Of a DNA stretch of 39,672 nucleotides, positions 1 through 39,672 are shown piece by piece. Source of the DNA: a virus; the IMG/VR virus record IMGVR_UViG_3300009158_000092, positions 1 through 39,672 of that record; one strand, 5' to 3'. The notes beneath the pieces were generated by a model. The model did no database searches. It had not been told where the DNA came from and saw only the letters and a list, made by a program, of their open reading frames with translations. The position numbers were made by a program, and so were the translations under genes. The first letter of the stretch is position 1; each line of letters starts with the position of its first letter.

Positions 1-1712
1 ACTGCTGCTAATTCTGTTCCGTTTGAATATGTAATTCCATATTCAGAAACTGCTACGTTATTTGAAGTGTCAAGTGTAACTACTAGGTCTGAGACCTGAG
101 TATGTACACCATTTTTTGCTTTTACTACAAGCTTAGCGCTTCTGTAGTCTGCTGCTACCCATGAGATAGCTGTTGTTGCTGCTGCGGTCACAATATTTCC
201 AGTTGTTGCTGCAACTTGCTTAGCAACAGAGTTGTAATTAATTGCAGTGAATGATGTAGTTCCATTTTGCTGAGCAGTATTAGCTGCTGCTGCAGTTGCT
301 TCTGCTGCTGCTTGAGCTGCGTTAGCCTTTGTAGTTGCATCTGAAGCTGCTGCTGCCTGAGCTGCGTTAGCCTTAGATGTAGCATCTGATGCAGCAGTTG
401 AAACTGCTGTTGCTACATTAGCTGTAGTTGCTAGAAGTGAAGTATCTGCAATTCCGTGAATGTTTGTTGTGTCTGATTCGTGTGAAGAAAGTGCTGCTGC
501 TGCTGTTGCTTCTGCACCTGACTTAGCATTGTTGGCTTTTGTAGTTGCATCTGAAGCTGCAGCAGACTGCGCTGCGTTGGCCTTAGATGTAGCATCGGCT
601 GATGCTGTTGCCTCTGCTGCTGCTTGAGCTGCGTCTGCTTCTGCCTTAGCAAATGCTGTTGTAGCAATCTGAGTTGTATCAGTATTTGCTGCTGCAGTCG
701 GTGCTGTTGGTACACCAGTAAGTGCTGGTGAAGCAAGTGGGGCTTTTGTTCCCAAAGCTGTTGTAATAGTTGTTGTGTAATTAGCATCATCGTTAATTGC
801 TGCGGCTAATTCATTTAATGTATTAAGAAGTGCTGGTGCACCATCAACAAGGTTATCTACTGCAGTTCCAATTGCTGCGTTGCGGTTTGTAACCTCTGTT
901 GCAATTGCTGCTGAAATTGCTGATGTGCTTGCTGATGCAGCTGCGTCAATTGCTTCTGTCTTGGCAGTTGCTACGTTTGCAGTAGTTGCAAGAAGTGAAG
1001 TATCCGCAATACCATGAATGTTTGTTGTATCTGCAGAATGTGTTGAAAGTGCTGCTGCTGCAGTTGCTTCTGCTGCTGCTTGAGCTGCGTTAGCCTTAGT
1101 TGTAGCATCTGATGCTGCTGCTGTAGTTGCTGCTGACTGTGCTGCATTAGCTTTAGTTGTAGCATCTGTTGCGGCTGCTGTGATTGCTGCTGACTGGGCT
1201 GCGTTAGCCTTAGATGTTGCGTCTGCTGCTGCAGTTGAAACTGAAGCTGCGTCGCCTGATACTCTAAGGGCTGCTTCTGCTGCTACCTTAGTTGTTGCAT
1301 CTGTTCCTGCTGCAGTAATTGCTGCTGATTGCGCTGCTGTTGCGGAGCCTGCTGCATCGTATGCTGCGGCTGTTGCTGAAAGTGCACGAGCATTTGTAAA
1401 ATAAAGGTTTGAGCCTTCTGCAAGATCGGATGTGTCATGATTTGAAAGACTTGAAACTGTACCAGTTACATTACCAGTAAGATTACCAACAAATGTTGCA
1501 GTAATTGTTCCAGCAGCAAAATTGCCTGATCCATCACGCTTTACAACAGTATTTGCTGTATTTGCTGATGTAGCTGTTCCGCCAATTAAATTAACAATGT
1601 AGTCTTGGTCTGCTTGTGCCTTGGTTAGTAAATCATATCCATTTACGGTAGCCGTGCTTCCTTCAACGATAAGACCATTTTTAACTCTAAAATTTTTGTT
1701 TACTGTTGCCAT
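1..1712 (-). CDS. Alanine-rich repetitive tail fibre protein, C-terminus beyond the left edge
   Basis: The minus-strand frame is open from an ATG at 1712-1710 to the window edge, about 570 codons with no stop. A GAGGAG ribosome-binding site lies just upstream. The N-terminus (MATVNKNFRVKNGL) and the following NHDTSDLAEGSNLYFTNAR segment resemble phage tail-fibre proteins. The body is a long Ala/Thr/Ser-rich series of DATTKANAAQ-like units, probably a fibrous or coiled-coil shaft, with a SPALTGVPTAPTA segment as in many tail fibres. The block SLLATTANVA with its flanks occurs twice (near 412-472 and 970-1031), an internal duplication. It should bind host receptors or form the shaft. It is the last visible gene of the leftward tail operon. 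Plus-strand frames over this stretch are composition artefacts. Confidence 0.85.
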   Translation of the reverse strand, partial: MATVNKNFRVKNGLIVEGSTATVNGYDLLTKAQADQDYIVNLIGGTATSANTANTVVKRDGSGNFAAGTITATFVGNLTGNVTGTVSSLSNHDTSDLAEGSNLYFTNARALSATAAAYDAAGSATAAQSAAITAAGTDATTKVAAEAALRVSGDAASVSTAAADATSKANAAQSAAITAAATDATTKANAAQSAATTAAASDATTKANAAQAAAEATAAAALSTHSADTTNIHGIADTSLLATTANVATAKTEAIDAAASASTSAISAAIATEVTNRNAAIGTAVDNLVDGAPALLNTLNELAAAINDDANYTTTITTALGTKAPLASPALTGVPTAPTAAANTDTTQIATTAFAKAEADAAQAAAEATASADATSKANAAQSAAASDATTKANNAKSGAEATAAAALSSHESDTTNIHGIADTSLLATTANVATAVSTAASDATSKANAAQAAAASDATTKANAAQAAAEATAAAANTAQQNGTTSFTAINYNSVAKQVAATTGNIVTAAATTAISWVAADYRSAKLVVKAKNGVHTQVSDLVVTLDTSNNVAVSEYGITYSNGTELAA

Positions 1713-1741
1713 TACTGACTCCTCTTACTGCTTTATTTTTT

Positions 1742-2314
1742 TTATGCTTTTAATGCTGTTCTGTAATATCTTACCGTTATTGATCCAGAAACTGGTGTCA
1801 CACATAGATTAATTATACCGCTACTTTCTTCAAAAGTAACATTTGCTAAAGAACTATTTGAATTTGAAACTATATTTGATTCTGATACCTGTATGTCTGT
1901 TCCGTCGTTTAAAACAAGTATAGAAGATGAATAGTACAAAGAGCCAGAAGTCTTAGATATCTGTATCTCGTATTTTACTGTTCTCCACCCAGCTTTTGAA
2001 AAATAATCTATGACTGTCTTGTTTTCAATTCCAGAGACTACAAGGTCGTTATTTCCTTCAAGGCCAAGTAAGGTAGATACTGCATCTGCTGAATTACTAA
2101 TTGAGGTAATTTGAGACTCAATAGAACTTACTTTATAGTCTAAGGAATTTGGATTTGCTGATCCATTTATACCAACTTTAGATTGCAGGGCTTCAATTGC
2201 ATCATTTTCATTAGCATGTTGCTGTGAGTGTGATGGGCTTGATAATGGATTTGATGAATTTGGATTTGTTAATGTGTCTAGCGAGTTTGGGAAATTAGTT
2301 GCCAACTGTGCCAC
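1742..2314 (-). CDS. Phage tail-associated structural protein
   Basis: 190 aa. It begins with a Ser/Asn/Pro-rich stretch, then HANENDAIEALQSKVGIN (residues about 33-50), a helical motif often seen in phage virion proteins. The second half is beta-rich and ends SITVRYYRTALKA, like a fibre-tip beta domain. It overlaps the previous gene by 20 bases and sits in the tail-fibre operon, so a fibre or fibre-adaptor role is likely. The exact function is not recognisable. Confidence 0.75.
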   Translation of the reverse strand: MAQLATNFPNSLDTLTNPNSSNPLSSPSHSQQHANENDAIEALQSKVGINGSANPNSLDYKVSSIESQITSISNSADAVSTLLGLEGNNDLVVSGIENKTVIDYFSKAGWRTVKYEIQISKTSGSLYYSSSILVLNDGTDIQVSESNIVSNSNSSLANVTFEESSGIINLCVTPVSGSITVRYYRTALKA

Positions 2315-2669
2315 CGTCCAATAATGTTAAATTTGTTAATGTGGGAGATGTAATATTTGAACTTGCATTTCCACCATCTAAGCCAATTATACCAGGCAAA
2401 GTTTCTTCAATCAAAGACTTATCATTTATAACTGTAAATGTGATTGGATTTGAGACATCTATCGTATGAACATCTCCATCATATGTATGCGTATGCATGT
2501 AGAAAGGTGTCGGGTCTGTACTTGCAGGGGTAACATCAACCCAAACGGCTCCATTGTATATTCTAATATTTTTTGTTGTTGTATTAAAATATACATCACC
2601 TTCAGTACCAGATAAAGGGTTAACTGATAAAGTAAGTAGGTTTAATGGAACCTTCATCTTTCTTGACAT
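2295..2669 (-). CDS. Small tail-fibre-like structural protein
   Basis: 124 aa. The segment GDVYFNTTTKNIRIYNGAVW (residues about 24-43) is the phage fibre motif in which a 'virtual parameter' is printed on a beta strand; the neighbour at 2674-3957 has the related GQIYFDTGTNVLYFYNGTAW. The rest is beta-prone and ends with DGGTVGN. The start ATG lies a few bases after the upstream stop and the end overlaps the next gene by 20 bases, which suggests translational coupling. A short fibre or baseplate component is likely. Confidence 0.7.
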   Translation of the reverse strand: MSRKMKVPLNLLTLSVNPLSGTEGDVYFNTTTKNIRIYNGAVWVDVTPASTDPTPFYMHTHTYDGDVHTIDVSNPITFTVINDKSLIEETLPGIIGLDGGNASSNITSPTLTNLTLLDGGTVGN

Positions 2670-2673
2670 AAAA

Positions 2674-3957
2674 TTATCCAGCTACAACTACTCTATAAGC
2701 TCCAGAGGCTGGGGCGGTAGCAAAATCAACTGTTACTACAGTATTAGATGTGTGCTTTACGTCTGCTTCAATCTGTGCATATGGGGATGCAGACTCATAT
2801 ATTTGAACAGTTACATCTTGTGATCCAAGATTGTGTGTTACTGTGTAAGTTGTTGCTGATCCGTCTCCTATAGATGTTGAATACTTGCGAACTATTGAAT
2901 GATAGTTTGAACCATCATTTGTTAGTGTCCACTCATTTCCAGATTCATTCCAAATAAGTCCAGTGTCTGACTCATCTCCACGCTCTACTATAATTCCAGC
3001 ATTTGAAGTTGGTGAGCCAGTAAAGTTAGTATTGAGCTTTATTGTATTATCTTCAATATTAACTTCTGTTCTATTTATTGCATTAATCGTTCCTGATACA
3101 TTTAAGTTACCGCCAACGTTTAAATTGTTAGTAATACTTACATCATCAGGAAGGCCTATTGTTACTGCTGCTGTCTCTGATCCAGATCCAGAAACTGTAA
3201 TTTCTCCAGTTGTTCCAGCAATAGTTGCAATATAATTGCCAGTTGTATCTGCTCCTAATTCAACAGAATTTGGCTGAACTGTAGTTGTAATCGTTACGTC
3301 GCCAAGGTTTGTCATTGTTGCAGAACCAGTCACATCACCTGAGAGGGTAATTACTGGATCTTTATTAAGAGATACAGCACCTGCGGTTACTGTAAAATCT
3401 GTTGAGCTAAATGAAGCAACACCTTTATTTGTATATGTTGCATCTTCTGCTGAAACTGTAATTGTATTATTTGTTACAGCTACATCAATGCCTTCTCCCC
3501 CAGAAACCGTTAGGGTATCTGAAAGTAGGTTTACTGTATCTGTGCCAGTGTCTCCAGCAATTGAAAGATTTGTTGCTACATCGGATTCACTTGCAGCAGT
3601 TAATCTACCTTGTGCATCTACTGTAAATGTAGGAATCTTTGTTGTTGATCCATATGAACCTGCTGTTACCGCAGTATTATTTAGTCTTAATGTTGTTGTT
3701 CCTGCTGGATCATCATATGTTGCGGTTAAAGCTGTACCTGCAAGTACGGATGAACCAATAACATCTTGAATTACTTCTGTGGAACCAGAGGCTGGTATCC
3801 ATGCTGTTCCATTATAGAAATAAAGAACATTTGTGCCAGTGTCAAAATAAATTTGACCCGATACTGGGCTTGATGGTGCTGATCCTAAGTTTTGGATCCT
3901 GGCATTGAGCAGCTCATTTTTATTGAGGTCAACGCTAACTAAAAATTTTCTTGCCAT
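2674..3957 (-). CDS. Tail fibre protein
   Basis: 427 aa with a GGGAG ribosome-binding site. The N-terminal region has the GQIYFDTGTNVLYFYNGTAW fibre motif (about residues 34-53). The middle is a Thr/Val-rich beta-repeat shaft. The C-terminal 70 residues (YTVTHNLGSQDVTVQIYES and onward, ending GAYRVVVAG) match a beta-sandwich end domain that recurs in phage fibres; the protein at 3973-4428 ends in the same kind of domain (YHNLGFYPNVTVKSS...). Function: host recognition or fibre assembly. Transcribed leftward with the neighbouring tail genes. Confidence 0.85.
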   Translation of the reverse strand: MARKFLVSVDLNKNELLNARIQNLGSAPSSPVSGQIYFDTGTNVLYFYNGTAWIPASGSTEVIQDVIGSSVLAGTALTATYDDPAGTTTLRLNNTAVTAGSYGSTTKIPTFTVDAQGRLTAASESDVATNLSIAGDTGTDTVNLLSDTLTVSGGEGIDVAVTNNTITVSAEDATYTNKGVASFSSTDFTVTAGAVSLNKDPVITLSGDVTGSATMTNLGDVTITTTVQPNSVELGADTTGNYIATIAGTTGEITVSGSGSETAAVTIGLPDDVSITNNLNVGGNLNVSGTINAINRTEVNIEDNTIKLNTNFTGSPTSNAGIIVERGDESDTGLIWNESGNEWTLTNDGSNYHSIVRKYSTSIGDGSATTYTVTHNLGSQDVTVQIYESASPYAQIEADVKHTSNTVVTVDFATAPASGAYRVVVAG

Positions 3958-3972
3958 TTTCTATCTCCCTTT

Positions 3973-4428
3973 TTATGACAGGTATGCTGTCCCTGAAAAC
4001 GGCTGTGCCATCGTCAGTGTTATTTGATTTATACTATTGTAGTCTATTCCAGTTTCTAGAATATCCCCTGCGCTTGATTTTACTGTTACATTAGGATAAA
4101 ATCCTAAATTGTGATATATATCTACTGTGTATATGTTGTTTGTAGGACCCTGAACCATCTGCAATGACCATGAAAAATCAAGAGCATCTGTTGCTAACTT
4201 AATTCTCGGAACATCCGTCCAATTAGAATCAATGACTTTAGGGCCATAAAAATAATAAGTAGATGTGTCATAATAAAAGTCTCCGATACGACCAAGATTT
4301 GATGCAGGAGCTCCAATTCCATTTAGAATTGTTTTTCCAGCAGGACCTTGTGGGCCTGGAGTAGATACGACGGCTGTATTTATATTTTCAGTTACTATAA
4401 TTTTTTCTTGTGATTCATATACTGGCAT
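3973..4428 (-). CDS. Tail fibre adaptor with a short collagen-like motif
   Basis: 151 aa. A GPQGPAGKT collagen-like triplet stretch occurs at about residues 25-33, followed by GRIGDFYYDTSTYYFYGPK, a fibre-type beta repeat, and a C-terminal HNLG...G...SGTAYLS beta domain like that of the next gene downstream. Collagen-like triplets help phage fibres trimerise. The ATG overlaps the last base of the upstream stop codon, so translation is probably coupled. Confidence 0.75.
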   Translation of the reverse strand: MPVYESQEKIIVTENINTAVVSTPGPQGPAGKTILNGIGAPASNLGRIGDFYYDTSTYYFYGPKVIDSNWTDVPRIKLATDALDFSWSLQMVQGPTNNIYTVDIYHNLGFYPNVTVKSSAGDILETGIDYNSINQITLTMAQPFSGTAYLS

Positions 4429-4775
4429 TATATAGTTACCGATCTATTGAGAGTCATAAAACCTTCAAGGAGTTTTATTTTATTCGCATTAGAATCGATA
4501 ACCATGATGTCATAAGATGACTTTGGATAAAAAAGTTTGTTTGTTTGTGTTGGTGTCATTTTAATTGTTAATTTACCATTCGGAGCATCAAGAACAATGC
4601 CTCCAGATGGTGAAGTTAATGTAACAGCTAATTTTGCTCCGCCTTTTGTATCACGAATCTGCATTTTTGCGGATGCACCAGTAAGATCAATTGCATTTCC
4701 ATTATTATCTTTATATTCTACTATAAAGCTAAATGTAGCGTTTTGATCTACTTCAAAGTTTTTTTGTCCTGCCAT
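4428..4775 (-). CDS. Baseplate/upper-fibre-like structural protein
   Basis: 115 aa. It is made of alternating beta strands: VEYKDNNGNAIDLTGASAKM, then KLTIKMTPTQT and YDIMVIDSNANKIKLLEGFM. The 'DLTGASAKMQIR ... YDIMVID' pattern is that of small baseplate-type Ig-like proteins in phage tail operons. It is the first gene after the hairpin at 4798-4831 and probably starts the distal tail transcript. Assignment to a named family is tentative. Confidence 0.65.
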   Translation of the reverse strand: MAGQKNFEVDQNATFSFIVEYKDNNGNAIDLTGASAKMQIRDTKGGAKLAVTLTSPSGGIVLDAPNGKLTIKMTPTQTNKLFYPKSSYDIMVIDSNANKIKLLEGFMTLNRSVTI

Positions 4776-4797
4776 TTGCCATAGTCTCCTAAATAGG

Positions 4798-4831
4798 AAT
4801 ACTCCTGTACTAATTTTAGCACAGGAGTATT
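4798..4831. terminator. Hairpin between the holin candidate and the tail genes
   Basis: An 11-base perfect inverted repeat (AATACTCCTGT at 4798-4808, ACAGGAGTATT at 4821-4831) with a 12-base loop. It lies in the gap between two leftward genes. There is only a weak T-run on either side, so it may be a partial terminator or an RNA processing site that separates lysis and tail-gene expression. Confidence 0.55.
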
Positions 4832-4847
4832 TCTAATTGACTATTTG

Positions 4848-5087
4848 TTAAGCCTTGTTTGTGAACCCAAAACTCTTATCGTTAGGGTTTAATGCCTTGA
4901 GGATAACGGGTGCAACTGCTGCGACTCCGCCAAGCAATAAATCTCTAGGATTCGTGTTGCCTGTCATATATAAAGCTAGTGCTGCTGAAAGAAATGCTCT
5001 TCCGTAGCTTGCTAGCGCTGCTAGAATTTGTTCTTGCATAGTTACCTTTCCATCTTTGTTTAAATCCGCTTTATCGAATTTAGCCAT
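4848..5087 (-). CDS. Holin candidate with an N-terminal EF-hand loop
   Basis: 79 aa. Residues 8-19 (DLNKDGKVTMQE) form a canonical 12-residue EF-hand/dockerin-type calcium loop with D8, N10, D12, G13 and E19. Two hydrophobic segments follow (about 30-42 and 52-66), then a polar tail. Small size, two membrane-capable helices and its position between the tail genes and ribonucleotide reductase fit a phage holin; similar EF-hand/two-helix proteins are annotated as holins in actinophages. The role is inferred. No lysin gene is directly beside it; the nearest wall hydrolase is at 8249-8800. Confidence 0.55.
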   Translation of the reverse strand: MAKFDKADLNKDGKVTMQEQILAALASYGRAFLSAALALYMTGNTNPRDLLLGGVAAVAPVILKALNPNDKSFGFTNKA

Positions 5088-5153
5088 TTTATCATCTCCA
5101 TTTTGGGCGTAGTGCCCAGAATTTTGGGTTTCCCCAATCCTATTATTCTACCA

Positions 5154-7088
5154 CTATGCTGAGATATCTACAAGCTCGCAATTTCCATCTGAGCTACAAG
5201 CTAGCGTGGCATTGGTAGATGTTCCGTCTTCTGTCTCATAAAAAGATAAATCTTCCCAACGAATATTTTTGGGCATTTTATCAACAAGACTATCATAATC
5301 TTCTTTTGAAACTTCTTGGTAGGGAGCTTGCTTATAAGAGTGATCAGAATGTGGGAGGAATGAAATTCCAGACACCTCATCAAAATGCTTATATACCCAA
5401 GCACCAACTTCCATCCATTCATCTTCTTTTACAGAAACTGTAATCGATGGCTTATGCTCACACCATGCACGTTGATAGACTAACCAAATATTTAGATGCT
5501 CAATAGCTGTCAAATCATTTCTAACAATTGCACCTTCTGGTGCTTTTACTGGAAACGAAAACACGTATGTGTCATTTGGCTTCATTACATCATCTTCTAC
5601 GGGAATTCCAACTTCTTTTAAAAATGTAGAAATTGGATCGCCTTTTGACCCACGGACAGTACGAATGTAATATGGAGAATGCCATGCATGCATTCCTGAA
5701 GATACCCCGACCAATTGAGATACTGTTCCTGATGGCTTTACGCATGTAATAGCTGCAGACTCTGGAATCCCAATTTTCCCAGCCTCATCTTTATTTGTTT
5801 CTCTTGCTTTTTCTCTAAGTGTCATTAAAAATGCTTCTAAGGAAACTAGATCTTCTTTCCCTGACATAAACTTATTTCCAAATTGCCCAGTTAATGAAAC
5901 ACCAAGTAATCTCTCTTCTTCCGTATTGTCTTTCCAAATTTTACGAAGGTATTTAAAGTCAGTAAGTGTTGATTGCCATGTCCCTAATATTGTAGCAAGC
6001 TCTACTTTGCGCTGAATATCTTTTTTTGTATCTTTTTCACGTAGTACGACTTCTGAAAGGTTACAAAACTGGTAAGGACGTAAAATAATTTCTGAGCATG
6101 GGTTAGTTCCATAATGTATATCTGGACTTCTTCTTCCATGCTTTGCTGCTTGGGCTTGAGCTGCGGCCACATTGTATATGCCTCGCTCTCCTGACTTTGA
6201 GTCATAAAGAGATTTCCATTCTGCAATAAATTGCTCCATACCTGGCTTACGTGAATACGCAACAGAGTTATTAGACAAAGCACGTTGTGGACTTGCTTCC
6301 CACCAATTACCTGATTTAGCTTGAGCCATCTCAATATCGTTAATGTTTGAAAGAGAAATCATTGCTGATCTGCGAACTCCACCAACAACAACAACTTCGC
6401 CAATTTTACACATAATGTCATGGCATTCAATTGGTTTAAGATTTCTTCCTGTAGCATTTTTAAACTTTGCAATTGTAAAATCAAATAAGTTTACAAGAGG
6501 TTGAGGGCCTGATGATCTTCCGCCCATTGTTTTAAGCCTTGCGCCTGCGGGTCTAACTTTTGAAACATCAATTGCTGGGATCTGCCCCGACCAAAGTAGT
6601 GCTAACAACTCACGGTATGCCTTTGCCCAGCCTTGCTTTGAATCTTCTACTGTAATCACCGTGGTCGACTTTTCTAATGACTCTGGGACGGCGGGAAGCT
6701 TATTTATGTACTTGTACTCAACAGAAAACCCTACACCTGTTCCACACATAAGAATATACATTGTTTCATCAAATGAACGTGGTGAATCAACTGGAAGGAA
6801 CGCACAATTGTATCCCGCTACATTGTCTCTGCTTAAAGCTGCCCCTGCAGTCATAACGGAGCGCATTGAGGGCATTACATTTCTTTTAAATACACCGTCT
6901 TTTAATTCCGCAACAAGCTTTTCATCTGGAATATAATTATAATTATCTTTTAGGCTAGTCAGCATAAATGAAAAATATCTATCTACTGTTTCTCCCCATG
7001 TCTCTCTTCTACCATCAGACTCTACCCATTTTGCATACCTAGATAAAGCAATAAAGTTTTCATAAGGGTTTTCAATAGTTCTTGACAT
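5154..7088 (-). CDS. nrdJ: Adenosylcobalamin-dependent (class II) ribonucleotide reductase
   Basis: 644 aa. It reduces ribonucleotides to deoxyribonucleotides for phage DNA synthesis. It resembles the monomeric Lactobacillus-type ribonucleoside-triphosphate reductase. C95 (GYNCAF) and C342 (QFCNLSEV) should form the redox pair, and C331 (NPCSEI) should carry the thiyl radical. The spacing of 11 between C331 and C342 equals C408/C419 of the L. leichmannii enzyme. The C-terminal C631 and C637 are the shuttle cysteines that pass electrons from thioredoxin; a thioredoxin is encoded at 35305-35607. No cobalamin synthesis gene is visible, so the cofactor must come from the host. Compared with the roughly 740-residue reference enzyme it is short, which suggests a reduced allosteric insert. 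Confidence 0.93.
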   Translation of the reverse strand: MSRTIENPYENFIALSRYAKWVESDGRRETWGETVDRYFSFMLTSLKDNYNYIPDEKLVAELKDGVFKRNVMPSMRSVMTAGAALSRDNVAGYNCAFLPVDSPRSFDETMYILMCGTGVGFSVEYKYINKLPAVPESLEKSTTVITVEDSKQGWAKAYRELLALLWSGQIPAIDVSKVRPAGARLKTMGGRSSGPQPLVNLFDFTIAKFKNATGRNLKPIECHDIMCKIGEVVVVGGVRRSAMISLSNINDIEMAQAKSGNWWEASPQRALSNNSVAYSRKPGMEQFIAEWKSLYDSKSGERGIYNVAAAQAQAAKHGRRSPDIHYGTNPCSEIILRPYQFCNLSEVVLREKDTKKDIQRKVELATILGTWQSTLTDFKYLRKIWKDNTEEERLLGVSLTGQFGNKFMSGKEDLVSLEAFLMTLREKARETNKDEAGKIGIPESAAITCVKPSGTVSQLVGVSSGMHAWHSPYYIRTVRGSKGDPISTFLKEVGIPVEDDVMKPNDTYVFSFPVKAPEGAIVRNDLTAIEHLNIWLVYQRAWCEHKPSITVSVKEDEWMEVGAWVYKHFDEVSGISFLPHSDHSYKQAPYQEVSKEDYDSLVDKMPKNIRWEDLSFYETEDGTSTNATLACSSDGNCELVDISA

Positions 7089-7172
7089 TTTAAATACGAC
7101 CTTTTCTCCGCCTTGCGGTGCTAATTTTATTTGAAGTCCTAGTGTATCAAACTTTTATTTAACGGTCTATAG

Positions 7173-8162
7173 CTATTCAAATTTTTTAAAAATATGATCA
7201 AAAGCATTATTGGTTAACTGCAACCAGTTATATTCTTGATGAATTTTAGTTGACTGGGCGTAGTAGTATCCTGCATATGCATTAAAGTCTATTGCAACAT
7301 CTCTCATTAATTCAATTAAATGTTGTCTGTCTGGCTCAAAAACTAATCCAGGCAAATTTAAAAACTGAGATTTAGTAAGACTTGATTTTAATCTTAGTGG
7401 TCCTAAAAATTTAGAGTACTGAGCCCAGCCATTGGTGCATATTGTTGGCATTCCAGTAGCCATTGCTTGAAGAGGGATAAATCCAAAACCCTCTCCATAG
7501 CTTGGATAAACAAGAACATCATGGTCATGATAAAGTTTTACAAGGTCTTCTTCAGACATTTCATCTGTTATTATTTTTATGTTTTTATAAATTTGGTCTG
7601 GCAATCCTACTATCGATTTATTTATATAGTTGTCATGAACCCTTGTTGTGTTATTTTTATGTGCTTTAATTGTTAAGGAATAATTTGGATTATCTCCATA
7701 TAAGGAAATGAATACATCTAGAACCATCTGTCCAGCTTTTCTTGGTGCAGGCTCTCCTACATGTAAAAATTTTAGAACGTCTCCTTGTTTTCTACGTCTT
7801 GGTTCCCAGATTTTATCTATACCGTGAGGGAAAACTTTAATTGGTTTTTTAATACCTGCGTTTTCATAAACTTCAGCATTCCAATCAGATGTTGCCCAGT
7901 ATTCATCAACTAAGTTCATATGAGGCTTCCATGTTTCTGGTATCACAGTTGATTCCCACGGAGTGTAACCAATTTGATATTGATTTTTATGCATTTTAAA
8001 TTGAAATGGTTGACAAAAATTTATTTGTGCTGGTGGCTGGGGTGATCCATAATAAACCTTATGTCCAAGCGCATTTAAGCTTTCTATGATATTAGAAGAC
8101 GCATAGCCATAGCCTGTTGCTCTAGTTAAATTAACATTAGGCGTAAAAAATGATAAATTCAT
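7173..8162 (-). CDS. GT4-family glycosyltransferase
   Basis: 329 aa from the ATG at 8162, which has an AAGAAG ribosome-binding site; an in-frame extension of 29 codons upstream would run over the divergent promoter and is not favoured. It has the two-domain GT-B layout: an N-terminal TRATGYGYASSN loop, a PHGID motif (about 112-116) between domains, GEPAPRKAG (about 136), and GEGFGFIPLQAMATGMP (about 223-239), the sugar-nucleotide-binding motif of family GT4. The usual glutamate of 'LEAMA' is Gln here. It transfers an unknown sugar, perhaps to host surface glycan or virion protein. Confidence 0.85.
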   Translation of the reverse strand: MNLSFFTPNVNLTRATGYGYASSNIIESLNALGHKVYYGSPQPPAQINFCQPFQFKMHKNQYQIGYTPWESTVIPETWKPHMNLVDEYWATSDWNAEVYENAGIKKPIKVFPHGIDKIWEPRRRKQGDVLKFLHVGEPAPRKAGQMVLDVFISLYGDNPNYSLTIKAHKNNTTRVHDNYINKSIVGLPDQIYKNIKIITDEMSEEDLVKLYHDHDVLVYPSYGEGFGFIPLQAMATGMPTICTNGWAQYSKFLGPLRLKSSLTKSQFLNLPGLVFEPDRQHLIELMRDVAIDFNAYAGYYYAQSTKIHQEYNWLQLTNNAFDHIFKKFE

Positions 8163-8187
8163 GATCTTCTTTCTAGTCAACTGACTT

Positions 8188-8217
8188 GACAGTGGTTTAT
8201 AATCAATGTTATGATTA
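8188..8217 (+). promoter_or_regulatory. Promoter of the rightward transglycosylase operon
   Basis: TTGACA at 8188-8193, an 18-base spacer and TATGAT at 8212-8217. It lies in the 80-base gap between the divergent genes starting at 8162 and 8249, so it should drive the rightward cluster up to about 10.5 kb. Confidence 0.6.
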
Positions 8218-8248
8218 TAGTTCGTTATCTCTAGAGGAGGAAATGCCA

Positions 8249-8800
8249 ATGGAGAATATAAAACAGCAGTTTAGCAATTTAGTTCAAGAATGGACTGTAA
8301 TCATAATGGTAACATTATTTTTATTTCCTGTACAGCCAGCTAATGCGTTACCTGCAAAAACTTTGGTGAAAACTGAAGCCCAATTAAAGCAAGAAGTTTT
8401 AGATAGTTTTAGTAAAGAAATTTACAAACATTCTGAGATGCTTACAGACGAAAAGTTAAAACTATTACTTGAGACTGTAGGATTCGAAGGAGCGGGCCTT
8501 AAAAAAGCCTGGTCCATAGCAAAGCGTGAATCCAATGGAAGACCGCTTGCATATAACGGGAACAAGAATACAGGAGACAGTTCTTATGGACTGTTTCAGA
8601 TAAATATGATTGGGGATCTCGGTCCAACAAGACTTGAGAAATTCAATCTACAGAGTAACAAAGAGTTATTCGACCCAGTAACAAACGCAGAGATAACGTA
8701 CTATATGACCGATGGCGGCACGGATTGGTCGGCTTGGAAGGGCATGACCCCAAGGGCTAAGGAATGGCTTACGCAATTCCCTAACGATGTAAAGAAATAA
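8249..8800 (+). CDS. Secreted lytic transglycosylase (SLT/lysozyme-like)
   Basis: 183 aa. The AGGAGG at 8235-8240 is 8 bases from the ATG at 8249; an ATG at 8243 is in frame but too close, so 8249 is preferred. Residues about 14-33 (WTVIIMVTLFLFPVQPANA) are a signal peptide or membrane anchor. The catalytic domain follows: E94 in AKRESNG is the probable catalytic acid, SYGLFQIN (112-119) is the signature of lysozyme-like transglycosylases, and DWSAWKG closes the domain. It should cleave peptidoglycan, either as an exported endolysin or during entry. No wall-binding domain is present. Confidence 0.85.
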   Translation: MENIKQQFSNLVQEWTVIIMVTLFLFPVQPANALPAKTLVKTEAQLKQEVLDSFSKEIYKHSEMLTDEKLKLLLETVGFEGAGLKKAWSIAKRESNGRPLAYNGNKNTGDSSYGLFQINMIGDLGPTRLEKFNLQSNKELFDPVTNAEITYYMTDGGTDWSAWKGMTPRAKEWLTQFPNDVKK

Positions 8801-8806
8801 GGGGTT

Positions 8807-9040
8807 ATGCAAAAGATACAGTATGTATCCAAGTATATATCATTATCAGAGGAGGGCCTTGTTCCTAGACTTGAATGTCCTATGGATCAGGGCTTTCTTC
8901 TGCCCAATCAAACGCATAATGATATAATTTTCTTATACTGCCTTTCTTGTGACTACACAAATTATATTGGTGCAACGTTTTATCAGGACCTAGTAGAAAA
9001 AGTAAACAAAAATGAATCCGAGCCAAATTCTATCTTTTAA
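8807..9040 (+). CDS. Small zinc-ribbon-like protein
   Basis: 77 aa. It starts 6 bases after the transglycosylase, behind an AAGGGG site. Cysteines in LECPMDQG and YCLSCDYTN suggest an incomplete zinc ribbon (C...CxxC). The family is not recognised. The 3' end overlaps the glycosyltransferase gene by 29 bases. Confidence 0.6.
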   Translation: MQKIQYVSKYISLSEEGLVPRLECPMDQGFLLPNQTHNDIIFLYCLSCDYTNYIGATFYQDLVEKVNKNESEPNSIF

Positions 9041-10115
9041 TAAAGTTAATGATGTGACGCATATTGCTAAAATAAAAATGCCATATTTTACAAAAAATAA
9101 TTTACACATAAATGCTAATGATAAATGGCTATTTACTAAAATTCTTTTAAATGAAATTCCTAAAGATCTTTCTAACAATATTCATTTTGAAGGCAATGTT
9201 TTATTTTTGCCTTTGGGTGGAAGATATTATCATGACTTTGTAGAAATATTTCCACAGATTTTAACATTAAAAAAAATCAACGAAGATTTTAAAGTTGTAT
9301 TTTTTTGCATTAGTGATGAAGCAGCTGTGACTCATTCCGAATACGCTCCTCCACATTTTACAAAAATTATTGATGGTATCTATGACTCTATGCACAAAAA
9401 CTATAAAGGCATGACTTTTAAATACATGAAAGATATTTTAGATAATTTTGAAATAAAATTCCAATGTCTAGTTTGGGAAGAAGGAATGACTTTTTCTTCT
9501 GATGCATCCTATATGTTTTATTATGATAGGGACAGCTTTGGGGCCCAAGGTATTGATCCAGCAATTGAGACCATATTCCAAAATGAAAAAATATCAAAAG
9601 AGTATATATATCATTCTTATTTAGTTACTGGTTTATCTAACTTGCAAACATTTTATTCATATAAAACAATATTAGAAATGTTTCCTAAAAATAAAACAAT
9701 AAAAAATAAAAAAATATTTATTGGAAGAAAGCAACATGTTTTTATAGACAGGCTTATAGAAAATTACAATGAGCTTGAAGCATTTTTTAATTCTTTAGGC
9801 TATGAGACCATTTATCTTGAAGACTACGACCTTTTTGATCAAATAAAAATTTGTCAGGAATCTGATTTTATCTGTTCTCTCGCAGGAAGCAGCTTTATAA
9901 ATTCATTAATGGCAAACAAAAATACAAAATTATTAAAAATACACACTGGGGATCAAATTAATTTTACTGCTTACACGTATGTTGCTTCAAAATTAGAGTT
10001 GGACATGAAAGAAATTTATTGTGAACCAGATGGCATAAAAATTATTAATTACTTAAAAAATAATAATAGCGAATTTATAAAAATATTTTTAAGAGAGGAA
10101 AATTATGGAAAATAA
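9012..10115 (+). CDS. GT61-family (DUF563-like) glycosyltransferase
   Basis: 367 aa. The segment LGGRYYHDFVEIFPQIL (about 68-84) corresponds to the conserved His/Asp region of GT61 capsule-type glycosyltransferases, and KIFIGRKQ...FFNSLGYETIYLEDYDLFDQIKI...ICSLAGSSFINSLMA matches their C-terminal half ('LAG.HG..L.N..F'). It probably adds a sugar to a surface polymer or protein. Base composition is even more AT-rich than its neighbours, and runs of Lys/Asn/Ile codons suggest recent transfer. It overlaps both adjacent genes, consistent with an operon. Confidence 0.7.
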   Translation: MNPSQILSFNKVNDVTHIAKIKMPYFTKNNLHINANDKWLFTKILLNEIPKDLSNNIHFEGNVLFLPLGGRYYHDFVEIFPQILTLKKINEDFKVVFFCISDEAAVTHSEYAPPHFTKIIDGIYDSMHKNYKGMTFKYMKDILDNFEIKFQCLVWEEGMTFSSDASYMFYYDRDSFGAQGIDPAIETIFQNEKISKEYIYHSYLVTGLSNLQTFYSYKTILEMFPKNKTIKNKKIFIGRKQHVFIDRLIENYNELEAFFNSLGYETIYLEDYDLFDQIKICQESDFICSLAGSSFINSLMANKNTKLLKIHTGDQINFTAYTYVASKLELDMKEIYCEPDGIKIINYLKNNNSEFIKIFLREENYGK

Positions 10116-10317
10116 AGAATCTTCAAATTTAGAAGATAATTTGCCTATGGTAAATTATATAATGCTTCACAGGATTTATGATATCTTGACCCTTTTGGCT
10201 GACAAGGTTGTAGGTGGTGAAGAAATAAGTAAAATGGTAGAATATCATAAAGAAGGTTATCTACTAGGACCCGCTCCAGCATTCAGTGTGGCGGAAAATA
10301 ATCAGGAGGAAATATAA
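10105..10317 (+). CDS. Small conserved-type acidic protein
   Basis: 70 aa; starts 11 bases before the end of the glycosyltransferase gene. The central LHRIYDILTLLADKVVG looks like an amphipathic helix and the ends are polar. No known family is recognised. The gene may be coupled to the small gene that follows two bases later. Confidence 0.6.
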   Translation: MENKESSNLEDNLPMVNYIMLHRIYDILTLLADKVVGGEEISKMVEYHKEGYLLGPAPAFSVAENNQEEI

Positions 10318-10318
10318 G

Positions 10319-10507
10319 ATGGATAAAGAAAAAGTTGTACACGCAATGTTAGAAAAAGTTCAAAATGACACTAGATCAGCATGTGTTCAAAGCGGAATGG
10401 ATCTAATGGAAATTGAACAAACAATTATAAAGAATCAGCAAGGTTTACTTTGGACCCTTTCAAACCTTTATGACTTTATTATTGAAAAAGATTTATTTAA
10501 AAATTAA
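10319..10507 (+). CDS. Small helical hypothetical protein
   Basis: 62 aa from the ATG at 10319, chosen because AGGAGGAA (10305-10312) sits at the right distance; an in-frame start at 10286 would lie inside the upstream gene. The protein is largely helical and charged (LEKVQNDTRSACVQSGMDLM). The function is unknown. It is the last gene before the candidate small RNA. Confidence 0.6.
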   Translation: MDKEKVVHAMLEKVQNDTRSACVQSGMDLMEIEQTIIKNQQGLLWTLSNLYDFIIEKDLFKN

Positions 10508-10511
10508 TCTA

Positions 10512-10540
10512 TTGACTTATTGTTATAGTTAATATACAAT
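10512..10540 (+). promoter_or_regulatory. Strong sigma70-type promoter of a candidate small RNA
   Basis: TTGACT (10512-10517), a 17-base spacer and TACAAT (10535-10540). It begins right after the stop at 10507 and predicts a start near 10547. The next good terminator ends only about 75 bases downstream. Confidence 0.6.
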
Positions 10541-10546
10541 AATATT

Positions 10547-10622
10547 AAGGTTGAGTTAACACTCCCTTATGTGCTTATGCACAACAAAACCCAATCGGAT
10601 CCGCCTCTGATTGGGTTTTGTC
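10547..10622 (+). ncRNA. Candidate small RNA of about 75 nt, or attenuated leader
   Basis: Transcription from the 10512 promoter would give a short RNA with a small hairpin (TGTGC-TTAT-GCACA, 10570-10583) and then a 12-base-pair intrinsic terminator. No good ORF fits inside. It could be an independent small RNA or an attenuator ahead of the genes at 10646 and 10798. The terminator also ends the upstream operon. Confidence 0.4.
10585..10620 (+). terminator. Intrinsic terminator
   Basis: A perfect 12-base inverted repeat: CAAAACCCAATC at 10585-10596 and GATTGGGTTTTG at 10609-10620. It ends in a short U-tract and separates the small-protein operon from the gene at 10646. Confidence 0.8.
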
Positions 10623-10633
10623 ATTATCGGGTG

Positions 10634-10639
10634 TATAAT
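10634..10639 (+). promoter_or_regulatory. -10 box for a leaderless transcript
   Basis: TATAAT at 10634-10639; the start codon ATG is at 10646, exactly where transcription should begin. The -35 region (TTGGGT) is weak and overlaps the terminator. The segment TGTCA-N10-TATAAT resembles the early-region promoters but with one base less in the gap. Confidence 0.5.
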
Positions 10640-10645
10640 ATATAT

Positions 10646-10801
10646 ATGAGCCCAAGACATTTTTCAAAGGTAATGCACAGCCCTTATTTTCAGTCTGATC
10701 ATTATAAGGAAGAGTCTCCTGGCGGCATTTTAGAAACAAGAATTGAAAACTTTTTTAAAAAAATTTTTAAAAAGGAAAAACTAGAAAAGAAAAAACAGTG
10801 A
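10646..10801 (+). CDS. Small basic protein, leaderless
   Basis: 51 aa. The start at 10646 lies 7 bases after the TATAAT box and has no ribosome-binding site. The C-terminal half is rich in Lys and Phe (FFKKIFKKEKLEKKKQ), which could bind nucleic acid or membrane. Its stop TGA overlaps the GTG start of the oxygenase gene by 4 bases, so it may serve as a coupling leader for it. Confidence 0.5.
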   Translation: MSPRHFSKVMHSPYFQSDHYKEESPGGILETRIENFFKKIFKKEKLEKKKQ

Positions 10802-11469
10802 ATTCTCTTGTAAAAACTTTTGGCTCTATAAACATAATTGAAGACTATATATCAAAAGATACATGTGATTTTTTAATTAATATCTACAATGACTCATTTA
10901 CAGAAACTCCAAATAAAGGAATTTTAGGTGGACCATCTCAAGGTCTTGATTATGCTTGGACAGTTGGCCCAGGTTCACCATTTCCTCCATACTCAGCAAA
11001 TAAAAATAAAAACATTGCGTCAGATTTAATAACTAATATAACCAACAGTATGGGTAGATCAATTTCTAACTTTTATTCTGAATCCGTTGACCTAAGAACA
11101 ATATTTTTAAGTAAAATGATTACTGGTGCAAAATTACAAGAGCATTACGATAACTATGAGCCTGGCGGAAAAGAGTTTTATGCTCATGGAACAGATGCAG
11201 AAACAATTGATAAAATTGGATTTGAGTCAGACTGGTCGGCTCTTTTATATTTAAATGATGAATATCAAGGCGGAGAAATAGAGTTTCCGCAATATGATTT
11301 AAAATTAAAGCCTAAGCCAGGAACTTTTGTATTCTTTAAGGGAGACATGGACGCCTTACATTTTGTAAATGAGGTTACTGGGGGAAATAGAATTAATCTA
11401 ATTACATTTTATTGGCGTACAGAATACAGAAAACAATATTTTGAAGCATTAGCCTCTAAGAGCATCTAA
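10798..11469 (+). CDS. 2-oxoglutarate/Fe(II)-dependent oxygenase (prolyl-4-hydroxylase-like)
   Basis: 223 aa with a GTG start overlapping the upstream TGA. The facial triad is visible: H116 and D118 (EHYDNY) and H188 (LHFV), with R198 (GNRIN) ten residues later to bind 2-oxoglutarate. GGEIEFP (about 158-164) is typical of the P4H fold. It hydroxylates an unknown substrate, possibly a peptide, sugar or nucleotide. The setting between glycosyltransferases and SGNH genes hints at a surface-modification role. The 3' end overlaps the convergent gene by 21 bases. Confidence 0.85.
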   Translation: MNSLVKTFGSINIIEDYISKDTCDFLINIYNDSFTETPNKGILGGPSQGLDYAWTVGPGSPFPPYSANKNKNIASDLITNITNSMGRSISNFYSESVDLRTIFLSKMITGAKLQEHYDNYEPGGKEFYAHGTDAETIDKIGFESDWSALLYLNDEYQGGEIEFPQYDLKLKPKPGTFVFFKGDMDALHFVNEVTGGNRINLITFYWRTEYRKQYFEALASKSI

Positions 11470-12480
11470 AAATAGCTCTGCATAATGCATATGTCTATGT
11501 GAACCAAAATGAGCTTGATGATGCCCATGCTCACGATCTAGGGCAAGATTAAAATGTTTAAGTTCTGACATTTCTTTGTGACACTCAAAAATACATGTGC
11601 ATTTTTCATTTAATTCATATTTATGTAAATGGAAATTATCAATTTCTTTAGAGGAATCGCTTTCCCAATTGTTATTTTCTATATCAACAAATCCATTATA
11701 ATAATTTGAATTCATTGTGTTTAATTTTTTTATTGCATCATGAGCAGAGTACATCCATGTTGACCATACAAACTTAATTCCCGCTGTTTCGCAATATTGT
11801 TCTAAAAACATTATACTTTTTAGAGACGTCCAGTAAGCTATCTCTATGGGAAGAACGTCTTCTGCAAAATGAGGTGCCTTTGAATATTTAGGCCTATCTT
11901 CTAAAATTGCGTACCTACTTAAATGAAGTTCTTGAAGAATTTTCTCTTTATTGTCTATAGAATTCTTGGATATAAAAATATTATTATTTATAGGAACTCT
12001 CATTCTTTCAAAATTTGGGAAAAGACACATTAAAATTTTTGGATGGCCATACTCTTTAAAATAGCTATAGATATTAGAAACTATTTCTTCTACCGATATA
12101 CCAGCGATTGAAATGTTAGCGTATGTGCTGTTTAATTTATTTGCAACAACTGTCCCCCAAATAAAATCTTCTGGCAAGCCCATACCGTATGTTACAGAGC
12201 AGCCAGAATATAAAACATCAACATTTTTCTGAAACTCTGGGGATCTGTAAAATTTTGAATTTAAAGAATACAATGTTTCTTTATCATAGAATTCATCTTT
12301 TCCTTCTGGGATTCCATATCCATTGTGTCTATTTTTTGGTTCAGATAATTCATTAAAACAAAGATCTTTTATTTGCTGTTGGGAAAAATTATAATATTTA
12401 TTTTTTTCTATATCATTAACAATTGCCAAGCTTATGTCTGTGTGTGGCAAAGGATTTGGTGCAACAAAAAAATCACCCAT
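11449..12480 (-). CDS. SGNH-hydrolase-like protein, copy 1
   Basis: 343 aa. The block-I motif is GCSVTYG (about 93-99) with S95 in the place of the catalytic Ser of GDS(L). ISIAG (block II) and FPNFER (block III-like) follow, and a C-terminal HFGSHRHMHYAE may supply the catalytic His. Such proteins are typically esterases or O-acyl-glycan transferases and deacetylases. It is paralogous to the next gene upstream (12480-13526). The ATG overlaps the last base of the upstream stop (TAATG). Confidence 0.7.
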   Translation of the reverse strand: MGDFFVAPNPLPHTDISLAIVNDIEKNKYYNFSQQQIKDLCFNELSEPKNRHNGYGIPEGKDEFYDKETLYSLNSKFYRSPEFQKNVDVLYSGCSVTYGMGLPEDFIWGTVVANKLNSTYANISIAGISVEEIVSNIYSYFKEYGHPKILMCLFPNFERMRVPINNNIFISKNSIDNKEKILQELHLSRYAILEDRPKYSKAPHFAEDVLPIEIAYWTSLKSIMFLEQYCETAGIKFVWSTWMYSAHDAIKKLNTMNSNYYNGFVDIENNNWESDSSKEIDNFHLHKYELNEKCTCIFECHKEMSELKHFNLALDREHGHHQAHFGSHRHMHYAELFLDALRG

Positions 12481-13526
12481 TAGTAAATATAATCGCCTCT
12501 ACCAGACAAATCTTTTTTCAAAAAATCTATTTCTTCTTGAGATAAACCAGAAGAATCTTTTGTTTTGCCTAAAACAGTGTTTGCCCAGTGTTGCTGCACA
12601 TGCAAGTTGACATGCTGGCTTCTATTATTTTCTTGTCTTGAGTAAAATTGAGATTTTGTGTATTCTAAAGCATCTAAATTAAACATTGATTGATAGTGTT
12701 TGATATGAGGAATGTTTTTGATAAACTCATCTGAGTAATGGCTCCAACATGTCCAAGTTAAATCAATTCCCAGTTGATCGCACATGGTTTCAAACATACG
12801 CATAAATATTGCAAAGTTTGCTAGGTTGTTTAAGAACTGTTGCTCTGTCAACAGTGGACCATTAACAAATCCACTCCAATCCCTATCCTGCATTTCCTTT
12901 TGAGAAAGGTACATCATTGTATCTGGGTAGCAGTTATCCCAGTATGAGTTAGCTCTAAAATCGTATTCAACCATTCTTTCAATGTTTGGCATATTGATAT
13001 AGATCCTGTCTGGCTTACCAAACTTTTCTATATAGCCAGAAATATTATTAACAATAACATGCCAACTTGCTCCAGATATTGCAAGTCTGTAAAAACCAGA
13101 AAGCTTTTCTGTTTTGCATAATTCATTGTAGGCAATCTTTGACCAATTGTCTTCTATGTTTGCGCCAAAGCCAAATGTCTCAGAACATCCAGAAAATAGT
13201 ACGTGTAGCCCATCATGCTTGTCTGTAAAATCATCGGATCGGTGTCCATAATTGTTCATGATGTAGGTAATGTTCTCATCTTTTTCCCAGACAGAGTCTT
13301 CATTACCAGCAAAGTAATATGTCTGATTGTAAGTAGAGTCATAAGGAGTATTTGGATTAAATCCAGTCTCATAGTTTGGAACTGCCTTGACCTTAGCTAT
13401 TTCTCTAGCTAATTCACCCCAATTTACCGTTGAGCTCTGAAATGGCTTTAGTTCTTCTTTTTCTTTATCAATAACATGCATGTAAGAAGTTTCTCGTTGA
13501 GGCGGGGTATGGGTTGGTCTTGCCAT
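12480..13526 (-). CDS. SGNH-hydrolase-like protein, copy 2
   Basis: 348 aa. It has the block-I motif SGCSETFGFG (S115), then LAISGAS (block II) and NMPNIERM, aligning with LFPNFERM of the neighbouring copy. The tandem pair is likely an old duplication. The C-terminus has HVNLHVQQHWAN where a catalytic His could lie. It is the first gene of the leftward transcript from the promoter near 13576. A role in removing or moving acyl groups on host or virion glycans is inference. Confidence 0.7.
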   Translation of the reverse strand: MARPTHTPPQRETSYMHVIDKEKEELKPFQSSTVNWGELAREIAKVKAVPNYETGFNPNTPYDSTYNQTYYFAGNEDSVWEKDENITYIMNNYGHRSDDFTDKHDGLHVLFSGCSETFGFGANIEDNWSKIAYNELCKTEKLSGFYRLAISGASWHVIVNNISGYIEKFGKPDRIYINMPNIERMVEYDFRANSYWDNCYPDTMMYLSQKEMQDRDWSGFVNGPLLTEQQFLNNLANFAIFMRMFETMCDQLGIDLTWTCWSHYSDEFIKNIPHIKHYQSMFNLDALEYTKSQFYSRQENNRSQHVNLHVQQHWANTVLGKTKDSSGLSQEEIDFLKKDLSGRGDYIY

Positions 13527-13570
13527 AATGTTCCTAATCTATATGTAAATAGTCTACTTTAGACGTATTT

Positions 13571-13576
13571 AGTATA
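13571..13576 (-). promoter_or_regulatory. -10 box upstream of the SGNH gene pair
   Basis: On the minus strand TATACT (13576-13571) follows the repeat element at 13583-13610. The -35 is poor. The predicted leader of about 37 bases holds a GTCTA-AAG-TAGAC hairpin and a TAGGA ribosome-binding site before the ATG at 13526. Confidence 0.45.
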
Positions 13577-13582
13577 ACATAG

Positions 13583-13610
13583 AGTGCGAAAAAAAGTGCG
13601 GCGGCGGTAG
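13583..13610 (+). repeat. Dispersed inverted repeat, left copy
   Basis: AGTGCG-A7-GTGCGGCGGCGGTAG. A near-identical copy lies in the opposite orientation at 29254-29277 (six A and one CGG fewer). Each copy stands directly upstream of a leftward promoter, and together they bracket the whole rightward region. GC-rich ends around an A-tract in otherwise AT-rich sequence make it stand out. Confidence 0.7.
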
Positions 13611-13619
13611 AAGAACATT

Positions 13620-13910
13620 TTAATGATTTAAGTCCCGTTTACCAAAGTATCTATTATATAAATCATTAGATGTGAACTCGTACAAAATATCCATTAGCAG
13701 TTTACACTGAGAATGGGATTCTAGGTACCAGATGTCACAATACCCTTCAGATGCATTCAAACATTTGGCTAAATGGCCTTGTAGCCCTTCTATGACCCAT
13801 TCCAGAGATGCTGAGGCATAGTCAGATTCAGATATATAGTAATTTTGATTATTGACTTTAACTTCAGCTAATACACTGGCTAATTGGTCTACTAAGATCT
13901 GATTTAACAC
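13620..13910 (-). CDS. Hypothetical protein
   Basis: 96 aa with a GTG start overlapping the upstream TAG by one base (TAGTG). Helical, with several Cys and aromatic residues (CLNASEGYCDIWYLESHSQCKL). No family is recognised. It sits between a small membrane protein and the SGNH pair in the leftward strand. Confidence 0.6.
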   Translation of the reverse strand: MLNQILVDQLASVLAEVKVNNQNYYISESDYASASLEWVIEGLQGHLAKCLNASEGYCDIWYLESHSQCKLLMDILYEFTSNDLYNRYFGKRDLNH

Positions 13911-14056
13911 TAGAAGGTTTCTTCGTCTATATCTTCAAATAGATCAAAATCGAATGCTTCTGAGAATCCCGCTTTTTTTAAAATTGAAAATAGCATGTAT
14001 CCAGAAAACATTGCTGTTACCAGCAATGCCAACATTCCTATAAATTTATTTTTCAT
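13910..14056 (-). CDS. Small single-pass membrane protein
   Basis: 48 aa (MKNKFIGMLALLVTAMFSGY...). One hydrophobic helix (about 5-26) is followed by an acidic cytoplasmic or external tail (FDFDLFEDIDEETF). The stop overlaps the next GTG start. It could be an accessory lysis or host-takeover peptide; the function is unknown. Confidence 0.6.
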   Translation of the reverse strand: MKNKFIGMLALLVTAMFSGYMLFSILKKAGFSEAFDFDLFEDIDEETF

Positions 14057-14094
14057 ATATTATCCTAGTCAACTGAGATTATATTACTGTGTAG

Positions 14095-14167
14095 TAGGGA
14101 TACTGGGATTTGAACCCAGAATCTATTGCATATAAGACAAGTGCTTTAACCATTAAGCTATATCCCC
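14095..14167 (-). tRNA. tRNA-Ile(UAU)
   Basis: A 73-nt cloverleaf on the minus strand: acceptor GGGGATA/TATCCCT, D-stem GCTT/AAGC, T-arm CTGGG-TTCAAAT-CCCAG. The anticodon loop CTTATAT gives UAU, which reads the AUA codon. CCA is not encoded. Bacteria normally read AUA with a lysidine-modified CAU tRNA, so a UAU tRNA is notable and fits the AUA-rich phage genes. The anticodon stem has four pairs plus one mismatch. Confidence 0.85.
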
Positions 14168-14173
14168 TTGGGA

Positions 14174-14251
14174 TTAGCCTATTATGTAGTACATGGATCC
14201 AATAATAAAGGTTATTACTATTACCACCGCCACTGCAATTATTGTTTTCAT
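14174..14251 (-). CDS. Tiny single-pass membrane peptide
   Basis: 25 aa, almost entirely one hydrophobic helix (MKTIIAVAVVIVITFIIGSM). The ATG overlaps the TGA of the upstream zinc protein (ATGA) and an AAGGGCGGGAA site precedes it. The function is unknown. Confidence 0.5.
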   Translation of the reverse strand: MKTIIAVAVVIVITFIIGSMYYIIG

Positions 14252-14361
14252 TTCCCGCCCTTAATTAATTTTTCAATGCAATGTGTACAGTAATTCTCAA
14301 GTATACCTTTAGCGTTAATACGCTCTACATATTTTGGGTTTTCACAAAAGTCACATTTCAT
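14248..14361 (-). CDS. Zinc-ribbon mini-protein
   Basis: 37 aa with two CxxC knuckles (CDFC at 3-6 and CTHC at 25-28). It begins at a leaderless start: TACAAT lies at 14373-14368, seven bases before the ATG. It is the first gene of the leftward transcript from the divergent region. Confidence 0.6.
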   Translation of the reverse strand: MKCDFCENPKYVERINAKGILENYCTHCIEKLIKGGK

Positions 14362-14367
14362 AAATCT

Positions 14368-14414
14368 ATTGTACCATAATTCTAGTTGACTGTAATATTT
14401 ACTTATTGTAAAAT
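14368..14414. promoter_or_regulatory. Overlapping divergent promoters
   Basis: Leftward: ATTACA (14396-14391), a 17-base spacer and TACAAT (14373-14368), leaderless for the ATG at 14361. Rightward: TTGACT (14386-14391), a 17-base spacer and TAAAAT (14409-14414), reading into the heptamer repeat. The two -35 boxes overlap, so use of one should exclude the other. Confidence 0.5.
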
Positions 14415-14448
14415 GTTAAAATAATATTTTTTCAAGTATCACTTGATC

Positions 14449-14483
14449 TTAGGTCTTAGGTCTTAGGTCTTAGGTCTTAGGTC
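14449..14483 (+). repeat. Tandem heptamer TTAGGTC
   Basis: Five perfect head-to-tail copies of TTAGGTC, then a degenerate sixth (TTACTAT). There are no spacers, so it is not a CRISPR array. It could be an iteron-type protein-binding array or a slippage-prone microsatellite. Confidence 0.85.
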
Positions 14484-14695
14484 TTACTATATATTTAATA
14501 TTTATTATTTATTGATTTACTGACCCCCCGACCCCCCTATTCGAAGTATACTATTTCTATTTTTCATGTCAAGCTTTTCAGATTTCATAAAATGTTAATA
14601 TATTTTTATCTTGTATGATACATAGTAAAAAAAAGAAAGAAAAAAACGGATAGTCCGCCCATAATGTCCAAATTGGTATAGTTTGTCTACCCTAA

Positions 14696-14771
14696 TGTGA
14701 TACTAATCACAAAGATTTATTTCCGACACGCCCGAAAAACAGGTATAAATGTCAGACCCCCCTGCTATGCT
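14696..14771 (+). promoter_or_regulatory. CRP-like site plus TGTCAG promoter, unit 1
   Basis: TGTGA-TACTAA-TCACA at 14696-14711 (perfect palindrome arms), TGTCAG at 14750-14755, ten bases and a TATGCT -10 (14766-14771). The operator centre is about -74.5 from the predicted start. It drives the gene at 14824 and the operon after it. Confidence 0.7.
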
Positions 14772-14823
14772 TAAAGTATAAAGAAAATCAAGAAAGGTTC
14801 TTGATAAAGAAAGGAGTCAGATA

Positions 14824-14994
14824 ATGACTCAATTAACAGAAACAATCTATAGCACAATCGTGCATGAATTTCACAATGGTGGAGTTAAATCCTCTTATGG
14901 ATTAGATGCCTATACACGCAAGGCGTTATTGCGTGACCTACTTAGTAGCAAGGCTTGCTACTGTATTAACTGTATCTCTAAGGAGGTTAAATAA
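14824..14994 (+). CDS. Small hypothetical protein
   Basis: 56 aa (MTQLTETIYSTIVHEFHNGG...). C-terminal Cys residues (KACYCINC) form a CxC/CxxC cluster that could bind metal. An AAAGGAG site lies ahead. It is the first gene behind promoter unit 1 and is joined to the next by TAATG. The family is unknown. Confidence 0.6.
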   Translation: MTQLTETIYSTIVHEFHNGGVKSSYGLDAYTRKALLRDLLSSKACYCINCISKEVK

Positions 14995-15173
14995 TGACTA
15001 ACTCAATTTTTGGTCAAGGTTTCGCTAAGGTTAGCGACTACCCTAAAGGTTTAATGAACCTCTGCCCTTGCGGGCAAGTAGTGTTAGCACCCGCTAACTA
15101 TCACGCAGGTTTCCCATGGTGGGAAAACCCTAACAAGTGTAAAGAGATGTGGGATAACTCACACTCTGCCTAA
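14994..15173 (+). CDS. Small Cys/Trp protein
   Basis: 59 aa with LCPCGQVVL (CxC) near residue 24 and a Trp-rich HAGFPWWENPNKC end. Possibly a mini zinc protein. One-base overlap with the gene before. The CRP-like site of promoter unit 2 lies inside its last codons (15148-15163). Confidence 0.55.
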   Translation: MTNSIFGQGFAKVSDYPKGLMNLCPCGQVVLAPANYHAGFPWWENPNKCKEMWDNSHSA

Positions 15174-15213
15174 CGGCGTGTCGCTATACAATGTCAGCCT
15201 AATCGGCTATAAT
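15148..15213 (+). promoter_or_regulatory. CRP-like site plus TGTCAG promoter, unit 2
   Basis: TGTGG-GATAAC-TCACA at 15148-15163 (one mismatch), GGCGTGTCG at 15175-15183, a TATACA -35-like hexamer, TGTCAG at 15192-15197 and TATAAT at 15208-15213. The leader AACGAAAGAA (15230-15239) follows. Operator centre about -64.5. Serves the gene at 15248. Confidence 0.75.
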
Positions 15214-15247
15214 TCCTACTATAACAACTAACGAAAGAAGGTCAGAG

Positions 15248-15376
15248 ATGAACCTAGAAGAATACAAGGCGCAAGTAGAGGCGCAACGCAAGGCGAGCCT
15301 ATTGAAGGCAATCGCAACAATGTCAGAGGCTAATGATAAAATGTCCTCACTATTCAACACGAAAGAGGCTAACTAA
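15248..15376 (+). CDS. Small helical hypothetical protein
   Basis: 42 aa (MNLEEYKAQVEAQRKASLL...), predicted as one long amphipathic helix. It carries promoter unit 3 within its coding sequence (15321-15342). TAATG overlap with the next gene. The function is unknown. Confidence 0.55.
   Translation: MNLEEYKAQVEAQRKASLLKAIATMSEANDKMSSLFNTKEAN
15321..15342 (+). promoter_or_regulatory. Intragenic TGTCAG promoter, unit 3
   Basis: TGTCAG (15321-15326), ten bases, then TAAAAT (15337-15342), inside the 15248 gene. The leader ACGAAAGAGG follows and fits the ATG at 15376. No CRP-like site is present. Confidence 0.5.
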
Positions 15377-15558
15377 TGTCATACGCATACTCATACGATA
15401 CTAACTCAATCTCTAAATGGAATACCATTCAAGAAGATGTCGCAGACCAATACACTTACCTAGATGAGGTAGATGAAGAAGAAGAACCGCTAGATGAATT
15501 CAATGATGAAGATGTCGAGCAACTAGAAAAACTATACGCACTAACATGGGAGAACTAA
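15376..15558 (+). CDS. Small acidic protein
   Basis: 60 aa, strongly acidic (DEVDEEEEPLDEFNDEDVEQ). This charge pattern is seen in phage DNA-mimic or host-protein-binding peptides, but that is only a suggestion. It has its own likely promoter inside the upstream gene. Confidence 0.6.
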   Translation: MSYAYSYDTNSISKWNTIQEDVADQYTYLDEVDEEEEPLDEFNDEDVEQLEKLYALTWEN

Positions 15559-15560
15559 TA

Positions 15561-15710
15561 ATGACTATCACTTACTCGCTATGGGACGGCGCACAATTCT
15601 TAGGTTTCTTTACCGCTACTAGCGCAGATGAAATGCTAAAAGTAGTAGAGGACTTACAGAAAGTTTCTAAAAATGTAGTAGCACACTTACGAAAGGTAGA
15701 ACAGAACTAA
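15561..15710 (+). CDS. Small hypothetical protein
   Basis: 49 aa (MTITYSLWDGAQFLGFFTAT...), a short beta strand pair then a helix (ADEMLKVVEDLQKVSKNVV). Unknown. It is linked to the next gene by a TAATG overlap. Confidence 0.55.
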   Translation: MTITYSLWDGAQFLGFFTATSADEMLKVVEDLQKVSKNVVAHLRKVEQN

Positions 15711-15850
15711 TGACTATTGAACTAAACGAATACGGCTTAATGATTGACCTAGGGGACTTTCTCTATGTATCCCAATCATGGGCGTTTATTATCTTGTCGG
15801 TGCTAGGTGCTACAATCTATAAAGTAATCAAGAGAAAGAAGAATAAGTAA
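15710..15850 (+). CDS. Small single-pass membrane protein
   Basis: 46 aa. A hydrophobic helix (about 22-38, SWAFIILSVLGATIYKV) is followed by a very basic end (IKRKKNK), giving an inside-positive orientation. TAATG overlaps on both sides. The function is unknown. Confidence 0.55.
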   Translation: MTIELNEYGLMIDLGDFLYVSQSWAFIILSVLGATIYKVIKRKKNK

Positions 15851-16020
15851 TGAAAGAATGTAAAGTAATCAACTGTAGTAATACCGATTTAGTTTATAGC
15901 GGTATAGATGCACTAATGCTAGGCGGTATAGCAACCGAGACCTATTGCTACTCATGCGCTAATGCGTATAATCAAATAGATAACGCTATGACACTACTAA
16001 GAGATAAGGCTAATGCGTAA
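15850..16020 (+). CDS. Zinc-finger-like mini-protein
   Basis: 56 aa with C4/C9 (ECKVINC) and CYSC (33-36), a C4 metal site. It resembles other short zinc ribbons in this window. TAATG overlap on both sides. Confidence 0.55.
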   Translation: MKECKVINCSNTDLVYSGIDALMLGGIATETYCYSCANAYNQIDNAMTLLRDKANA

Positions 16021-16133
16021 TGAATAGACTACTTACTACACTAGTGCAACTAGGTATCGGTATCCCCGCCCTATACATGGGGCGTATCGTATGGAATGAC
16101 TTTATTAACGAAATGAAGGAGTTATTTAATTGA
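16020..16133 (+). CDS. Tiny hydrophobic peptide
   Basis: 37 aa (MNRLLTTLVQLGIGIPALYM...), an amphipathic or membrane helix with a charged end. TAATG overlap with the gene before; its stop overlaps the TTG start of the next. The function is unknown. Confidence 0.5.
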   Translation: MNRLLTTLVQLGIGIPALYMGRIVWNDFINEMKELFN

Positions 16134-16327
16134 GATCAGAATTAGAAAAAGACTTAGAGATAAAAGAAAGCTTTATAGATTTACTTAATGATGTTTATCC
16201 TAGCGTAAAAATCGGTTACTCTACATTCACCCCCGCCGAGATACTAGAATGCTGCGACCCCGTAGCGTTTAGCATAGGGCTTATTGAGCATGAGGACTAT
16301 CTAGCCGAATTAGAAGATGAGACATAA
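16130..16327 (+). CDS. Small acidic hypothetical protein
   Basis: 65 aa with a TTG start that overlaps the TGA of the previous gene by four bases, an arrangement that supports this start. A GGAG site lies upstream. Helical and acidic, with CC in EILECCDPV. Unknown. Last gene of the block before a 265-base control region. Confidence 0.55.
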   Translation: MRSELEKDLEIKESFIDLLNDVYPSVKIGYSTFTPAEILECCDPVAFSIGLIEHEDYLAELEDET

Positions 16328-16343
16328 CTCACACTAGGTTAAC

Positions 16344-16592
16344 GGCGTGTCGACTTGACAAATCGGCACGGCGCCCACAATTGTGGCGGCGTCGGGCGTG
16401 TCGTTAAGACGGTGATGAAAATCACCCTAGATTCTACGGCGTGTCGACTTGACAGACAAAACGGACATTATCGTGTGACGCTTATCACATGACTTGAGCG
16501 TCTCACATCATGGACTTACTGGCTAGTAATGTGAAAATGTCAGCCCTATCCGCTATAATTGCGGTATCAACAAAACGAAAGGCGGACACCAA
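16344..16592. other. Composite control region with repeated GGCGTGTCG boxes
   Basis: Non-coding. It has three GGCGTGTCG boxes (16344-16352, 16395-16403, 16438-16446), two of them followed by ACTTGACA. There is a CCACAATTGTGG palindrome (about 16375-16387) and a GGTGA-N6-TCACC site (16411-16426) that resembles the CRP-like palindromes. Promoter unit 4 follows. The same pieces recur at 17600-17713 and 18887-19046. Confidence 0.6.
16474..16559 (+). promoter_or_regulatory. CRP-like site plus TGTCAG promoter, unit 4
   Basis: TGTGA-CGCTTA-TCACA at 16474-16489 (perfect), GTGAAA -35-like, TGTCAG at 16538-16543 and TATAAT at 16554-16559; operator centre about -84.5. The leader AACGAAAG (16574-16581) follows. 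Serves the gene at 16593. Confidence 0.75.
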
Positions 16593-16796
16593 ATGTCAGC
16601 AAATGTCTACACAATAGAACACCTACTAGTAGGAACACAGTATCGCTCAAAAACTTTAACGGGCGAAATCATCTCAGCAGAGATACACCCTAAAGCAGTT
16701 TGGTATCAGGGTTGCGAAAGTTATTTGGTAGAAGTGCGACCAAGCAATTTTGGAAAAACAGTATGTCGCACAGTAGCAGTAAAGGTAAGTGAATAA
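16593..16796 (+). CDS. Small beta-rich hypothetical protein
   Basis: 67 aa. Alternating strands (YRSKTLTGEIISAEIHPKAV, YLVEVRPSNF) suggest a small beta-barrel. No family assigned. First gene behind promoter unit 4. Confidence 0.6.
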   Translation: MSANVYTIEHLLVGTQYRSKTLTGEIISAEIHPKAVWYQGCESYLVEVRPSNFGKTVCRTVAVKVSE

Positions 16797-16798
16797 TA

Positions 16799-16924
16799 AT
16801 GGGATACATTGAATTTGCAAGAATAAATGAAGAAGGCGTTTCTTGGGTAGATTTATCCGAAGCAACACCAGATGAATTATTTAACATTGAAATCGGATTA
16901 CTAAATGAAGGGGCGTTTGAATAA
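16799..16924 (+). CDS. Small acidic hypothetical protein
   Basis: 41 aa (MGYIEFARINEEGVSWVDLS...). Starts 3 bases after the previous stop and is coupled by TAATG to the next gene. Unknown. Confidence 0.5.
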   Translation: MGYIEFARINEEGVSWVDLSEATPDELFNIEIGLLNEGAFE

Positions 16925-17088
16925 TGTCTAAGATGAAAGAATACATAGAAATAATTGCGGCTAATTGTGATGAATGCGGTGGCGCAGGATTTGTTTTTTT
17001 CGGTGATGAAAATAATTATGATGTCGAGCCTTGCGATTGTATTGCAGAAATTTCAGATGAACTAACAGTAGATTGGGTAAATGAATAA
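16924..17088 (+). CDS. DnaJ-type zinc-finger mini-protein
   Basis: 54 aa with CDECGGAG (15-22), the DnaJ CxxCxGxG half-motif, and CDC near residue 37. Probably a small metal-binding protein. TAATG overlaps on both sides. Confidence 0.6.
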   Translation: MSKMKEYIEIIAANCDECGGAGFVFFGDENNYDVEPCDCIAEISDELTVDWVNE

Positions 17089-17294
17089 TGTATAAAATAA
17101 CTATTGCTTATGACTCAAACACTCCTCATTGGACTAAGCCGTACAATGATGAAATGGAAGCATGGAAAGATTTCTTTTCTTTTACCGATTGGGGTTTTGC
17201 TAATGAATTCTCAACTGTAAATATTTACACGCCAGCAGGAAAATGCTACACAAAAGTTTTTTATCGTGAAGGACGAAAGGTTGTAACAAAATGA
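17088..17294 (+). CDS. Small hypothetical protein
   Basis: 68 aa, aromatic-rich N-terminal half (DEMEAWKDFFSFTDWGFANE) and a basic end. It resembles the small ferredoxin-fold proteins of phages, but the match is not firm. ATGA-type overlap with the next gene. Confidence 0.55.
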   Translation: MYKITIAYDSNTPHWTKPYNDEMEAWKDFFSFTDWGFANEFSTVNIYTPAGKCYTKVFYREGRKVVTK

Positions 17295-17485
17295 CAATGA
17301 CAAGAAAACATTTCGAGGCAATTGCTGAAATCTTAAACTATAATTCAGATAAAACGCACCCCGCTGTTTTTTCTAAAATGGTTTTAGACTTTGCAGAATT
17401 TTGTGCAAATGAAAATGAAAACTTTAATGTAAATAAATTCTATGAAGCGAGTAATTATGTTATTCCAAAACTCTCTTCGAGATAA
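17291..17485 (+). CDS. Small helical hypothetical protein
   Basis: 64 aa, all-helical by sequence (RKHFEAIAEILNYNSDKTHP). Overlaps the previous stop by 4 bases and the next gene by 29. Comparable short proteins are common in actinophage early regions; function unknown. Confidence 0.55.
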   Translation: MTMTRKHFEAIAEILNYNSDKTHPAVFSKMVLDFAEFCANENENFNVNKFYEASNYVIPKLSSR

Positions 17486-17591
17486 AGTAAAACGCATTCA
17501 GGAATTGCGTCGCAGTAATGCGGCGCAACCTGTTCGCAATAAAAAAAAATACACAAGAAAAATAAAACATAAAAACAAATTTGACAATTAG
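17457..17591 (+). CDS. Small highly basic protein
   Basis: 44 aa, over a third Lys/Arg (RDKVKRIQELRRSN, NKKKYTRKIKHKNK). It probably binds nucleic acid. It starts within the preceding gene in another frame and no ribosome-binding site is obvious, so it is less certain than its neighbours. Confidence 0.45.
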   Translation: MLFQNSLRDKVKRIQELRRSNAAQPVRNKKKYTRKIKHKNKFDN

Positions 17592-17637
17592 ATCGAAAGC
17601 GCCCACAAAAGCTGCGGTGTCGGGCGTGTCGTTAAGA

Positions 17638-17713
17638 TGTGATCAAAATCACCCTGGAAATTGGGGCAGATCATCGGCGTGTCGTAGATAATGTCAGTCC
17701 ATTCTGCTATAAT
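17638..17713 (+). promoter_or_regulatory. CRP-like site plus TGTCAG promoter, unit 5
   Basis: TGTGA-TCAAAA-TCACC at 17638-17653 (one mismatch), CCCTGGAAATT, GGCGTGTCG at 17676-17684, TAGATA -35, TGTCAG at 17692-17697 and TATAAT at 17708-17713. Operator centre about -74.5. An upstream GGCGTGTCGTTAAG (17623-17636) repeats the 16395 element. Serves 17743. Confidence 0.75.
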
Positions 17714-17742
17714 TCCAATATCTACAAACGAAAGGTCAACTC

Positions 17743-17835
17743 ATGAATAAATGTTCTTCATGCGGTGAGGTTACCTCACAATTTATAACCGATGATGGCG
17801 AATACTACTATCCAATGTGCGGGGAGTGCTACTAA
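17743..17835 (+). CDS. 30-residue zinc ribbon
   Basis: MNKCSSCGEVTSQF... with CSSC (4-7) and CGEC (26-29): a minimal C4 zinc ribbon behind the leader AAACGAAAGG. Coupled to the next gene by TAATG. Confidence 0.6.
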   Translation: MNKCSSCGEVTSQFITDDGEYYYPMCGECY

Positions 17836-18044
17836 TGGAATTATTTCACGTTGCTTGCTTAAACTATGAAATTTGTGGAGCGGAAGAAACTTTCGGCTCT
17901 ATTGAAGAATATGAAATTTATGGCGATGACTATATCTGCGCCGAATGCTATGATTCCGAAGAAATGGAATTCTATGAACTTACTGGCTGGGCTGATTCGG
18001 ACGCTCTTGCGTCTGCAGGCCATGGAATGGATGAGGATTACTAA
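17835..18044 (+). CDS. Acidic zinc-binding protein
   Basis: 69 aa. CLNYEIC and CAEC suggest a metal site, in an acidic background (SIEEYEIYGDDY). It starts at 17835 (TAATG overlap), not at upstream GTG/ATG codons. Its last codon overlaps the ATG of the GP88 gene and the TGTCAG box of unit 6. Confidence 0.6.
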   Translation: MELFHVACLNYEICGAEETFGSIEEYEIYGDDYICAECYDSEEMEFYELTGWADSDALASAGHGMDEDY

Positions 18045-18066
18045 TGTCAGAGGCACCCGCTATAAT
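18045..18066 (+). promoter_or_regulatory. TGTCAG promoter, unit 6, leaderless
   Basis: TGTCAG (18045-18050), ten bases, TATAAT (18061-18066). The predicted start is at 18073, one base before the ATG at 18074. It lies at the 3' end of the previous gene; no CRP-like site is visible. Confidence 0.6.
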
Positions 18067-18073
18067 TACCCCT

Positions 18074-18793
18074 ATGAAACTTAAACGCTCTAATGATAGA
18101 AAGGTGGCTAACCTTGTCACAAAAAATGGAAAGCAAGCCGCAATTGCGAACACGTTCGGTCTCCCTGCAGGAAAGAATTATTCTTGTCCTGGCGCAACGT
18201 CTATTTGCGAGAGTGTCTGCTATGCGGGGAAACTAGAAAAAGTATTTCCTAGCGTAAAAGTAAATTTGTTACACAATTGGGAATTGTTACGCAATGCCGA
18301 TACCGATACAATGCTTATTCTATTGGATGAGATGATTGTTGAATTTATTGCTGATTGTGAAAAGAAAGACGCCCCTAAACTATTTCGTATCCACTGGGAC
18401 GGGGATTTCTTTAATGATACTTATACCTATGCCTGGAAAGTAATTATTGAAAATCATCCCGATGTTCAATTCTGGGTTTACACTCGTGTAAAATCTGCAG
18501 CGCTTATTCTAAAGGATGTATCTAATCTATCTCTTTACTATTCTACCGACGATGAGAATAAAGAAATAGCATTTGATTTGAAAACTAATTCTAAGGTCCG
18601 CCTTGCTTATCTAGGCAAGACATTCTCTGCAACAGAAGACACAATGAAAGAATTAACTGGCAAGCCTGGCGCTAAGTGTCCTGAGAATATGAAATCAATT
18701 CCACTTATTTCTAGCAATGGGTCCGCTTGTGTATCTTGTGGCCTATGTGTTTACGGTAAAGCGGATATTAGATTCTCTGCGAGTAAAAAATAA
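18074..18793 (+). CDS. GP88-family protein
   Basis: 239 aa from the ATG at 18074. It matches the actinophage 'gene product 88' family: LPAGKNYSCPGATSICESVC (about 35-54), RIHWDGDFF, WVYTR and a C-terminal ACVSCGLC with paired cysteines. The Cys pattern suggests a metal or Fe-S site; the biochemical role of the family is not established. Two starts are possible: 18044, coupled to the upstream stop by TAATG, and 18074, leaderless from promoter unit 6. The first adds ten residues encoded by the promoter itself. Confidence 0.8.
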   Translation: MKLKRSNDRKVANLVTKNGKQAAIANTFGLPAGKNYSCPGATSICESVCYAGKLEKVFPSVKVNLLHNWELLRNADTDTMLILLDEMIVEFIADCEKKDAPKLFRIHWDGDFFNDTYTYAWKVIIENHPDVQFWVYTRVKSAALILKDVSNLSLYYSTDDENKEIAFDLKTNSKVRLAYLGKTFSATEDTMKELTGKPGAKCPENMKSIPLISSNGSACVSCGLCVYGKADIRFSASKK

Positions 18794-18888
18794 TGTGGGA
18801 CGTAATTGGATCCGTGGTAGCTATAGGTTTAATTATAGGTCTTGCAGCTCCTATTGTATTGGGAATAATAATTGTTATAAAACACTAG
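18793..18888 (+). CDS. Tiny membrane peptide
   Basis: 31 aa, one Gly-rich hydrophobic helix (MWDVIGSVVAIGLIIGLAAP) and a basic end. TAATG overlap with the GP88 gene, so probably translated with it. Confidence 0.55.
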   Translation: MWDVIGSVVAIGLIIGLAAPIVLGIIIVIKH

Positions 18889-18970
18889 CGTGTCGACTTG
18901 ACAAACTTTGATCCGCCCGCAAATATGTGGGGGGTTATCCACAGGTTACGATAGTTATCCACAACCCCTG
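18887..18970 (+). other. DnaA-box pair with flanking inverted repeat
   Basis: Two perfect TTATCCACA DnaA boxes at 18935-18943 and 18955-18963, same orientation and 20 bases apart, enclosed by GGGGTT and AACCCC. A GCGTGTCGACTTGACA element (18888-18903) and GCCCGCAAA box (18915-18923) precede them, and TTACGA lies between the boxes. Could be a replication start or a DnaA-responsive control site. Confidence 0.6.
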
Positions 18971-18975
18971 AATTT

Positions 18976-19046
18976 TGTGATTAATCTCACAAAAGCTGCG
19001 ACACGCCCATAATGGATTAGGTAATGTCAGTGGGTTATGCTAAAAT
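18976..19046 (+). promoter_or_regulatory. CRP-like site plus TGTCAG promoter, unit 7
   Basis: CCCTGAATTT box, then TGTGA-TTAATC-TCACA at 18976-18991 (perfect), CGACACGCC at 18999-19007, TGTCAG at 19025-19030 and TAAAAT at 19041-19046. Operator centre about -69.5. Leader AACGAAAGG precedes 19076. Confidence 0.75.
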
Positions 19047-19075
19047 ACTCTTATCCAACAAACGAAAGGCAACAA

Positions 19076-19279
19076 ATGATAGTAGAACATAACTTAAAGT
19101 TCGTAACAGAGTTTAAGGAAGGACACCCTGTAACTCAGCAAATGAAAATGCTTGATGAGACAACTCAAATTGAAATGCTTGAAGGCATGCTAAAAGAATT
19201 AGTAGGCTCTCGCTTACAACCAATTCTTGATGAAATAAATGCTAATGGCTCATACGCAATTCTAAAGGTGGCAAAATAA
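19076..19279 (+). CDS. Small helical hypothetical protein
   Basis: 67 aa from the ATG at 19076, 6 bases after the AACGAAAGG leader; the frame is open further upstream only because it runs through the promoter. Helical (QQMKMLDETTQIEMLEGMLK). Unknown. TAATG overlap with the next gene. Confidence 0.6.
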   Translation: MIVEHNLKFVTEFKEGHPVTQQMKMLDETTQIEMLEGMLKELVGSRLQPILDEINANGSYAILKVAK

Positions 19280-19545
19280 TGGGATACACAACAGCGTTAG
19301 ATTTATCTAATGAATTAGATTTAGAGGTAGCGTTAGGTTATCACTTACAAGGTAATCACTATCCACCCGTTCCACTTTCTATGGTGCAGCCTTGCATTGA
19401 TGCTATTGATGCATACTATGATGAGGACTATGATAAATTGATCGAAATGCCCGAAGGCGTATCGTATAAAGGCAATACTCATGCGCCCGCTTGGGCTATT
19501 ATTGAGCAACACCACTTAGATGCGTGGCTGCCTGAGTGTGACTAA
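19279..19545 (+). CDS. Hypothetical protein
   Basis: 88 aa (MGYTTALDLSNELDLEVALGY...), with several His and Trp/Tyr residues (HAPAWAIIEQHHLDAWLPEC). No family recognised. The CRP-like site of unit 8 overlaps its stop codon. Confidence 0.6.
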   Translation: MGYTTALDLSNELDLEVALGYHLQGNHYPPVPLSMVQPCIDAIDAYYDEDYDKLIEMPEGVSYKGNTHAPAWAIIEQHHLDAWLPECD

Positions 19546-19612
19546 GGTCACACAATAACTTTCTCAAATACTGAGATAGGGCTAGACTAATGTCAGACCC
19601 CAATGCTATAAT
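19537..19612 (+). promoter_or_regulatory. CRP-like site plus TGTCAG promoter, unit 8
   Basis: TGTGA-CTAAGG-TCACA at 19537-19552 (perfect), overlapping the stop of the previous gene; TGTCAG at 19591-19596 and TATAAT at 19607-19612. Operator centre about -74.5. The leader here is the variant ACAAGAAAGG. Serves 19638. Confidence 0.75.
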
Positions 19613-19637
19613 ACTAACCTACAAGAAAGGAAGCAAA

Positions 19638-19820
19638 ATGACAGTAAATGGATACACTTACAAGGTTGGCGATTTATTCACCACCCTAAAGTCAAAAAAG
19701 ACAGGAGTAATCAAAGAGATTATTCCTAACGCATCTGGCTCGGTGCGAGTGCTACTAGAAATGCCAACGAAAGAAACTCGTTGGACAACAGTTAGCGACT
19801 CAGCCCTAACAGGCGCATAA
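19638..19820 (+). CDS. Small SH3-like beta protein
   Basis: 60 aa from the ATG at 19638 behind GAAAGGAAG; an in-frame ATG at 19590 is part of the TGTCAG promoter box and is not a real start. YKVGDLFTTLKSKKTGVIKE and VRVLLEMPTKETRW give a five-strand pattern like small KOW/SH3-type barrels. Function unknown. Confidence 0.6.
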   Translation: MTVNGYTYKVGDLFTTLKSKKTGVIKEIIPNASGSVRVLLEMPTKETRWTTVSDSALTGA

Positions 19821-19865
19821 GACGGAGGCACACACCTTAACAGGGTGCTAAGCCACGAAACAGGG

Positions 19866-19926
19866 ACAGTTTCAGAGAGTGTTCTCGTCCAATGTCGTAA
19901 GTAAGAACTCTCTCCCTTCGGGGAAA
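19866..19926 (+). ncRNA. Structured RNA element with a UUCG hairpin, copy 1
   Basis: Between two genes and just before promoter unit 9: an imperfect hairpin GAGAGTGTTCT...AGAACTCTCTC, then TCCC-TTCG-GGGA. The 20406-20480 element has the same order (GTTCTCG hairpin, GTAAGT, CTCTCC-TTCGGG). It may end or stabilise the upstream mRNA. No U-tract follows. Confidence 0.35.
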
Positions 19927-19948
19927 TGTCAGACCCCCCTGCTATACT
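19927..19948 (+). promoter_or_regulatory. TGTCAG promoter, unit 9
   Basis: TGTCAG (19927-19932), ten bases, TATACT (19943-19948), leader TAACGAAAGAAGG. It has no CRP-like site at the usual distance; the UUCG hairpin sits there instead. Serves 19983. Confidence 0.7.
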
Positions 19949-19982
19949 AATCAACCAACCAACTAACGAAAGAAGGCAACAA

Positions 19983-20405
19983 ATGGCACGACAGAAAGCA
20001 ATCTCAGTAAAGATAGCAACACCAAAGGTAATCAAGGCACTCGAAACTGCACTAGCAAAGTTAGAGTCAGATTACGCATCACAAGAAGCAAACGAAGCAA
20101 AGTATCAGAAATTGCATGAGAAGTGGATTAAGGAACTTTCAGCCTATGCGGTGGAAAACATCAAGAAGGCAGAAAACTTCCGTACTAACTATCGCTCATG
20201 GAACAACACCCTGAACATAGATTTCGATTTGACAGTATTAGCAAAGGATTTGCCAACAGAGCCTGAAAAGGATTTCGAGTCAATTTCCGTCTATAACTAT
20301 CGTGAGCAAAAAGAGGAAATCTCTAATGCTATTCGTATTCTAAAGATGACAGATGAGGAAGTAGTTAGCACAAGCACTTACAATGCGGTTGCTCGTTACC
20401 TCTAA
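19983..20405 (+). CDS. Helical hypothetical protein
   Basis: 140 aa from the ATG at 19983, right after the AACGAAAGAAGG leader. Long charged helices (VIKALETALAKLESDYASQE, QKLHEKWIKELS) point to a coiled coil. No family recognised. It is one of the longer products of the early region. Confidence 0.65.
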   Translation: MARQKAISVKIATPKVIKALETALAKLESDYASQEANEAKYQKLHEKWIKELSAYAVENIKKAENFRTNYRSWNNTLNIDFDLTVLAKDLPTEPEKDFESISVYNYREQKEEISNAIRILKMTDEEVVSTSTYNAVARYL

Positions 20406-20480
20406 ATAAAATCGTTCTCGCATAACGATAAATTGCGAACGACCTGAGTAAGTCGCCAAACTGCTCTCCTTCGGGAAACT
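20406..20480 (+). ncRNA. Structured RNA element with a UUCG hairpin, copy 2
   Basis: TCGTTC(T)CGC...GCGAACGA is a nine-pair stem with one bulge, then GTAAGTCGCC and CTCC-TTCG-GGAA. Related in order and sequence to 19866-19926. No promoter box lies between it and the next gene, so it may control the mRNA of 20499. Confidence 0.35.
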
Positions 20481-20498
20481 ACTAACAAAGGTAATAAA

Positions 20499-20744
20499 AT
20501 GGCTAATCGTTTCAGAATTGAAATCTATGACGCTAACAAACTTAATGATGTAACTATTTATTCCGAACAAGGAATAGATAAAGAATACTTAACTGAATTA
20601 GTATTTAGTAACATCAAAAACTTTAATGGAAAAGTTTCTGCGTACGTGTATGATAGTCTAAAAAAGAAAAAGACAACTGCAATGTTTCTTAATGAAGACA
20701 CAGTTGCTTTTGCAAAATCTAAATCCCCAGCTTTAACTAAATAG
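20499..20744 (+). CDS. Small hypothetical protein
   Basis: 81 aa, mixed alpha/beta with a basic middle (YDSLKKKKTTAMFL). AAAGG lies ahead of the start. It lacks its own TGTCAG promoter and probably depends on read-through from unit 9. Unknown. Confidence 0.6.
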   Translation: MANRFRIEIYDANKLNDVTIYSEQGIDKEYLTELVFSNIKNFNGKVSAYVYDSLKKKKTTAMFLNEDTVAFAKSKSPALTK

Positions 20745-20757
20745 ATCCATAAAAGGT

Positions 20758-20830
20758 TTATCCACAGGGGTGTGGATAAGCCCCCAACTACTGCGGGGTT
20801 ATCCACAGGCTTACGACTGCTTGTGGATAT
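20758..20830 (+). other. DnaA-box cluster of four
   Basis: TTATCCACA at 20758-20766 and its mirror TGTGGATAA at 20771-20779 form a 9-base palindrome around a 4-base loop. A third box lies at 20799-20807, and a near-perfect mirror TGTGGATAT at 20822-20830. TTACGA lies between the last two. It is directly upstream of the CRP-like site of unit 10. Candidate origin or DnaA-titration site. Confidence 0.65.
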
Positions 20831-20841
20831 CCCTGGAATTT

Positions 20842-20917
20842 TGTGAGATTAATCACACGGATCAATTCGGACAAATGACTATCTAATCTAGACAATGTCA
20901 GTGGCACCTGTTATAAT
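20842..20917 (+). promoter_or_regulatory. CRP-like site plus TGTCAG promoter, unit 10
   Basis: CCCTGGAATTT box, TGTGA-GATTAA-TCACA at 20842-20857 (perfect), TAGACA -35 (20889-20894, five of six consensus bases), 17-base spacer containing TGTCAG (20896-20901), TATAAT at 20912-20917. Operator centre about -74.5. Leader AAACGAAAGG. The best-formed unit; serves the DUF932-type gene. Confidence 0.8.
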
Positions 20918-20950
20918 TACATCAACAACTAAACGAAAGGAAATAAATCC

Positions 20951-21955
20951 ATGGCTCATAATCTAGAAATGGAAAACGGCGAAGTTGCTTTTGCTCTTCG
21001 TGGTGCCCCTGCATGGCACAATCTCGCTAACCGCATCTTTACACAAGATGAGGAAGTAACTACACAAACAATGCTTGAAGAGGCAAAGTTAGCAAATTGG
21101 AATGTTCGTCTATCTCCAATTACAAATCACATTGACGAATCATGGAATGATGTATCTAATGCATCTCTCGTAATTCGTGACAACCCATTCAATAAGGGCA
21201 CTGATGTTCTTGCTACTGTTGGCAAGCGTTACAAGCCTGTGCAGAATGAAGAACTATTTGCATTCGCTGATGCAATTCACGATGCCAATGCTGATTGCCG
21301 TTGGGAATCTGCTGGCTCACTAAAAAAGGGTAAAGTAGTTTTCGGAACTGTGGACATTCCACGCACAATGGTTCTTGACCCACAAGGCGCTAACGATGAG
21401 ACAAAACTTTATCTTATCGTATGGACATCACACGACGGTTCTGTTGCTGTTCAAGCAGCCGTTACACCTGTTCGTGTTGTATGCCAAAACACGCTAAACC
21501 TTGCAATGAAGAATGCTAAGCAATCTTTCAAGATTCGCCACACGCAATCTGTTGAAGGTCGCATTCAAGTTGCTCGTGAGACTCTTGGTCTTGCTCTTGG
21601 ATACTTTGATGAATTTGAAAAAGAAGCGCAGGCTCTTTATGCTCAGTCAATTACTGATGCAGAATTCTCAAAGTTAATTCGTTCAATCTATCCTAAGCCT
21701 GAGAAAGATTTAAAGGGCGCAATGAAAAAGTGGGAAAACAAAGTTGTTCTCCTAGATGAGTTGTATCATAACTCACCAACTAACGCTAACATCAAGGGAA
21801 CAAAGTGGGGTGCATTTAATGCACTAACTGAGCGCCTTGATTATTATCGTTCGGGTCGTGGCAATGGTGAAACTCTTATGGCTGGCGCTAGTGGTTTTGA
21901 CCCTGTGCTAACTGCTGAGAAAAACAAAATCAAGAAATTGGTTTCTGCTTTCTAA
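20951..21955 (+). CDS. DUF932 / TIGR03299-type phage-plasmid protein
   Basis: 334 aa. It matches the 'phage/plasmid-like protein' DUF932 family: RGAPAWHNLA near the start, YKPVQNEELFAFADAI (about 98-113), FGTVDIP, VRVVCQNTLNLAM (about 176-188) and KIRHTQSVEGRI. Members are common on phages and plasmids; the role is not established. Codon choice is more even and C-ending than in neighbours, as if strongly expressed, which fits the well-formed promoter. Confidence 0.85.
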   Translation: MAHNLEMENGEVAFALRGAPAWHNLANRIFTQDEEVTTQTMLEEAKLANWNVRLSPITNHIDESWNDVSNASLVIRDNPFNKGTDVLATVGKRYKPVQNEELFAFADAIHDANADCRWESAGSLKKGKVVFGTVDIPRTMVLDPQGANDETKLYLIVWTSHDGSVAVQAAVTPVRVVCQNTLNLAMKNAKQSFKIRHTQSVEGRIQVARETLGLALGYFDEFEKEAQALYAQSITDAEFSKLIRSIYPKPEKDLKGAMKKWENKVVLLDELYHNSPTNANIKGTKWGAFNALTERLDYYRSGRGNGETLMAGASGFDPVLTAEKNKIKKLVSAF

Positions 21956-21994
21956 ATAAATAAAATCCTGAGCATGATTTAAAACTGCTTTCAA

Positions 21995-22068
21995 GATTCC
22001 ATAGATCAATTGGTTAGATCGCTACCCTGTCACGGTAGAGGCTACGGGTTCAAGTCCCGTTGGAATCG
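21995..22068 (+). tRNA. tRNA-Asp(GUC)
   Basis: 74-nt cloverleaf: acceptor GATTCCA/TGGAATC, anticodon stem CTACC/GGTAG around CTGTCAC (anticodon GTC), T-arm ACGGG-TTCAAGT-CCCGT, discriminator G. CCA is not encoded. It is the only tRNA on the plus strand, 40 bases after the DUF932-type gene, and may be cut from the same transcript. Confidence 0.93.
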
Positions 22069-22112
22069 CATCTCAAGCTATGAGATGCCCGCAAAGGTAA
22101 AGGCAAAAAAAG

Positions 22113-22177
22113 TGTGTTACGACTCACATAAAATTTCCCTGGAATCTATTGATAATGTCAGTGGGTTCGTGTATAAT
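22113..22177 (+). promoter_or_regulatory. CRP-like site plus TGTCAG promoter, unit 11, leaderless
   Basis: TGTGT-TACGAC-TCACA at 22113-22128 (one mismatch), CCCTGGAATC box, TTGATA -35 (22149-22154), TGTCAG at 22156-22161, TATAAT at 22172-22177. The start falls one base before the ATG at 22185. Operator centre about -63.5. Confidence 0.7.
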
Positions 22178-22184
22178 TCTCTTC

Positions 22185-22850
22185 ATGACCAACGAACTAA
22201 TATCAAGTAAATATACATTTATCTGCGACCCAGATGAGTGTGATTGTCTAATCGAACTAACATCATCGGACGGGTTTGGATTCCCTTCTGGTGTGACAGA
22301 GCTCACATGCCCGTGTGGTCGCAAGACCACATTAGTGTCAGTGGAGCATGCTACAATACAACCAACAAACCAAACGAAAGAGGAAAAAATGGAAGAAACA
22401 ACTGTAGGAACTATTAACGACCTGCTTACACCTTACAACCCTGATATGTTAGTAACATACAAAAAGATTAGTGGTTATTCTGATACAGAATTCCTTACTG
22501 ATAAGGTTCGCAACATTGAATGGGAACTCCACAACGCTAGAACTAATTCTAAAGCGGTATCTGCAATTCAAAATAAGATTAGTTTAGTTAAAGATATTAT
22601 CACCGAAGCATATGCTGATTCACTTGACCAAGAAACACTTCAGGCAATTGCTGAAGCACTTGAAATTCAACTTACACGTGAAGTTGAATGGTCTGCAACA
22701 ATTGAGGTTAGCGGAACATTAACAATTGATTTGCTTGAGAGCACAGTTGATGATGTCGAACAAGAAATCTACGACAATCTTTATGTTGACTCACAGAACG
22801 GTCAGATTGAAATTGTTGATACTGAAGTAACTAATGTAAGGGAGAACTAA
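22185..22850 (+). CDS. Zinc-ribbon protein fused in frame to a helical domain
   Basis: 221 aa from the leaderless ATG at 22185. The first 68 residues hold CDPDECDC and LTCPCGRKT, a C4 zinc ribbon. Then the frame runs on without a stop through a complete second promoter and leader (unit 12) into a helical, acidic domain that has its own start at 22389. The linker (SVEHATIQPTNQTKEEK) is the translated promoter. Either one long protein and one short one are made, or the long frame is accidental. Confidence 0.55.
   Translation: MTNELISSKYTFICDPDECDCLIELTSSDGFGFPSGVTELTCPCGRKTTLVSVEHATIQPTNQTKEEKMEETTVGTINDLLTPYNPDMLVTYKKISGYSDTEFLTDKVRNIEWELHNARTNSKAVSAIQNKISLVKDIITEAYADSLDQETLQAIAEALEIQLTREVEWSATIEVSGTLTIDLLESTVDDVEQEIYDNLYVDSQNGQIEIVDTEVTNVREN
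22292..22357 (+). promoter_or_regulatory. CRP-like site plus TGTCAG promoter, unit 12, inside a gene
   Basis: TGTGA-CAGAGC-TCACA at 22292-22307 (perfect), TGTCAG at 22336-22341, TACAAT at 22352-22357, leader AAACGAAAGAGG. Operator centre about -64.5. All of it lies inside the open frame of 22185-22850. Serves the ATG at 22389. Confidence 0.7.
22389..22850 (+). CDS. Nested short product, acidic helical protein
   Basis: 153 aa in the same frame as the long gene, with its own promoter and an AAAGAGGAAAAA site. Rich in Glu/Asp and Ile/Leu; a beta segment VEWSATIEVSGTLTID (about 99-114) lies toward the C-terminus. No family recognised. This is probably the main product. Confidence 0.65.
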   Translation: MEETTVGTINDLLTPYNPDMLVTYKKISGYSDTEFLTDKVRNIEWELHNARTNSKAVSAIQNKISLVKDIITEAYADSLDQETLQAIAEALEIQLTREVEWSATIEVSGTLTIDLLESTVDDVEQEIYDNLYVDSQNGQIEIVDTEVTNVREN

Positions 22851-23053
22851 TGTACTTTGAACTTACTGCTCCCGATAGGCTATCTCTCGAGATGGCTTAT
22901 TGGGATGCACAAATCACTGGGCTTGACCCTGAGTTTATGCCACCGTTGACTTTCAACATTGGAACTGGTAGTATTGAGAAAGTAAGTCGCATTCGTGACA
23001 AGTATAATTTAAAAGAATCATACTGGTCAGACAAAGAAGCGACAGGATATTAG
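22850..23053 (+). CDS. Small hypothetical protein
   Basis: 67 aa (MYFELTAPDRLSLEMAYWDA...). TAATG overlap with the gene before. Mixed alpha/beta; no family recognised. Confidence 0.6.
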   Translation: MYFELTAPDRLSLEMAYWDAQITGLDPEFMPPLTFNIGTGSIEKVSRIRDKYNLKESYWSDKEATGY

Positions 23054-23061
23054 GAGATAAA

Positions 23062-23208
23062 ATGTCAGATTATAAAGATGGATTTCAAGACGGGTATAAG
23101 TTTGCTCGTGAAGAGATTATGGAAAAACTATCAGAGATTGATATTGCTGACATTGACTCTTGGATCCTTGACCGTCTTTCCGAAATGATTGAAGGAAATC
23201 AACTATGA
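23062..23208 (+). CDS. Small acidic helical protein
   Basis: 48 aa (MSDYKDGFQDGYKFAREEIM...). The DGFQDGYKFAREE pattern is seen in small phage proteins. GGAG lies 6 bases ahead. The end overlaps the next gene by 4 bases. Unknown. Confidence 0.55.
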   Translation: MSDYKDGFQDGYKFAREEIMEKLSEIDIADIDSWILDRLSEMIEGNQL

Positions 23209-23384
23209 TGGCTGAATGGCTTAAGTGTGACCAATGTGCGGCCCAAGCTATGTGGGAAGCAAAGAAAGATACAATGTCTCTTTATTTTTGCGGACATCAT
23301 AAAAACAAACAGGGCGAGTCACTTGTGGACTGGGCCCATGAAATGGTACAATTACTCAACTACGAAAAAGAAATGGCGGAATAA
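23205..23384 (+). CDS. DUF7455-like zinc mini-protein
   Basis: 59 aa. KCDQCAAQAMWEAKK and YFCGHHKNK give a CxxC...CGHH metal site, matching the actinobacterial/phage DUF7455 pattern (CDRCGAQA...FCGHH). ATGATG start overlapping the previous TGA. The cellular role of the family is unknown. Confidence 0.7.
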   Translation: MMAEWLKCDQCAAQAMWEAKKDTMSLYFCGHHKNKQGESLVDWAHEMVQLLNYEKEMAE

Positions 23385-23385
23385 A

Positions 23386-23751
23386 ATGGGAGATAGAGCA
23401 AACTTTGGGTTTACAGATTCCAAGGGAGATACGTTATATCTATATGGACACTGGGCTGGATATCAAATGCTAGCCAACCTTGCTACTGCTGTAGAGGCAG
23501 CACGAGGTCGGTGGACAGATGAATCATATGCCACACGTATTTGTGTGTCACAATTAATCGGAGCACAATGGCCACAAGAAACTGGCTGGGGTCTCAGCAT
23601 TAATCGATTAGGAGATAACGAACATAAGGTCCCTGTTATTAATTGGCAGGCTAGAACGTTTACTCTATATGAGGAAGACCTAACCACGGAAGTGTTTCAT
23701 ACAAGTTTAGATGCATTTGTATCTAAATACAGTCAACCAGTTATGGTATAA
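23386..23751 (+). CDS. Conserved-type phage hypothetical protein
   Basis: 121 aa from the ATG at 23386, one base after the previous stop. GDRANFGFTDSKGDTLYLYG and a beta-rich core resemble small proteins found in several actinophages ('MGDRANFGF...'). Function unknown. Its stop codon overlaps the -10 box of the small-RNA promoter. Confidence 0.65.
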   Translation: MGDRANFGFTDSKGDTLYLYGHWAGYQMLANLATAVEAARGRWTDESYATRICVSQLIGAQWPQETGWGLSINRLGDNEHKVPVINWQARTFTLYEEDLTTEVFHTSLDAFVSKYSQPVMV

Positions 23752-23752
23752 T
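23747..23752 (+). promoter_or_regulatory. Extended -10 promoter of the candidate small RNA
   Basis: TGG-TATAAT (-10 at 23747-23752) with a poor -35 (TAAATA). It overlaps the stop codon at 23751. Predicted start near 23759. It lacks the TGTCAG box and CRP-like site of the early genes. Confidence 0.5.
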
Positions 23753-23758
23753 TAAACT

Positions 23759-23905
23759 AGGACTAAGGTCCTGGTTTTAATAGGAAATATAATGGTGCAT
23801 CTATCAGTCTGCGGGCCAGGTGCTAAGTAAAGCGGGTTTATTTCTTTCGTTGGAAATCCAGGCAGCCATTCTAAGACCCCCAGGTAAGATCTGGGGGTTT
23901 TTCTA
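23759..23905 (+). ncRNA. Candidate small RNA with an anti-leader loop
   Basis: Bounded by an extended -10 and a strong terminator (23876-23898). No gene of useful length fits. The hairpin AUUUC-UUUCGUUG-GAAAU (23840-23857) shows an 8-base loop, UUUCGUUG, exactly complementary to CAACGAAA, the core of the shared leader and ribosome-binding site of the TGTCAG genes. With stem bases included, UUCUUUCGUU could pair over 10 bases with leaders such as 15230-15239. Pairing would cover the ribosome-binding site, so repression is the simplest idea. Inference; expression is not shown. Confidence 0.5.
23876..23903 (+). terminator. Strong intrinsic terminator
   Basis: ACCCCCAG (23876-23883), 7-base loop, CTGGGGGT (23891-23898), then five more T-rich bases. 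It ends the candidate small RNA and the preceding operon. Confidence 0.85.
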
Positions 23906-23969
23906 TGCCCGCAAAAGCTAAGGGTAAAATATTTCTTTTAAGATGTCAATAGCAAATCGCCTGAAATTC

Positions 23970-24052
23970 TGTGATCTTGACCACAAAGCTGAATCATGTG
24001 GCATGTATCACATGACAATTCTATTCCATTTGTCAGTGGTCCATTGTATAAT
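23970..24052 (+). promoter_or_regulatory. Two CRP-like sites plus TGTCAG promoter, unit 13
   Basis: TGTGA-TCTTGA-CCACA (23970-23985) and TGTGG-CATGTA-TCACA (23997-24012), each one mismatch, centred about -81.5 and -54.5, so 27 bases apart. TGTCAG at 24031-24036, TATAAT at 24047-24052, leader TCAACGAAAGG. GCCCGCAAAAGCT (23908-23920) and CCTGAAATT boxes lie upstream. The only promoter here with two sites. Confidence 0.75.
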
Positions 24053-24079
24053 TGGAACATATCAACGAAAGGATATAAT

Positions 24080-24817
24080 ATGCCAAATTGGGTGTATAAC
24101 GGTTTAACTATTGAGGGAAATCCTGACCAAGTTAAATCTTTAATTAAACAGATGAATAAGCCATTTGTTTATTCAATTACTGCAGTAGGTGATTTATCAT
24201 ATGATGTCAAGCAGACTAAGTATGTTAATCCTATCTTTGCTTTTCATAATATCTATAACTATAGAGATGCTGGTATTACTGATGAGGTATATCATGGACA
24301 GCCTCCTCGTTCCGCCGACTTTTCACAAGCAATGAAGTTTGAGACCAATGACTGGTACAACTTTAATGTTCGTGAGTGGGGAACTAAATGGGATGTAGCC
24401 GTATCTGAGGATAATAAATATCCTGATACATATATGGAAGAATCTGAGAATGGCGAGAACTATGTAGTCTATTATAACTTTAACACTGCATGGTCACGAC
24501 CTCTTGGTGCTATCTCTAAACTATCTGCACAATACCCAACACTACTATTTACTTTATCATATGAAGAAGAAACAGGCTGGGGTGGAGAAATGGAATTCCT
24601 CCGTGGTGAAGTTATCTCAGAATCAGAATACGAAAACCAATGTCGTGATTGTGATGCAACAGACCAAATGGAATACTGCGAAGAAGACTGCGGAGAAATC
24701 TGTGGCAACTGCAATTGGCTTGGCGAGGCAGACCTAGAGGCTGTAGCAAAATGTCAGACCCATAAGATATACTTAGACACTAAAGTACCCGAATATCGAA
24801 AGGCGGAGGCAAAATGA
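24080..24817 (+). CDS. Api92/DUF1281-like protein with ferredoxin-type fold
   Basis: 245 aa from the ATG at 24080 behind CAACGAAAGG. The start MPNWVYNGLTIEGNPDQV is the hallmark of Api92-like/YubB ferredoxin-fold proteins of phages and plasmids, and FNTAWSRPLGAISKLSAQYP and EETGWGGE match the rest of that domain. A C-terminal Cys-rich tail (CRDCDATDQMEYCEEDCGEI) adds a possible zinc site. The role of the family is not established. Confidence 0.8.
   Translation: MPNWVYNGLTIEGNPDQVKSLIKQMNKPFVYSITAVGDLSYDVKQTKYVNPIFAFHNIYNYRDAGITDEVYHGQPPRSADFSQAMKFETNDWYNFNVREWGTKWDVAVSEDNKYPDTYMEESENGENYVVYYNFNTAWSRPLGAISKLSAQYPTLLFTLSYEEETGWGGEMEFLRGEVISESEYENQCRDCDATDQMEYCEEDCGEICGNCNWLGEADLEAVAKCQTHKIYLDTKVPEYRKAEAK
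24752..24773 (+). promoter_or_regulatory. Intragenic TGTCAG promoter, unit 14
   Basis: TGTCAG (24752-24757), ten bases, TATACT (24768-24773), inside the 3' end of the Api92-like gene. The leader variant TCGAAAGGCGG follows and serves the ATG at 24814. No CRP-like site. Confidence 0.6.
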
Positions 24818-25098
24818 AAATAGAATCATTAGATGTACTAAAGGCTCAAAAGCAAATGTCAGAAGCAAATGTAAGTTTTCTAGAGAATGAAAACCAAATG
24901 GTAATAGACGCAACATATTCAGAGATTGGCGAAATGCTAGTTGAAGATTGGGTCAATTCCAATTTAGATGAAGGGCAGATGTATGCAGATTTTAGATTTG
25001 CAGAAATGTCAGATAACAATTACCTAAAAGGTAGATTTAATCAGTTCTATGATTTAAATGCAGGCGACCAATACTATTTAGAATGTGAGGAAGAATGA
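24814..25098 (+). CDS. Acidic hypothetical protein
   Basis: 94 aa, ATGA overlap with the gene before. Acidic and helical with YADFRFAEMSDNNYLKGRF near the end. No family recognised. Confidence 0.6.
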   Translation: MKIESLDVLKAQKQMSEANVSFLENENQMVIDATYSEIGEMLVEDWVNSNLDEGQMYADFRFAEMSDNNYLKGRFNQFYDLNAGDQYYLECEEE

Positions 25099-25241
25099 TT
25101 ACTACACAGGAACTAATTGATTATATGTATGATGACAACTTGACACATTTTGATGACAGAGACACATCAGATGATTGTGATTGTTATATTCACATAACAC
25201 TCAACACTATGATTAAATATATGGAGGCAATAGAATGCTAG
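25095..25241 (+). CDS. Small acidic hypothetical protein
   Basis: 48 aa (MITTQELIDYMYDDNLTHFD...), with CDCY in the middle and a final Cys. ATGA overlap behind GAGGAAG. Unknown. Confidence 0.55.
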   Translation: MITTQELIDYMYDDNLTHFDDRDTSDDCDCYIHITLNTMIKYMEAIEC

Positions 25242-25411
25242 GTTATACTAAAACAGATCTTGATGAAATGGGAAATGCTTGTCATGATGCTAAGTTATTT
25301 TATATCATGAAGTCAGATGTAACCCATGTTGACCAAGACCCTTTAGTTGAAGGCTTATTGAAAGCACAAGACTTTTTGGAAGGTCTTTGGGCGGAGGGTT
25401 ATTTTGACTAA
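25235..25411 (+). CDS. Small hypothetical protein
   Basis: 58 aa (MLGYTKTDLDEMGNACHDAK...), helical. Overlaps the previous gene by 7 bases behind GGAGG. Unknown. Confidence 0.55.
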   Translation: MLGYTKTDLDEMGNACHDAKLFYIMKSDVTHVDQDPLVEGLLKAQDFLEGLWAEGYFD

Positions 25412-25610
25412 GTCATCAGCATTTATAGAATACATGAAGATTCATTTAATTAGTCTTAACCAGGACTTAGAGGATGCACGTAATAATGTTGCCTTAAATG
25501 AAGATGAATACTTTGAATCAGATAATTTTTATATGGGAGCAATTGACGCAACCGAACATTTATTGTCAGTGGCTACTGATATAATGAACTCTACTAACGA
25601 AAGGGTATAA
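25404..25610 (+). CDS. Small hypothetical protein
   Basis: 68 aa with a TTG start that overlaps the previous gene by 8 bases behind GGAGGG. Acidic helix (LEDARNNVALNEDEYFESDN). Promoter unit 15 lies in its 3' end. Unknown. Confidence 0.55.
   Translation: MTKSSAFIEYMKIHLISLNQDLEDARNNVALNEDEYFESDNFYMGAIDATEHLLSVATDIMNSTNERV
25564..25585 (+). promoter_or_regulatory. Intragenic TGTCAG promoter, unit 15
   Basis: TGTCAG (25564-25569), ten bases, TATAAT (25580-25585), leader TAACGAAAGGG; serves 25612. No CRP-like site. Inside the previous coding sequence. Confidence 0.7.
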
Positions 25611-25611
25611 A

Positions 25612-25881
25612 ATGAATGCAGAAGACATTGGGCTCCCGCCCCATTTGCAACGTTTGGTTAATGCTGGAGTATCGGGCCTTGACATTATGCACGGTGAACT
25701 AAAGAATCTAATGCTCATTGCTGAGCAAGACTTGGCAGACGCAATCGAACGGGAAGAAGAGACCGAAGAAGCAATGGACTCTATGGTCCGTACTGAATGC
25801 GAGGGCCACCTAGACGCCCTAGTAGCATTATATGAACTAACATATCAACTATCATTTGCGATTGGAGCACGGACACTATGA
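25612..25881 (+). CDS. Acidic helical hypothetical protein
   Basis: 89 aa behind AACGAAAGGG. Long acidic helix (DLADAIEREEETEEAMDSM). GC is higher than in the genes around it. ATGA overlap with the next gene. Unknown. Confidence 0.6.
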   Translation: MNAEDIGLPPHLQRLVNAGVSGLDIMHGELKNLMLIAEQDLADAIEREEETEEAMDSMVRTECEGHLDALVALYELTYQLSFAIGARTL

Positions 25882-26195
25882 AGCCTGAAGACAAAGATAA
25901 ACTAAACGAATGTTTAAAAATTCTAGACACCACGGACCTAGGGCTTTCTATGGTCTGGCTATGGACTTGGTCGACAATTGGCAACATCCTAGAGGACGAG
26001 ACATACAAGGCTAATGTTACCAAGGACCAAATGTGGGAGCACCTGTGTGAGGCTGTAGAGGCAGGCCAGGGGTTCTCTCTAGAGTGGGGTGCAGAACAGC
26101 ACCAAGAGGAAGTACTTGATTGGATGTTAAGCAGGGACTACATCGTGGACCCTGAAGACCTAGATGAAGAGGAGGAAGAAGATGAAGATGAGTGA
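25878..26195 (+). CDS. Acidic-tailed hypothetical protein
   Basis: 105 aa. Trp-rich middle (MVWLWTWSTIG, MWEHLCEAVEAGQGFSLEWG) and a poly-acidic end (DLDEEEEEDEDE). Acidic tails of this kind can mimic DNA, but there is no direct evidence. Confidence 0.6.
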   Translation: MKPEDKDKLNECLKILDTTDLGLSMVWLWTWSTIGNILEDETYKANVTKDQMWEHLCEAVEAGQGFSLEWGAEQHQEEVLDWMLSRDYIVDPEDLDEEEEEDEDE

Positions 26196-26328
26196 CAGGT
26201 ATGTGAACGATCAATTAAATACAGCCCAAAAGCTTTTGTGGGGCGGATCAGAAACTGAGAACATTGAGGCCCACAACATCATTGCTAAATTAATTAAAGA
26301 TCGTGAAGATCTAATTGAAAATTCGTAG
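26188..26328 (+). CDS. Small hypothetical protein
   Basis: 46 aa (MSDRYVNDQLNTAQKLLWGG...), helical. Overlaps the previous gene in another frame; a start at 26182 is also possible. Unknown. Confidence 0.5.
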   Translation: MSDRYVNDQLNTAQKLLWGGSETENIEAHNIIAKLIKDREDLIENS

Positions 26329-26374
26329 GGGCAAAATAAAGCTGTTACGACACAACTAAATAAAGGCGTGAAAT

Positions 26375-26406
26375 CTATTTACAAATTCGTAAATAGTTGG
26401 TATAAT
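26375..26406 (+). promoter_or_regulatory. Promoter with palindromic operator
   Basis: TTTACA (26378-26383), 17 bases, TATAAT (26401-26406). A perfect inverted repeat CTATTTAC-N6-GTAAATAG (26375-26396) covers the -35 and half of the spacer, the usual place for a repressor. It drives the 26442 gene, which is closed by its own terminator, so this is a self-contained unit outside the TGTCAG class. Confidence 0.7.
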
Positions 26407-26441
26407 TAATATAAATGACATCTCTTGAAAGGAGATTTAAA

Positions 26442-26591
26442 ATGGCAACAAAGCGTGAATATCTAAAGTCACAAGGCATTACAGTAGGTGTACGTGGTCG
26501 CTTCTCAGGAGCAGCCAAGGTAGCTCTAGCGGAGGCTGCAGCAAAGGGAATCACATTTACAGCAGAGGTTCCAGCAGGTAAGGCAAAGTAA
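26442..26591 (+). CDS. Small basic protein, possible Lsr2-like DNA-binding domain
   Basis: 49 aa behind GAAAGGAG. YLKSQGITVGVRGRFSGAAK and an Ala-rich helix (VALAEAAAKG) recall the C-terminal DNA-binding part of Lsr2-type proteins, including an RGR-like AT-minor-groove motif. The match is weak. Its own strong promoter with operator and strong terminator suggest high, regulated expression, as for a nucleoid-type protein. Confidence 0.5.
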   Translation: MATKREYLKSQGITVGVRGRFSGAAKVALAEAAAKGITFTAEVPAGKAK

Positions 26592-26595
26592 TTTA

Positions 26596-26637
26596 AGCAA
26601 AGGTGGCAGGGCTGTTGGTCCTTGCCACCTTTTGCTT
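26596..26637 (+). terminator. Intrinsic terminator
   Basis: GCAAAGGTGGCAGG and CCTTGCCACCTTTTGC form a stem of about 13 pairs, followed by TTTTC. Ends the 26442 transcript. A TATAAT (26645-26650) right behind it could start the next gene. Confidence 0.8.
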
Positions 26638-26680
26638 TTCTTGATATAATAACGGGTTAGACAAATAGGCGGAGGCGGAA

Positions 26681-26947
26681 ATGGCTAGAAAATCAGATGA
26701 AGAAAAACTAGTAGAACAGATACATAAAGCATTAGATAACTATTGGTTTAATATACCATTGTTTGCCAGTTTACTTATAGATGAAAACAATTACTACAAT
26801 AATAAGATTGCTGAAATGATTATACATATCTCAGACTACATGTCAGTTCAATATATCAAAGCATGGGAACATGGGACAGTATCAGAAGGTTTAACAATTG
26901 GAGCATATGTAAAAGAAATGCTCGACTTGAAGAAGTTGGAAGAATAG
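26681..26947 (+). CDS. Hypothetical protein
   Basis: 88 aa behind GGAGGCGG. Helical, aromatic-rich (ALDNYWFNIPLFASLLIDEN). Last rightward gene before the converging region. No family recognised. Confidence 0.6.
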   Translation: MARKSDEEKLVEQIHKALDNYWFNIPLFASLLIDENNYYNNKIAEMIIHISDYMSVQYIKAWEHGTVSEGLTIGAYVKEMLDLKKLEE

Positions 26948-26954
26948 CCCAACA

Positions 26955-27000
26955 TCATCCACAAATTAGATCCACATCCTTATCCACAGGGTGTGGATTT
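26955..27000 (+). other. DnaA-like box cluster overlapping a terminator
   Basis: TCATCCACA (26955-26963, one mismatch), TTATCCACA (26980-26988, perfect) and TGTGGATTT (26992-27000, mirror, one mismatch). The last two also form the stem of the terminator. Confidence 0.5.
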
Positions 27001-27006
27001 TTTTTT
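26982..27006 (+). terminator. Terminator built from DnaA boxes
   Basis: ATCCACA (26982-26988), GGG loop, TGTGGAT (26992-26998), then a run of T to 27006. The stem is short but the T-run is nine bases long. It closes the rightward region. Confidence 0.65.
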
Positions 27007-27457
27007 GATCAAGGCGTGGAATGTGGGGCAAATTTTCTATTTACGAAGGCTTGACAAATTCGCCTGAAAATGCATATAAATGTCGACAAATGTATATACA
27101 ATGTATATTAAATCTAATAGAATGTATGCACAATTGGCCAAAATTTGTCAGAATTTTTATATGAAATCTATTGACAATGTGGGCAAAATATGCCCTTTAC
27201 GAAGCATTGACAAGTATCCCTGAATATGATAGGGCATGTCCTCCAAATAAAAACATTACGATGGCCCATGCGGATCGTTCAATTACATATGTATGTTTAA
27301 CTAGATGTATCTATAGTATATTGGATATAATCTATAGTATATATTCTCCACTATGCTCCACTTTACTCCACTATATAAGCCTTCTAAGGGCTATATGAGA
27401 CTGGAGAAAGGGGAGGGGGATATAGGAGTTAAGACCAAATTGCTGTAAATTCTACAG
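27007..27457. other. Converging intergenic region with two degenerate control cassettes
   Basis: About 450 bases with no convincing gene. Two related blocks (27021-27068 and 27173-27220) share GGGCAAA, TTTACGA, TTGACA and CCTGAA, the boxes of the early-region control units, but lack TGTCAG and a good CRP-like site. TTGACA-N18-TATAAA near 27051-27080 could be a promoter. CTCCACT occurs three times near 27348-27372. Short frames beginning MW.K..LYE in both blocks are probably a by-product of the shared boxes. Confidence 0.5.
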
Positions 27458-27592
27458 CTATCTTACTGCACATTCCAGACATATAAATGGGTCATCATTA
27501 GCCTTGAAATAAATATTATTACATTCGGAGCATGCTACCCTATATGGCTCTTTTTTAGCAAACTGACTATATGATGATTCAAACTTATTCAT
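27458..27592 (-). CDS. Zinc-ribbon mini-protein
   Basis: 44 aa with CSEC (21-24) and CLEC (38-41). Last gene of the leftward right-hand block. ATGA overlap with the gene upstream of it. Confidence 0.6.
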   Translation of the reverse strand: MNKFESSYSQFAKKEPYRVACSECNNIYFKANDDPFICLECAVR

Positions 27593-27678
27593 TTTTTACG
27601 CACCGCAATAACAAATGCAATTAATATAATTATTGGTACCCAAAATACTATGATTGCTAAAGCTGCTAATGACTCCAT
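27589..27678 (-). CDS. Tiny membrane peptide
   Basis: 29 aa, a single hydrophobic helix (MESLAALAIIVFWVPIIILI) with a VRKK end. Overlaps on both sides. Unknown. Confidence 0.5.
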   Translation of the reverse strand: MESLAALAIIVFWVPIIILIAFVIAVRKK

Positions 27679-27860
27679 TACTTACAACTTATGCAGTAAT
27701 ATGGAGCACGAAGGTTTTCTGGAGCAGTGTATCCAGATCGAGCACATTTATGGCATGTAGCCTTAATTAGATTAGATTGTTCTATATCAAAGGTAAATGA
27801 CCTTGTGTAATATAGTTTAGTTAAATACCATGTGATTAGTATAGCTAGTATTGTTATCAT
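27678..27860 (-). CDS. Membrane-anchored zinc ribbon
   Basis: 60 aa from the ATG at 27860, which has a good GGGGAGG site; a start at 27887 would lie inside the upstream gene. An N-terminal helix (MITILAILITWYLTKLYY) anchors a C4 ribbon (CHKC, CISC). Confidence 0.6.
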   Translation of the reverse strand: MITILAILITWYLTKLYYTRSFTFDIEQSNLIKATCHKCARSGYTAPENLRAPYYCISCK

Positions 27861-27862
27861 TT

Positions 27863-28111
27863 TTAGGCCTCCCCGCTTTTTTCCCAATATGGGATTCCGT
27901 TTTCATCATAATCAGATCCTAATCTGCTAAGCAATTCCTGAGTATATGGATCTATTTTCCATGCTTCCAGCATGGGCTGCAGATCACTTTCATCGTATGT
28001 TCGTCTAGGTAACATATCATCATCCATGGCACCACAATTAAAGCATGTGACTTGACCATCAAGGTCTAATTGATAGTCACATCCATATTTAGTACATAGG
28101 GCATCGCTCAT
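27863..28111 (-). CDS. Zinc-ribbon protein, leaderless
   Basis: 82 aa. CTKYGC and CFNC form a metal site. The ATG at 28111 lies exactly 7 bases after TATAAT (28123-28118); TTGACT stands 18 bases further up (28147-28142). The rest is acidic and helical (LQPMLEAWKIDPYTQELL). Unknown. Confidence 0.65.
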   Translation of the reverse strand: MSDALCTKYGCDYQLDLDGQVTCFNCGAMDDDMLPRRTYDESDLQPMLEAWKIDPYTQELLSRLGSDYDENGIPYWEKSGEA

Positions 28112-28117
28112 ATAGTA

Positions 28118-28147
28118 ATTATACTATATGGATGTAGTTTTAGTCAA
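28118..28147 (-). promoter_or_regulatory. Leftward promoter, leaderless
   Basis: TTGACT (28147-28142), 18 bases, TATAAT (28123-28118); the expected start coincides with the ATG at 28111. Confidence 0.7.
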
Positions 28148-28152
28148 CTAGA

Positions 28153-28254
28153 TTAACAGTTATGGGTTAATCCACATACAGTGCATATGCTATCTACAAC
28201 AACGCAATCATCACACCAATCTGTGATCCTATCTGTTTTTTCTTCTAATTCCAT
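28153..28254 (-). CDS. 33-residue zinc mini-protein
   Basis: MELEEKTDRITDWCDDCVVV... with CDDC (14-17), CTVC (24-27) and a final Cys. Acidic. Unknown role. Confidence 0.55.
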   Translation of the reverse strand: MELEEKTDRITDWCDDCVVVDSICTVCGLTHNC

Positions 28255-28283
28255 ATATGCTTATAGGTTATTTAATATACCCA

Positions 28284-28523
28284 TTACTTTACCCTTGGTT
28301 TAAATACGCCATTCCAAGAAGCTTCTGGTTCTTCTGGAAGTCCAGTCGATTTATTAATTGGAACACAATTAGGAACTTTTTTTCCGCCTTTATTCTTCAT
28401 GCCTACCTGCTTATAACCAGTCCAGCAAGCTTTTTCCATGTTATTCCATTTGTCGACATGCTCATCATCTGACTCATAGTTCTTTGATATATCTTCATCT
28501 GAGAGCTCTTGTGTGTTATCCAT
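28284..28523 (-). CDS. Conserved-type small phage protein
   Basis: 79 aa. KACWTGYKQVGMKNKGGKK and VPNCVP is a short motif known from phage structural and scaffolding regions, where it marks small basic segments. The N-terminal half is acidic. Function unknown. Confidence 0.65.
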   Translation of the reverse strand: MDNTQELSDEDISKNYESDDEHVDKWNNMEKACWTGYKQVGMKNKGGKKVPNCVPINKSTGLPEEPEASWNGVFKPRVK

Positions 28524-28527
28524 AAAT

Positions 28528-28815
28528 CTATTCTACCATTTCTGCTTTCCTAAGCCACTCATCTTCCCATAGGCCCATCAAGGAATTGTTCCCGATATCA
28601 TCAAAATAATAACGGTTTAGCTTATCGTTATATGTCCATCCATACCAGGTATCACCTTCACACCAACTTAAAGATGCTGTTTGCATTGCCTCTGGGTCTC
28701 TCATAATACCCTTTAAATGATCATACATATGAACTTCTTCAAAAATAGCTTCTCTCAAAGATGTAAATCTAAATATTTTATTAACTAGCCAATCAATCAT
28801 ATTATTCGTTTCCAT
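28528..28815 (-). CDS. Hypothetical protein
   Basis: 95 aa from the ATG at 28815 (the frame also extends to a GTG at 28848 without a ribosome-binding site). Trp-rich C-terminal half (WCEGDTWYGWTYNDKLNRYY). Overlaps the upstream gene by 14 bases. Unknown. Confidence 0.55.
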   Translation of the reverse strand: METNNMIDWLVNKIFRFTSLREAIFEEVHMYDHLKGIMRDPEAMQTASLSWCEGDTWYGWTYNDKLNRYYFDDIGNNSLMGLWEDEWLRKAEMVE

Positions 28816-29113
28816 ATCTTGCAATACTTGCTGCCCTGTGAAAATCACAGTTGCACGAACTATTCATTAGATAAGAGCATTGTCCTTCTATATCTAAAGC
28901 TATAGACTCTCTCATCTGTTGTTCTTTTGCTAATATTTTTTTATTTACTATTCCAGATTTTCCACCATTTTTAGCTTTATATTCTCTAACCTGTTTAATT
29001 CTAGTTTGATTCTCGCCTAAAGGATCGTGTACATGACACCAGCTATTTCTAGAAGCTTCTCCAACGATGGGACATTTTTTTCCTTTTGCAGTAATTGCTG
29101 GGCACTTAATCAT
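28802..29113 (-). CDS. DUF5763-like zinc protein
   Basis: 103 aa from the ATG at 29113. N-terminal CPAITAKGKKCPIVG...WCHVHDP is the Cys/His pattern of small 'restricted to phages and bacteria' zinc proteins (C..KG..C...C.H). A second Cys cluster (CSYLMNSSCNCDFH) ends the protein. Probably metal-binding; function unknown. Confidence 0.65.
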   Translation of the reverse strand: MIKCPAITAKGKKCPIVGEASRNSWCHVHDPLGENQTRIKQVREYKAKNGGKSGIVNKKILAKEQQMRESIALDIEGQCSYLMNSSCNCDFHRAASIARYGNE

Positions 29114-29210
29114 CTTTTGGGTCCTTTTCCCATGTAAGTTTTCCATCTTTATATACTGGCCAATATCCTAATGAACGCCAATCCATTTTCATAATCTTAG
29201 GTTCTTTCAT
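29106..29210 (-). CDS. Tiny leaderless protein
   Basis: 34 aa (MKEPKIMKMDWRSLGYWPVY...). The ATG at 29210 is 7 bases after TATACT (29222-29217). Its stop overlaps the start of the next gene, so it may act as a coupling leader peptide. Confidence 0.5.
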   Translation of the reverse strand: MKEPKIMKMDWRSLGYWPVYKDGKLTWEKDPKDD

Positions 29211-29216
29211 ATGTTG

Positions 29217-29245
29217 AGTATACTATATCTGACGGGTACCGTCAA
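29217..29245 (-). promoter_or_regulatory. Leftward promoter with palindromic operator, leaderless
   Basis: TTGACG (29245-29240), 17 bases, TATACT (29222-29217). The palindrome TGACGG-GTA-CCGTCA (29230-29244) covers the -35. The start falls on the ATG at 29210. The right copy of the dispersed repeat is 9 bases upstream. Confidence 0.7.
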
Positions 29246-29253
29246 TGGGGTCT

Positions 29254-29277
29254 CTACCGCCGCACTTTTTTCGCACT
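29254..29277 (-). repeat. Dispersed inverted repeat, right copy
   Basis: The minus strand reads AGTGCG-A6-GTGCGGCGGTAG, matching 13583-13610 on the plus strand apart from one A and one CGG. See the left copy. Confidence 0.7.
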
Positions 29278-29309
29278 ATTTGGTCAATAGGGATCTAATT
29301 TTATATATA

Positions 29310-29546
29310 TTATAATTTAGCTTCAGGTGAAGGAATCGGACCTTCATTATCAGTTTCGGAAACTGCTCTACGACCATTATAGGAACCTGAATTATCTTTG
29401 GGGATAATTCGCCTAATTTCGCAGTAACACTGGGGGCACTCACCCTTATATAGCCAGTTACCTGAATCTAAGACAACCATCTCGGTTAGCCTTCCTTCTA
29501 CGCTCTTATTGCAAGGAACGCAGAAAGCACTCAAATGTACGGTCAA
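29310..29546 (-). CDS. Zinc-ribbon protein
   Basis: 78 aa with a TTG start behind AAGGAGAAAATA, a good site that supports TTG. CVPC (9-12) and CPQCYC make a C4 ribbon like the short phage proteins with C..C...G.CP.C...R. The C-terminal tail is disordered. Confidence 0.65.
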   Translation of the reverse strand: MTVHLSAFCVPCNKSVEGRLTEMVVLDSGNWLYKGECPQCYCEIRRIIPKDNSGSYNGRRAVSETDNEGPIPSPEAKL

Positions 29547-29557
29547 TATTTTCTCCT

Positions 29558-29683
29558 TTACGATGAAGAAAAAATAAAATGTTTCTTACAGACTGATACT
29601 ACTCCGCCAACGCCATTTATGTGTACGACTTCATAGCCATTGTATATGGCCTCTTCATCACAGTAAAAGCATTTTTCTTTCAT
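29558..29683 (-). CDS. Zinc mini-protein
   Basis: 41 aa with CFYC (5-8) and CKKH (32-35), a C3H-type site. ATGA-type overlap with the HNH gene. Unknown. Confidence 0.6.
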   Translation of the reverse strand: MKEKCFYCDEEAIYNGYEVVHINGVGGVVSVCKKHFIFSSS

Positions 29684-30111
29684 GTATAGTATCCTTCTAT
29701 CTCTGGGTATTCCCCGTTTTTTAAAGCTCTTCTATAGGTTCTGTTCTTATGACAGTTAGAACAAACAATCTCACATTTAGCTATCTCTGCATCGATCTGC
29801 TCTATGCTGTAATCTCTGCTACTTCTACCACCTATAGTAAACAGTTTATCATACTCTGGTAAATGGTCAAACTCAAGTATCCAATATGGGTAATCTTCTC
29901 TACAATCTGTACACTTTTTGCCTTGCTTTGCATTTCTTACATGTGCAATAGCTTTGTGCCTGGACTGCTTTCTTCGATCTAAAGCTTTTTCTTTTTGGCC
30001 CGCCCCTATGTGATATGAAATTGTTCCTTTAGAGCAACCAAGAATTTTCTGGATCTCTCTGTAGGACTTACCCTCAGCATATAGCCGAAAGATATCTTCT
30101 TTGTGATTCAT
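29680..30111 (-). CDS. HNH endonuclease with helix-turn-helix
   Basis: 143 aa. Residues 10-36 (LYAEGKSYREIQKILGCSKG...) form a resolvase-type helix-turn-helix. The HNH part holds CTDC (67-70), FDH (81-83) and CSNCHKNRT (117-125), with paired Cys for the structural zinc. Such proteins nick or cut DNA and spread as free-standing homing nucleases; some help packaging. No intron is visible nearby, so it is probably free-standing. Confidence 0.85.
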   Translation of the reverse strand: MNHKEDIFRLYAEGKSYREIQKILGCSKGTISYHIGAGQKEKALDRRKQSRHKAIAHVRNAKQGKKCTDCREDYPYWILEFDHLPEYDKLFTIGGRSSRDYSIEQIDAEIAKCEIVCSNCHKNRTYRRALKNGEYPEIEGYYT

Positions 30112-30118
30112 AGGTTCA

Positions 30119-30147
30119 ATTCTAACATAGTCTTGAACCCTTGTCTA
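30119..30147 (-). promoter_or_regulatory. Leftward promoter of the HNH gene
   Basis: TAGACA (30147-30142), 17 bases, TAGAAT (30124-30119); the start is predicted one base before the ATG at 30111. Confidence 0.65.
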
Positions 30148-30426
30148 GTCTATTGAAATGTATCTTTTATCAATATGACCATGAGTAGATATCTCACTAT
30201 TTGATACAGTCATATTATTGCTTTCTCTATTCCAATGTATGTAAGATCTAATATATACTGCTGCATATGCAATTGCTGATGCTATGAATCCATATTGCTT
30301 TGTTACAATAGCATAGGTTATCCATAAACATTCATTAAATAGTAATACAAACCATCCCCATATTGTTTTCCGCCCAACAAAATATATACCAGTAACACCA
30401 ATTAAAGCTAATACCCATGACCACAT
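30145..30426 (-). CDS. Small multi-pass membrane protein
   Basis: 93 aa with three hydrophobic helices (about 2-17, 23-40, 46-62) and a polar C-terminal tail. It resembles small phage inner-membrane proteins with a GWFVLLFNECLWITYAI segment. Function unknown. Confidence 0.6.
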   Translation of the reverse strand: MWSWVLALIGVTGIYFVGRKTIWGWFVLLFNECLWITYAIVTKQYGFIASAIAYAAVYIRSYIHWNRESNNMTVSNSEISTHGHIDKRYISID

Positions 30427-30578
30427 TATTGATTGAGTCCGTCCTGGATTATCTTATTCCTTAAAGCAGCTTCTCTTTTTTGATCAGGGCTGAGTATTAC
30501 CTTAGAGGATAATCTTTTTAAATTCTTTTTGTATCTTTTTAGTTTACTTTGGGATACAGCCTTATTATTTTTTTTCAT
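30426..30578 (-). CDS. Small basic protein
   Basis: 50 aa, Lys/Arg-rich (KLKRYKKNLKRLSSK). Probably binds nucleic acid. Overlaps its neighbours by 1 and 14 bases. Confidence 0.5.
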   Translation of the reverse strand: MKKNNKAVSQSKLKRYKKNLKRLSSKVILSPDQKREAALRNKIIQDGLNQ

Positions 30579-30717
30579 TTGAATAATCTATAGTCTTTCC
30601 AACTGGGATCATGTCGTTGCATCTTTTGCAATACATGTATACTTTGCCAGTAAATGGGCACGATCCACCAGATATTAGATCATGCTTTACTATTTTACAA
30701 ATAAATCTATTAATCAT
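30565..30717 (-). CDS. Zinc mini-protein
   Basis: 50 aa with C7, C20 and CKRC (30-33). Overlaps both neighbours. Unknown. Confidence 0.55.
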   Translation of the reverse strand: MINRFICKIVKHDLISGGSCPFTGKVYMYCKRCNDMIPVGKTIDYSNEKK

Positions 30718-30853
30718 TTTCTGATTTCATTTCATTAGATATTGATTGCTCAACTGGACTTTGTGTCTTCTTTACTTTATGGGTATCATCGCATATAGGA
30801 TATGTTTTTGATCTATGGCAACTACACATTTTCATTGGCTTTACTTCACTCAT
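30710..30853 (-). CDS. CDGSH-type iron-sulfur mini-protein
   Basis: 47 aa. Residues 10-25 (CSCHRSKTYPICDDTH) match the CDGSH motif CxC-x2-S-x3-P-x-C-D-x-T-H, which binds a 2Fe-2S cluster by three Cys and one His. The usual Gly after the Asp is Asp here. A single short CDGSH unit in a phage is unusual. It overlaps the sulfotransferase gene by 4 bases, so the two are probably made together. Confidence 0.65.
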   Translation of the reverse strand: MSEVKPMKMCSCHRSKTYPICDDTHKVKKTQSPVEQSISNEMKSEND

Positions 30854-31653
30854 TTTGCTTCCTCCCATAACTGGAAATCTATAGAGTTTAAATCTTCTAA
30901 TTTAGCAAGAGTATGTGTGTTTAGATTATCGTAGATATACTGACTTAATATTTCAGAGTTTCTTTCAGACCCAGAAAAAGACATATCTTTTCTTTCTATT
31001 CCGTATGCATCATACATAATGTCTGCTAGGCTTAGTGTGAATTCATTCATATTTTCTGTTTTGCCAACCAAAATCATTTGGTTAAGAACACTTTTTGCAT
31101 CTTCATATGAAACGCTTGCACCATCTATTCCCCAACCACTCTGTCTTACTTTATTAATTTGCTCAATGTCTGCACCCTCTAGGTGTCTAAACTCTGGCTT
31201 TAATCCCTTTATGTGATCAGTCAATCCATTTACTAAAAACTTTGATTGAAAATTAGATTTTGACTCCATATCATCTCCGCTGAAAACCCACTCTTCAAAT
31301 TCATATAAAGCTTTTCCTGGAAAACCATTACCTAAAATCATAGCAAATTGACTAACAAGCCTTTTAATTGGATTTCTTAATGTAGTAAAAGATTTAATTT
31401 CTTTATCTATCTTATATGGCTCTGCTGCAAAATGACCACTTATAAAGTTGTGTGACTCTACATCTAATTTTGATATTGAATACGAGTCTCCGCCACATTC
31501 TGGGCCATGCATGAATGGATTTATTGTGCCAGACTTAAGCATATCGTATTTATCTAAAGAGCTAATTAGGTATGTTCCACCAGTTCTTGGTATGTGATGA
31601 TGATATAGTTTAATTTTTTCTGCCCCAATGAATTTTATTCCACCCACGCTCAT
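30850..31653 (-). CDS. Sulfotransferase
   Basis: 267 aa from the ATG at 31653, which overlaps the end of the DUF2061 gene by 44 bases. HHHIPRTGGTYL (18-29) is the 5'-phosphosulfate loop and FTTLRNPIKRLVSQF (about 89-103) is the 3'-phosphate-binding motif of PAPS-dependent sulfotransferases. It would move sulfate from PAPS to a glycan or other acceptor. A gene for PAPS supply lies two genes upstream in the same strand (31882-32643). Confidence 0.8.
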   Translation of the reverse strand: MSVGGIKFIGAEKIKLYHHHIPRTGGTYLISSLDKYDMLKSGTINPFMHGPECGGDSYSISKLDVESHNFISGHFAAEPYKIDKEIKSFTTLRNPIKRLVSQFAMILGNGFPGKALYEFEEWVFSGDDMESKSNFQSKFLVNGLTDHIKGLKPEFRHLEGADIEQINKVRQSGWGIDGASVSYEDAKSVLNQMILVGKTENMNEFTLSLADIMYDAYGIERKDMSFSGSERNSEILSQYIYDNLNTHTLAKLEDLNSIDFQLWEEAK

Positions 31654-31816
31654 GTAAGTAGTAAAGAATTGTTTTTGTAAACACTTCAAAGCTTGCAATT
31701 GCTCCTGCGGTTACTGGTTCTTTTGTTATTGCCCAAGATATTACAAAAGTATCTGCTGTACCAATGATACGCCAAGTGATTGCCTTTACTGCTGATCTTT
31801 GTTTACTTACGTTCAT
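31610..31816 (-). CDS. DUF2061 membrane protein, copy 1
   Basis: 68 aa. SAVKAITWRIIGTADTFVIS and YYLHERGWNKI match DUF2061, a small two-helix membrane family. In other bacteria it is found fused to or next to sulfate-activation genes (APS kinase/adenylyltransferase), which fits its place between the sulfotransferase and the APS kinase. A second copy lies at 33639-33839. Confidence 0.8.
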   Translation of the reverse strand: MNVSKQRSAVKAITWRIIGTADTFVISWAITKEPVTAGAIASFEVFTKTILYYLHERGWNKIHWGRKN

Positions 31817-31925
31817 CTTTATCCTCAGAAAAAAGTCTTTCTTCTGCTTCGTTCATTGCCTTTCCAGCATTTTCTAATTGTTTAAAGACCCATTTCCCTA
31901 CGTTTTTCAGTTGCTGAAATAGCAT
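31803..31925 (-). CDS. Small charged helical protein
   Basis: 40 aa (MLFQQLKNVGKWVFKQLENA...). It starts inside the end of the APS kinase gene in another frame and overlaps the DUF2061 start by 14 bases. Amphipathic helix. Unknown. Confidence 0.5.
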   Translation of the reverse strand: MLFQQLKNVGKWVFKQLENAGKAMNEAEERLFSEDKDERK

Positions 31926-32643
31926 GGATAGTGGCCCCCAAATCTACTTGTTCAATTTTATATCCTACATCACGTCCATATACGATGTTGGTAATGTTAG
32001 GTAGTCTTAATACTAATGCGCCATCCATAAATTCATCCTTGGCAATGTATTCTTTTACCTGATCAAACTTAAGCGGATCTTTCTCGCTTGTGTTATATGT
32101 ATTACGTACACCAAGCAAGACTTGATCTGTTCTCTTGCCCGCCTCTTTATAAAGGGCGTGATGCCCCTCGTGCCATGGCTGATAGCGCCCAAGCATTAGA
32201 GTGGTTGGAGCAGACCAATCATGAAGACTAAACCTATCAATTATGTGAGATGCTTTTGCTTCTGCATCTAAGTTATGACTAATGAATGACACATCAAACT
32301 CTGTTGGTCGCTCAAACATTTTATTGGTATCTTCAAAGCGTCCTTCTGCAATAGTGTCCATGAATACCAAAATATCTGGCTTACCAAATGCTGCACGAGT
32401 TAGATCAGTTGGGCATACAAAATCTACGATTACTGGAGCAACGCCTTGCCTAGAGATTAGCCTTGCTATTTCTCCCATGCGTCTTGCATGCTCTATTCTA
32501 TCTTCTGAAGTAAAGCTTAGGTCAGAATTTATTGTCGCACGTACTTCATCTGCATTAAGGTGAATAGCGTTAATGCGCTCCTTTAATGCCTTTGCCAATT
32601 CAGTTTTACCAGAACCAGGCAAGCCAATAATTTGAATTATCAT
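31882..32643 (-). CDS. APS kinase fused to a nucleotidyltransferase domain
   Basis: 253 aa. Residues 1-140 form a P-loop kinase: GLPGSGKT (7-14), LNADEVR (29-35) and FVCPTDLTR, as in adenylylsulfate kinase (CysC). Residues about 148-253 form a cytidylyl/adenylyltransferase fold with GRYQPWHEGH (152-161, HxGH-type) and ISATEKR (242-248, ISxTxxR). Together it could make PAPS from APS; whether the second domain makes APS, as ATP sulfurylase does, or activates another substrate is open. It should feed the sulfotransferase. Confidence 0.8.
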   Translation of the reverse strand: MIIQIIGLPGSGKTELAKALKERINAIHLNADEVRATINSDLSFTSEDRIEHARRMGEIARLISRQGVAPVIVDFVCPTDLTRAAFGKPDILVFMDTIAEGRFEDTNKMFERPTEFDVSFISHNLDAEAKASHIIDRFSLHDWSAPTTLMLGRYQPWHEGHHALYKEAGKRTDQVLLGVRNTYNTSEKDPLKFDQVKEYIAKDEFMDGALVLRLPNITNIVYGRDVGYKIEQVDLGATIHAISATEKRREMGL

Positions 32644-32661
32644 AACTAACCTTAAATTATA

Positions 32662-32686
32662 AACACCCTATATTTAATAGGGTGTT
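32662..32686 (-). terminator. Hairpin terminator
   Basis: AACACCCTA (32662-32670) and TAGGGTGTT (32678-32686), a 9-base perfect stem around a short loop. It separates the disordered-protein gene from the APS kinase gene. Confidence 0.65.
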
Positions 32687-32697
32687 GTTATAAAAAA

Positions 32698-32898
32698 TTA
32701 TATCTTTTTTCTACCAGTTTTTTTAGGTGCTTTTGGTATTAAGCTAGTTTCTCTACGTATACCGTGTTTATTTCTGTCTACGACCATACCTTGTTTAGGA
32801 TTTTTTCTTGTTGCTTCTCTGCTTGTAACAGAACCAGCAGCCCCACCGTTAGGTGGTGGGGTGGTGCCAGTACCGTCATCTTTTTGAAAATTACTCAT
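32698..32898 (-). CDS. Small disordered basic protein
   Basis: 66 aa, Pro/Gly-rich start (DGTGTTPPPNGGAAG) and a basic end (KAPKKTGRKKI). Overlaps the upstream gene by 8 bases. Unknown. Confidence 0.55.
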   Translation of the reverse strand: MSNFQKDDGTGTTPPPNGGAAGSVTSREATRKNPKQGMVVDRNKHGIRRETSLIPKAPKKTGRKKI

Positions 32899-33040
32899 TG
32901 ATAAATTGTCTTGTCTGCTCAGGTGTTGAAGTCATACTTAATGTAAGACCTGCTTCACCATCTCTTGAAACATCAGTAACTTCAACTGGAATAACTCCTG
33001 TTGAGCTGCCGAATGCTTCGCATCCACATTCAATACACAT
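32891..33040 (-). CDS. Small Cys-containing protein
   Basis: 49 aa with CIECGC at the start, then a beta segment (VIPVEVTDVSRDGEAGLTLS). Typical of short phage proteins; unknown role. Confidence 0.55.
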   Translation of the reverse strand: MCIECGCEAFGSSTGVIPVEVTDVSRDGEAGLTLSMTSTPEQTRQFINE

Positions 33041-33042
33041 AA

Positions 33043-33201
33043 TTATTTGCCGTTATTTCCGACGCCAGCTCCGTCTTGTGAAGACTTATCTGTTGCAGCA
33101 AATGCTGATCCAGTATTGTCTGAGTAGTGTGCGTTGATATCGTTTGTTCCTGCTGGCTTAGCGGCTTCAAAGCCTCCGCCATTAATTCCATTTGTTGTCA
33201 T
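33043..33201 (-). CDS. Small Gly/Asn-rich protein
   Basis: 52 aa, disordered, with repeated Gly, Asn and Asp (GINGGGFEAAKPAGTND). TATTACTCCT-type site AGGAG precedes the ATG. Might be a structural or virion-associated peptide; unknown. Confidence 0.55.
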   Translation of the reverse strand: MTTNGINGGGFEAAKPAGTNDINAHYSDNTGSAFAATDKSSQDGAGVGNNGK

Positions 33202-33276
33202 TTTATTACTCCTATAGGTTATCTATTTAAGCGGGACTAGTATTCCGCTTATAAGACTATTATAGCATTTAGTTGA

Positions 33277-33399
33277 TTAGGACTTGTACTGTTCATGCCA
33301 GCAGTCGTCACATATATCAATAACTGGGCCCGATTGATGTCCTGAAAGCCTGGTTGCTTTCTTTTCACACCCTTTTATTTCACAAAATCCACTAAACAC
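33277..33399 (-). CDS. Zinc mini-protein
   Basis: 40 aa, GTG start overlapping the upstream TAG (TAGTG). C6, C11 and CDDC (30-33) give a C4 site. Unknown. Confidence 0.55.
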   Translation of the reverse strand: MFSGFCEIKGCEKKATRLSGHQSGPVIDICDDCWHEQYKS

Positions 33400-33539
33400 T
33401 ACTTAGATCCCTTTGCCTTCTGCCCTCTATAGCCCGTTTTTTTAATATTCATTGATCCAGGCTTCTTTTGTCCACTGGTGTACGTTCCAGCTTGTCTTTG
33501 AGCTAAAGCTCTTTGCATTTTATCGAGGTGCTTTCCCAT
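33399..33539 (-). CDS. Small basic protein
   Basis: 46 aa, Lys/Gly/Gln-rich (MGKHLDKMQRALAQRQAGTY...), probably disordered and nucleic-acid-binding. Overlaps the 33520 gene by 20 bases. Confidence 0.5.
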   Translation of the reverse strand: MGKHLDKMQRALAQRQAGTYTSGQKKPGSMNIKKTGYRGQKAKGSK

Positions 33540-33642
33540 TTTTTTTCTTTTCTTTTATAGTCCATATTGGTAACTGAAGATTATTTAAACCAATTTCATA
33601 CCCTAATACATTACAAACAAACTTAATTATTTTTATTTTCAT
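33520..33642 (-). CDS. Small hypothetical protein
   Basis: 40 aa (MKIKIIKFVCNVLGYEIGLN...) with a basic end. Overlaps the end of the DUF2061 gene by 4 bases. Unknown. Confidence 0.5.
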   Translation of the reverse strand: MKIKIIKFVCNVLGYEIGLNNLQLPIWTIKEKKKNGKAPR

Positions 33643-33839
33643 TTAACTTTACTTCCAAATTTAGCCCACACTCTTTCGTGCAAAAAGTATCCTAATGCTT
33701 CCCACCCAATATATATTAAAGCTCCTAGGCTTGCATATTCCCACTCACCAGTAAATAAATAAATTACCCCAGCCACACCAACAAGGTGAAATACCTCCCA
33801 GCTTAATGTTTTTAATAAAGTTCTTTTAGTTGATTCCAT
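33639..33839 (-). CDS. DUF2061 membrane protein, copy 2, leaderless
   Basis: 66 aa, paralogue of 31610-31816: LLKTLSWEVFHLVGVAGVIY, a second helix and YFLHERVWAKF. The ATG at 33839 lies 7 bases after TATAAT (33851-33846), so the transcript should be leaderless. Confidence 0.75.
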   Translation of the reverse strand: MESTKRTLLKTLSWEVFHLVGVAGVIYLFTGEWEYASLGALIYIGWEALGYFLHERVWAKFGSKVK

Positions 33840-33845
33840 AGTTTA

Positions 33846-33874
33846 ATTATACTCTCTATTTTATAAAAGGTAAA
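33846..33874 (-). promoter_or_regulatory. Leftward promoter, leaderless
   Basis: TTTACC (33874-33869), 17 bases, TATAAT (33851-33846), starting right after the terminator at 33872. Confidence 0.6.
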
Positions 33875-33900
33875 TGGGGCGGATAAAATCCGCCCCATTT
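33872..33900 (-). terminator. Strong bidirectional-type terminator
   Basis: A 13-base perfect inverted repeat, AAATGGGGCGGAT and ATCCGCCCCATTT, around AAA. It is just behind the stop of the secreted-protein gene, which suggests a strongly expressed single-gene transcript. Confidence 0.85.
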
Positions 33901-33905
33901 ATTAA

Positions 33906-35066
33906 TTACTTAACTAAGGTAACCTTAGCCTTTGGATTCTTTGCATTCCACTTCTTTGCAAGTGCATTGAAAGCATCCTTAAGTGATTTAAGTGAAGCAG
34001 CGTTATCTGCTGTTAGCTTAGCGATAGTTGCATCCTTAGCAAGGACAACTGCATCTGAAGCAGTCTTTGCATCAGCAAGTGCCTTAGCAGAAGCAGCCTT
34101 CTCTGCAGCAAGTGCTGTAGCGGAAGCAGCCTTCTCTGCAGCAAGTGCAGCATCTGAAGCAACCTTAGCAGCAGCGGCATCTGCAGCAGCCTTTACGACT
34201 GCAGCATCTGAAATTGCCTTAGCGGCAAGTGCTGCATCCTTAGCAGCAGTTTGTGCTGCAAGTTCTGAAACTAGATCACGAACTGTGATTTCTGCAAATG
34301 GTGCGAGTGCACGAGCAGGTAGTCCAACTACATCAGCAGTTGTTGCGTCTCCAGCATTTGTTGGGCTGAATGTGATTAGTGAGCGTGTTCCAGTTGCTGG
34401 AAGTGTTGCAACAAACTTTGCAACTCCAAAATCTGAAAGTGTAGCACCAGTTGTTACTGTTGCTGTGTCCATAACTGCTGTTGAAGCAAATACAGTTGCA
34501 GTAATTGACTTAGCAGATACCTTGTTTCCAAATGTGTCTGTTGCAGTTACTGAGATGTCTTGCTTTGTCCCAGCAGCACCAGCGGTAGGTGCAGATACTG
34601 TAAGAGTATTAATCTTACCAGCAGTTCCCTGTACGTAGTAGGTAAGAGTTGTACCCTGATTTGTGATTACAACTGTACCAATTGCTGTTGTCTTTGTGTA
34701 GACATAAAATGTTGCTGTTGTTCCTGTACCAGTTGCAATTGTCAAGGATGATGATCCTGATGTTGCTCCTACTGGTGCAGCGGTTGTGTGTAGTGCAGAC
34801 ACGATTGTTGCGTTTGTTGCTACGACTGAAACACTTGTTCCAACATCAACTGTTGCAATAAACTTTAGTGCGTCAGCTGCATCAACTGAGTTGTCTGCAG
34901 GTACTGGCAATGATGCAGGTGTTGCGATTGCTGATGCCGTAGTGTTTGCTACAGTGTCAAGCGATACAGCGACTGTCATTACAGCAGCACTTGCAGGTGT
35001 TGCTACCATTGTGCCCAAAGTCATGGCTGCAACCATGGCTAGTGCGATTTTCTTAAATGAGTTCAT
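33906..35066 (-). CDS. Secreted Ala/Thr-rich surface-type protein
   Basis: 386 aa. A Sec signal peptide (MNSFKKIALAMVAAMTLGTM... ending ASAA, about residue 28) leads to Ig-like beta segments (about 30-260, with QDISVTATDTFGNKVSAKS) and then an Ala/Lys coiled coil (about 265-360: AADAAAAKVASDAALAAEKA). The signal peptide and overall composition look like S-layer or surface proteins of planktonic actinobacteria, so it may be host-derived. An AAGGAG site precedes the start, and a strong terminator follows. Role unknown; decoy or cell-surface alteration are guesses. Confidence 0.7.
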   Translation of the reverse strand: MNSFKKIALAMVAAMTLGTMVATPASAAVMTVAVSLDTVANTTASAIATPASLPVPADNSVDAADALKFIATVDVGTSVSVVATNATIVSALHTTAAPVGATSGSSSLTIATGTGTTATFYVYTKTTAIGTVVITNQGTTLTYYVQGTAGKINTLTVSAPTAGAAGTKQDISVTATDTFGNKVSAKSITATVFASTAVMDTATVTTGATLSDFGVAKFVATLPATGTRSLITFSPTNAGDATTADVVGLPARALAPFAEITVRDLVSELAAQTAAKDAALAAKAISDAAVVKAAADAAAAKVASDAALAAEKAASATALAAEKAASAKALADAKTASDAVVLAKDATIAKLTADNAASLKSLKDAFNALAKKWNAKNPKAKVTLVK

Positions 35067-35113
35067 TTAATTTATTCTCCTTATTTCCTCTGCCTCTTGT
35101 ATGAAACAGAAAG

Positions 35114-35314
35114 TTAGTGTAGTTCATGTATCTTAACATGAAATGAGCACGGATCTCCGCCTTCATCCCACTCTTGCATTTCTTCTTCCGTCATAGGCGG
35201 ACCATCATGTGTATCACAAAACACATCAGATACCCAGCCTCTGTCATAACCATTTTTGAGCCATATTTCAAACTCTACATGATCAATGTATCCTTCGTCT
35301 GGCTCTATATCCAT
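35114..35314 (-). CDS. Acidic hypothetical protein
   Basis: 66 aa. GYDRGWVSDVFCDTHDGPPM and EEEMQEWDEGGDPC are a pattern found in short actinophage proteins. Overlaps the thioredoxin gene by 10 bases. Unknown. Confidence 0.6.
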   Translation of the reverse strand: MDIEPDEGYIDHVEFEIWLKNGYDRGWVSDVFCDTHDGPPMTEEEMQEWDEGGDPCSFHVKIHELH

Positions 35315-35607
35315 TCTGAAAGCTCCTCAAGCATAATATGCTTTGGCTTTGCGCCAGCAATAGTTTTAACTGGCTTCCCAGACTTAAATAATACCATATA
35401 AGGGATAGAGGTTACAGAGTATTCTGCCGATTTGATTGGATTCTCATCAACATTTAACTTACCGACCCATAATCCACGCTCATTTGATATTTCATCAAGT
35501 ATTGGAGACACTTTTTTGCATGGCCCGCACCATGGAGCCCAAAAATCAATAAGGACTAGATTGTGAGAATCTAGAACCCTATCAAAACTTTCGTCCGTTA
35601 CAATCAT
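35305..35607 (-). CDS. trxA: Thioredoxin
   Basis: 100 aa, the usual length. WCGPC at 26-30 is the active site, the cis-Pro loop is TSIP near residue 70, and IDFWAPWC and GKPVKTIAG are typical. It can reduce the shuttle cysteines of the ribonucleotide reductase at 5154-7088. ATGA overlap with the next gene upstream. Confidence 0.93.
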   Translation of the reverse strand: MIVTDESFDRVLDSHNLVLIDFWAPWCGPCKKVSPILDEISNERGLWVGKLNVDENPIKSAEYSVTSIPYMVLFKSGKPVKTIAGAKPKHIMLEELSEWI

Positions 35608-35810
35608 TGATCTTTTAATTCCTCCGCTGCGGCATTAAACTTATTCATAAATTCTTGAATTACAAATAAGGTTGTCTCGTGTGCATTTTTTGACATTGCA
35701 CTAAATGCCTGTTGATTTTTTTCATCTTCTGGTAGAGCAGAGGACCATTTTTTATATAGGCCCTCTGCAACCTCTCCAATTATTTCATCCATCACTGTCA
35801 AATCAGCCAT
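35604..35810 (-). CDS. Small helical hypothetical protein
   Basis: 68 aa from the ATG at 35810 (overlapping the subtilase end by 8 bases). All helical (VMDEIIGEVAEGLYKKWSSA). Unknown; between thioredoxin and protease genes. Confidence 0.55.
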   Translation of the reverse strand: MADLTVMDEIIGEVAEGLYKKWSSALPEDEKNQQAFSAMSKNAHETTLFVIQEFMNKFNAAAEELKDQ

Positions 35811-36735
35811 TAATCGCTGCCTCAATATTAATAAGCTTTGCATTCTTAATTACTGAGTTGAAGGCTGTAGATGAAGTTTTTAGCAACAAGTTGTATTGAT
35901 CTTGATAAGATAAGCTAGGCTTTGCAGTTTTTAGCTGCACCCACTGTGATGCTGCTAATGCTGTTGAAGCAGATGTACCACTTACATTTTTTTGAATGTT
36001 ACCAGCTGAGTAGGCAGTGGTATCTCCAAGTGTAACAAAATCTACTTTGTCTACATCGTAATTAGCGTACCTAGCAACGTAACCAGTGTTATCTACAGAT
36101 GCTACAGATATTGATTCGTCAATACATGAAGGCCAGTCAATTCTTTTATAGTCACGAGTGTTGCCAGTTGAAAAAAATGATGGAACACCTACTGAAATTA
36201 ACTTAACAATTGCATCTTTTGTCTTAGGTGTATTTGGGCAATAGTTTGTTCCTTGTGCACCTAAAGAGTGATTTCCCTGTGACATAGTAACTGCTTGAAT
36301 GTTCCACTTATCTTTATTAGAATAAACCCAATTTAATGCATTGTAAACCGTTGACTCGTACGCAGTTTGTCTGGTACCAGTAGCGGTAGCCCCAATAATT
36401 CTAATAAAAACTATATTGACATTTGGGTTATTTTGAACAACAATTGATGCCATCTGTGTTCCATGCTCAAATCCGTTCTTTGAAATCAGATTAGACGGTA
36501 ATGCGGCAGCTCCAGGGCCCTCCATAAACTTTTGTCCATTTGGACAAGAAGCCCAATCAATAATACAAACTTCAGTTGCAATTTTGCCATTAAAAATTGG
36601 CAAAGAAGAATCTAGTGCCGTATCTAATACTGCAATTGTGGGTACTGCTACCGTGTGATTCTTCAGCGCTGCGTTAGCAGTTATTGGAAATAGTAGTGTA
36701 AGTGTTAAAGCTATAGTTATTATTTTTTTATTCAT
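35803..36735 (-). CDS. Secreted subtilisin-like serine protease (S8)
   Basis: 310 aa. A signal peptide (1-22, ending ANA) is followed by the S8 domain with the triad D38 (AVLDTALD), H91 (EHGTQMAS) and S255 (SGTSAS), and N192 (STGNTR) as the oxyanion residue. There is no obvious propeptide. The ATG is exactly 7 bases after the -10 box, so the message is leaderless. It may cut surface proteins of the host or of the virion. Confidence 0.85.
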   Translation of the reverse strand: MNKKIITIALTLTLLFPITANAALKNHTVAVPTIAVLDTALDSSLPIFNGKIATEVCIIDWASCPNGQKFMEGPGAAALPSNLISKNGFEHGTQMASIVVQNNPNVNIVFIRIIGATATGTRQTAYESTVYNALNWVYSNKDKWNIQAVTMSQGNHSLGAQGTNYCPNTPKTKDAIVKLISVGVPSFFSTGNTRDYKRIDWPSCIDESISVASVDNTGYVARYANYDVDKVDFVTLGDTTAYSAGNIQKNVSGTSASTALAASQWVQLKTAKPSLSYQDQYNLLLKTSSTAFNSVIKNAKLINIEAAING

Positions 36736-36741
36736 AAGTAT

Positions 36742-36769
36742 ATTCTACTAAATATACCCTAGTTGTCAA
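36742..36769 (-). promoter_or_regulatory. Promoter of the subtilase, leaderless
   Basis: TTGACA (36769-36764), 16 bases, TAGAAT (36747-36742). The start coincides with the ATG at 36735. The -35 overlaps the end of the upstream gene. Confidence 0.75.
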
Positions 36770-36953
36770 GCTTTTTTTGATACCATTTTCCAGCCTGTAG
36801 ATCGGAATGCAATTTGTCTATCGCTCCTGTATCTTCCATGACCATTTCTCTTGAGTCTAATAGATTGTTTACTGTTCCTGTTAACAATTCAATGTATAGC
36901 TCCATACGCACTACCTGAAGTTCTAGTAGTCTTAGTCTTTCTGATTTTCTCAT
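36759..36953 (-). CDS. Coiled-coil hypothetical protein
   Basis: 64 aa with heptad-like Leu spacing (RLRLLELQVVRMELYIELLT). Overlaps the upstream gene by 4 bases. Unknown. Confidence 0.55.
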   Translation of the reverse strand: MRKSERLRLLELQVVRMELYIELLTGTVNNLLDSREMVMEDTGAIDKLHSDLQAGKWYQKKLDN

Positions 36954-37315
36954 TGTCCCGCTTCCCTATCTACTGGTGTTGGGGCAGTCGCAAGACTACC
37001 ACAATTTGCACACTCCATATCTATAAAATATGTAGCTATCTCAAAATTATCAAATATTGTTTTTAAATTCCAAATGTTGCATCCACAAACACATTGGTGA
37101 GTTGGGGCTCCTCTTAAATCTATAGCATGATCATAATTACTTGGCCTTAAAAGGTTTATGTCAATAGCACCGTCAGAAGAACTTTCATTATTTGCATGCT
37201 CTTCTAGCTTATCTATGTAGTATAAGCCTAAAGAATATTTTGAAGTAAAAGATTTAAACAGCATAAAGCAAATAACTGTTGCCATTACTGCAATTACTGT
37301 CGATGCCTCTATCAT
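36950..37315 (-). CDS. Membrane-anchored zinc-ribbon protein
   Basis: 121 aa. N-terminal helix (STVIAVMATVICFMLF), then a linker and CVCGC and CANC as a C4 ribbon. Same design as the 60-residue protein at 27678. Unknown. Confidence 0.6.
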   Translation of the reverse strand: MIEASTVIAVMATVICFMLFKSFTSKYSLGLYYIDKLEEHANNESSSDGAIDINLLRPSNYDHAIDLRGAPTHQCVCGCNIWNLKTIFDNFEIATYFIDMECANCGSLATAPTPVDREAGQ

Positions 37316-37329
37316 GATTCAATTATACA

Positions 37330-37887
37330 CTAAACTTGAATATATGTATAGGGGGCAGATACGCTCATGTTAAATTCAGTGGCTGCTTCTAACGCTGCCT
37401 TCAAGCGAAGTCGGGGGTTCTTTTGGTTCTTAGTAGCATGAAGCGCACCAAGAGCAATCTGTCCTCCGCTTCCTTCTGCCATATAGTTTACTATGTTTTC
37501 CCCAACATGAAAGTCTTCATCTATAGTAAAGATTCTACCTTCAAGGCCAACTATAAAAATTCCACCAGTGTCTTCCTCAGAGGATGATCCAATGCTTCCA
37601 TATCCATGCTCTTTAAATGCAGCCTTAACCGAATCAACAAACTTAGTTCTCATAAACTTATCTAATCCAGAATTAGTTTTTGTTGGTGTATATTTTGGTG
37701 GAGTCCACATGTACTGAAGAATTTGCCCCATGCGAAATGAATCTGTAAATGCAATAGCATACTGACCAACTTTAAAACATTTAGGTTCTTTTCTTGCCAG
37801 TATCCAACCAGTTTTATCATCTGAGGCAGCATGATCTGATGCCATATATACGACACCACCTTGGGCAATTGCAACAATACAAGTCAT
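37330..37887 (-). CDS. Proteasome-beta/HslV-like Ntn hydrolase, leaderless
   Basis: 185 aa. After removal of Met, Thr becomes the N-terminal residue (MTCIVAIAQG), as in HslV and proteasome beta subunits. The conserved Asp (MASDHA, D18) and Lys in RKEPKCFKVG fit the catalytic D17/K33 pair, and the C-terminal GSGGQIALGAL matches the SGGxxAxGAL motif. Related Ntn proteins occur in several actinophages with unknown roles. The ATG lies 7 bases after TATACT (37899-37894); the -35 is poor. Confidence 0.8.
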   Translation of the reverse strand: MTCIVAIAQGGVVYMASDHAASDDKTGWILARKEPKCFKVGQYAIAFTDSFRMGQILQYMWTPPKYTPTKTNSGLDKFMRTKFVDSVKAAFKEHGYGSIGSSSEEDTGGIFIVGLEGRIFTIDEDFHVGENIVNYMAEGSGGQIALGALHATKNQKNPRLRLKAALEAATEFNMSVSAPYTYIQV

Positions 37888-37919
37888 AATATAAGTATAC
37901 TATTTATATATTTTTAGGG

Positions 37920-38222
37920 CTAGTCCTCTAAATCATGTAATTCTACGTGAGAAAGCTTTAATAAAGTTGATTCTAATTCAGACTTTACTCTTATTAATTC
38001 TTGAATTGCTTCAAAATATTTATCTTTCCATTCATCTAAATCACGCTCAAGTTTATATAAATTAATTTGTAAATCTTTTAGTTCTAATCTTAAAATATCT
38101 TGTGATCTTTCTTGCTTCCTAATCTTATCCCTTTTATTCTCTTTAAATGAAGAAAATATAGCAGTAGCAAACCCACTGACTATAGAGGCTGATATAGCAA
38201 TTATTATTGAAAAACTATCCAT
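37920..38222 (-). CDS. Membrane-anchored coiled-coil protein
   Basis: 100 aa. One N-terminal helix (IIIAISASIVSGFATAIF) and a long coiled coil (ILRLELKDLQINLYKLERDL). The layout recalls an Rz-type spanin or a tethered coiled coil, but actinophages rarely use Rz, so the role is open. TATAAT lies within about 10 bases of the ATG. Confidence 0.6.
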   Translation of the reverse strand: MDSFSIIIAISASIVSGFATAIFSSFKENKRDKIRKQERSQDILRLELKDLQINLYKLERDLDEWKDKYFEAIQELIRVKSELESTLLKLSHVELHDLED

Positions 38223-38251
38223 TATTACTATATTATACTACAATATGAGTA

Positions 38252-38488
38252 TTAAACTAGTAACTCAGATGCTGAAATCTCATTACCGCAGTATCTTTTT
38301 TTAATTACATATTCTCTTACTGTTTCTGGGCCAAATTGTCTTCCAGATAAAATTACTACCCATCTTGGCTCAAACTTAGACACAATGCATGTTTCGCACA
38401 TTAATAAATTAATTGAAAGCAGAGAAGACTTTCTTGCAATTAATTTATTCTTTGTTTTGTTGCAACAATAACATAAAACTTTTTCCAT
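38252..38488 (-). CDS. Zinc-binding hypothetical protein
   Basis: 78 aa with CYCC (6-9) and CETC (31-34), then a basic strand region. Unknown; two bases from the next gene. Confidence 0.6.
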   Translation of the reverse strand: MEKVLCYCCNKTKNKLIARKSSLLSINLLMCETCIVSKFEPRWVVILSGRQFGPETVREYVIKKRYCGNEISASELLV

Positions 38489-38490
38489 AA

Positions 38491-38706
38491 TTATTCTTCC
38501 TTTAAATAAGTAAATACAATTTCTTCAAGTATAACGAACTCTTCGTTATCTATCAGTTCTTCATGATCTATTCCATCTTTTGTATATTTTACTACTGAGG
38601 CGTAGGCTCCAAGACTTTCGAGCACACCGTGTATTTCTTCAGCATATATGTATACTATATTTACTATCTCATGTCTTTCTTCCACTTGGAACCCCCTCAA
38701 GTTCAC
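38491..38706 (-). CDS. Small acidic hypothetical protein
   Basis: 71 aa (VYIYAEEIHGVLESLGAYAS). Overlaps the upstream gene by 38 bases. Mixed alpha/beta. Unknown. Confidence 0.55.
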   Translation of the reverse strand: MNLRGFQVEERHEIVNIVYIYAEEIHGVLESLGAYASVVKYTKDGIDHEELIDNEEFVILEEIVFTYLKEE

Positions 38707-38986
38707 ACCTTACACCATATGACTCTACTATCTTTTTAACCATTTCAACATATTCTATTACTCGCAGTTTCATGCTTCCGTCATATTTTGAAAAATTATC
38801 TTCATATAGTCTAATTGCTATAAACTCTGGGTACTTTACCATGTCTAACCTCAAGTCAGCAGCTGGTGACTTGATTTCTCTTACTTTTTTTGCCATCTCT
38901 TTAGTATAAAAAACTGGTTTGATCGGCTCACCAGTCCATTGATTTATACCGTGCTCAAAATGATTTTTATTTTTATCTATGAACAT
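38669..38986 (-). CDS. Hypothetical protein
   Basis: 105 aa. NQWTGEPIKPVFYTKEMAKK and a helical core. Overlaps the WhiB gene by 14 bases. No family recognised. Confidence 0.55.
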   Translation of the reverse strand: MFIDKNKNHFEHGINQWTGEPIKPVFYTKEMAKKVREIKSPAADLRLDMVKYPEFIAIRLYEDNFSKYDGSMKLRVIEYVEMVKKIVESYGVRCELEGVPSGRKT

Positions 38987-39287
38987 TTTTATCCTTTAGC
39001 CTCTTCCAGACATCTTTTGTTTTATGGGAATTTCTGACTTTGTCCACGGATCCAGAGCTAAGATATACACCGCCCCAAACTCCATAGTCATCTGCTTCTT
39101 TTCCTTTTTCAAAACAAATTTTGATAATTGGACAAGACAAGCATGCTTCATCTATGCCTTTAGCTATATTTATATCTGCTTCGTACTTGTCAAAAAATAA
39201 ATTTGTGTCCATACCTAAGCATAAAGCTAGGTCGTACCATTCAATTTTTTTATCATTTATATTTAAATCATTTAAAATATTTGACAT
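38973..39287 (-). CDS. WhiB-family iron-sulfur transcription factor
   Basis: 104 aa from the ATG at 39287, which follows the WhiB pattern of a short N-terminus. The four Fe-S cysteines are C23 (LALCLG), C49, C52 (CLSC) and C58, and GVWGG (69-73) is the sigma-factor-contact turn. WhiB proteins are found only in actinobacteria and their phages and bind the primary sigma factor; phage copies can change host transcription. It could control the leftward promoters here. Confidence 0.88.
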   Translation of the reverse strand: MSNILNDLNINDKKIEWYDLALCLGMDTNLFFDKYEADINIAKGIDEACLSCPIIKICFEKGKEADDYGVWGGVYLSSGSVDKVRNSHKTKDVWKRLKDKNVHR

Positions 39288-39501
39288 ATCTTTTTGGCAA
39301 CATCCATATTCCGTTTTTATTGACAGAAATTTTTTCTGTCTTTCCCCAAGCATTTTTTCTAAACATGCCCTTTATATCGGAATATCCGCCGTTATCCTTT
39401 TTCCATATAACAAGATCATAATTATTCCAAAACGATTCTTGTTTTGGCGTTTGTGATTTTTTAATAAAAATTTCAACGCCTTTCTCCGTGAGATGTAACA
39501 T
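39268..39501 (-). CDS. Hypothetical protein
   Basis: 77 aa from the ATG at 39501 behind AAAAGAG; longer in-frame starts fall inside the tRNA gene and are rejected. Basic and Trp-rich (SFWNNYDLVIWKKDNGGYSD). It resembles a small restriction-like or DNA-binding domain, but this is not firm. Confidence 0.55.
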   Translation of the reverse strand: MLHLTEKGVEIFIKKSQTPKQESFWNNYDLVIWKKDNGGYSDIKGMFRKNAWGKTEKISVNKNGIWMLPKRYVKYFK

Positions 39502-39516
39502 ATTACTCTTTTCTAG

Positions 39517-39598
39517 TACCCGAAGTCGGACTTGAACCGACATGCCGTAAAGCAACAAATTTTAAGTCTGTCGTGTATACCGATTCCACCATTCGGGC
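39517..39598 (-). tRNA. tRNA-Leu(UAA)
   Basis: 82-nt class II tRNA: acceptor GCCCGAA/TTCGGGT, anticodon loop CTTAAAA (anticodon UAA), a long variable arm (TGTTGCTTTACGGCA), T-arm GTCGG-TTCAAGT-CCGAC. CCA is not encoded. Confidence 0.92.
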
Positions 39599-39603
39599 AT
39601 ATG

Positions 39604-39672
39604 CTGGTCCACCAGGTCTCGATCCTGGGACATCCAAATTAACAGTTTGGCGCTCTACCAACTGAGCTATGG
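39604..39672 (-). tRNA. tRNA-Asn(GUU), 5' end beyond the window
   Basis: Anticodon stem CCAAA/TTTGG around CTGTTAA (anticodon GUU); T-arm CCAGG-ATCGAGA-CCTGG; acceptor 3' strand TGGACCA with discriminator G. The first few acceptor bases lie past the right edge. A tRNA cluster probably continues there. Confidence 0.85.

Follow-up and report, generated by a model that had tools for sequence, protein, structure and literature searches.

The window analyzed here is the whole 39,672-nucleotide stretch of the virus record IMGVR_UViG_3300009158_000092. Two of its proteins, DUF932 and GP88, point to a relationship with actinophages, with ~52% identity to Streptomyces phages, and the host group is probably the Actinobacteria; the host may be a freshwater member of that group. 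A ribonucleotide reductase gene (phrog_367) lies on the minus strand at 5154-7088, and the window also contains scattered tRNA genes (Ile, Asp, Arg, and Leu).

Inspection of the sequence locates a gene-free unit at 23757-23903 on the plus strand, with an extended -10 promoter and a terminator (Table 1). The stop codon of the upstream gene sits within the TATAAT element (23747-23752), and the next gene downstream of the RNA begins at 24080. No ORF of at least 40 amino acids is found between 23752 and the terminator, and a coding origin of the unit was therefore rejected. The sequence-only reading had described such a bracketed stretch without a gene, and both signals are indeed in place. A conserved element, GCCCGCAAA..GGGTA, lies 3' of the RNA at 23920-23938; it occurs once in the window and is present in 67 of 80 distinct relatives, whether or not a terminator is there.

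Table 1. Predicted RNA unit and tagged leaders in the window
Feature	Position	Strand	Basis or detail
Extended -10 promoter element TGGTATAAT of the RNA (TG-G-TATAAT)	23744..23752	+	sequence; overlaps upstream gene's stop codon
Predicted small RNA, ~147 nt	23757..23903	+	ends placed from promoter and terminator
5' hairpin AGGAC-UAAG-GUCCU	23759..23772	+	sequence and alignment of relatives
Conserved core of RNA family	23786..23875	+	match to covariance model R1 at 82.5 bits (E 2e-19); model includes the window sequence
Helix P1, 5' strand AAUGG-UG	23791..23797	+	covariation; partner 23863-23870, bulged G between
Helix P2, 5' strand CAUCU	23798..23802	+	partner AGGUG 23818-23822; paired in 59/59 variants, compensatory changes
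Conserved junction CUAAGUAAAGC	23823..23833	+	alignment of relatives
Helix P4, 5' strand GGGUUU	23834..23839	+	covariation; partner AAAUCC 23854-23859
Seed CUUUCGUU in P4 loop	23844..23851	+	full complement of AACGAAAG
Intrinsic terminator CCCCCAG..CUGGGGG-UUUUU	~23875..23903	+	sequence; unrelated hairpins at equivalent place in relatives
AACGAAAG leader tag	15230..15237	+	gene start 15248
AACGAAAG leader tag	16574..16581	+	gene start 16593
AACGAAAG leader tag	17727..17734	+	start codon 17743, 30-aa frame
AACGAAAG leader tag	19061..19068	+	gene start 19076
AACGAAAG leader tag	19965..19972	+	gene start 19983
AACGAAAG leader tag	20932..20939	+	gene start 20951, DUF932 protein
AACGAAAG leader tag	22373..22380	+	gene start 22389
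AACGAAAG leader tag	24064..24071	+	gene start 24080, Api92/DUF1281_C-like protein, first gene 3' of RNA
AACGAAAG leader tag	25596..25603	+	gene start 25612

The octamer AACGAAAG, termed the tag, is present in 11 copies in the window, compared with 0.94 expected, and none of 100 shuffles reaches 11. Ten copies are on the plus strand, and the sole minus-strand copy is the loop of the RNA, where TTTCTTTCGTTGG contains the complementary octamer CTTTCGTT; a loop complementary to a shared leader, as the earlier reading had claimed, is thus borne out. In the whole window the tag is the commonest 8-mer located 2-13 nt before ATG or GTG, and no other 8-mer of the RNA, out of 140, has as many complements at leader positions as CTTTCGTT. 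The shuffles and this ranking rule out a chance origin of the match. Nine copies lie at ribosome sites, positioned 7-11 nt 5' of an ATG, and all nine tagged leaders are downstream of the same promoter type, TGTCAG-(7-13)-TAnnnT. Within the tag, GAAAG is the Shine-Dalgarno part and AAC lies upstream of it, so the exact complement of the loop overlies the Shine-Dalgarno site of nine promoter-proximal genes. The tenth plus-strand copy, at 19766, falls within an ORF and is not preceded by a promoter cassette. Therefore, a leader shared by many genes stands, but the count of at least ten comes down to nine, and the octamer CAACGAAA, which had been named, itself or through its core, as the common leader, fronts only one gene (24063). 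The intra-ORF copy is part of a self-complementary sequence at 19764-19784, CCAACGAAAGAAACTCGTTGG, whose predicted duplex with the RNA loop is the strongest of all, at -18.7 kcal/mol.

Relatives of the RNA were collected beside the DUF1281_C-like gene, by DNA patterns with and without the loop, and by covariance model, yielding 81 distinct RNA cores in IMG/VR contigs; many of the RNA-positive contigs are ~105-117 kb. Among the named phages of the collection, BLAST found no relative of the RNA, and no relative of the DUF1281 protein was found in named phages either. The RNA region has no match at the gathering threshold among 4227 Rfam families, so identity with a known RNA was rejected, and comparison of four relatives (L328, L382, L306, and L317) with Rfam returned only one tRNA. 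A host-genome copy was also considered and rejected: when 84,980 genomes were scanned for the RNA in a loose form, 87 matches appeared in unrelated taxa, approximately the number due to chance by our own estimate.

The family architecture comprises P1, P2, an inner hairpin that varies among members, the junction YUAARUAAAGC, which is nearly invariant, and P4, which carries the seed loop. P1 is formed by GG-UG with CA-G-CC and is lengthened by covarying outer pairs, and P2 takes forms such as CCCCU/AGGGG, CGGCU/AGUCG, and CGUCU/AGGCG. The conserved stem around the loop is GGGUUU/AAAUCC, immediately outside the AUUUC/GAAAU stem originally read, and it encloses a loop of 14 nt. The inner stem is a competing fold in the clade of the window, and folding predicts that the ends of the seed are partly paired in the free RNA of this clade.

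Covariation is strong for P1, P2, and P4. The whole-structure covariation score is 0.373, compared with 0.132 in shuffles, and 0 of 500 shuffles reach it. Scores of 0.378 and 0.388 were obtained on two alignments made with covariance models, which lean toward the model that made them, and shuffles overall give 0.13-0.15. P4 is paired in 87% of cells versus 61% in shuffles, and sliding of the partners abolishes the signal. Compensatory changes in the helices thus exceed both the shuffled and the slid controls. Single-sequence folding is a weak guide for this RNA, which alone folds little better than shuffles (z = -1.6); the claim of structure therefore rests on covariation, not on folding energy. 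On this comparative evidence, the RNAs are a structured, uncatalogued family that is absent from Rfam 15.

Invariance of the loop in alignment A1 arises partly by construction, because some searches and the selection of rows required the loop. In locus searches that made no such demand, the loop is present in 25/28, 29/35, and 32/33 distinct matches to a model that was itself built from looped members; two of the loopless matches are weak and probably due to chance. Of the unpaired parts of the family, none is more conserved than the junction (23823-23833 in the window), partly by construction in that some searches required it, and it is kept even where the seed loop is lost, which suggests a separate scaffold function. 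A pseudoknot between junction UAAGUAAA and the 5' side of the loop can be drawn by eye for some clades but not for others, and is not claimed.

Terminator-like hairpins accompany 57 of the 81 distinct cores, and 52 of 81 have an upstream extended -10 or TATAAT element; both kinds of signal are found in 45/81 and neither in 13/81, counted as consensus matches rather than as measured activity. Terminators at the same position differ in sequence among relatives, which points to selection for termination. The window RNA has its own promoter and terminator signals, as expected of a trans-acting sRNA. Neither signal is present in clade GGUGCCCC (for example, L059 and L130), whose RNA may be cut from a longer transcript.

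If the loop reads the tag, the two should occur together. Fifty whole records were compared, with the RNA identified by covariance model and AACGAAAG counted per strand. RNA-positive records usually have 6-15 tags on one strand, although some short or cut ones carry few. Records without the RNA have 0-3 tags per strand, and six of them, including an 89-kb record, have none; the exception is L034. RNA-negative phages that keep TGTCAG promoters use AAAGAAAG, ACAGAAAG, or AACAAAGG leaders, and one of them (L070) has the tag in 1 of 10 cassettes. In TGTCAG cassettes, the triplet before GAAAG is compatible with pairing in 419/543 leaders of RNA-positive phages versus 5/37 leaders of RNA-negative or loopless phages, counts that are uncorrected for relatedness. 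The AAC part of the tag is common in looped phages and rare in loopless ones, also at orthologous genes.

Six genes are represented in both classes of record, and in these the tag of the ortholog follows the state of the RNA. For gene 19983, a compatible tag is found in 108/110 RNA-positive rows and in 1/7 RNA-negative rows, the one being L034; for gene 25612, approximately half of the RNA-positive orthologs are without the tag. Orthologs in RNA-negative phages have lost the tag and kept the Shine-Dalgarno site. For example, L033 encodes a DUF1281 protein with 91% identity to that of the window, but its leader is ACAGAAAG and the record is without the RNA.

On the tree of the DUF1281 protein gene, the state of the RNA changes nine times. 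Among supported independent pairs, the leader differs in the same way as the RNA in five, in the opposite way in none, and not at all in one (p = 0.0625); the pair without a difference is as expected from L034. Three further gene trees contribute 1-3 informative pairs each (2:0, about 2:0, and, for DUF932, 1:1). Because independent pairs are few, the phylogenetic test alone is suggestive, not conclusive. Seed complementarity is kept across records and orthologs, in few independent events, and the sequences show that most of the phages compared have either both loop and tag or neither. Covariation between the bases that flank the octamer in the loop and in the leader was looked for and not found, and non-AAC leaders of RNA-positive phages are not significantly enriched in wobble-compatible forms (20/144 vs 1/33, p = 0.13).

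Natural variants show how far loop and leader can part. The close sisters L034 and L035 share flanks, and L034 lacks exactly the RNA and keeps its tags (junction AAGGTG/AAAAGACTAAGGG), so the loss is either recent or an assembly gap. At ~7810-7830 of L034, compared with 7695-7850 of L035, the whole RNA and its terminator are cleanly gone and the leaders untouched. In L061, one base of the loop has changed (to CUUUCGAU) with the leader unchanged. Independent change of leader and loop, which would have counted against the proposed pairing, is thus seen, but only in these minor cases. Several RNA-positive phages have AGCGAAAG as the 24080-type leader, which still pairs with the loop through a G-U wobble.

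Other variants retain the scaffold and not the seed. In L072, L319, L324, L346, and L347, P1, P2, and the junction are kept and P4 is cut down to GCGC-UUAG-GCGC or a similar form; among the listed leaders of this clade there is no uniform sequence. The loop is CUGGGGGUGUU in L320, L339, and L382, and CCUCGAAAA in L328. Neither L382 nor L328 has AACGAAAG as its common leader, and complements of their own loops are absent from the leaders listed. Phages with the scaffold and no seed loop are thus also without the tag as a common leader. Because these related loopless RNAs exist, the scaffold may predate the seed. A short scaffold-like RNA without a seed loop (35 bits) is found at 518-584 of L219 and 6418-6484 of L264, two bases upstream of a tRNA-Gly gene, in a phage with a large tRNA cluster.

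We consider it likely that the RNA is a phage-encoded sRNA that acts in trans, pairing with many mRNAs of the phage at their ribosome sites and most likely blocking their translation. The P4 loop would pair with the tag over 8 bp, or 9 bp where C precedes the tag. The duplex would cover the GAAAG of the Shine-Dalgarno site, compete with the 16S rRNA tail, and block 30S binding. For the nine leaders, predicted duplexes with the loop are -10 to -16 kcal/mol, compared with shuffled means of -6 to -8 kcal/mol and with -7.5 to -11.3 kcal/mol for the standard 16S tail; the real gain is smaller because a stem closes the loop. Accumulation of one RNA would turn down nine transcription units together, and targets in excess would titrate the RNA, such that the switch would depend on the ratio of the two. 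Because the leaders are short and rich in A, the RNA more likely blocks than opens them, and repression is the probable outcome provided that pairing occurs. The promoter of the RNA has no TGTCAG element, unlike the leader promoters, and thus RNA and tagged leaders could be expressed at different times. The earlier proposal of one RNA facing many leaders gains from these comparisons: the RNA is conserved and covarying, in most clades it has promoter and terminator signals of its own, and AAC follows the loop.

Another cause for the octamer has to be weighed, because GAAAG(G) is an ordinary Shine-Dalgarno sequence and CUUUC an anti-Shine-Dalgarno sequence. The RNA could be real and AACGAAAG simply the preferred ribosome site or initially transcribed sequence of this phage group, the loop resembling the 16S anti-Shine-Dalgarno tail CCUUUC, such that both converge on the ribosome without ever meeting. 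The lack of covariation between the flanks of loop and leader fits this explanation, as does Microbacterium phage AnnaSerena, in which a similar repeated extended ribosome site has no reverse copy in a non-coding hairpin loop. However, AAC is unneeded for pairing with 16S rRNA, yet its presence follows that of the loop, both at orthologous genes and downstream of the same TGTCAG promoters, and the only antisense copy of the octamer in the window is the RNA loop. Separate causes are therefore unlikely, although they are the alternative to which we give the most weight.

We regard it as more doubtful still that the leaders act on the RNA, with the tags as a sponge that titrates or opens it and the scaffold doing the real work. 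Seedless scaffold RNAs in several clades (L072/L319, L320/L382/L339, L328, and possibly L219/L264) would suit this arrangement, but the tag overlies the Shine-Dalgarno site of its target, where repression classically acts, and a scaffold function is conjectural. A signal at the DNA level, in which the octamer is a protein-binding site that happens to be inverted inside the RNA gene, is very improbable: the tags are close to promoters, as such a site might be, but the reverse copy sits in the loop of a covarying RNA hairpin, and untagged promoters of the same type are common in RNA-negative phages.

A trans-acting sRNA that represses through its loop would have precedents. As summarized in PMC10470900 (citing Mai et al. 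2019), loops of the 6C/B11 sRNA of mycobacteria pair with the ribosome-binding sites of several mRNAs, and compensatory changes in loop and UTR restore repression. This folded actinobacterial sRNA, with its loop directed to the ribosome site, is a direct precedent for such repression; however, by the same account (PMC10470900), it is host-encoded and has two C-run loops and generic G-rich targets. The phage RNA has another fold, an 8-nt seed, and a dedicated matching tag. It gives no hit to Rfam, the 6C covariance model included, and its loop carries CUUUCGUU rather than two C-rich loops. The c4 RNA of phages P1 and P7, whose complementary sequence is likely in loops, binds around the ribosome site of a phage mRNA and blocks its translation (PMC12197685). 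There is likewise no hit to the c4 covariance model, and c4 has one target, in antirepressor control, whereas the window RNA faces nine units that share one tag. Mycobacteriophages L5 and D29 produce highly expressed non-coding RNAs (PMC5712189), which, in the portion of that source that describes them, are not tied to a repeated leader; the likeness is by description.

Start-associated sequences (SAS) are conserved repeats, longer than the Shine-Dalgarno sequence, that mark the ribosome sites of 10-19 genes of a phage and often have their own promoter (ESAS) (PMC3203893, PMC11373665; for Microbacterium cluster EF, PMC7302621). In cluster K mycobacteriophages, GGGATAGGAGCCC is found at up to 19 ribosome sites; in 2011 its authors stated that the role of SAS is unknown, asked about an RNA or protein partner, and pointed out that four K1 phages have a single copy in the opposite orientation (PMC3203893). 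The position at many phage genes is analogous to that of the window tag, but SAS is 13 bp with another sequence, and neither GGGATAGGAGCCC nor the EF form is matched by the 8-bp tag. In Adephagia (JF704105), the reverse SAS at 58682-58694 (28783-28795 of L483) falls within an intergenic gap of 433 bp and occupies the apical loop of a long hairpin. The K1 reverse SAS is complementary to the SAS at many ribosome sites and has homologous places in L484, L485, L486, and L488. This loop is kept in Anaya, Niklas, Validus, and, with two mismatches, LilPharaoh, and stem bases vary. Eleven other cluster K phages with 7-17 SAS copies have no reverse copy at one mismatch, nor does AnnaSerena have one in a non-coding hairpin loop. 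Because the K1 type fits but these phages do not, the SAS link is a lead, not a general explanation.

More tentatively, and with somewhat less than even confidence, we propose a regulon built on an RNA-RNA code: one octamer on most promoter-proximal ribosome sites of a gene block, read by the loop of one structured RNA, within a widespread family in which the loop is exchangeable or lost. The SAS repeats of other actinophages may partly be the same strategy.

The RNAs add a new family, found in many environmental phage genomes, to those cataloged. If the proposed function is correct, one phage RNA would control how a whole block of transcription units is translated, by means of a shared site made for the purpose; the phage RNAs whose descriptions we found have one or a few targets. 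It would also give a concrete kind of role to repeated ribosome-site sequences, which have been unexplained in actinophages since 2011.
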